Below are positions 1-40,818 of a stretch of 40,818 nt of DNA, one piece after another; position 1 is the first letter of the stretch, and each line of letters begins with the position of its first letter. This DNA is from Parvularia atlantis. Lineage: Eukaryota; Opisthokonta; Rotosphaerida. The notes under the pieces are model-generated. The model did no database searches. It was not told where the DNA came from and saw only the letters and a list, made by a program, of their open reading frames with translations. The stretch covers positions 1 through 40,818 of the forward strand of contig CALSCO010002145.1 of NCBI GenBank assembly GCA_943704415.1, given 5' to 3'. A program made the translations under genes and the position numbers.

Positions 1-39
<39 letters not shown>
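1..39. repeat. poly-G tract at the window edge
   Basis: An uninterrupted run of 39 G residues opens the window and cuts into the upstream part of the NAD kinase gene. Similar G/C homopolymers occur at 5857-5873 and 28166-28194. This one probably marks where the assembly broke, so its true length is unknown. Confidence 0.95.
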
Positions 40-74
40 CGTGTCGCGCTCACACGACGACGGCTGTGCGGCAG

Positions 75-699
75 AGTACCAGATCATGAACGAGGTCGTG
101 ATCCACCGCGGGCACGAGCCGCACCTAGCCAGCATCGACATTTACATCAACGACGAGCTGATGACCAACGCGCTGGCACGCCGCACACCCGAGCGCCCAT
201 GCAGACGGCTGACATACGCGCCGCCAGGCCGACGGCATCATTGTCGCCACGCCCACGGGCTCCACCGCCTACTCGCTCTCGTCCGGCGGCTCGGTCGTGC
301 ACCCGTCGGTCAAGAGCATCCTGCTTACGCCGATCTGCCCGCGCTCGCTCTCGTTCCGGCCCGCGCTGTTCTCGCCCGACGCCGAGATCACGCTGCGGAC
401 GGCGGTGCGCGCGGCTGCGCTGCGTTTGAGGCCCGCTCACCGGCTGGCGCAGGAGAACAGCCGCGGGTGCACGACTGTATCGCTGGACGGGCGCGACGTC
501 TTCATCCTGCAGCCCGGCGACTACGTCAAGGTGCACTGCTCGCGGCGACTGGGCTCGGCACGCTGACCTCGTGCATCGCAGGCGCGCGCGTCCATGTTTG
601 CCGTGCCGACCGTCACGCGCGCCGAGACACACACGACCGACTGGGTGCGCGACATTAACCGCCTGCTCAAGTGGAACGCCAAGTGGGGCTCGCGGTGAC
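75..699 (+). CDS. NAD kinase, C-terminal part (5' end missing)
   Basis: This is the C-terminal half of an ATP-NAD kinase, which phosphorylates NAD(H) to NADP(H). The conserved core is seen after splicing: NEVVIHRG, the [20 protein letters not shown] nucleotide-binding segment, [21 protein letters not shown], and a fungal Utr1/Pos5-like tail (FAVPTV, then [13 protein letters not shown]) ending at TGA 697-699. Introns are at 176-227 (GC-AG donor), 405-452 and 531-581. A further intron acceptor lies just before position 75. The N-terminal half with the GGDG motif lies beyond the window edge, so compartment (cytosol or mitochondrion) cannot be judged. The gene is convergent with the MYB gene; the stop codons are 60 bp apart. 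Confidence 0.93.
176..227 (+). other. GC-AG intron (NAD kinase)
   Basis: The donor reads GCACGC and the acceptor CCGCCAG. Joining LMTNAL to [11 protein letters not shown] restores the invariant NAD kinase core; no GT donor nearby keeps the frame. Confidence 0.75.
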
Positions 700-759
700 C
701 GCCGGCGTGCGTGCGCTTGCGCACATCATCATGTACATCAGAAAAGTGCATCGTGCTGG

Positions 760-1898
760 TCACGCGACCTCGCTCTGCCTCATTGCGGTGTGCGCGGCTG
801 CTGGCTCGCTCAGCGGCGTTGTGACTGGTTCGCTCGGCGACGCGTCCGAGTTGTCGCCCTTGTCACGCGCGCGCTTGTTGACCCACAGGCGTCTGGCGCC
901 CGCGAGCTTGTCGCGGTGGTGGAGGCGCATGCGGGAACGGCACTGCCGGTTGGTGCGCGTGCCCACGTCGGCTGCCACCTGCGTGACAAGTGAGCAGCAC
1001 AGTACGCGTGCGCAGCGGCACGCACCGCGATCCAGTTGGCGCCGTGCTTCGCAAAGGCCGCCAGGAGCCGCTCGTCCTCGTCCTTGGCCCACATGCCGCG
1101 CACCTTCGCCGTGAGCTCGAGGTAGCGCGCCGACACGCGCTGCGCCGGCCGCTTGATGATGTCGCTGATCAGCTGCCACCGCGGCCCGTTGAGCTTGACG
1201 AGGTCGAGCAGCTGCTGGTCCTCCTCGTGCGTCAACGGCGCGTCCGGCATCATGGTTGGGCCGTGCGTGTCCCAGAAGTAGGCGCACTGGCGCGCGTCGC
1301 GCGTGCCCATCTCGCGCGCGATCGGGCGCCAGTCGATCCTGCGGAAGCGCCGGACGTACTTTGTGACAATCCGGAACAGGCGGTCGCCCTCCTCGGGCGT
1401 GAACGGGCCCGTACGCTTCGTGCCGCTCTCGGTCAGGAACTCGTACCGGCGCACGAGCTGCCACGGCGGGCGGTCCAGCCCGGGCAGATCGCCGATCCTG
1501 CGCCAGTTGCGCCCGAGCTGCGTCACGGCCTCGACCAGCCGCGCGTCGAGCTCGGGCGTCCACGGCTGCTGGGCGCGCTTGTGCTTGAGCGCGGCGTACC
1601 AGTGCACGCTGATCCCGTCCGGCGGGCGGTCCGAGCCGAGGCGCGCGCGCAGCTCGTTTGCGATGCGCCGCCAGTCGAACCCGTGCGCCTGCACGAGCTC
1701 GCGCAGCGTCGCGTCCTCCTCGCGCGTGAAGGCGCGCCCGGGCTTGCGCCGGCGTTTAAGGCGATTGAGCGCGTCCTCGTCGCTACCAACGAGCGGGATC
1801 CTCAAGCGCGCGTCGGCCGTGACCGCCACGCGTGGCCCTAGCGGCGCGACGGCCCGCACGATCGGGAGCAGCCGGACCGGCCGCATCCGGACCAGCAT
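760..1898 (-). CDS. Five-repeat MYB DNA-binding protein (SNAPc4/Bas1-like)
   Basis: A predicted nuclear DNA-binding protein made of five consecutive MYB/SANT repeats and little else. The repeats begin at FTREED, WTPELD, FTPEEG, LTHEED and WAKDED. The spaced tryptophan/aromatic residues are visible, and the last repeat ends in TRTNRQCRSRM. One intron (979-1025, 47 nt) splits the fifth repeat; joining ANWIA to VAADVGTRT restores the MYB helix. Four to five tandem repeats recall SNAPC4, which binds snRNA gene promoters, but Bas1-like or other multi-MYB factors are alternatives. The start is uncertain: ATGs at 1934, 1898 and 1886 are in frame. I took 1898, which leaves 79 bp to the divergent DNAJ start. 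Confidence 0.85.
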
Positions 1899-1977
1899 AT
1901 GTACAAAGTGCACGCGTATCGATTGTCCGTGCATACTTACTGTGAGCAAGCGCGCTTGGCCTTTGCCGGTCCACAGG

Positions 1978-3919
1978 ATGGTGCGCGCCACGTCTCGTGC
2001 GCTTCGGCCTCACGCGTCGCGCGCGGGCGACACAGGAGTCGAACCGCGACGAGGCCGAGCGCTGCCTCGCCATCGCCGAGGCGCGGCTGGTGGCGGGCGA
2101 CGTCGACGGCGCGCGCAAGTTTGTCAAGAAGTCGCTTGGTCTGTTCCCGACCGACCGCGCGAGGTGCGCGTGTGTGCGCCGGCGGACGCGGCTGACGGGC
2201 GGCACGCGCGCAGGCTGTTTGACCGCAAGCTGCAGCACAAGGCCGACAGCGCACCGGCGCCCGCGTCGGCTGGCGGCGGCAGCAACAGCGGCAGCGAGAG
2301 CGAGGCGCCGTCGCGGCGGTGTGTGCGCCGCGCGCGTGTCACGAGGGCGGCGGCTGAGAGGCGCCAAAGGGCGTCGACGGCCTCGACCGCCCCGCCCCGC
2401 GAGCACACGCCCGAGCAGGTCGCCATCGTCAAGCGCGTGCTCGCGCTCGACAGTTACTACGAGGTGCTCGAGGTGACCAAGGAGGCCACCGACGTCGAGA
2501 TTAAGAAGTCGTACCGCAAGGTGATGTCGCCCGACGTGCGCGCGGCACAGCGCCGTGACGCTCACGCACTCGCGCGCGTGCGTCTCGTCCTGCAGCTCGC
2601 GCTCTTGCTCCACCCGGACAAGAACGCCGCACCCGGCGCCGATGAGGCGTTCAAACGTGCGTGCTTCGATCGGCCTTGCAATCGACACGCTCACGCACGC
2701 GGCGCACGCAGGCGTCAGCGACGCGTTCACTGTACTCAGCGACCCGGCCAAGCGGCGCAACTACGACATGTTTGGGCGCGTGCCGGCGCGCGGCAGCGGA
2801 GGGTCGCCGGACGCGGGGATGCGACGTGCGTGCCGCTCGCTTGTGCTGCTTCGCGCGCAAGAGGAACCGACCGCACGATCGCGCGCAGGCGGGCCATACG
2901 ACAACGGCATGTTTGAAGGCGAGCTGTCACCCGAGGAGCTGTTCAACCTGTTTTTCAACGGCATGCCGCTCAACCGCGGGTCCGGTATGTGCCGCACTGA
3001 CACGCCAACCAGCGGCCGCGGCTCACGCGCTGCACTGCACGCACGCCAGGGTTCCGCATGTACACCACGTCCATGCGCAACGCGCGCGGCTTCCGCCCGG
3101 GCGTGGACGACACGAACGACGACGGCGACACGCGCGCAGCGCGCACCGGCGCGGGCGGACCAGGGCGGCCAGGGGCGCGCGCGCCGCGGCCCGTGCCGAG
3201 GCCAGAGACGTCGTTCTTCGTCGGGCTGCTGCAACTGTGCGCCGCTCGCGCCCTCCGCGTGGCCCGCGTGCTAACGGCGGCGCCCGGCGCAGTCTGCCGC
3301 TGCTGCTGCTCTTGTTCTACTTCACGTCGTCGCCGATCGAGCGGCCGCTGTATAGCCTGCAAAAGCTCGACTCTTTCACGGTGCGCAGGAGCGGCACGCG
3401 CGGTTGCTCGTGCAGGCGCTGAGCAGGCGCGCACAGGTGCCGCACAAGAGCAGCGTCCTCAACGTCGACTACTTCGTCGAGCCCGGCGTTGACAGCAAGT
3501 ACACGCGCGACCCGCGCAGCCTGGCCAAGCTCGAGGAGGCCGTCGAGCAGGACTTTCTCGACCGGCTGCAGATGAACTGCCGCGTCGAGGTGCCGCCCGC
3601 CCGCTGTGCCGTGCCGCTGCTGACGCTCCGGTCGCGCACTGTGTCAGGACAACACGCGCCAGCAGGTCATCCGGCGTGCGCAGCTCTTTGGCAGCGCGCA
3701 GGACCTCGACCGCGGGCGCGCCATGCAGACGCCGAGCTGCGACCGGCTGCGGCAGATGCAGGTACGCGGCGCGCTCTTTGTCGCCTGCCGCGTGCTCACG
3801 TGCGCGCCGTGTAGGACCTCAAGAACGGGTCACGCAAGGCCGGCGACACCGTGGCGGCGGGCGGCGTGACGGGGCGGGTGTCGCCGACGCCAGCGCCGGC
3901 GTCGTCCGCTGCCTCGTAG
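1978..3919 (+). CDS. DNAJB12/DNAJB14-like ER membrane J-protein
   Basis: This is an Hsp40 co-chaperone of 451 residues, predicted to be tail-anchored in the ER and to recruit Hsp70 for quality control of membrane proteins. The N-terminus ESNRDEAERCLAIA matches the DNAJB12/14 signature. The J domain (about residues 120-190) carries LLHPDKN with the HPD triad and ends in RRNYDMFG. A Gly-rich stretch follows, then one membrane segment (LLPLLLLLFYF) and a DUF1977 tail ending near QTPSCDRL. Ten introns are inferred: 1981-2035, 2164-2213, 2521-2595, 2657-2711, 2826-2888, 2985-3049, 3237-3292, 3381-3436, 3590-3647 and 3762-3814. Exon 1 is only the ATG. The 2521-2595 intron has a weaker GTGATG donor but restores a normal J domain. 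CLYBL starts 24 bp downstream. Confidence 0.93.
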
Positions 3920-3943
3920 TAGACTCTGTTTGTGTGCAGACGC

Positions 3944-5282
3944 ATGATGCTGATGCGGCGCGCGATGTCGTCGGTCGCGGCGCGGCCCGAGCGCGTGCGC
4001 CGCGCGCTGTTCAACGGTGCGGCCGGCATCCCATGCTGCTCATGCTCGGGCCGCGCGCCTCACGCGCCGTCCGCAGTGCCGGGCAGTGACGAGCGCAAGC
4101 TCGCCAAGGCCGCGACGCTGCGCGCCGACGCGATCGTGCTCGACCTGGAGGACGGCGTGCCGCTCGCAAGCAAGGCGGTGGCGCGGCGGCTGGTCGCGAC
4201 GGCGCTGGACGTGCGCGAATAGCTGCCTACCGCCGTGCAGCCTGCGCCTCACGGACGGGCGACGCGCAGACGGCCGAGATGCCCGCGCACGCCGAGCTAG
4301 CCGTGCGCATCAACGCCGTCGGCTCGGGCCTCGAGCGCGACGACCTGGCGGCGGTGCTGCCGAGCGCGCGGCTGCAGACGCTCGTCATCCCCAAGGTCGA
4401 GCAGGCGGCGCACGTGCACGAGGTCGCCGCGCTCGTGGACGCGCGCTCGCCAAGGTGTGTGCGCAGTCGCGTTGTCGTGCTGATCGCTCACGGCGCACGC
4501 AGCCCGAACCGCGTGCGGCTCATCGCGTGCATCGAGAGCGCCCTCGGCCTGCTCAACGTGCGCGAGATTGCGGCGGCCGAGTCGCGGCTGGACGCGCTGG
4601 TGGTGCGCGCCGACGTCGCACAACGGCCGACGACAGACACGCTCTAGCGAACACGCGCGCCGTCGCCAGTTTGCGTCCGAGGACTTCTGCGCCGACCTCG
4701 GCATGATCCGCACGGCGCACCGGCGCGAGCTGCTGTACGCACGCTCGGCGATCGTCACGGCCGCGGTTGCGCAAGGGCTGCAGGCACGTCGGCGGCGGCT
4801 GGTCGGCGCTCGGCTAACCCGGCCGCGCCCAGGCCATCGACCTGGTGTGCATCGACTACAAGAACATGGACGTGCTGCGGGACGAGTGCCGCGAGGGCCG
4901 CGAGATGGGCTTCACGGGCAAGGTGCGCGTCTGCATACCGCCGCGTGTGTGCTGGCTCACGCCGTCGCGCCTCCAGCAAGCGATCCACCCGGCGCAGATC
5001 GACGTCATCCAGGAGCTGTTTGCACCGACGCCGAAGGGTGCGCGTGGGCTGTTGCTGCGCGCTGTGCTCATGCTGCAGTGCGCGGCAGAGGTCGCGTGGG
5101 CCGGACGCATCATCGACGGCTTTGCCCAGTCGAACGGCAAGCCGTTCAACCTCGACGGCAAGATGATCGACATGCCAGGCACGCGCGTGCTCCGTCTGCG
5201 CACGCGCAGCGCGCTCACACCACGCGCAGTCGTCAAGTGGGCGCACAAGGTCATGGCACGCAGCAAGCAGCAGCAACAGTAG
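3944..5282 (+). CDS. CLYBL: Citramalyl-CoA lyase (CLYBL-like), mitochondrial
   Basis: A member of the HpcH/HpaI aldolase/citrate lyase beta family. In animals CLYBL cleaves (3S)-citramalyl-CoA to acetyl-CoA and pyruvate in the matrix, the last step of itaconate/C5 dicarboxylate breakdown. Visible motifs are VPGSDERK, VLDLEDGV, IPKVE, RLIACIES (catalytic/metal Glu), FASEDFCADLG (metal Asp), MGFTGK, AIHPAQI and MIDMP. The Arg-rich start MMLMRRAMSSVAARPER is a plausible targeting peptide. Introns: 4017-4076, 4211-4269, 4455-4502, 4603-4669, 4784-4832 (GC-AG), 4923-4976, 5038-5088 and 5179-5229 (GC-AG, 51 nt, in frame if retained). The spliced product is 299 residues. The stop lies 4 bp from the stop of the convergent AAA gene. 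Confidence 0.93.
4784..4832 (+). other. GC-AG intron (CLYBL)
   Basis: The donor GCACGT follows GLQ, with a CTAAC branch site and a CCCAG acceptor. It joins GLQ to AIDLV, contiguous in the CLYBL family. The nearest GT donor gives the wrong frame. Confidence 0.85.
5179..5229 (+). other. Probable GC-AG intron (CLYBL, last intron)
   Basis: The donor GCACGC and acceptor ACGCGCAG define a 51-nt, stop-free segment, so retention would add 17 residues without a frameshift. Splicing gives the shorter, family-like MIDMP-VVKWAHK join. Confidence 0.55.
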
Positions 5283-5286
5283 CTAG

Positions 5287-7270
5287 TCACGTGTAGGCGA
5301 GGTAGCGCAGTAGCTCGCCCGGTCGCACGGACGGCTCAGAGTCGCGCACGGCGGCGGCAAAGTCGGCGCCGGTCACGACGGCCTCGACGCCCGGCGCGTC
5401 TGCCAGCCGGTCAACGGCGGCCATCGCCGCGCGCTGGCACAGAGCGTACAGATCGGCGCCGGTGAAGCCTGCGCGTGCGTGCGCGTCAGTCTGGCGCTGA
5501 ACCTGGAGGCTACACGCACCGGTTGTGCGGGCCGCGACGCCGGCGAGGTCGACGTCCGCGGCGAGGCGCATGCGTGCGGCGTGGATGCGCAGGATGTCTG
5601 TGCGCTCGCCTTTCTCCGGCGGCCCGACAAACAGCCGCGTATCGAGGCGTCCTGCGGGTTTTGTTTGCGCACGTCAGCACCGCATGCGTTTGTGCTGCCC
5701 CGCGCACCAGGCCGCATGAATGCCTCGTCGATGCGTTCCGGTGCATTCGTCGCGCCGAGCAGGAACACAAAGACGTCGTCGCCGGCGTGCTCGAGGTCGT
5801 CCAGCTCGAGCAGCAGCTGCGAGACCATCTGCGCCCGGGGCGGTCAGCAGTGACAGCCCCCCCCCCCCCCCCCAGCGAGCGACTCGCATGCCACCTTGGA
5901 CTGCACTACGTGGTCCGAGTCCTTTGACCCAAACATCGCCTCCATCTCGTCCAGAAAGACGAGGCACGGGCTGCACCGGCGCGCCTGCCGGAACAGCCGC
6001 GCGATCGCCTTCTCGCTCTCGCCGACCTCGGCACGCAGCAGGTCCGGGATGGTCGCGGCGATGAACTGCCCGTGCAGCGCCGTGGCGGCGGCCTTAGCCA
6101 GCATCGTCTTGCCCGTGCCCGGCGGGCCGAACCTGCACGCGTGTGTTGGCCAGGTGGCGCGCACGACGGACACGCACAACAGCAGGCCGCGCGATGGCCG
6201 GATGCGCATGCGACGGTACGCCGCCTGCTGCTGCTCCTGGGCACCGCGCAACGCGACCTGCAGCGCCTCCTGCACTCGCCCCCCCGCGTAAGACACCGCG
6301 GTGCGCGTCGTCAGCAAGCGCGTGCCTTGGCTACCGCGAGCCCGCCGATGCTGTCCCACGGCACGGCCTCGATCGCGCGCGGCAAGAACGACTGCAGCCC
6401 CGCCGACGGTCGGTACGCCCGCCGCGCCGCGTACAAATCCTCTGCGCGCAGCACGGGCAGCGACACCTCCGCGGGCCACTCGCGCGCCGCCGCATGCCGC
6501 AGCGCCTCGGCAAAGAGCGCATCGACGTCGGCCTGCGCAAAGCCGTAGCACTGCTGGCTGAAACTGCGCAGCACCTGTGTGCGCGCCCTTTGCGTAAGCG
6601 GCGCACGGCTGCCTGCGGGCACCGCGCACGTCGGGCGTCACGTCGGCGTCGAGGTCGTAGCTGCGCGCCGTGTCGTTGATCAGTGCCTCACGCTCGGCCG
6701 CCGTCGGCTCGTCCAGCAGCACACCGTCCTGCGAAGCGCCGCGTGAGCCGCTCGCACGCGCGCAATCATCTGCGAGCGCACGACAAACGCTGCCGCGACG
6801 GCGTAGTCGAGCCGCCGCTCGTCGTCGACAATGCCGATCTGCGCGACGACGCGGTCTCAGTGGCCGGCAGCAGCAGTCCACGCAGAGGCGCGCACGTGAG
6901 ACAGGCCGGGGCGCGCGAGCACGGCGAGAAACGCCTCAGTGAGCAGCGGGGACGTCGCGTCGCGCGGCAGCAGCTCGTCCAGGCTGTCCCACACGACGAC
7001 CACGCCGCCGCCCTCTTCGTCGGCCCCATCGACGATGCGCGCGAGGGCGCGTTCGGGCGCGCCCGGCTCGGCCATCAGCACGTCCATCGGCGCGACCAGC
7101 CGCACGCGCCGCCCGCTTGCCTCGATCATGCGTCGCACGGCCGTCGTCTTGCCTGCCGCGCGTCGATTGAGCCGTCCGCGGCACGATGAAGACGACGCAC
7201 CGACGCCGCTGCGCCCCGCGACGAGGACGGCTGTGGCGCGGCCGCTGTCACCGAACCGCACCGCCACCAT
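5287..7270 (-). CDS. Tandem AAA+ ATPase of the CDC48/AFG2 (SPATA5) type
   Basis: A two-domain type II AAA+ ATPase of 498 residues. D1 has an unusual Walker A (GRSGVGKTT) and a Walker B reading VVVVWDSLDE, with Ser where Glu is expected. D2 is canonical: DSIGGL, GPPGTGKTMLAKA, VFLDEMEAMF, the GATNAPERID sensor, RPGRLDTRLFV with arginine fingers, and GFTGADL. The linker style and C-terminus (DFAAAVRDSEPSV) resemble the AFG2/SPATA5 group, which remodels pre-60S ribosomes. The protein is short and lacks an obvious N-domain, so SPATA5L1-like or another paralogue is possible. Introns: 5469-5519, 5652-5707, 5829-5894 (holding a poly-C/G tract), 6133-6177, 6270-6325 (GC-AG), 6575-6629, 6729-6781, 6839-6895 and 7153-7200. 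The start ATG is 24 bp from the divergent HCF-like start. Confidence 0.85.
5857..5873. repeat. 17-nt poly-C (poly-G in sense) tract inside an AAA-gene intron
   Basis: The run lies inside intron 5829-5894, between the donor and the CTGAC branch-like sequence. It does not interrupt the coding sequence. Confidence 0.9.
6270..6325 (-). other. GC-AG intron (AAA ATPase)
   Basis: The donor GCACGC follows AAG (GGLAVAK), with a TGCTGACG element near the 5' side and an acceptor GTGCAG. It joins GGLAVAK to EALQVAL, the normal D1-D2 linker. Confidence 0.7.
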
Positions 7271-7294
7271 GGTGACAATGCGCGTGACGCGATC
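7271..7294. promoter_or_regulatory. 24-bp divergent start-to-start spacer
   Basis: Only 24 bp separate the inferred ATG of the AAA ATPase (minus, 7270) from the first in-frame ATG of the HCF-like gene (plus, 7295). If the HCF-like protein starts instead at the ATG at 7334, just before the first Kelch repeat, the spacer is 63 bp. Either way the two genes must share promoter and 5' UTR space. No TATA-like box is visible. Confidence 0.55.
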
Positions 7295-10200
7295 ATGATG
7301 ATACACGTCAAGAGGCGGCTGCACGCGCGCCGCATGCCCGAGCCGGCGCTGCGCCACGGCTTCGCGCTGGGCGACGTGGGCGACGGGCGCCACCTCGTCG
7401 TGGCCTGGGGCGGCGACCGCGGCGTGCTCGGCGACGTGTGGCGCTTCAACCTGCGTGCGTTTGCCCGTGCGCGCGACGTTCGTGAAGAAGGCTCACGAAA
7501 GGCGGATGGCGCCACAACGCAGCCGCGGAGGAATGGCTGCAGATCAATCCCAAGGGCGAGGCGCCGCGCGCGGCCGCTGGTGTCGCGTCGACGACGCTCG
7601 AGTGGGGCGGCGCCGCGCTGCTCGTCATGTTTGGCGGCGTGCGCGAGTACGTCGACCGGGACCTGTTCACGAGCGACGTGCGTCGCGTGCGACGTGAACG
7701 TGAACGCGACGCATCGGCGGCTGACGAAGGCGACGGCGAGCAGATCGCCTGCCTCAACCTCAAGGCGAGCACGTGGTGCGACGTCGCCGTTAGCGGCGAG
7801 GTGCCCGTGGCGCGCGTCGACGCGACGCTCACGCGCATTGCCGCCGACAAGGCCGTGCTGTTTGGCGGCGTGACGCAGCTGGGCGAGTGCGTGCAGACCT
7901 GCCCGGTGCTGCTGCGGCGCACACGCTCACGCGCGCGCAGACGCCTCAACGACGCGTACACGCTCACGATCGGCCTCGACGTGGCCGACTTCATGGATGG
8001 CCGGCGCAAGGTCGTGCAGCGCGTCAACGCGCATTGGGAGCGTCTGCAGCTCGTCGGCGCGCCACCCGCGCCGCGTACGGGCCACACGGCCGTGGCGACG
8101 GTCGACCAGCGCGTCGTCGTGTTTGGTGGGACGGCCGCGAACGGGCTTCGTCTGGACGACGTGGCTGTGATGGATATGGGTGCGCGTGCGCGGCCGCCTA
8201 CCGTTCGCGCCTGACGCTGCGCACAGACGCGCGCCAGTGGATCCAGCCGCGCACGTCGGGCGACCGGCCCGAGGGGCGCACGATGCACGCCGCCGAGATG
8301 ATCAGGGACGACCGGGTAAGCGTCCGCGCACGACGCGTTGTAGGCGCTCACGCCGCGGCGGCAGATGCTCGTGTGCGGCGGCTGGACCGCGCGCTCGCCC
8401 GACTCGAGCGACGGCAGCTCGTCCGACAGCGACGCGGACGGCGACGGCAGCGACGGCGAGCAGCGCAGGCAGCCGCAGCATTACCGCTTCCACAAGCTGC
8501 CCGCGCGCATGTCGTGCGAGGTGCACACGCTGGACCTGAGTGCGTTTACGGCCGCAGCGCGTGTGCATGTGCGCGCGTGCACGCCAAGCCTCACGCGCGC
8601 GCGCGGCGCCAGGCACGTTCAAGTGGGCCAAGATGAGGACCAACGCCGCGCTCGAGCTGTGCCGCGCGGGGCACAAGATCATCAAGGCGCGTTGTGTGCG
8701 CAACGGCAGCCGGCATCTGACGCACTTGCGCGCCTCGCTCAGATCGGCCAGAAAAGGGACCTGCTCGTGTGGGGCGGCCGCGTTGTGTCGTCGCGGTACC
8801 GGATCCAGCGCATGATCAGGAACGCGTTCAGTCTGTCGCTCGTGTCAGGTGGCGCGGCATCGCAACGCACACGCATGGCACTTCTAACGCAGCTGCGTCA
8901 GCCACGAACCGTAGACAGAATCCGTTGATGTTTTGCAAGCAGTACAAGGCCCCCGCCGCTGCCGCCGAGGACTTCGACGAGGACGACAACGACGACGCTG
9001 ATGACACCTACGATAACAAGCCGAGGTCGCGCGACCGCGCAAACAGCACGCCGCGGTCGCACGAGCGCCGGCGGGACAACGAGGATCAGCGGGTGCCGCC
9101 GAAGCGTTCGCACGAGCGCAAGCGGGACGTCAGCGACGAGGCGCCCGCGGTCGCCCAGCGCAAGCGCAATCACGACCAAGCGCCCTCGCCCAGCGTGCTC
9201 GCCCCGACCGATCCGCGGCGCCCGGTCGCGAGTGTCGCTCTCCCGACGGACCCTCGGCGCGTGTCGATGCTGCCTCCGCCAAGCGATCCGCGGCGCGTCC
9301 TGTCCCTGCCGCCGCCGACCGACCCGCGGCAGCCAAAGCCGAACGCAGCCAGCCCGACGCAGCAGGCCGAGCCCGCGCCCGCGCCCGATCCCGAGCCGCA
9401 AGCGCTGGTGCCGTCTGCCGGCAAGCGCGTCGCCCTCCCGACCGTCAAGAAGGCGCGTGTGCCGATGCGCTGCATGTGCATGCCCTGACGCGTGCGCTCG
9501 CAGAGCACTTACGTCGACTACGACCTCGAGTTCTCGATGGCGACGACCCACTCGATCGTTGTGCGCTATGTGCCGTCTCGCGCAGGTGTCGCGCGTGGCC
9601 ATCGCCCCCTCCTCGTGCGCCGAACCTGACGCGCGCACAGATGCGCCGCCGCTGCCGGACACCATCGGCCTGCAGCTGCGCTACGCGCGCCGCTGGCACT
9701 GCGCCGGCTGGGTGGACCCGGTGCGTCAGTGCGCGCGCCGCAGGCCCCTCGTGCTGACCTGCACCGATCGCGGCAGACGAGCGGCAACATGGCCATCTCG
9801 CCCGTTGTGCCGACGCACCTGCTGACGGGCCCGGGCGTCGAGGTTGTGGCACTGGTGACCCTGTGTGGCGCTGGCTCCGCCGGTCGGTGCTCACGTGTGC
9901 TGACGCTGAGCGTGCGCCGCAGCGATGGCGAGGTCAAGAGCCTCGACAGAATGTGCAGGCTGTACGAGGTGCGCGTGATCTATATCCCGTCGATCGACGA
10001 CGTCTTTGTTCTGTCGAACGAGGAGCGCTTCCACATGCAGCTGCGTGCGTGCGCCCCTGCCGGCACTCGCTCTTGTCCGTACTGAAGCTTGCGCGGCTGC
10101 GCAGGGGCCCCATTCGAGCCTCCGTCGGCGGTGCAGTTTGTGGACATCGTGATCGACGACGAGAGCAACACGGCCTCGGTGCGCCTTGTCCGTTTAAGCG

Positions 10201-13200
10201 CTTCGCATCTGAGCGGCGGCGGCGGCGCGTGCACGCAGCTGTCGTGGGCCCAGCCGGCGTCGTCGGGCACGCACGCACTGCTGTCGTACATCGTCGAGGT
10301 CAGCAGTGTGCCGTCAGCAGAGGCTGACAACCAGGCCTCGCTCGAGGACCGAGGTGCGCGGCGCTCGCGCTGTGTCACCTCTGACGCTCGCGTACGATGC
10401 GACCAGGCCGGGCGGTGCTCGGCCGCGCGAGCTTTGTCGAGGTGCACCGCGGTGGACCCGAGGGCTTGTACTGGACCATGGCCGGCATGGACCGCTCGCA
10501 CGAGTACTGGTGCGCGCGTTCGCCCGTGTCGGTGCGCGCTGACGTGCGCGAGCGCGCAGCTACCGCGTGTTTGCGACGAACGCCATCGGCCGCAGCGCGT
10601 GCGATGCATGTGTCGTGGTCGTCTTCGAGCGCGACGGTGCGTCTGCGGCTGCGACTTTCGCGTCCCCTCACCCCCGTTTACGCGCCGCAGCGCAACTCAC
10701 GCCGCGCCGCGTCAAGGTGCCGCACGAGCGGCCGAACGTCGCTTTCACCTCGTGGTTCGAGGCGCACAACAAGCCGTGGCCGGATGCCGCGACGGTCGCG
10801 GCGCAGCTCCAGCGCGACGCCGCAATGAAGACCGAGCGTGCGCACAGCGCATCGGTCGTCAAGCAGGACCGCGCCGACGAGCCCGAGAACGTGGCCGAGA
10901 GCGCTGCGATGGACGTCTCGACGGCGAGCGCGACCGCGACCGCGACCGATGTGGTGGTGGCTGCTGAGGATGCAGCATCCGCGCCAGCCGCGCCAGAGCC
11001 AGAGCCAGCCGCGCCAGCGGACGCACCGCCAGAGCCAGCAGCGCCTGCAACGTCGTCGCCACCGACCGCGCCGTCATCGTCAGCGATCGTCCCGCAGTCC
11101 GACCCGCCTGCACCATGGTCGCAGCCAGAGCCGGAGCCGGAGCCGTTCGTGAGCGTCGAGAGCGTGGACGTGCCGCAACACAAGCCGACGCCGCCGACGC
11201 CGACGCCACAGCCGCCCGTGTCCCAGGAGGACAACAGCGACGGTATCGAGCTGCTCGACGTCGAGTTAGACGACGCTGTCACGCCTGTGTCGTCGCTGCG
11301 TCCGTGGGCCGTCGCCGCGTCGCCAGCCAAGCATCGGCGCCGCGTGCAGCCAGCGCACGATGGGTCATGGCTGTGGAAGCGTCGCATGATCGACAGCGTG
11401 ATCGAGGGTGCGTGCAGCCGCGTCGTGTGAGAGCAAGGCTGACCCGCACAACCGCGCTGCAGTCGACATGCAGACGACCGAGGCCCCCGTTCCTGCCGTC
11501 GTCGTCGAGCCCGCCGAGCCCCCAGCCGCAGCCGTGCCCAGCGAGGACCCGGTGTCCGTGCCACTGCCGGTTGCAGGCCCGAGTCCGCCGCTGCCGACGG
11601 TGAAGATCGAAGCGCCGCCCGCCCCGCCAGCGGCTGCACCACCCGCGCCCGCCTCGCCTGCGTCTGCCCTGCCCGCGCCCGCTCGACCGGTCAAGGCGGG
11701 GCTGCTGCCGTTCCAGCCCGAGGCGCCCCTGATGTGGCGCTCATACGGCCAGCAGCTGCAGCAGCGTGCACAGCGTCCGACGCGACCGCCGCAACATAAG
11801 TTGCGTCGGCTGTCTGTACCGAGCCAGCGCAAGCCGATCAGCAGAGCGAGCGACGACGATGACGACGACGACGACAACGAGGAGGAGGACCGCGCGGGCG
11901 ACGACGACGGCGAGGGCCGGCGCAGCCCGCTGAGCCCGACGATCCCCGCGCGCGGCGAGGGGCCCAGGCGCAGTACGGACGACGAGCCCAACTCGCCCGT
12001 CATCGCGCGCTCGGCCAAGCGCCTGCTGTCAAGCGAGGGGCCAGCGCAGATGGAGCTCTCACAGCGCGAGTCGATCGACGACCTGCGCAGCTCGATCGGT
12101 CGGGTGGTGTCGCCGCTCGCTTACAAGCTGCATGCTGCTGCCGTGCCCGAGCCGGTCGCTGCGCCTGCGGCTGAGCCAGTGGCTGTGCCTGAGCCGACGG
12201 CTGTGGCCGAGCTCGTGCCTGAACCTGAGCCGATCGTGGTGTCCGAGGACGTACCTGCTGCTGTTTCTGGACCGGACATGGTCGTCATTTCCGAGCCTGA
12301 GCCAGTGCATGAGCCGCCTACTGCTGTGCCCGAGCCTGCTGCTGTGGTCGCTCCCGCACCCAAGCCAGAGCCTGCGCCAGTTCCTGAGCTGGTCTCTGTT
12401 CCTCTGCTCGCGTTCATTCCCGAGACTGTGCAAGCGCCTGAGCCTGAGACTGAGCTTGAGCCTGAACCTAATCTTGAGCCTGTGCCCATCGTTGCATCCG
12501 CGACCGAGCAGCCCGCGACCGAGCAGCCCGCGACCGAGCAGCCCGCGACCGAGCAGCCGGTCGACGAGCAACTGGTCGTCGAACAGCCGGCGACCGAGCA
12601 GCCGCAGCAACTGAAACGACGCTTGATGCTGCCGCCGGTTGACACCACGCAGAGCACGGCCGTGCCGATTGCAGCCGGCCGCCTGCGCAGGTTGAGCCGC
12701 AGCAGCAACGGCGACGGCACCTCGCCGCCCGAGCCGTCGACGCCCGAGCCAGCCATATCGGCACAAAAGGCGAAGCGCGCCCGCGCCGACGCCGACGCCG
12801 AACATGCACCAGAAGCCGCTGCGCCTCAGCGACGCAGCAGTCGCAGCAGCATCGCCTCGCCTGAGCTGTCGCCGCAGCCCTCGCCGCATACGTCGCCGCC
12901 CGTCGCACCCACGGCCGGTCATCAGCGCCGCACGTCGCTGTCGGTCTCCACCGTCGCCGAGCCGCTGCAGCGTGGCCGTTCTGCGCATCCCGAGCCGCCG
13001 TCACTCGCCACGTCTGCCACGCCCGCCGTGCCCGTAACGCCGGACAGCCCGGCCAGCCCCGTGCTGGTGCGGAGCACCAAGCGGCCGCGGCGCGAGCTCG
13101 CCGGCGTGGCCCCGGTTGAGGCGGCGGTCACGATCGAGCTAGCCGACCGGGTGCGACGTGCATGCCACCGCGCCTCTGTGCCTGACGTGCCCGCCGCAGA

Positions 13201-13717
13201 TACAGCAGAGCGACCTGCACCTCGGCGCCCGGCTGGACGTGTATGACCGCCAGCGGCTCCACGTGTGGTGCCGCGTGCGTATCGTTGATCAGCGTGCGTG
13301 GCGTGGCGTGCTGCCGTCGCGCGTGGGCCTGAGCGCGCTCGGCAGACCCTCCACACGCACCGCAGCACTTTCGTGTCCACTACTACGGCTGGGCCAAGGA
13401 ACACGATCAGTGGATGACGGAGGATGAGCTGCCGTGCGTGCCTCGCGCGGGCCCGCGCTGCCCCGGCTCACGTGGGAGCGACCGCAGCAAATACGCCCGG
13501 CGCTGCCGCCCTGACGCCGTCAGCGGCAAGGACGACGAGGACGACGAGCTGCTGACGCGGCAGATCGACGGTGCGCGCCTCCCGTCGCCACCTACGGAGC
13601 CTGACACGCTTGTGGCGCGTGCGCGCACACACAGCACGTCGCGAGGAGATCGCGCATACGAGCCCGCACGCGCGCCCGCGGTCGCTGCGCCCGCCGCGTG
13701 CAGCAAGACCGTCGTGA
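7295..13717 (+). CDS. HCF-1-like Kelch/Fn3 chromatin protein with C-terminal Tudor-knot (chromo-barrel) domain
   Basis: A 1,753-residue protein inferred from 22 exons. Residues about 1-385 form a Kelch propeller laid out like animal HCF-1 (VVAWGGDRGVLGDVW, VMFGGVREY, AVLFGGV, VVVFGGT, MLVCGGW, LLVWGGR). A charged linker has PTDPRR repeats (from about 470). Fn3-like sequence follows (about 590-840: NTASLSWAQPASSG, LLSYIVEVSS, YRVFATNAIG), then about 800 residues of Ala/Pro/Glu-rich low complexity. Residues about 1641-1700 look like a Tudor-knot (LGARLDVYD, WCRVRIVD, HFRVHYYGWAKEHDQWM). Introns: 7455-7522, 7678-7743, 7887-7940, 8180-8226, 8316-8364, 8540-8612, 8696-8742, 8849-8892, 9459-9503, 9586-9640, 9721-9776, 10045-10104, 10179-10238, 10354-10406, 10510-10559, 10637-10690, 11408-11462, 13151-13199, 13308-13365, 13434-13487 and 13571-13634. 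The coding sum is divisible by three. 9777-10044 may hide another intron. A role as a nuclear chromatin adaptor is inferred. Confidence 0.8.
9195..9345 (+). repeat. Four PTDPRR-type peptide repeats in the HCF-like linker
   Basis: Within exon 8893-9458 the hexapeptide PTDPRR or a close variant (PSDPRR, PTDPRQ) occurs four times at intervals of about 14-17 residues, each followed by a hydrophobic/proline stretch. The DNA copies differ at several sites, so this is a conserved or old protein repeat rather than a fresh slippage array. Function unknown; a short linear binding motif is one possibility. Confidence 0.8.
12130..12480 (+). repeat. Pro-Glu-Pro (PEP/PEPV) low-complexity array with atypical codon use
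   Basis: This part of the HCF-like gene encodes repeated PEP, PEPV and EPEP units. The DNA is built from cctgag and gctgtg-type units, with many T-ending codons (cct, gct, gtt), unlike the surrounding G/C-ending codons. This suggests local expansion from a short seed. It stays in frame throughout. Confidence 0.8.
12499..12558 (+). repeat. 15-bp tandem repeat encoding ATEQP
   Basis: Four almost perfect tandem copies of a 15-bp unit (cgcgaccgagcagcc) encode ATEQP. Diverged copies (VDEQL, VVEQP, ATEQP) follow to about 12605. The unit is a multiple of three, so copy-number change would alter protein length without shifting the frame. Confidence 0.9.
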
Positions 13718-13758
13718 GAACGTTGCACAGCAGCCTGGCGACACAAGGCATCATTATT

Positions 13759-16530
13759 TCACCCCTCCAGGGCACCCTCAACGTTTGCGTGGATTGCGCC
13801 GGCCTTGCGCAGGTCCGAATACGGCGTGCTGTAGCCGGAGCCGGGCCACTTGCCTGCCGACGTGCCGGCTTGAGTCAGGCAGCACACGCGCTCGCGCGCA
13901 AGCCTGCACCGCACCGCCGCACGCCTTGTGCAGGCTGTAGATGGCCGCGGCGATGGCGGTCTCCATCTCGGCTGTGAGCGGCGCGTTAGGAACAGGCTGC
14001 GCCACCGCGCCACCGCGCTCGCACCGAGGTCGACGTAAAAGTCCAGGTGCTTCACCTTGCGGGCGTAGCGATCGTAGAGCTGATCGGGCGCTTTGATGCA
14101 CCTGTCCTCACTCGCGAAGACCTTGGTGCTGACGCAGTCGCCCGGCTTGCCCAGGCAGGCGTCCATAAACATCTTATTGCACTCCTGGACCTGCACGCGG
14201 CGCCCTCGCGTGAGCTGTGTGCCTTGTGCGAGGCGCCGCGCCCGCGAAGCGCACCCGCGGCTCCATGTCGAGATCAGGCGCGTAGCCCGTGAGCACAATC
14301 TGGTGGTGCAGCTCCATCAGCTTTGAGATCTGGTAAAAGTCGTTGTTGTAGTACGCTGGTGAGACCTCGATCTGCGGGCGGGGGGCGGGGGTTGCCCGTG
14401 AGCGCGGGCCGCCACGGCCCGTTTGCCGAGACGCACGACGGCCGTGCGCGGCTGCGAGAAGATGACGTTGACCAGCTGCGACGAGTGCGACGAAATGATC
14501 AGGCCCGACTCGGCAAAGAGCTTCATCTGCGCGGCAAGGGGCAGGCGTCAGTGCTTGTGGCGTGCAGTGGCAGGCCCGCGGCACCTGCTCGGCCGACGAG
14601 TTGGTCGCGTCGATGTACTTGACCTCGATCTCGCCGACGCGGAACTTGTTGCGCAGCAGGTCGATCACTTGGTCTTGGTTGAGCATGCGGCTGCCGGGCG
14701 GGGGCGCGTTAGCACGCGCGCGTGTCGAGCGGCCCTCGGGGGCGCTGCGCACCGGAGCGGCTCGCGGTTGCGGTAAAGGAAGACCGCGCGCGACGGCGGG
14801 CAGGTGTAGAGGTGGTGCTTGTAGCGCGTGTAGACGGCCGAGCGCAGCGTGCTCGCGTCGGCGGAGGACGTGGCGACCTGTGCCGTGCCGCAGGGCGTGA
14901 GGGCGCCGAGCGGGACATACGCGCGCACGCACAATCGCGGTAATGGACGTGGTCGAGAGCTGGTCCATGCAGATGCCGCCGCCCGGGGCGTCGTTGAGGT
15001 CGATCTTCCTGCGATCCGAGCAACGTCACCGCGTGTGCATCGCCCGCGCGCGCGCACGCACCAGAACGGCTCCTTGAGCGGGTAGCCGATGTCCTCGGTC
15101 GTGAGGTCGTAGATGAACTTTTCGTGCTCGGCCCACGGCGGGTCGAGCTTGTTGTACATGACGCGCGCGAGCTGCGGCGCGGCGCGGCGTGGCACGGTCA
15201 GGCGATGCGCAGGCCGTGCGTGCGGGGCGCGCGCGTGCGCGCCTTCGGGAAGGCGTACGAGCTGGCCTGGAGCATGACCGAGTGGAACAGGCCGTGCGAT
15301 TCGACAAAGTGCCCGATCTGGTGGCCCTGCACGTACGTGTCGAGCAGCCAGTTGTGCTCAGGCACGTAGCGCATGTTCTCGACGCTAGAGCTGGCGGCGG
15401 TGGACGACAGTTGAGCGCGGTCGGCTGCGCCGCGGCCTCTGGCGGGGAGCGCACCGCGGCACGAAGAGCGGGCGGTTGTCCTTCATGAAGCAGATGCAGA
15501 ACCGCGGCTTGTCCTTTGTGGGCAGCTTCTGGTCGCAAACGGTGGCCTGCTGCTGCAGACGCTCCAGCAGGGCGCGGTCGGCGACGGAGAAGATGGTGTG
15601 GGTGCCGTTGGTGCACGCGTTGAAGAACGTGCACACGCGGTACTTGCGCGGGTCGGCATCAAAGATGACCCCTGCATATCGCGCGATCGGTTGGGATGAC
15701 TGGCGAAATGCGTGGTCGGGCGCGCACGCGCGCTCACCGTGCGAGTCGCCCTTGCCGTAGCCCTCCCAGAGCTCGTTGCCCTGGATGCGCGGGCGCAGGT
15801 TGCGGTCGTAGTACGGGAAGGGCAGCACTGCGGGGCGCGGCTTAGTAACGCGCACGCGCACAGGCGAAGACGCACGCGCGCCGTTGGCCGGCTTGAACTC
15901 GAGCGGGCCGGTCGGGCGCGCGGGCCGGGGCTGTGTGGGCGGGCTGGTGGCGATGGCCTCGTCGGCCGCGGGCTCGTTCTGCACCGCGGCGATGCGCTCG
16001 GCGAAGCGCGGGCCGTCCTCGAGCAGGTCCTTGTTGCGCGGTACGACGCGCTTGGTGGGCGCGGTCGTCGGGGCGCTGCCGCCGACGCCGGCGAAAGACA
16101 GCAGCGCCGCGAAGCCGCCGTTGCCGTCGTCAGGTGCGCGCGGCTTGGTGGTAGGGCGCGGGGGTCTTGTCACGGTGCTGGCGAGGCGGCCCTCGCTGTC
16201 CGCGGCAAAGTCGTCGCTGTAGTACTCGTCGTCGTCGTCGCCGGCGCCGAGCAGCGTGTTCTGCACGGCCACGACGAGCACGACCGTGGCGACGATGGCG
16301 AGCGCGAGCAGCAGCAGGCTGCGGCAGCGCAGGCGCAGCCCGCCGGCCACGCCCCCGCCGGCCACGCCGCTCGGGTGTGTGTGGCGCGCCGTGGTGGCGG
16401 CGGTGCCGCGGAAGAGCGGCAGGAGCGGCTGCGACGAGGCCTCGGACGGGAACGCGGTGGCGGCGGTGGTGGACGGCGCGGCGCGGCCCTTCTTCTTCGC
16501 CAGCGTCGCGGCGACGTGCGCCTTTCGTGC
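13759..16530 (-). CDS. GT61-like glycosyltransferase, type II membrane protein
   Basis: A predicted Golgi/ER glycosyltransferase. One membrane segment near the N-terminus (SLLLLALAIVATVVLVVAV) is followed by an acidic, Pro/Thr-rich stem, as expected for a type II enzyme. The C-terminal domain carries the GT61/DUF563-style core LFAESGLIISSHSSQLVNVIF, then AVVEVSPAYY, matching the family pattern around (G)xHGAxLTNxxF. Donor and acceptor sugars cannot be inferred. At least eight short introns interrupt the gene, for example after GDSH near 15752 and before MKLFAESG near 14530. The 3' end GALEG-stop is at 13759. The start is unresolved: no in-frame ATG precedes the membrane segment. A 50-nt intron with acceptor near 16531 may join it to an unseen upstream exon. 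Its stop is 41 bp from the stop of the convergent HCF-like gene. Confidence 0.75.
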
Positions 16531-16775
16531 AGTTCTGCAACGGCACGTTTCAGCCTTCTTCCGGCGCGCACGCGGCGACGGCACGAGGACGCGCGCGAAG
16601 AGGGCGCGGGGTGCGTCGAGAGGCGCGCGGCGTGCGCGCGATGAAGCACCGCGCGACGCAAAAACCGGAACGCGACGGGAATGAGAGCCTGCACGTGTCA
16701 CTGAGTGGGGCTCTGAGAGCCGCCACACGTGCGAAATCGCCGAGGTACGTGGCCAGACCTGACTGCACCGGCGCA
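16531..16775. promoter_or_regulatory. Shared 5' region of the GT61-like and CDC16 genes
   Basis: This gap lies between divergent genes and probably holds the missing first exon of the GT61-like gene as well as both promoters. The minus strand has no ATG between 16531 and 16783. No TATA box or other recognisable site is seen. Confidence 0.4.
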
Positions 16776-19170
16776 ATGGCGGGCATGGCGGCGGGGCTGC
16801 GCGCGGCTGTTGAGGCGCGGCGCCGCGCGCTGCAGCCGGCCGGCGCCGCGTTCTGGGCGGACAAGCTGTGGGCGCTGACGGGTGCGCCGCCGCGCCTCTG
16901 CCGTGCTGCCCACCGCCTCGCTGAGCTGCCGTGCGCGCAGGCGAACCGAACGACCTCCTGCTGCTCGCGCGCTGCCACCTCGACGCCGGCAACCCCGCGC
17001 GCGCGCTGCGCCTGCTGCAGCCGGCGCGGGAGCTGGGCGTGGACGGCGTGCTGCTGACGGCGCAGTGCCTCCTCGCGCTCGGCGAGTGGGGCCAGCTGGG
17101 CGACCTGCTTGGCGACGGCGCGGCGGCGCGCTGGACGCGGCTCGCGCGCGAGGGCGACGCCGCGCAGCACACGCCCGAGGCCGTCGCGCAGCTGTGCTAT
17201 CTACACGGCCTCGCGCAGCTCAAGATGGAGCTGCCCGACAAGGCCGCCGTGAGCTTTGTCGAGGCGCTGCGGCTCGACCCGCTGCACGTCGAGGTGCTGC
17301 CGCGACGGCCGTAACGGTCGCGCCCTCGCTCCTTACACGCCGACTCGTCGCAGGCGCTGCAGAAGCTGACCGACGGCAGCCTGCTGACGGCGAGCGCCGG
17401 TTGCGCCCACGGACGTTGTGCGCATCGCCGTGCTGAGCGCGCGGGCGCGCAGAGGCGGGCCTGCTGGACGCGATCCAGGCGGCCGGCAAGACGCACGCGG
17501 GTGTCGACACGGCGCTCATCCGCGCGCTGTACGGGGCGCGCATGGCGCAGTCGCAACCGCCGGTGGTCGTGAGCGCGCACGTCGCGACGCTCGTGAAGAC
17601 GTACGCGCTCGAGGCCAACGCCGACGTGCTGGCGACGCAGGTGCGGCGATGGCGGCGTCTGCGCGCAACGAGAAGCTGACGTTTTGCGGAGGCGAGCATG
17701 TTGCTGGCCAGTGGCAACGCAGAGGCTTGCCTGCGCACGGCCGAGCGGTGTGCTCGCTGTCTGCTCGCGCCCCGCCGCTCCAACACCGCCGCCGCAGCGC
17801 GCTCGAGGCGGACGGGATGCACGCGGGCGCGTTGCTCACGCGGATCGCGTGCCTGCACAAGCTCAAGCGCAAGAACGAGTTGTTTCTGCTGGCGCACCAG
17901 GTGCTGCGTCTTTGTGCCCCTCCCGTGCGGTGCCTCATGCCGCGACGCGCGCAGCTGGTCGACAGCGCAACGGGCCACCAGGCCCTGCCATGGTACGCGG
18001 TCGGCGTCTACTACCTGGTGCGTGCCCCGGCAGCCGGTCGCTGCGCCAGTGCTAAGCCCTGCCGCCGCAGCTCACGCGGCAGATGGAGAAGGCAAGACTG
18101 TACTTTAGCCGGGTGCGGCGACGCGCGCGCTTGAACGCTGCTCGGCTGGGGCCCTGACACGCCGCGCACAGGCGATCTCGTACGAGTCGACGATGGTGCA
18201 GGCGTGGATCGGGTTTGGGCACTCGTTCGCGCTGCGCGACGAGCACGACTCGGCGCTCGCGGCGTACACGACGGCGGCCCGGCTGGCACCGAGGTGCGTG
18301 TGGGCGGACGCGCTCTCGCTGGCTGGACTGCTGACGGTCGTGCGCACCAGGTCGCACCTTCCGCTGATGTTCATGGGCAAGGAGTACCTCAAGCTCAACG
18401 ACCTGCCGTCGGCCGAGCAGTACCTCAAGCAGGTGCGGCGTCGGCTGCGGCCTCACTGCGGGGCTGACGAGCGGCGCGCCAGGCGCACAGCATCGCGCCG
18501 CGGGACGCGGTGACGCTGAACGAGCTCGGCGTGCTGTGCATCCGCCAGGGCAACTACGGCGCGGCGCGGGTGCGTGGCGCTGGGGTGGACGATTGTGCTG
18601 CAGTGGCGTGACGCCGCGAGCGCAAACAGGCGCACCTCGAGATGGCGATCGAGGTCGACCCGGCCAACCCGGACCTTGAGCCGACGTTCATCAACCTCGG
18701 GCACGCGCTGCGCAAGCTCAAGTACGTGGCCTGCGCTCTCGTGCACGCGTGTGCGGCGTGCGGCTGACAGCGCGCCACAAGGAACTACGCCTCGGCGCGT
18801 GACAGCTTCGAGCGCGCGCTGCAGCTCAATCCGCTCTCGGCCGAGACGCTGACGGCGCTCGGGCTGCTGCACCAGCTGGAGCACCGGCTGGCCGACGCGG
18901 TGGAGCTGTACCACCAGGTGTGTGCGCCGGGTGCCACGGCGGCGTGCTTACGCGGGTGGACAGGCGCTCGGGCTCGACGGCGAGTATACGCTCGCGACGG
19001 ACCTGCTGACGCGCGCTCTCGAGAACCTCTTTGTGATGCCGGTCGAGCTCGCGGTGCCGGCCGTGCCGCCGGTGGGACCGCTCACGTCGCCGGCGCGGAG
19101 CAGCGCGTCGGCCGAGACGTCGGCGATGCAGCTGGACAGCTCGGGCATGTCGATGGACGTGAGCATGTAG
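16776..19170 (+). CDS. CDC16: Anaphase-promoting complex subunit CDC16/APC6 (TPR protein)
   Basis: A TPR scaffold subunit of the APC/C ubiquitin ligase, which drives exit from mitosis. Spliced segments reproduce the Cdc16 layout: an N-terminal helical/TPR part (PNDLLLLARCHLDAGNPARAL), then PWYAVGVYYL, ARLYFSR, the diagnostic AWIGFGHSFALRDEHDSALAAYTTAARL, HLPLMFMGKEYLKLNDL, VTLNELGVLCIRQGNYGAA and LNPLSAETLTALGLLHQLEHRLADAVELYHQ. It ends in a Ser/Met-rich tail with TAG at 19168-19170. More than ten introns are present. The first removes 16882-16940 or so, joining ALTG to EPNDLL. Some internal splice sites between 17310 and 17700 are not placed with certainty. The stop is 58 bp from the stop of the convergent mS33 gene. 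Confidence 0.88.
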
Positions 19171-19228
19171 AGAGACAGAGTGGGGGGGGGGAGAAAATGT
19201 GCAGACGACCACGGGGACACGCGCGCCG

Positions 19229-19655
19229 TCACTTCTTCTTGTTTTTGATCGTGGCGCGCTTGCCCTGGCCTGCGCGCCGGTCGGGTGAGCCTGAGGGCCG
19301 TGGCGGGCCGCATGCGCCGCGCACCCTTCTTCGGCGGCCCCTTGCCGCGCTGGCGCAGCCGCAGCGCCTTGTCGCGCCAGTACTCGGCGTCCGAGTCCTC
19401 GTACGACTCGTCCAGGCGGAACAGGCGCTCGTACTCGGGCGGGTGGTACGCGAGCAGGTGCGGCCCGGCCATCTTGCGCCGGAGGAACTTGAGCCCCGTG
19501 CGCGCGTTGGTCGGGTTGAAGACGGTCCCGAACACGCGCGAGCTCATCTGTGCGCGCGGCAGCCCGCGCCGTCGGCTCACGCGGACACGCACACGCACAC
19601 GGCGCGCGCTTAACGAGCGCACCTCGTTGAGCCGCAGCAGCAGCGCCGAGGCCAT
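19229..19655 (-). CDS. MRPS33: Mitochondrial small-subunit ribosomal protein mS33 (MRPS33/Rsm27)
   Basis: A small basic protein of the mitochondrial ribosome. The core RVFGTVFNPTNARTGLKFLR, followed by MAGPHLLAYHPPE, is the family signature. The tail is basic (GKGPPKKG spliced to QGKRATIKNKKK). Introns are at 19558-19622 and 19270-19324; both restore the reading frame. The first exon encodes MASALLLRLNE, chosen because it matches the position and style of family N-termini and because the upstream in-frame codon is only GTG. There is no clear cleavable presequence, as is common for this family. Confidence 0.92.
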
Positions 19656-19925
19656 CAACGGCACAAGGACAGGAAGGTCTGTACAACGACGGTCGCGACG
19701 TGTATAAACTGAACTTCAACACAACAGTATATATGCCTCTTTGACTACGATCGAGCGGCGCGGGGCTGGCGGCTGGCGGCTGGCAGCATCGCAGGGGCGG
19801 TGGAGCGGTGGGTGAGCTGTGACGGATCTGACGCAACTGGTTTCGGGGCCGCGCGCGGCAAGCAGGGAAGACGAAAGGAAAAAAGTCGACGTGTGACAAG
19901 CACCATGACACCGCAGCCGATCGCA
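19656..19925. promoter_or_regulatory. Intergenic region with AT-rich mS33 promoter
   Basis: This 270-bp gap separates the mS33 start from the MFS gene stop; both genes are on the minus strand. It contains locally AT-rich elements near 19700-19735 (gtataaact and agtatatatg), the only TATA-like sequences I noticed in an otherwise GC-rich contig. The rest is GC-rich and featureless, and presumably holds the MFS 3' UTR. Confidence 0.5.
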
Positions 19926-21867
19926 TCACAACGCGCGCAAGGCTTTGCCCTCGGGCTCGAGCAGGCGCGCGGCGTCCTCGCGCTCGAGCGCGGCGATGTC
20001 GCGCACGTCGAGCATCCAGAACACGACCGCGGCGACCATCGTCACGACCGAGAGAGCACTCTGCCAGTGGCCGCGCGCGTCAGCGGTGCGCCGCGTTATC
20101 GTCGCAGACAGGCCGCACCGTCAGCAGGAAGACCGCGTACCAGTCGTAGTTCTCGACAAGCACGCCCGTGACATAGCCCGAGGCGATCGTGCCGACGTAG
20201 CCCATGCCGTTGATGAAGGAGACTGCGCGGCGCGCGCGCGTGAGCCGGGTGCGCGTGCGTTTCAGTTGGCTTGCGCACCGGTCACCGCGGCCGCGCGCTT
20301 GCCCGAGATCTCGAGCGCAAACACGCCGTCGACGAACGAGTACGGCGCGAGCAGGACAAAGCCTGTGATTGACACGAGCACGAGCGCGATCGTCAGCGCC
20401 GTGCCGTCCGTCCCGCCGTTGCCGTCGTCGATCACGTTGTAGTAGGACGAGAACGCCCACAGCCCGAGCTGCGTGCCTGCAAGCCCGATGAGGAACACGA
20501 GCGCAATGCCTGGCCGCCGCCGCGGCGTCACTGTTAGGCCCATGCACATGCACGCGCCGCTGCCCCAGGGGCGCACCGCCACGCCAGCGCGGCGCCACCT
20601 GGTCCACGAGGTACCCGCCGAGGATGGCCGAGAGCGTGCCAAAGAACGGGAAGACCTGGCGCGTGCGTCAGTGCACGCGCGCCCCGGCGTGCCTCCACGC
20701 ACCGTGGACGCGTACGATGCGTCGCCGGGGCTCAGCTTGAGCTCCACCTCGAGGTAGTACGGCAGCCACGAGTTGAACAGCTCGCGCACGATCGTGAGCA
20801 CAAACGACTCGATCAGCAAGATCCAAAACTTGGGCAGGAGCAGGAGTGGGCGCAGCAGCTGCCAAAAGCCCTCGCTCGGCTTGTCGACGTCGCCTGCGCG
20901 CCCGGCGCCTTGAGCACTGCCGCTGAGCACGCGCGCGCCACGCGCACCCTTGTCTGCGAAGACGCTCTTCTCGCTCGCCCGCGGTTCGGGCTCGCCGATG
21001 ACCGCGGGCGTGGCGACGAGTGTGTACAGCGACGGCAGGAGAATAGCCCAGGCGATGCCGGCCGAGATGTAGAACAGCTGCCGCCACGACAGGCCTGTCG
21101 CGCGTGTCAGGCGGCAGGGCACGGGCGGGGCAGTGCGCGCACGCGCACCCGCGCTCAGGATGAAGCCAAAGACGAGGCGGATGAGCGCGTCGCCGAGCAG
21201 GTAGCTGAGCGACATGATGCCCATGATCTTGCCGTAGTCCTGCGTGCGCGCGCCCGTCAGCCGCCACTCAGCGCGTAGCGTTCGTCTGTGCGCGCGTACT
21301 CCCGACGCGAACCAGCGCGCGGTCACCTTGACCAGCGCGCCCCAGCCGACCGATTGCAGGAAGCGGCTCAACGCCCACATGGTCGAGAAGCCCGGCACGC
21401 CCTTGCAGAACGTGAACAGGACGGTGAACACGGCCGAGCCGCCCAGGCCGACGAGGAACATGGGCCGCCCGCCAAAGTAGTCGACCGCGAAGCCGTTCAT
21501 GAACTTGCCCGCGGCGTACACGCCGTAGCCGACGCTGGCGATCGCGCGGGCCATGAGCGCGCGCGGGTGTGCACGGAGCGCGGCGCCACCTGGTGATGAT
21601 GCCGTACTGCGACTCGCTCAGGCTGAACTCGTCCTTGATCGCCGTGGCCGAGACCGAGAGGTTGCTCCGGTTGAAGTAGTAGCCCATGTACCCGGCCATG
21701 AGCGTCACAACGACGATCGCGCGCCACGAGCGGAATCTGCCGCGGCGTCAGCCTCGCGCGCACACACATGCTCCGCAGCATCGTAGCACCGCGCACCTGC
21801 GCGACGTCGGCGGGTCGGCCGCCTCGCTCTGCACGGCCGGCGAGGCCTCGCTGGGCGCCTCGTCCAT
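19926..21867 (-). CDS. MFS transporter, GlpT/organophosphate:phosphate antiporter-like
   Basis: A polytopic carrier with about 12 predicted membrane segments in two halves. The N-terminal half has MGYYFNRSNLSVSATAI and the MFS loop motif FAVDYFGGRP, followed by SRFLQSVGWGALVKVTARWF. A central charged loop comes next, then KFWILLIESFVLTIVRELFNSWLPYYLE and TGFVLLAPYSFVDGVFALEISG in the second half. This pattern is typical of the GlpT/UhpT/SLC37 branch, which exchanges sugar phosphates or glycerol-3-phosphate for phosphate. The actual substrate is not inferable. The start MDEAPSEASPAV at 21867 splices over an intron to FRSWRAIVVV. Several introns follow, including one near 20220-20280 before VSFINGMGY. 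It ends GKALRAL with TGA at 19926-19928. Its start is 51 bp from the divergent IMP4 start. Confidence 0.87.
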
Positions 21868-21918
21868 CGCACGTGGACAGGTGCCTACAGCCGCAATTCG
21901 CAATCCTGACACACGGCC
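21868..21918. promoter_or_regulatory. 51-bp bidirectional promoter between MFS carrier and IMP4
   Basis: The two divergent ATGs are 51 bp apart. There is no TATA-like element. The spacer is GC-rich with a short cgcaattcgcaatcc stretch. Confidence 0.45.
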
Positions 21919-23395
21919 ATGGTGCGTCGCCACGTGGCGCATCGAACCGACGCTGACTGACCCGGCTCGCTCTTTTCTCGCTCTCTCTCTCTCGCGTCCC
22001 GCGTTCGCGCGCTGCCACAGCTGAGGTGCGAGCGCGTGTGCTCAGCCACGTGGTGGAGGATGCTGATTGCGGGCCGCGCAGACGACAGACGCGCGAGCGC
22101 CGCGAGTACCTCTACCGCAAGTCGCTCGAGGACAAGGAGCGACAGGTGCGCCACAGAACAGTGCATCCGGGCGGGCGCCTCACGCGCGCGCATGGCAGGT
22201 CTATGACAAGAAGAAGCGCATCCGCGAGGCGCTCGCCGCGGGTAAGCCCATCCCGACCGAGCTGCGCGGTGACGAGGCAGCGCTGCGGCGCGAGATGGAG
22301 CTGGACGCGGGCACGGCCGGTGCGCGCCGCGCCCGCGGCCGCGGCGTGTGTGTGTGCTGATCGCCCTGTCCGCCACAACACAGCGCCTGCAACGCACATC
22401 GACGACGAGTACAACCGCGCGGGCACGGTCGACCCCAAGATCATGATCACGACGTCGCGCGACCCGAGCTCGCGCCTGACGCAGTTTGCCAAGGCACGCG
22501 CGCCCGCCTACCCGCAGCGTGTGCTGCACGCCTGACCGCGTGCGTGCGCGCGCGCAGGAGATGCGCCTCGTCTTCCCCAACTCGCAGAAGATCAACCGCG
22601 GCAACTACGTGATCAAGGCGCGCGCTTCGTCTACGTCGTCATGAGCCCACGCACAGCTGACGCGCGCACACGCAGGACATCGCCGAGGCCTGCCGCGCCA
22701 ACAACGTGAGTGACCTGATCATTTTCCACGAGCACCGCGGCGAGCCGGGTGCGCGCACACCGCCGTTCTGCCTCGTCGTCAGCTCACCCGTGCCTGGTGC
22801 GCAGACGGCATGGTCGTCTCGCACTTCCCGTACGGCCCAACGGCGTACTTCTCGCTGCACAACGTCGTTCTGCGGCACGACATCGCCGACCGTGGGACCG
22901 TGTCGGAGCAGTACCCGCACCTGATCTTCGACAAGTTCAGCTCCAAGCTCGGCGAGCGGGTGCGCGTGCGCGTTGCTGCGCGCGGTCGTCTCACACGACG
23001 GCGCGGCAGATACGCAACATCCTCAAGTACCTCTTCCCTGTGCCGAAGGAGGACAGCAAGCGCGTCATGACCTTCGCCAACACGAGCGACTTTATCAGCT
23101 TCAGGTGAGCGCAGCGGCGCGCTGCACCCACGCTCGCCGCTCAACGCTCCCGCGCGCAGGCACCATGTGTACCAGCAGACGGGGCCGAAGGCCGTCGAGC
23201 TGATGGAGGTCGGCCCGCGCTTTGAGATGAAGCGTACGTGCAGTGCAGTGCAGTGCGACGCATGTGCAGCTGACCGCGAATGCGCCGCCGCCAGCGTACC
23301 AGGTCAAGCTCGGCACGATCGAGATCGACGAGGCCGACACCGAGTGGGTCGCGCGGCCGTACATGAACACGGCGCGGAAGCGCGAGCTGCTGTGA
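21919..23395 (+). CDS. IMP4: U3 snoRNP protein IMP4 (Brix domain)
   Basis: A component of the SSU processome needed for 18S rRNA maturation in the nucleolus. The spliced product is 286 residues, close to human IMP4. It reads [16 protein letters not shown] at the start, then [68 protein letters not shown] and NTARKRELL: a complete Brix domain. Exon 1 is only the ATG (21919-21921) and exon 2 is five bases (22021-22025). Introns: 21922-22020, 22026-22081, 22146-22198, 22320-22383, 22494-22557 (GC-AG), 22618-22675 (GC-AG), 22749-22804, 22960-23009, 23106-23160 and 23234-23294. The tiny first exons are inferred because they alone give the family N-terminus in frame. Confidence 0.93.
22021..22025 (+). 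other. Putative 5-nt micro-exon (CTGAG) of IMP4
   Basis: The five bases CTGAG sit between an acceptor (gctgccacag, ending 22020) and a donor (gtgcgagc, from 22026). Joined to the upstream ATG and the downstream A-CGA-CAG, they give Met-Leu-Arg-Arg-Gln, the expected IMP4 N-terminus, and restore the frame. Confidence 0.7.
22494..22557 (+). other. GC-AG intron (IMP4, first of two)
   Basis: The donor AAG|GCACGC is followed by a CCTGACCG branch-like site and acceptor GCGCAG. It joins LTQFAK to [10 protein letters not shown], contiguous in IMP4 proteins. Confidence 0.85.
22618..22675 (+). other. GC-AG intron (IMP4, second of two)
   Basis: The donor AAG|GCGCGC is followed by an AGCTGACG branch-like site and acceptor CACGCAG. 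It joins NYVIK to [10 protein letters not shown], contiguous in IMP4 proteins. No GT donor gives the right frame. Confidence 0.82.
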
Positions 23396-23459
23396 TCCGT
23401 TGCCGTTGTCATTTGCCATGCCAGTACCATGCCATGCCAATTGCTGCGCAGCGCGACAC

Positions 23460-25432
23460 TCACACGCAGCGCGTCCGAATGGAGTTGGACAGGAGCGCGA
23501 GCGACGCGACGATGTCGGTCGTGACCTCCTTCGTGTCGACGTCGATGATGCAGTAGCCCATGTTGTCGCGCGTCTCCATGATCTGCCGGTTGACGTTGTA
23601 GTTGCTCAGGATGTGGTTGATCTCCTGCGGCCGGCGCTGCGTCAGCAACCACGCCACGCCACGCGACGCACGTTTGCGCGCACATACCGTCACCACGCCG
23701 CGCACGTTCTTGTGGATATTGATGATGCGCCGGTTGTTCTGCTTCACGCTGCGCACCTGCGGCGCGCGCTCGTCAACGCCCGCGCGCCCGCGGAGCCCCT
23801 GCCACGAGCCGCACATCGATCACGGGGAAGTTGACCGCGCCCTGCGTGCACCCGTCCTTGAGGTACCGCTCGATGTACGTCGCGACCTCGTAGCTGACGC
23901 GCTGCTTCGAGTCCTGCGTCGAGCCGCCCATCGCCGGCAGCAGGATCACGTTGGGCAGCTTGTGCAGCGGGAAGTCGGCGCGCAGCTGCTGGCTGTCCTC
24001 TGCGGTGCGTGCGCGGTGCGTCAGCGTGGCCACTGTGCCGACCGGGGCCATGGGTGCACCCTCGGGCAGGTGTGCCAGCGGCAGGTTCTCGATCGCCGCG
24101 CCGTGCAGGTGGCCCGAGCGCAGCGCCGCCGCCAGATCGGACACGTTGACCTGCGCACGGCCGTGTGGGCACACACCGCACGCGCCCGAGAGCGGGTGAC
24201 GGACCGCGTCGCCGTACGACGTGTTGATCAGGTAGCTGCCCTTCTTCATCATCGCGATTTCGTTGGCGCTGATCAGGTTGACGTTGTCGGGCATCTGCGC
24301 GCACGCGTGTCGGCCTCGCGGCAGCCAGCACGCGTGCTGCTGCACCTCGGGCACGTGTAGCGACACAAAGTCGGCCTGTCGCAGCAGCTCCTCCATCGAG
24401 CTGACCGGTGTGCTGTGCGGCGCGGGCGCTTCAGCGCGCGTGCGACGGCGCCACGGCAACGCGCGGCAGACCTGTTGCCGATCGGCATCAGTGCCTGGTG
24501 GTCGAACCAGACCACGCGCAGCCCGAGGAACTCGGCCAGGACGCCGAGCTGTGAGCCGACGTGGCCGTAGCCGACGATGCCTGCGCGGCGGGTGGACGTG
24601 CCCTTAGGCGACCGTGCGCACGTGCGCATTCGCCCTCCCCCCCCTCGCACCGAGCGTCTTGCCGCGGACCTCCATGCAGTTGTCGGCGCGCTGCGTGTCG
24701 GGTCGCACGTGTCAACACCACGTCGGCTGTCTAATGGTCAGCGCGCGCACCTTCTGCCAGTTGCCCTCGTGCATCTCGGCGTTGCGGTCCATCAGCTGCC
24801 GCGCGAGCAGGACGATGAGCGAGATGACGAGCTCGGCTGTGGGCGCAACGCGGGTGATGCCGTGTCAGCCGATGGCGCGCATCCCGTGCGCGGCAATGGC
24901 GCGCCTCTGCTGTGCGAGTCGCCGTAGGGCGATGTAAAGACAGGCACCTGCGCGCGCGCACGGCGTGAGCACGGCCGCACGGGCATCACGCGTGGCCCAC
25001 GCACGCCCATGTCGCTCGCCGTCTTCACGTCCACGGCCGACGCGTCCTGGCAGAAGCACCCGACGGCGAGCAGCCGGTGCGCCGAACGCAGGACCTCGTC
25101 CGTGAGGATGTCCTTGTTGCGATCGCTGCGCCCCCCCGGAGCAAATGCGCGTCAGCCGCGCGCCGGCCGATGCAGCGTGTGCCGGCCCACCTCACCTGAG
25201 CGCGATCACGTGCACCTCCTCGACCTTCTTGGCCAGCTGCGCCTCGGACAGTGCATGTGTGCACACCTCGACCTTTTGTTTGCGCGCGCGCACGCACGCC
25301 GTCACGGCGCGCTGCACGCACACGCTGCGCAAGCGTACGCACCTCGTAGCCCGCGTCCTCCGCAAACACCTTCGTGGCCGCCTCGAGGTCCGGGTTGAGC
25401 AGCAGCACCTTGAAGCGCCGCACAGTCGCCAT
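23460..25432 (-). CDS. D-3-phosphoglycerate dehydrogenase-like protein (SER3 family) with altered active site
   Basis: This protein has the fold and layout of yeast-type PGDH, the first enzyme of serine synthesis. The N-terminal substrate lobe has VIALR and AVGCFC. The Rossmann domain has GIVGYGHVGSQLGVLAEFLGL, and a C-terminal ACT-like domain has INHILSNYNVNRQI and GYCIIDVDT. But residues required for catalysis are not there. The family INxSRG reads INTSYGDAV (Arg to Tyr). The PHIGGST motif reads PAMGGST (catalytic His to Ala). The acidic FPxEP motif is LPLAHLPEG. The SNTRS substrate loop is GDSHS. At least eleven short introns interrupt the gene. It is probably a pseudoenzyme or a repurposed paralogue. 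It is convergent with IMP4 (64 bp between stops), and its ATG lies 38 bp from the next divergent gene. Confidence 0.88.
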
Positions 25433-25470
25433 CTGTATACGCGCGAGTTGACAATTGTGACAGATCCGCC
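25433..25470. promoter_or_regulatory. 38-bp divergent start-to-start spacer
   Basis: Only 38 bp separate the PGDH-like ATG (minus) from the ATG of the mitochondrial helical-repeat gene (plus). The spacer contains a slightly AT-rich stretch (gttgacaattgtgac) that could serve both genes. Confidence 0.45.
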
Positions 25471-25905
25471 ATGCTGATGCGTCGCGTGGCCGCTGCAATC
25501 GCGGCGCGTGCGGTTCGCGTGCGGCTGCTCAGCACGGCCGCGGACGCGCCGCCGCCCGCCGCTACTGCCGTGGCCGCTGCCGTACCACGCGCGATCGCAC
25601 CGAGCATGATGCCAGCGAGAGCGATGCCGTCCGCGAATGCGATCGCGACACCGGCCACCACGGCACCGCCTGCATCCGCGAATGCGAGCACGGCACCGCA
25701 GGTCGACTACGAGGGGCTGCTGCTCCAGTTCCACGTGCGCGCCCTGTCGGCCCCGACGCGACGCAATCGGGCGGACGGCTGACAATTCGCGTTTGCAGCG
25801 CCTGCGCAAGAACCACGCGAACCAGGAGGCCGCGCGGTATCTAGAGATGCTCCGAGGCTCGCCCCTGCACTACCGGTGTGTGTGTGTCTGTGTGTGTGTG
25901 TGTGC

Positions 25906-25940
<35 letters not shown>

Positions 25941-26794
25941 TGTCTGTCTGCGCAGCGCGTCTCGCCTGTCGCTCACGCGCGCTGCCAGCATCGCGAAGAC
26001 GATCGACGAGGTCTTCCGCAACCGCGGCAATATCCAGCGCGCGCGCGTGCAGTACCAGTCGATGTTTGCGGTGAGCACAGCGGTGCGGACATCGTGCTGC
26101 CGGTGCTCACCGCGTCCGCGCAGGACAAGCTGCTTCCGATCGCGCCCGAGGCGACGACGTCGAGGCTGGCAACAGCCCTGTGCTTTGTCTACTCGCGCGT
26201 GGGCGACGTGGCGACGCTGCGGGTCCTGACGGAAGCGTTCTTTGCGGGCCGGCTTTGTGCGTCGCAGTCTGTGCAGCGCCGTCAGCCCGGGCCACTGACC
26301 CATCGCGCGCAACAGCGCTGCAGAAAGCGAGCCAGACGCAGCGCGAGCACGTGGCCAAGGCGCTTACGAGCGCGTTCATGCAGTGCGGCGAGTACAAGCA
26401 GGCCCAGGAGGTCTACGAGCGGACGCAGCCGTGGCGCAGCGAGCGATACGGCGGCTCGGTCAAGCTGCACCTGATGATCCGGTGCGCGCACGCGCCGTGC
26501 GCTTCTCTCGTTCGCTGCGCTCATGCCCGCCAAACCAGGCAGGGCCGCATCAGCGAGGCCGTGGACGAGGTCGGACGGATGGCCGCCAAGTACAAGGTGC
26601 GACACCGCTGCACACGCGCGCGCACCTGCACGACTGACCGCCGCGCGTGCAGTCCAGGAAGCCCGATGCGGTCTCGGACTACGACCTGCACTGCGCGTTC
26701 ACGACGGTCCTCAAGGAGCTGCTCCTGCCGCACGTGAAGACGCTCGTGCCGCACGAAGGTGCGCCTCGTGCGTGTGCGTGTGTGTGTCCGTGTG

Positions 26795-26855
<61 letters not shown>

Positions 26856-28164
26856 GCGCGCGCGCGCTCGCACGTGCTGACGGCCAGCAGAGCGCGAGAG
26901 CACGCCCTCCAACGTGCAGATTGTGCAGGACCTGTACACGCTCTACATCGGGCTGTTCAGGCTGCCACCCGACCTCGAGGTGTTCATCACGGTTATGCGC
27001 GGCTTCTGCCGGCGCTCGTACGCTCGCCAGACGCACAAAGGAGGGGAGGCGAGGCTGACGCGCACGCCCAGCCTTCACAGCGAGGCCGAGGTTGTCCTGC
27101 TCGACGTCATCAGGCGCAAGCTGCCACGCACCCTGACGTTCTACACGACCGCGAGTGCGTTGCTGGCCGATGCACCCCCGCGCCTCCTCAGCACCGCCAC
27201 CCAGTCACGGTCGCCGGTTACATGCACAAGCGCGACCTCGTGCGCCTGCTCTTCGACGACGCATTCAGCGACAAGGACGTCAGGCACAAGTGCGTACGCA
27301 GGTCGGCGCTTGACATCGACTGACTCACGCGGCGCCAGGGACACGATCTTCTACGCCGCTGCGGTCCAGGCGTTCAGCAGCTGCGGCGACTTTACCATGG
27401 CGTTCATGGTGCGGCGCGGCGCTCGCCGCACAGGGCTCTGCGCTGACGGCGCAACACAGGTACTGCAGACGCATCTGGAGAAGAACCTCGACTTTGAGAT
27501 CGGCAAGGTGTACACGACGCTGAGCATCGGGCTAGACAAGGCGCGGCGGTGGGATCTGCTCGTCCAGCTGTACCACCTGCAGACGTCGCGCGGCGTGGCG
27601 ATCATCTGTGCGCCGCCTGCGTTCGATGTGCGTCGCTGATGTGGTCCGCAGCCGACGACTGGACGCGGTACCTGCGCGCCGGCCTCGCGACCGACTCGCA
27701 GGTGCGCCGTACGTTATTGGCGTCGCCGACGCGGCTCACGGCTCGTGCAGCTCGCGCTCAGCATCGCGCAGCGCGTCTACGACGAGTGGCAGGCCAAGAC
27801 CAAGACGTTCAAAAAGTCGACGCTGCTGATCGCCAACAACATCTTCCTCGCGAACAGTGCGCGCGCCGGCCGTGCGCTCGCCTGTGCATGCAGCTGATAC
27901 CGCGACCCGCGGCAGAGGTCGAGCCGCCGTACATGCTCACGCGCTACCTGTTTTCGAACGACCGCGTCATCGCGCGCGAGACGCTGCGCGCCTGGGACGC
28001 CAAGCAGGCGTCGTTCGACTACGCCGACGAGGACAAGGACGAGGCGGCTTGGCTGCGGCTGCGGTACTCGCAGCCGGCAAGCCCCGAGGCGCCCGACGAC
28101 AACGACGAGGACGACAAGCGTGCTCTGGCCAGCCACCCCGACCCTGCGCCCGCAGGGAGCAGCT

Positions 28165-28166
<2 letters not shown>
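25471..28166 (+). CDS. Mitochondrial helical-repeat (PPR-like) protein of unknown function
   Basis: The N-terminus (MLMRRVAAAIAARAVRVRLLST) is a strong mitochondrial presequence, followed by an Ala/Pro-rich stretch. The rest consists of pairs of amphipathic helices in the PPR/TPR style, for example HVAKALTSAFMQCGEYKQAQEVYERT, QIVQDLYTLYIGLFRLPPD, IFYAAAVQAFSSCGDFTMAF and LSIGLDKARRWDLLVQLYHLQ. The C-terminus is acidic. These fit an organellar RNA-binding or translation factor, but I recognise no specific orthologue. About 14 introns are present. Two contain long GT arrays (25876-25950 and 26771-26856), so some exon ends are approximate. The stop TAG (28164-28166) runs directly into a poly-G tract. 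Confidence 0.7.
25876..25950. repeat. (GT)n microsatellite inside an intron
   Basis: An imperfect GT array with a few GC and CT interruptions. It begins at the donor (exon ends in codons for LHYR) and runs towards the GCTCAC branch-like sequence. It supplies both the splice donor and the intron body. Confidence 0.9.
26771..26856. repeat. (GT)n microsatellite inside a second intron of the same gene
   Basis: A second imperfect GT array of about 85 bp occupies the intron after VKTLVPHE. It is followed by a GTGCTGACGG branch-like element and an acceptor near 26890. It is not coding; the Cys/Val-rich translation across it is an artefact. Confidence 0.9.
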
Positions 28167-28198
<32 letters not shown>

Positions 28199-28302
28199 CG
28201 AATTTTTTTTGTGCACGCGTGACGATGACGACGACGAGCATGCTCTGGCAGGCTAGGGCAGCAGCTAGGGGATGCAGTCGACGGTTTTTGTGCACACATG
28301 AC
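28095..28302. repeat. Degenerate tandem duplication spanning a stop codon and 3' flank
   Basis: Two diverged copies lie in tandem, at about 28095-28222 and about 28221-28302. Each has, in order, a GAC/GAT-rich stretch, a TGCTCTGG block, gcagctagggg, cagtcga, a T-run, and gtgcac followed by gtgac or atgac. The first copy contains the last codons and stop of the PPR-like gene; the second lies in its 3' flank. A poly-G of 29 (28166-28194) expanded only in the first copy. Confidence 0.75.
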
Positions 28303-28329
28303 CATAAGCAAGCGCGCCGCCACCGCGCC

Positions 28330-29615
28330 TCACGACGTCTTCTTGGCGTCGAGGCCGCCCTGCGCCGTCGCCTTCTGTGCGTCCTTGGCGCGCGCGACGT
28401 ACTCCTTGACCGTGTCGAACGAGGTCAGGTAGATGTCGTGGTCCTTCTGCAGCGACGTGGTCCAGTTGCCGTCGGTGCCGTGCAGCCAGTCCAGCAGGCC
28501 GTGGCTGCCACCGTAGTTGACGTTGAACACCTTGTGATGGTAGTCGTGGAACTCTGCGCGCGCGTACGCGTCAGCCACCTCAACAACCGACCCGCTCGCA
28601 CACACCGGGCGACGGCCCGTACGGCAGGTGGTAGCCCGAGTGCCTGCGCATGACCGTGAGCACGCGGGCACGCCACGGGACGCATCGACAGCGCGTACCG
28701 CGTGACCGTGTCAAACAGGGCGATCGCGAGCCAGATCCAGAGCGTGACCGTGTGCGAGCCGCAGATGAGCGGGCCGAGGAAGATCGGGGCGAGGTTGCAC
28801 ACGACCTGCTCGAGCGGGTGCGCGTACTGTGGGCACGGTGAGCAGGCGCACGCGCGCATCCGGGGGCGATCGCGTGCCTGCGCCGCAAGGCCGATCGGCG
28901 ACGTCCACTCGTGGTGGATCTTGTGCACGGACTTGTAGAACGGCTGGAGGTGCATGAGGCTGCGCATGCGCGCATGCGGCAGTCAGCCTTCCCATGCGCC
29001 GTCACGCGCAGCAAGAGCGCGCGCACCGATGCGAGTAGTAGAAGCCGATCTCCTGCACGACCACGAAGATGACCAGGTGCAGGAGGATCTCGAGCACGGA
29101 CGGGAGCGGCGCGTCGATGCGCACGCCGCGCAGCACTGCGAGGTAGTAGCCGAGCACGCCGAGCGAGCCGTTGATGACAACCGTGTTGAAGACGCTGCCG
29201 CCACCCGCCACTGACGTCAGCAGGTGCGCAGCAAAAACACCCGCGGCGCCCACGCACACGCGCTTGAGCATGTGCCGCAGCTTGGCCAGGTCGAGCGGGA
29301 CGTTGGCCGTGTCCTGAATCTTGTATTTGGCCACGAGCGCCGGGCGGAACAGGTCCACGCAGAGGTAGAGCAGGCCGAGGCCCCAGAACATGCCGCCGCT
29401 GACGGCCTGCATCCCGACCCAGTAGATCTTGGGCGCGGTGCGTGAGCCCCTTCCCCGTCGTGCCCGATGGCGTCCCACAAGCGCCGCACCGCGAACGGGC
29501 TGTACGCGGCGTTGAGCGCGGCCCACTGCCCGTTGAGGTACTCGCCCGTCTCGCCGGCCCACGTCGCGCCCACCGTCCACGCGTCCGTGCTCAGGTCCAT
29601 CCACGTCGTGTTCAT
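28330..29615 (-). CDS. Fatty acid hydroxylase superfamily protein (sterol desaturase/FAXDC2-like)
   Basis: A di-iron membrane oxidase of the ERG3/ERG25/SUR2/FAXDC2 superfamily. The three histidine boxes are intact after splicing: SHR...LMH, HKIHHE (in FYKSVHKIHHEWTSP) and FHDYHH. Four to five hydrophobic segments surround them (FWGLGLLYLCVDLF, LHLVIFVVVQEIGFYY, LWIWLAIALF), fitting an ER membrane enzyme. Introns fall after GAHAPR, within the first His box, after GLAAQ, after TRY, and after YGPSP. The C-terminus LDAKKTS has no ER retrieval signal (KKxx would need to sit further back). Substrate (4-methylsterol, sphingoid base or fatty acid) cannot be decided from motifs. The start ATG at 29615 begins MNTTWMDLS. 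Confidence 0.85.
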
Positions 29616-29972
29616 TCGCCGTGCGGCGTGCTCAGAGGGAGAGGGGGAAGTGGGGCGGCGCCGCGGGCGCGCGTCTGTGCGTCGAGGGCCGCGCGCGCGT
29701 CAGGTGCGCGCGTCCTCAAGCAGCCACCGACGGAGGCGAGGACTGTTTTGCCGCGCACACGTGTGGAGGAGGCACGCGCGCGGAGACAGTCGGACGCGCC
29801 CGAGCCGAGCCCAGCCCGTCTTCTCCCTATGCGCGCGTGACGTCTGCCGCGGCCCCATTCCACCCGCCCGCCCGCCCGCCCGCGCGCGCGCAGACTGCAG
29901 GCGCAGCGCAGCGAGCACCGAGCACAGCGTCGATCCCTCATACCGAAAAAAAACGATGAGTATAGTTGCAAC
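29616..29972. promoter_or_regulatory. 357-bp divergent intergenic region
   Basis: This is the longest clear non-coding gap between divergent starts (hydroxylase and SLX4). It is GC-rich with a CCCG repeat near 29860-29885, and ends in an A-run and gatgagtatagttgc just before the SLX4 ATG, a possible core promoter. I see no gene in it. Confidence 0.5.
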
Positions 29973-32900
29973 ATGTCCTCCGTGACAGCCGGGCGAGTGC
30001 GCCTCGGCGCCACCCGCGCGCGCGACCCTTTCGCCTTCGTCACGGACGCGGAGCCGCCGCCCGAGGAGCTGCCGTCGATGGCGCAGCTGCTCGCGACTGA
30101 GCGGCCCGAGATGGCGTGCCCGTTGTGCGGCGAGGACCTGTCGGCGCGCACGGTCAAGGGCCGCGAGCGCCACGCGAGCGAGTGCGCCGACAGGGCGGCG
30201 GCGCGCGAGGCGACCGGGCGAGCGGCGGCGGTGGCGGCGGCGACCCACGGCGTGCAGTGCCCCGTGTGCGGCCGCGACGGCGTGCCGCACAGCAAGTGGC
30301 ACGCGCATCTTAAGCGCTGCGGGAAGGAGCACGGCGTGCCCACGACGCGGCTGCTCGAGATGACCAAGGTAGTGTTTGGGGGCTGGTTGGGCGGTAAGCT
30401 GACGCTCGATGGCCATGCAGGAGGTCGAGGCTGCGGTTGGCGCGGCCACGTCGAGTGCTGCCGCGAGTGGGACTGCTGCTGCGCCCGCGGCTGCCAGTGC
30501 GAGTGCTGTTGCGATTGCACCTCCGCCACGCCAACCACCACCTGAAGCTGCTGCACCTCCGCCACGCCAGCCACCACCAGCACAGCCGCCAGCAGTAGCA
30601 CCACCAGTACAGGAGCAGCAGCAGCAGCAGCAGCCAGCTAAGCGCACTGGCGCAGGCCGCCGCGGCAACGAGGACATGCAGCTCGCGCGCGCCCTGTCGG
30701 CGTCGCTCGTCACACCGTCGGGTGACGCCGCGCTGCCGTACCAAGGTGCACCTGCACGGGCGAGTGCGCCCTTTGACACTCGTCGCGGCCCAGATCCAGA
30801 GATCGCGCGCGTCTTTGGCGCGACACTGCCGCGTGGCGTGCGTGTGGCGTTCGCCCGCGCGCCCGAGCGCAAGCGCGGCGAGAGCCTTCAGGCCGCGCGC
30901 ATGCGCTTCCTGTCGCCGCTGCCGCCGCGGACGGCCGCAAAGCCAGCACGCGACGGCGAGCGTGGTGCGTGCTATCTTTGTTCGCCGCCGACACGGAGCC
31001 GAGCCCGCTGCCCGGCAGACCTCATTATCCAGCAGCGCGCCGCGCTCGTCATGTACGGCGAGTCGCTGTCGCCGACGCGCACACCGAGCAGCCGGACAGC
31101 CGTGACCACACCACGGCTGAACTGCTCGGCGTGCGCCCAATGCATCTGGTGGGGGATGGGCGGCGCCGCACTGAGCACGGGTGGCACAGGCTCGAGAAGC
31201 TGCCGACGCTCGACACGACGCCACAGCCGTTCTCGTGGACCGAGCTGGGGCGCTACGGCGAGGTGCACGCGCGCTCGCAGTCGGCGGGTGCGTCGCGCGT
31301 GACGTATGCTGCATGGCTGACCTTGTGTGCCCCGCGGCGCGCAGAGAAGCTCAGTCGCAAACAGTTTGGGCAGCTGTTTGCGCGCATCACGAGCGCGAGC
31401 TTGCGCACCGAGATCGGGCGTTATCTGGTCAACGTGCCCGGCGAGCCGACAGCAGAGCCGCGCCGCGCAGTCGAGCCGCCTGCTGTCGTCGACAGCTCGC
31501 AGCAGCCCGCCGAGGAGGCCGACCCTGCCGCTGCACAAGATGCAGCTCCTGAGCCGCCGCGGACGGCCGCGGCTGTGCGCGCCATGCGCGAGAACGAGGA
31601 GGGCCAGTACCGAAAGAGGCTCAAGCGCATGCAGCGGCAGTACAGGGCGCAGTTGCGCGAGCTTCGTGCCGCACACGAGGCGCAGGTGCGTGCGCGTCTG
31701 CGTTTGCGCATGCGTGCTGCTGATGCCGCCGCAGCGCGCCGAGTTGCAGGCAGAGTGGGAAGATCGGCTGGCGTACCTCGTGCAGCTCGAGGCGAGCAGC
31801 GTCGTCGAGCCCGGCGACCAGCCTGCAACGGTCGAGCAGGCGGGTGAGTATGGCTTCTTCACGCAGACGCTCCGCGGCGAGCAGCACGCGGACACGCAAG
31901 ATGCGCCGTCGTCGCCGCTGCTCACGTCGCAGCTGAGTGCGCAGGCGCTGCCGAGCTTGCGGTCGTCGTCGGCGCCGTCGTCGCCGCCGCCCGCAGCCGG
32001 CAGCGCCCTGCTCACGCCCGCCGACGTTGCGACCGTGCAGCAGCCGAGCGGGAGGCGCGCCCGACGCACCATCTCGATTGACCTGGTGATGGATGACGAC
32101 GACAGCGATGCCAAGGACAACGGTGTTGGCAACGGCAACGACAACGGCAACGGTGTCGGCGAGGTGCACGCGATTAGCAGCGACGACGACGACGATGCCG
32201 TGCTCGACTACAACCCGGACGCGTACCAGACGCCCGCGCCGCGAGTGTACGCACGCGTGACGGACGAGACGCCGCAGTACGTGCGTATGGGCCAGAGCGA
32301 GCTGCGGGTGCGTCGCGTCCGGCGTGTGACCTGCAGCTCCGCTCACGTGCGCGGCAGATCGCGTGCAAGCGGTACGGCCTTAAGCAGGACATGGACCGGA
32401 CGGAGCTCGTGCGGCTGCTGGAGCGCATCTGGCGCGAGCAGCACTCGCCGGGCCGGGTGGCCGACGACGACAACGGAGAGGATGAGGTGCAGGACAGCGA
32501 CACCGACGCCATCCCGTTTGCGGACGACGAGGGCGCCGAGCTGCATTGGGACGGTGGTGCGCCGTTTGATGTCTGACCAAGTCAGCAGCCGTACTCACCG
32601 CTCGCCAGGCATCGAACGCGTCACCGACGCGGACTGGATGAGCGCCGGCCGCAGCAGCGCGAGCAGCTCGCCCGTGCGACGGCCGACTGCTCCACGCGGC
32701 CACGACGACGCCGACACTGATGCGGGAGGGGTCGTCGCCAATGCCGACTGGCTGACGGCGGGCGAGTCGTCGCCGTCGCGCAAGGGTGGGCGCAAGCGAG
32801 CGACCGGCGACGAGCCCAAGCCGAGGCGCAAGCCGCAGCGCGCCACGTTGAGCGCGAAGGACGACGCCGATGCCGGCGCCAACGCTGACGCCGACGCCGG

Positions 32901-33287
32901 CGCCGCGCTCAGGCGCTTTGTGCAGAGCAGCACTGAGCTCTACAGCCGCATCTTGTCGTATGAGGTGCAGCGCGCCTTGTCCGTCTTGCCGCCACTGCTG
33001 ACACACGCGCTCGTGCAGCCGCTGCTGTTTGATGACGTGCACCAGCAGGTTCGTGTGGCGGCAATCAAGTGCTCGAAGAAAGCCCTGGCCGAGTTTCTGG
33101 ACGCGCAGGTGCGTGCGCCGCTATTCTGGCCCGCACACAACTGGCTGACGCGTGCGCTGTGTTGTGTGAGCAGGGCATTGTTTACGTGCTGCCGAACCCG
33201 AACGGCCCCGGCCCGCGCATCTCGAAAAAGCGCAAGCAGCGCGCCGAGGCCGCCAAGGCGCGCAAGCAGCGGGTCGCGCGGGCGTGA
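29973..33287 (+). CDS. SLX4: SLX4-like structure-specific endonuclease scaffold with tandem UBZ4 fingers
   Basis: A nuclear scaffold for the SLX1 nuclease in recombination and crosslink repair. Two UBZ4-type fingers are at Cys49-Cys52-His67-Cys71 and Cys96-Cys99-His112-Cys116. A UIM-like helix follows (EDMQLARALSASL), then long acidic/Ser-rich stretches. Near the end, PQYVRMGQSELR joins KRYGLKQDMDRTELVRLLERIW, matching the SLX4 SAP-like element. The C-terminal LRRFVQSSTELYSRILSYE, then LAEFLDAQGIVYVLP, matches the SLX1-binding CCD. The tail is basic. The first intron is 30369-30420; others follow GERG, GESLS and several later exons, and near 33107-33177. One or two 3' splice choices around 32565-32640 are uncertain. 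It is convergent with the PheRS gene (74 bp between stops). Confidence 0.87.
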
Positions 33288-33361
33288 CTCGGACGCGGTT
33301 GACGTTCTACTGTACTTTCATTTTAAAAAAGAGTCGCTTGCGAGCAAGACAGCGTGCGCGC

Positions 33362-36087
33362 TCACAGGAACGGCTCGATGTTGATCTCGAGCGCCGAGCA
33401 TGGCAGCGGCAGCTCGAAGCGCTTCGAGACCTCTGGATGCACGATGCCCATGACGCCGATCACCTGCGCGTGCCGCGTGTCACCCACGCTTACTCTCCGT
33501 CGCGTCCAACGCGGCACACCTGCTCGCCGTAGAGCACGTCGGCGCAGCGGTCCGGGAAGAAGGTCGCGTCTGGCGTGCGGCGCACGCTCAGCCGGCAAGC
33601 GCATGCACATAGCGCGCTCTGCGACGCACCGGACGATGGCCGAATGCTGTACTGCCCGACCCTGACGTCGAGCATCAGCATGACCCGGTCGAGCAGGCCG
33701 TGGATGACCTGCGCAGCGCGGCGTCAACCGCTGCGGCATCGCGCGCCCGCGCCCGCGCACTTCGAAGCCCGAGGTCTGGCCGTAGTAGACCGCGCTAAGA
33801 CGGCGCTCGTTGCGCGCGCCGACGTCTTTGCTCGCGTCCTTGAGCACCACGTCCGAAATCTCAAACAGCTGACAGCCGACAGCCGGGTCAGCGGGTCGCG
33901 CGGCCGACCCTGCGCGGGCGCACCTTGATCGGCAGATGCAGTTGCCGGTTGTGAGTGAGCGTCTTGAGCAGCCCGGGCAGGAGCGTCGTGCGTGCGATCT
34001 GTACATGACGCATCAGCACAGGCGGTCTCACTGCGCCTGGCCCGCACCTGGAACTCGGCCGTCTTCGGGTTGGCGATGACCACGGCCGAGCCGTCGTCCG
34101 ACCTCTTGAGGTATTCAAAGTTCTCGTCGGTCGAGCACTGCGCCCCGAGCTCAGCAGCACGCAGGTGCGCACGCAGCGGCCCGCACCAGCGCAAACGTGA
34201 GCACCTCGGTGAAGCCGGCCAGCGCAACCTCGCGCCGCAGCAGGTCGGACAGCTTGTTGATCGGCAGCTGCCCGGCGATGGTTGTCGTCTTGGGGAACGT
34301 GTGCTTGATCTGTGTGCGCGGGCCAGACAGGGCTTGCACGTCAGTGCGGTGGACAAAGAAGCAGCGTCAGCGCACCTTGTTGAAGCCGTACGCCACGGCG
34401 ACGTCCTCCATCACGTCGGCAGCGTGCAGGATGTCTGCGAGCGAAGGCGTCACGTCGCCCCGGCGCGTACGGCACGGCCGCGACAGCGCACCGCTGCGCG
34501 TCGGCGGCACGCTGGCGATGACTTGGTGCTGGTCCTGCGACAGCTCCGCGCCGAGGCCCATGCGCTCCAGCAGCGTCGCAATCTCGCGCGGCTCGAGGCT
34601 GACACCGATGGCTGCGCGCACGCGTCAGGCGCAATGGCGCGTCGTCCCGCGCGGCTGCACGCACCCTTGTTGATGTACGACACGTCGGCCGCGATCTTGG
34701 GGCAGGCAAAGTCTGGGTACTGCGTGACAGTGCCGTCGACGGCCTGCACCTCGACGATCTCAATGCTGGGTGAGCGCACACGACGGTCAGGCTTTCAACA
34801 ACGGCTGAACACACGCACTGGTGCGTGTGCTTGCAATACTGCGCAAACATGGTGAGCATCGTGTTGAGCACAATCTTGGCCTTGGTCAGGTCCGTGGCCG
34901 TGCACTCGATGAAGACTGCGCGCGCGAGTGCGCATTAGGTCCCAATGCCGCACGGCCGCGCGCATGCGGCGCAGCGCACCGTTGCGCGTCGACAGCTTGA
35001 TCTTCGAGTGGTCGCCGTTGATGATCGGCGGCAGCGACAGCACGCGCCGCTGCGCGTCGTAGATCACCGGGTACACGGGGCTGTCCTTGATGATGTGCAG
35101 GTACTTGCGGATGTTGAGGTCCTTCTGCGCACGGTGGCGCGGGGCATGCGCACGCAATGAGCGGGCATGAGCTCGCGTTGGTTGGGCCGCGCACCTGGTA
35201 GTGCTCCATCAGCTGCCGGCCTGTCATCTCGCTCGCCTGGTTGAGCGGCTTGAATTTGATCTGCTCGGGCGGCAGCGCCTCGTACGTGAACGGCGCCTCG
35301 ATTGTGTCGAGGTCGTGCGTGCCGATGGCCACCAGGGTGCGTTTGCTGCGCGCGCGACGGTGAGGGTGCGCGTCACCGGGCGACGCACGGGTGGCGCACG
35401 CACCGGCACACGTTCTGGTGCAGCTTCTCCTGCAGGTCGATGAACGACTGGTACGACGTCTCGTCAAACGTGATGCCGCGCAGGACCGCCGCGACGACGT
35501 GCGCGCGGATCTGCGCCGTCTGTCCCGCGTGCGGACACGTAAGCTGCCGCTGCGGTGGACGCTCACGGGTGAGCACACCTCGGGCTTGACGACGACGCGC
35601 AGCGGCGCGCCGGCGGCTGGCGGCCCGGCTGTGTACACGGGCGCAGTTTCGATGCGCAGGAACACGCGCAGCGCACGCGACAGGCCCTCGAGGCAGAGGA
35701 TGTCGTACCTGCGCCGGCGTTTGAGCGCATGTGCAGCAAGCGACGTCGCGTGGACGTACCGGTTGGCCGGCACGTCGATGCGGTAGATCACGTCGTCTCC
35801 CGTCAGGTCCACCGCGACCTCGGCGCCCGCCTCCTTCTCCTTCATCGCACGCTCGGTCGTCTGCGAGCCCGCTCAGGCGTCAGCGGTTGCGAGCGCGTGC
35901 GCAGGCCGCGTTTGCACCACTTCGTCGAGCTCGATGCCAAACTCGAAGCAGAGCTCGTCGAACGCCTCGTCGGCTGCACGCGCGTCAGTGGCCACGCGCT
36001 GGCGCACGGCCCGCGCGGCCCGCGCGTACTGTACGTGCGCCCGAGCGCCGCGAAGAGCTTGGCGCGGTTGACGCTGATGGTCGGCAT
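33362..36087 (-). CDS. FARSB: Cytosolic phenylalanyl-tRNA synthetase beta subunit
   Basis: The beta subunit of the heterotetrameric class II enzyme that charges tRNA-Phe. The start [17 protein letters not shown], then [18 protein letters not shown] and [10 protein letters not shown], is the eukaryotic/archaeal FARSB signature. The B3/4 region contains [31 protein letters not shown]. The B5 region has [32 protein letters not shown] and [22 protein letters not shown]. The C-terminal core-like domain ends [32 protein letters not shown]. About 17 introns are present, for example after ALGRTY and after ELDEV. The start ATG (36085-36087) is unambiguous by homology. The partner alpha subunit is not in the window. 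Confidence 0.93.
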
Positions 36088-36264
36088 CGTGTGTGTGTGT
36101 GTGTATCTGTGTATACCTACAAGGCAATAGCCATCGCCGCCATGCCAGCTTTCAAGTTGGGGGCGCCATGGCATCGCCGGCTGCGGCACTCGGTGCGGCG
36201 CTTTGCTGCGGGAAGACGGAAGAAGGGCTATCGCTGAGCGCGGCTCTCGGGCCGACGCTGCCGG
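36088..36264. promoter_or_regulatory. FARSB upstream region
   Basis: 177 bp between the FARSB start and the stop of the upstream C2H2 gene. It begins with a short GT run and gtatacctac (36090-36120), the most AT-rich part, which could be the FARSB core promoter. The remainder is the 3' flank of the C2H2 gene. Confidence 0.4.
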
Positions 36265-36635
36265 CTACACCAACGGACAACGGAACTCAACCATGATGAG
36301 CCCCTGAGCAACCTTTTGCGTCACAAGTACATTGAAGTTACGCAGACGCTTGACGGGCGGTAGGAACATCTCGCCGCTATCCGCATCGCCTTCAGAATCT
36401 GTGCCGGAGGAGTTGACGCGAAGCGTGCGCTGCACAAACTGGGGGCTCAGACGGTCGTTGTCTTTTGGAGACAAGCCACGGCTGTCTGCGCGTCGTCCAG
36501 CAGCTTGCGATTTGTCTCCAGCTGTACCTGCAGTTGCTCATGCGCCGCTCCCAACGCGGTCATGTGCTCGCGAGCGCGGTGGGCGTCGAGGCGCTCGCGC
36601 CGGGCAAAGCGCTGGCCGCAGTCGTCGCACGCCAT
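36265..36635 (-). CDS. Small single C2H2 zinc-finger protein
   Basis: A small predicted protein of about 108 residues in two exons. Exon 1 has one C2H2 finger (ACDDCGQRFARRERLDAHRAREH, Cys-x2-Cys and His-x4-His spacing) followed by a short helical, coiled-coil-like stretch (HEQLQVQLETNRKLLDDAQTA). A short intron of about 41 nt (36441-36481 or nearby; donor gtggct, acceptor ccccag) joins in phase to FVQRTLRVNSSGTD, an acidic Ser/Asp patch and a C-terminal EFRCPLV. The base composition of exon 2 is clearly less GC-rich than its neighbours. I recognise no orthologue. The short intron and the lack of homology make the exact model uncertain. Confidence 0.55.
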
Positions 36636-36698
36636 TTTCTTCGAGAGCCTTCCCGCCCCCGGGAGGCGGACTGCGTGGCATCTTCTCAAGTTGAAAGC

Positions 36699-37418
36699 TC
36701 ACAGCGCACGCAGCTTGGCTCGCAGCGCCTCGATGTCGAGCGCGACGGGCGGCTGCGACTCGGCCTCCGCTACGGCCGCGTCCAACGGCGCGTCGTACGC
36801 AAAGTGCACGCCGGCTGGCAGAGACGTCTCAGCCGCCGTCGCGGCGATCGCGGACGAGTCCGAGCCGGCGATCTCGATGCCTTTTGCAAGCACAGGGTGA
36901 GACGCGCAGCCGCAGCACCGACGCGAAGCGCACCCCAGCTGTTGTCCTCGTGCACGACGGCGGCGGGCGCGGGCGCCGCGGCGACGGGCTCGCGCGGACA
37001 AAGCCTGAGCTGCTCCTGCAACTGCCGGTCAGCGGTGCGTCGCCTGCGCTCGGTGCGCTGCGTGCACGCACTTGATACTCTGCCTGGCGGTGGCAGCACA
37101 CGCCGTTCTGGCAGTGCGGGTTGGGCTTCATCTGCATCGTCGGGAAGTAGTCGCGCAGCGAGTTGTAGCCGACGTAGTGCGAGACGTCGCCAAACTTGAG
37201 CAAATGCCTGTGCGTGCCGCGCGCACGTGAGGGCTGGCCGCGGTGCGCACGCGAAAGCGCACTTGAGTGCATTCTGCACAAGGATGCCCGCGATCACGCC
37301 CATCGTCGTCGGCAGCGACGCAGCGCACACGCCTTCGCGCTTGAGCGTGCGCTCGTCACCCGCGGCGACCACGAGCGGCGGCGCACACTGCACGCCCGGT
37401 GTCAGCCACGGCAGCGGC

Positions 37419-37491
<73 letters not shown>

Positions 37492-38516
37492 GCTGCGGCG
37501 CGCACCGCAAAGCACGCCGTCTCGCCCGGCACGAGCAGCTGGATGTGGCCCGAGACCGCGTCCTCCGACACGCCTGACTCCATCCACAGCTGGCCGAGCT
37601 CGAGGCACGCCTGGTTGACGGTCATGCGCGCCTGTGCGCGTGGCGCGTGAGCGGCTGGCCCCTTGCGCGCCGCGAGTGCCGCGTGCCTCATAGTTGTCGA
37701 CGCAACTGAGCACGAGGTCGACGCGGCCACGCCCGTCCAGCGCGCCGTTCGCGAGCCTGCGCACGGCGTCAAGCGGGCCCGGGCGCGTGCGTGCGCGTGC
37801 GCGCACACCGCTTCACAAAGTCCTCGTACGCGTCCACCGTGGTGATGTTGTAGTTGTACGTCTCGAACTGCACATCTGGGTTGATGCCCGTGAGCGTCTC
37901 GCGCGCGGCCTCGGTCTTGGTCATGCCCGACTGCTCCGGGCGGAAGAAGAGGCTGCGGCGGGGCGCGTCTCGGCGCACGGCGAAACGCCGCATCGCGCAC
38001 GCGCACCGGTTCATGTTTGCAAGCTCGACCTTGTCGTAGTCGAAGAGCAGCAGCTTGCCGACGCCGCAGCGCGCGAGCATCTCGGCTGCGACGCTGCCGA
38101 CGCCGCCGATGCCAACGACGGCGACCGAACACTGGCGGATGGCCTGCGCGTGCGCCGTCGTGCCATCAGCCTTCGCTTGCTCGGCGATGCCGTTGCCGCC
38201 CGCACCTCGTAGTTGTCGACGATGCCCATGCGCTTGAGCGCCATGAGGCGGCTGCGTAGGGCGCGTGTGAGGGGCCACGCGTCGCGCGCGATCGCACGGC
38301 GGGCGCACACCTGTACGGGTTGCTGTGCACGACTTCGGCCGACAGCTGCTCGACGCGCGGGCGGGCGACGCGCGGCGCACGGGCCTGTGCAGGCGGTCGC
38401 GCGTCAGCGGTGTTGCGCTGCGGAAGGGGGGCCGCGCTCCGAGGACGTGCCGCGGCCAGCTCGGCCTCAAGCTGCGCGACGCGCTGCTTGAGCTGGTCGA
38501 TCTCGCGCTCCGACAT
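36699..38516 (-). CDS. UBA5: UFM1-activating enzyme E1 (UBA5)
   Basis: The E1 that adenylates UFM1 and passes it to UFC1. The sequence follows human UBA5 closely: an N-terminal helix ([19 protein letters not shown]), [22 protein letters not shown], the ATP loop [67 protein letters not shown], the catalytic cysteine in [15 protein letters not shown], and [18 protein letters not shown]. The C-terminus holds the UFM1-interaction/LIR motif WGIEIAGS, then LPAGVHFAY and a final UFC1-binding helix (ALRAKLRAL). Splicing across NSWG-IEIAG makes the motif. An intron after TACFA contains a 70-bp (GA)n/(TC)n array. All key residues are present, so an active enzyme is expected. Confidence 0.95.
37421..37490. 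repeat. (GA)35 microsatellite inside a UBA5 intron
   Basis: A pure 70-bp GA array, which reads as (TC)n in the sense of UBA5. It lies between the donor after TACFA and the GGCTGACACC branch-like site. It forms a long polypyrimidine tract in the transcript, upstream of the branch point. Confidence 0.95.
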
Positions 38517-38730
38517 CCGCTCGCAGAATGTGCACTCGCGGCAACACGACAACGAGCATGGAGGACGGAGCGGGGGCGCGAGAGAGAGGGAGGGTGGGGA
38601 AGGAGCCAGAGACGGCCGCGAGGAGGGAGGGGGGAAAGAGAAGGGGCCCGACGGCCGCGAGACCGCCGTCAATGATCAGCAAGACATGATGATGGGCCGG
38701 TCGTTCGCGTGCAGGAGGGAGGCGCCCGTG

Positions 38731-40479
38731 CTACGATTGCGTGCTGCTTATGCTCTGCTGCGAGTCGCCCGCGCCGATCGTTGGCAGCTTCTCCGCAGCG
38801 ATCGAGTCGACGAGCGGGAACATGATCTCCTCCATCTGCGCGGTCGTGAGGTCGGGCCTGTTGCGTCGTCGCCATCGCGTGAGCACGCAGGCGCGTGCCA
38901 CGCGCGCGCGCACTTGTGGTACTTGAACACCCAGTCGCTGCCGTTCTCGGCCAGTTGGAAAAAGCTGGGCTCAAAGTCGACCTCGCGCTCCTGCGCGCCG
39001 CCGCCGTCAGACCACCTGCGGCAGCGGCGCGGCCGTGCGCACCTCGCGTTCTTGCCGCAGCTTTCTTTGGTAGTCCTCCACCCTCGTCTTCTCGTCCGTG
39101 GCCAGGTCGAGGTTGCGGTTGCGGATGGCCTGCGAGACCTTGCTCCATAGCCTGCACGACGCGCACGACGCGTTACAGACGCCAGGTGCGCGGCGGTCAG
39201 CACGCACCGCCGCGACTCGAACGACCCTTGCCGCTCGACCGGCTGCACGATCTTCGGCACCATGGTGATGGCGGTCGCGTCGAGGAACAGGTCCTTGTCC
39301 TTCTTCGCCTGCAGGCACATGTCGGCCGCCGCCGGCAGCACAGGCTTCAGCCCCGCGCGCACCTTGCTCTCGGCGATGTACATCTGGTCGGACCATTTCC
39401 CGCTCAGGCGGTAGATGACCTCGCCGTCGAGCTTGATCTTGCCCTCGATGTTGTTGTACGACCCGCCGAGCATCGGCTGTGGCGCGCGTCGCGCGGGTCA
39501 GCCACGGTCGCACGCGCGCGCTCACGGCGCACCTTGAACTTGAAGTCGATGTCGGCCGTGAGGTCGTTGGCCTCGCAGCTGAGCGTACAGCTGTCGCCAA
39601 TCTCGTAGGTCATAGTGCCGACAAACAGGCCCACGGCGTAGACGTTGGGCATCGTCACGGTGTACACCTGCAGCACCGTGCGAGCGAGCACTCAGCGGCC
39701 ATACCGCTCACGCACACTCACGCCGCGCACCTCGCCCGGCAGGTCGCGGAAGCTCATGAAGGACCGGCCGCCCATGAGCGCGGCCGACGAGTTGCCGAGG
39801 AAGCGCTGCGCCCGCGTCAGGAGACCGCCGGTCACGGCGCAGCGGCGGCCCGCGCGCACACCGACTTGGGCGCGAGGTAGCCCTGCACGAGCACGCCCTT
39901 GTCCGGGTTGTTGAAGTAGTAGGCGGATATGGGCGGGTGGTGCGAGACCTGCTCCGAGATGAAGTACGACGACGTGCCATCGACGCTCCACTTGCACCGG
40001 AAGTACTCGCCCAGGACCGGGTTGTAGGGCTTCTTGACGCCGCGGGGCTTAATGTGCCACCCGGACATGAAGTACTTGACGAGCACGAGGAAGCGCTGGA
40101 CGGGGTCGGACTGGAGCGGGAGGCTGCTCGCGCAGGCGTGAGCGCCGACACGCGCGCGCGGGCCGCGACGACGGCGCACGCACTTGATCACCAGGTCCTG
40201 GTGCGCCATAAAGTCGGTGATACGCTCCAGCATCGACCGCGGCTCGAGCACAAACGTCGGGAAGGTGATGCGGTGCAGGTCCATGCCGTACTTGAGCTGC
40301 CTGCGCGCGGGACGTGCGCGTGCGTGCGCGCAGTGTCACCCAACAGCCCGTGCACGTCGCCGGCTGCGGGGGGCAGCGCGCCTGATCATCGCAAAGAGCA
40401 CGTTCTTGGGCTCGTCGTCCAGTGCCTCCATGTCCTCGCCGTCGCCCGTGGGCGTGTCCGGTTGGTCCTCGGCCGACAT
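38731..40479 (-). CDS. Oxysterol-binding-protein-related lipid exchanger, Osh6/ORP5-8 type
   Basis: A short ORP without PH or ankyrin domains. The ORD follows Osh6/Osh7: the lid-flanking LKYGMDLHRITFPTFVLEPRSMLERI, KPYNPVLGEYF, the signature EQVSHHPP with both histidines, LGNSSAALMGG, MPNVYAVGLFVGTM, YRLSGKWSDQMYI and LWSKVSQAIRNRNLDLATDEKTRVEDYQRKL. Osh6-type proteins exchange phosphatidylserine for PI4P between ER and plasma membrane; I infer the same here. The C-terminus is DSQQSISSTQS. The first intron, after FAMIR (near 40305-40385), appears to use a GC donor. The ATG at 40479 (MSAEDQPDT) is the first certain one, but the frame stays open upstream, so the N-terminus could be longer. Confidence 0.92.
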
Positions 40480-40729
40480 GGCCGTGGCGACGTCAGCGGT
40501 GGCGGGCGGGTACCAAGGCGGGCCGCTGCTTGCTCCCGGGTCGCAGAGGGCGCTCGCGGCCGGCGGTGCCTCGGGCCGGTGGTGCCGGTGGTCTGCGGTG
40601 AGCGCGGGTCCAGGCGGCGGGTCAGCGTCGGCGGCGTCGGCGTGCGCGGAGAAAACGCGTTGCGTGCGGCCCGGCGGCGTGCGAAGCGGCGGCAGGCCAC
40701 GTTGCGCGCGCGCGGACGAGCGTGAGCGT

Positions 40730-40733
<4 letters not shown>
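40480..40733. other. Upstream region of the Osh6-like gene
   Basis: This stretch of about 250 bp is GC-rich and open in the Osh6-like frame for much of its length (Pro/Ala-rich translation) but lacks an in-frame ATG. It is either 5' UTR and promoter or a missed N-terminal extension from an exon outside the window. Confidence 0.4.

Positions 40734-40818
<85 letters not shown>
40734..40818. repeat. (GA)n array at the window edge
   Basis: A pure GA dinucleotide array of at least 85 bp runs off the end of the window, probably marking an assembly break. It is the same motif as the intronic array at 37421-37490. Confidence 0.95.

Follow-up and report, generated by a model that had tools for sequence, protein, structure and literature searches.

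The window analyzed here, a 40,818-nucleotide stretch of DNA from Parvularia atlantis, carries on its forward strand a predicted gene whose product begins with a Kelch propeller, continues through a disordered linker, a hydrophobic-rich stretch, a single Fn3 domain and some 800 disordered residues, and ends in a C-terminal Tudor-knot (chromo barrel). The features of the gene are as follows.

7295..13717, + strand: whole gene, a predicted spliced model of 23 short exons encoding 1732 aa
7334..8848, + strand: Kelch propeller, aa 14-361 aligned (Pfam profiles, alignment with human HCF-1)
8902..9458, + strand: disordered linker, aa 384-569, in which an [ST]DPR[RQ] repeat occurs four times
9504..10104, + strand: hydrophobic-rich stretch, aa 570-692, of no recognised family
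10105..10636, + strand: Fn3 domain, aa 693-815, interrupted by introns 10179-10238, 10354-10406 and 10510-10559
10691..11407, + strand: first exon of the disordered P/A/E-rich region
11408..11462, + strand: intron through which the Kelch/Fn3 half and the C-terminal half are linked, splice score 14.1
11463..13150, + strand: long disordered exon, 562 codons in length, with a single open frame out of six
13200..13293, + strand: Tudor-knot, first half, LHLGARLDVYDRQRLHVWCRVRIVD (Pfam profile, hhalign)
13346..13433, + strand: Tudor-knot, second half, HFRVHYYGWAKEHDQWMTEDEL (Pfam profile, hhalign, shuffles, PDB sequences)
13488..13717, + strand: short C-terminal tail in two exons, with the stop TGA at 13715-13717

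The start at 7295, the stop at 13717 and the open spliced frame proposed in the first-pass annotation were recovered when the gene model was re-derived, and profile searches of the spliced protein found Kelch (PF24681, about 155.6-155.8 bits), Fn3 (PF00041, E 0.0011) and C-terminal Tudor-knot (21.9 bits) matches within this one open model, so that the domain combination observed earlier at 7295-13717 is confirmed for the predicted protein. The exon count of 22 did not survive, as the earlier model lacked the 60-nt, in-frame intron 10179-10238, which was revealed by a second splice model, and it was dropped in favor of the present 23 exons. Translation could also start at a second in-frame ATG, at 7334. 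In a 21-intron model, whose sites were partly self-selected, the introns are 45-73 nt in length, all 21 end in CAG and a branch-point-like CT[ACG]A[CG] site is present in 20. One weak spot of the structure is the junction 8849-8901 (score 3.6), in place of which the second splice/codon model used 8842-8918; another is the stretch aa 570-692, which matches no known domain.

Between the propeller and the Fn3 domain, a profile search of the linker (aa 384-569) returned no family at an E value under 1, and aa 570-692 gave no fn3 match up to E 10 (human Fn3-1c control, E 3.4e-6); this stretch was rejected as an HCF Fn3-1c, with 105 of 1000 shuffles equally good. Fn3 is present, as had been claimed, in the form of one domain rather than several segments, and the match is a modest one (19.6 bits against a cut-off of 25; control human HCF-1 Fn3-2, 23.1 bits) that is lost, up to E 10, when intron 10179-10238 is kept. 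The likeness of this domain to the HCF Fn3 repeats is weak: the HCF Fn3-2 and HCF-1 Fn3-1c profiles gave 5.4 and 3.2 bits against the protein, scores that 15 and 46 shuffles out of 5000, respectively, also reached; BLASTP to HCF-1 Fn3 was not significant (E 0.11, with intron 10179-10238 still in the query); and with that intron removed, 39 of 1000 shuffles score equally well against HCF-1 Fn3-2. An Fn3n half-repeat after the Kelch domain was likewise sought, and neither the Kelch piece nor the linker gave an fn3 match up to E 10, a weak test because the human Fn3n control itself reached only 15.3 bits (E 0.024).

The claim of a C-terminal Tudor-knot was upheld by the Pfam profile, which scored 21.9 bits in a 75-aa piece, above the curated cut-off of 20.8, and 20.3 bits, just below it, in a 121-aa piece, by an hhalign probability of 95.6 and by a shuffle control, in which the C-terminal 132 residues scored 22.2 bits vs a maximum of 8.0 among 5000 shuffles. 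Among PDB sequences, the closest are an EAF3/MRG15 homolog (2lrq) and MRG701 (5in1). The scanned pieces of the protein, which take in only a limited part of the disordered exon, showed neither an MRG nor a MYST domain, and a scan of viral contigs with the barrel piece gave 21 pattern matches with no relative among them. The same genome encodes separate KAT5-, MOF- and MRG15-like barrel proteins (subfamily names assigned by eye) and a KANSL2-type zinc-finger gene (zf-C3Hc3H). PEHE gave no match in the genome, nor did its control, and OGT (GT41) gave none with a control that was positive in 2 of 14 genomes. An EF-1alpha loop was also seen in this genome, as was a Lys2-like gene in 15 colinear pieces; taken by themselves, these two markers suggest a likely opisthokont source, probably an early-diverging fungus.

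The joining of the two halves of the gene rests on the strong intron 11408-11462 and on the 1688-nt exon 11463-13150 that is open in one frame. No antisense donor-acceptor pair across the gene region reaches a score of 12, vs 14.1 for the intron, and the open frame of the exon has no stops, vs 8, 19, 5, 4, and 8 in the others, with none of 2000 dinucleotide shuffles stop-free in any + frame. This exon, which also carries the NLS-like motifs KAKRAR and TKRPRR, contains no intron-like pair with a score of at least 9 and a length of 42-75, and the open frame is therefore hard to exit. Trained on this very gene, the first gene finder predicted one gene at 7295-13717 under three settings; a run with loose penalties was discarded, having lumped most of the window together into genes of implausible length (here 7334-15864). 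The alternative, which we regard as improbable, is that two adjacent genes have been merged: the first, with Kelch and Fn3, would stop within the low-complexity stretch, for instance at the TGA 11428-11430, and the second would start there and end with the Tudor-knot. It draws on a second splice/codon model, for which 14 other genes with 112 introns and 6396 codons served as the training set. This model ends the gene at 12614 under both settings tried and under one of them places a separate second gene at 12626-13717; it is not fully independent, since its training structures came from the first model and hence from one trained on this gene, and its genes were assessed largely by visual inspection, with Pfam checks on two of them, a TPR and an MRG15-like protein. 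The wrong joining of DnaJ and HpcH genes by the first gene finder elsewhere in the window also speaks for two genes, as does poor codon preference, the synonymous-codon score across 11463-13150 being −37.5 in the open frame, worse than −12.6 in frame 0 (which has 8 stops), with the loss concentrated at 12025-12586. Against a merger stand the intron score and the closed exits of the long exon, the mere 37 bp that would be left between the stop at 11430 and the nearest next-frame ATG after it if the intron were not used, and the tandem repeats all along the gene, with periods divisible by three in 18 of 18 (overlapping) rows vs 11 of 24 elsewhere in the window.

The propeller had been described as HCF-1-style. 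The description is supported in part: the domain is a Kelch propeller by PF24681, is colinear with that of human HCF-1 (95 identities in 369 columns, 26%), and joins it in a maximum likelihood quartet against two other Kelch genes of the genome, L020 and L021, with a bootstrap of 68 from four taxa and no intermediate species; these, together with the order of the parts, are the pointers to HCF. It does not hold at the level of the Pfam Kelch_HCF profile, where the score of 100.4 bits lies below the cut-off of 113 (L020, 134.2; L021, 78.4; L022, 36.0). Simple patterns revealed no CETH, THET or taspase-like motif, which we take to be the marks of HCF-PRO repeats and the taspase site. As HCF-2 also has no HCF-PRO repeats, according to PMC6582346, their lack does not exclude HCF. 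A rather doubtful alternative is that the propeller is of a KLHDC2/LZTR1-like Kelch lineage that gained Fn3 and Tudor-knot independently, such that the resemblance to HCF-1 reflects convergent architecture and the partners lie outside HCF/NSL biology. The profile scores are in its favor, with PF24681 above Kelch_HCF here (155.8 vs 100.4 bits) and the reverse in human HCF-1 (325.9 vs 699.5), as are the closest PDB sequences (LZTR1, dynein heavy chain alpha, FBXO42 and KLHDC2) and the better alignment of HCF-1 to L020 (278) than to this propeller (218). It is opposed by the quartet, by the insertion after GGW that is common to this propeller and HCF-1, and by a Kelch_HCF/PF24681 ratio of 0.64, the highest among the four propellers compared in the genome (L020, 0.48; L021, 0.41; L022, 0.32). 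A little less doubtful, and still not the reading we favor, is that the barrel at the C-terminus has lost methyl-lysine reading and serves a structural role or protein-protein contacts, with the protein acting as a scaffold only. Of what we take to be the MRG15 aromatic cage (Y26, Y46, W49, and W53), only two of four positions are clearly retained (Y, W), the last being H and the first not safely alignable. Yet the HY.GW core is preserved, and the barrels of MOF and Esa1/Tip60, which also have incomplete cages, contact RNA or nucleosomes.

The best reading is an opisthokont protein that brings Kelch, Fn3 and Tudor-knot, each a known domain, together in a new way. HCF-1 is a scaffold common to several animal chromatin complexes, and we lean slightly toward the view that the gene encodes a long nuclear scaffold, HCF-1-like in its action, with a chromatin-contact domain of its own. 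The NLS-like motifs and the presence in this genome of the MOF-, KAT5- and MRG15-like genes and of the zf-C3Hc3H gene count in favor of this view; the missing PEHE and OGT matches and the incomplete cage count against it. The propeller would dock transcription factors or chromatin enzymes by their short motifs, the disordered middle may bring in further partners, and the C-terminal barrel could touch nucleosomes through a histone tail, DNA or RNA, in which case the scaffold would anchor itself with no reliance on a reader subunit. Both the label "HCF-1-like" and the earlier interpretation as an HCF/barrel fusion are partly supported by sequence comparison. It had been proposed that two functions separate in animals are carried in one chain; the domains do lie together in an open model, and the fused protein does not replace separate readers, since MOF-, KAT5- and MRG15-like barrel proteins are present. 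That a non-animal genome holds here a true HCF ortholog with a chromo-barrel reader fused to it seems to us rather unlikely. If it were so, one chain would act as both scaffold and reader, roles that in the animal NSL/MSL and COMPASS complexes are split among HCF-1, MOF/MSL3, and PHF20; this would represent an older or more compact wiring of an acetyltransferase scaffold and link HCF and chromo-barrel proteins by gene fusion. A scaffold fused to a reader would directly indicate, as a 'Rosetta stone', joint action of HCF-type and chromo-barrel proteins. An Arabidopsis Kelch protein is given as an HCF1 ortholog, by sequence alone, in the table of a review (PMC6607013). By title or visible abstract, one open-access library yielded no paper on a Kelch protein with a chromo barrel, which is not proof of absence.

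Compared with known systems, the predicted protein resembles HCF-1 and HCF-2 in its N-terminal Kelch domain with the insertion after GGW, its Fn3, its long disordered region and its NLS-like motifs, and differs from them in a Kelch domain under the Pfam HCF cut-off, in having no detected Fn3n half-repeat, in the mid-protein rather than C-terminal position of its Fn3, and in the added Tudor-knot; the passages on HCF consulted in PMC6582346 and PMC6607013 do not mention such a barrel. With MRG15/Eaf3, MOF/KAT8, and Tip60/Esa1, separate members of each of which are present in the same genome, it has in common a Pfam Tudor-knot barrel with the HY.GW core, which is C-terminal here and has an incomplete cage. 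RAG2, a recombinase subunit, likewise combines a Kelch propeller and a histone-reader domain in one nuclear protein, but the reader of RAG2 is a PHD finger and it lacks Fn3, whereas the protein described here joins its propeller to both an Fn3 domain and a Tudor-knot.

Contig C513, which carries the gene, belongs to a 16.25-Mb genome of 616 contigs, and the window has a G+C content of ~70%. A three-frame reading of the region, with introns picked from splice signals, gave a plus-strand model running from an ATG at 7295 to a TGA at 13717, and in this respect the open, spliced Kelch-to-barrel model of the first-pass annotation was recovered from reading frames and intron signals. Its 22 exons become 23, as a second splice and codon model added an in-frame intron at 10179-10238, removal of which leaves a protein of 1732 aa. 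In the 21-intron model the introns are 45-73 nt long, each terminates in CAG, and a branch-point-like CT[ACG]A[CG] site is present in 20 of the 21, both signals being partly selected by the model builder, and junction 8849-8901 is the weakest (score 3.6). A divergent minus-strand AAA ATPase gene, its start read by eye, seems to begin ~24 bp before the start codon (7268-7295), and the two seem to share a very tight promoter region. On the other side, a stop of a convergent glycosyltransferase-61 gene lies 41 bp past that of the HCF-like gene (13717-13761). Where the glycosyltransferase gene ends is uncertain: of three gene-finder settings, one stopped there and the other two at 13468 or 12922. 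The window begins with a 39-base poly-G run and ends in a dinucleotide array, and long GT or GA arrays occupy 25876-25947, 26768-26856, 37421-37490, and 40730-40818.

The second model speaks for two neighbouring genes: both of its settings stop the first at 12614, and one calls a second gene at 12626-13717; the structures of its 14 training genes were predicted by the first model. Synonymous-codon usage across exon 11463-13150 points the same way, with the open frame at -37.5 and frame 0, which holds eight stops, at -12.6. By parts of the exon the open frame scores -2.4, 12.4, -18.7, -33.7, -5.1, and 9.0, which locates the doubt at 12025-12586. However, the exon is stop-free in its own frame only (the remaining frames hold 8, 19, 5, 4, and 8 stops), none of 2000 dinucleotide shuffles of it was stop-free in any plus-strand frame, and no intron-like pair scoring at least 9 (length 42-75) was found within it. 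Intron 11408-11462 scores 14.1, whereas antisense pairs never reach 12 (18 sense and 0 antisense donor-acceptor pairs in the gene region score at least 12, as do 9 of the 21 model introns), and tandem-repeat periods, counted in overlapping rows, are divisible by three in 18 of 18 rows within the gene versus 11 of the 24 rows in the rest of the window. The first gene finder called one gene in three settings, having been trained on this gene itself; it failed on the gene in a looser setting and merged two unrelated neighbours, DnaJ and HpcH. These DnaJ/DUF1977 and HpcH/HpaI-type genes stand in tandem at 1978-5282. We consider it quite probable that 7295-13717 is a single gene.

The N-terminal Kelch propeller matches PF24681 at 155.6 bits and Kelch_HCF at 100 bits (cut-off 113). 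The linker that follows (window 8902-9458) carries four [ST]DPR[RQ] copies at a spacing of 12-13 residues (aa 486-527). Several Fn3-like segments had been noticed, and one of them stands, with a PF00041 match of 19.6 bits (E 0.0011, below the cut-off of 25) that appears only after removal of intron 10179-10238; among the Fn3 repeats of human HCF-1 used as controls, Fn3-2 is likewise below the cut-off (23.1 bits) and Fn3-1c scores 27.6 bits. With the intron retained, phmmer found titin Fn3 repeats at a whole-sequence E of 5.8e-6, the best single stretch being weak. The Fn3n half-repeat was not found in a Pfam fn3 search of the Kelch piece and the linker, and aa 570-692 (window 9504-10104), a probably folded stretch of 123 aa with a hydrophobic fraction of 0.40, gave no Pfam match at E 10 or below. 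The proposed C-terminal Tudor-knot held up, scoring 20.3 bits in a 121-aa piece and 21.9 in a 75-aa piece (cut-off 20.8), with its halves split over two consecutive exons and the EAF3 homolog 2lrq as the nearest PDB sequence (E 2.7e-4). Seven further barrels, of which PDB supplied four and the same genome three, were combined into a profile that aligned with it over 56 columns (hhalign probability 95.6) and gave 22.2 bits; when the C-terminal 132 residues were shuffled 5000 times, the highest score was 8.0.

The propeller was compared with three other Kelch genes of the genome (L020, L021, and L022) and with a human HCF-1 Kelch query entered by hand.

Bit scores of Kelch propellers against two profiles.
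Human HCF-1 Kelch: Kelch_HCF 699.5, PF24681 325.9
Window Kelch: Kelch_HCF 100.4, PF24681 155.8
L020: Kelch_HCF 134.2, PF24681 281.7
L021: Kelch_HCF 78.4, PF24681 193.0
L022: Kelch_HCF 36.0, PF24681 112.7

By score the window propeller, below the Kelch_HCF cut-off, is not the best HCF match of its own genome, and a whole-genome Kelch_HCF search returned L020-L022 only (the exons of the window gene are short); the Kelch_HCF/PF24681 ratio of the window propeller is the highest among the four from this genome. Smith-Waterman scores with HCF-1 were 218 for the window Kelch, 278 for L020, and 198 for L021. Across the propeller the window Kelch aligns colinearly with that of HCF-1, identical in 95 of 369 columns, both have an insertion at the same place after GGW, and a four-taxon ML tree joined them with a bootstrap of 68. 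The Fn3 domain appears, from sequence comparison, only weakly similar to HCF: BLASTP gave E 0.11 (intron 10179-10238 retained in the query), 39 of 1000 shuffles were as good against Fn3-2, and its HCF profile scores, of a level that might be expected from any Fn3 domain, were equalled by shuffles in 15 of 5000 cases for Fn3-2 and 46 of 5000 for Fn3-1c. The earlier label HCF-1-like is partly supported by the propeller in its colinearity, insertion, and tree position, and because of the failed cut-off, the weak Fn3 likeness, and the undetected Fn3n we name the protein HCF-like rather than a member of HCF. L022 is predicted as one exon of 376 aa, although the genome is intron-rich, and its apparent neighbour is a gene judged by eye to be RGS-like.

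Elsewhere in the genome, the alignment of EF-1alpha with eEF1A1/eEF1A2 entries and with 1f60, which we take to be yeast EF-1alpha, spans 263 residues, and that with entries presumed to be archaeal 249-252; an extra EF-1alpha loop is an opisthokont marker, and among the matches listed none was recognised from another eukaryotic group. Alpha-aminoadipate reductase (Lys2, TIGR03443), a marker of fungi, is represented by 15 pieces, all on contig C181 and covering positions 294-1341 of 1390. Each piece is below the curated cut-off and 12 of 14 prokaryote controls also match below it, so the evidence is the colinear set. Three separate Tudor-knot matches were found (one of 14 control genomes was positive): two MYST-type proteins, read as KAT5-like and MOF-like, and an MRG protein. 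The last, MRG15-like, has WDED where MRG15 has WDEW and is otherwise a close match. The window barrel is missing from these matches; its interruption by an intron is the presumed reason. Also present is a zf-C3Hc3H gene, which we take to be of the KANSL2/INO80D type; PEHE had no match in this genome or in any control genome, and GT41/OGT none in this genome.

The NLS-like motifs KAKRAR and TKRPRR, together with the domains, suggest that the protein is most likely a nuclear scaffold, in which the propeller would dock motifs of partners and the barrel would contact chromatin. In its HY.GW core the barrel retains Y and W, and H replaces the last cage tryptophan of MRG15, which makes methyl-lysine reading uncertain. 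The barrels of MOF and Esa1 contribute nucleosome or RNA contact, and by analogy such contact is as likely here as methyl-lysine reading.

In the portions of the literature consulted, no description was found of a Kelch protein with a chromo barrel or Tudor-knot. On grounds of conserved sequence, one review (PMC6607013) counts an Arabidopsis Kelch protein as an ortholog of HCF1, and HCF-like Kelch proteins outside animals have thus already been proposed.
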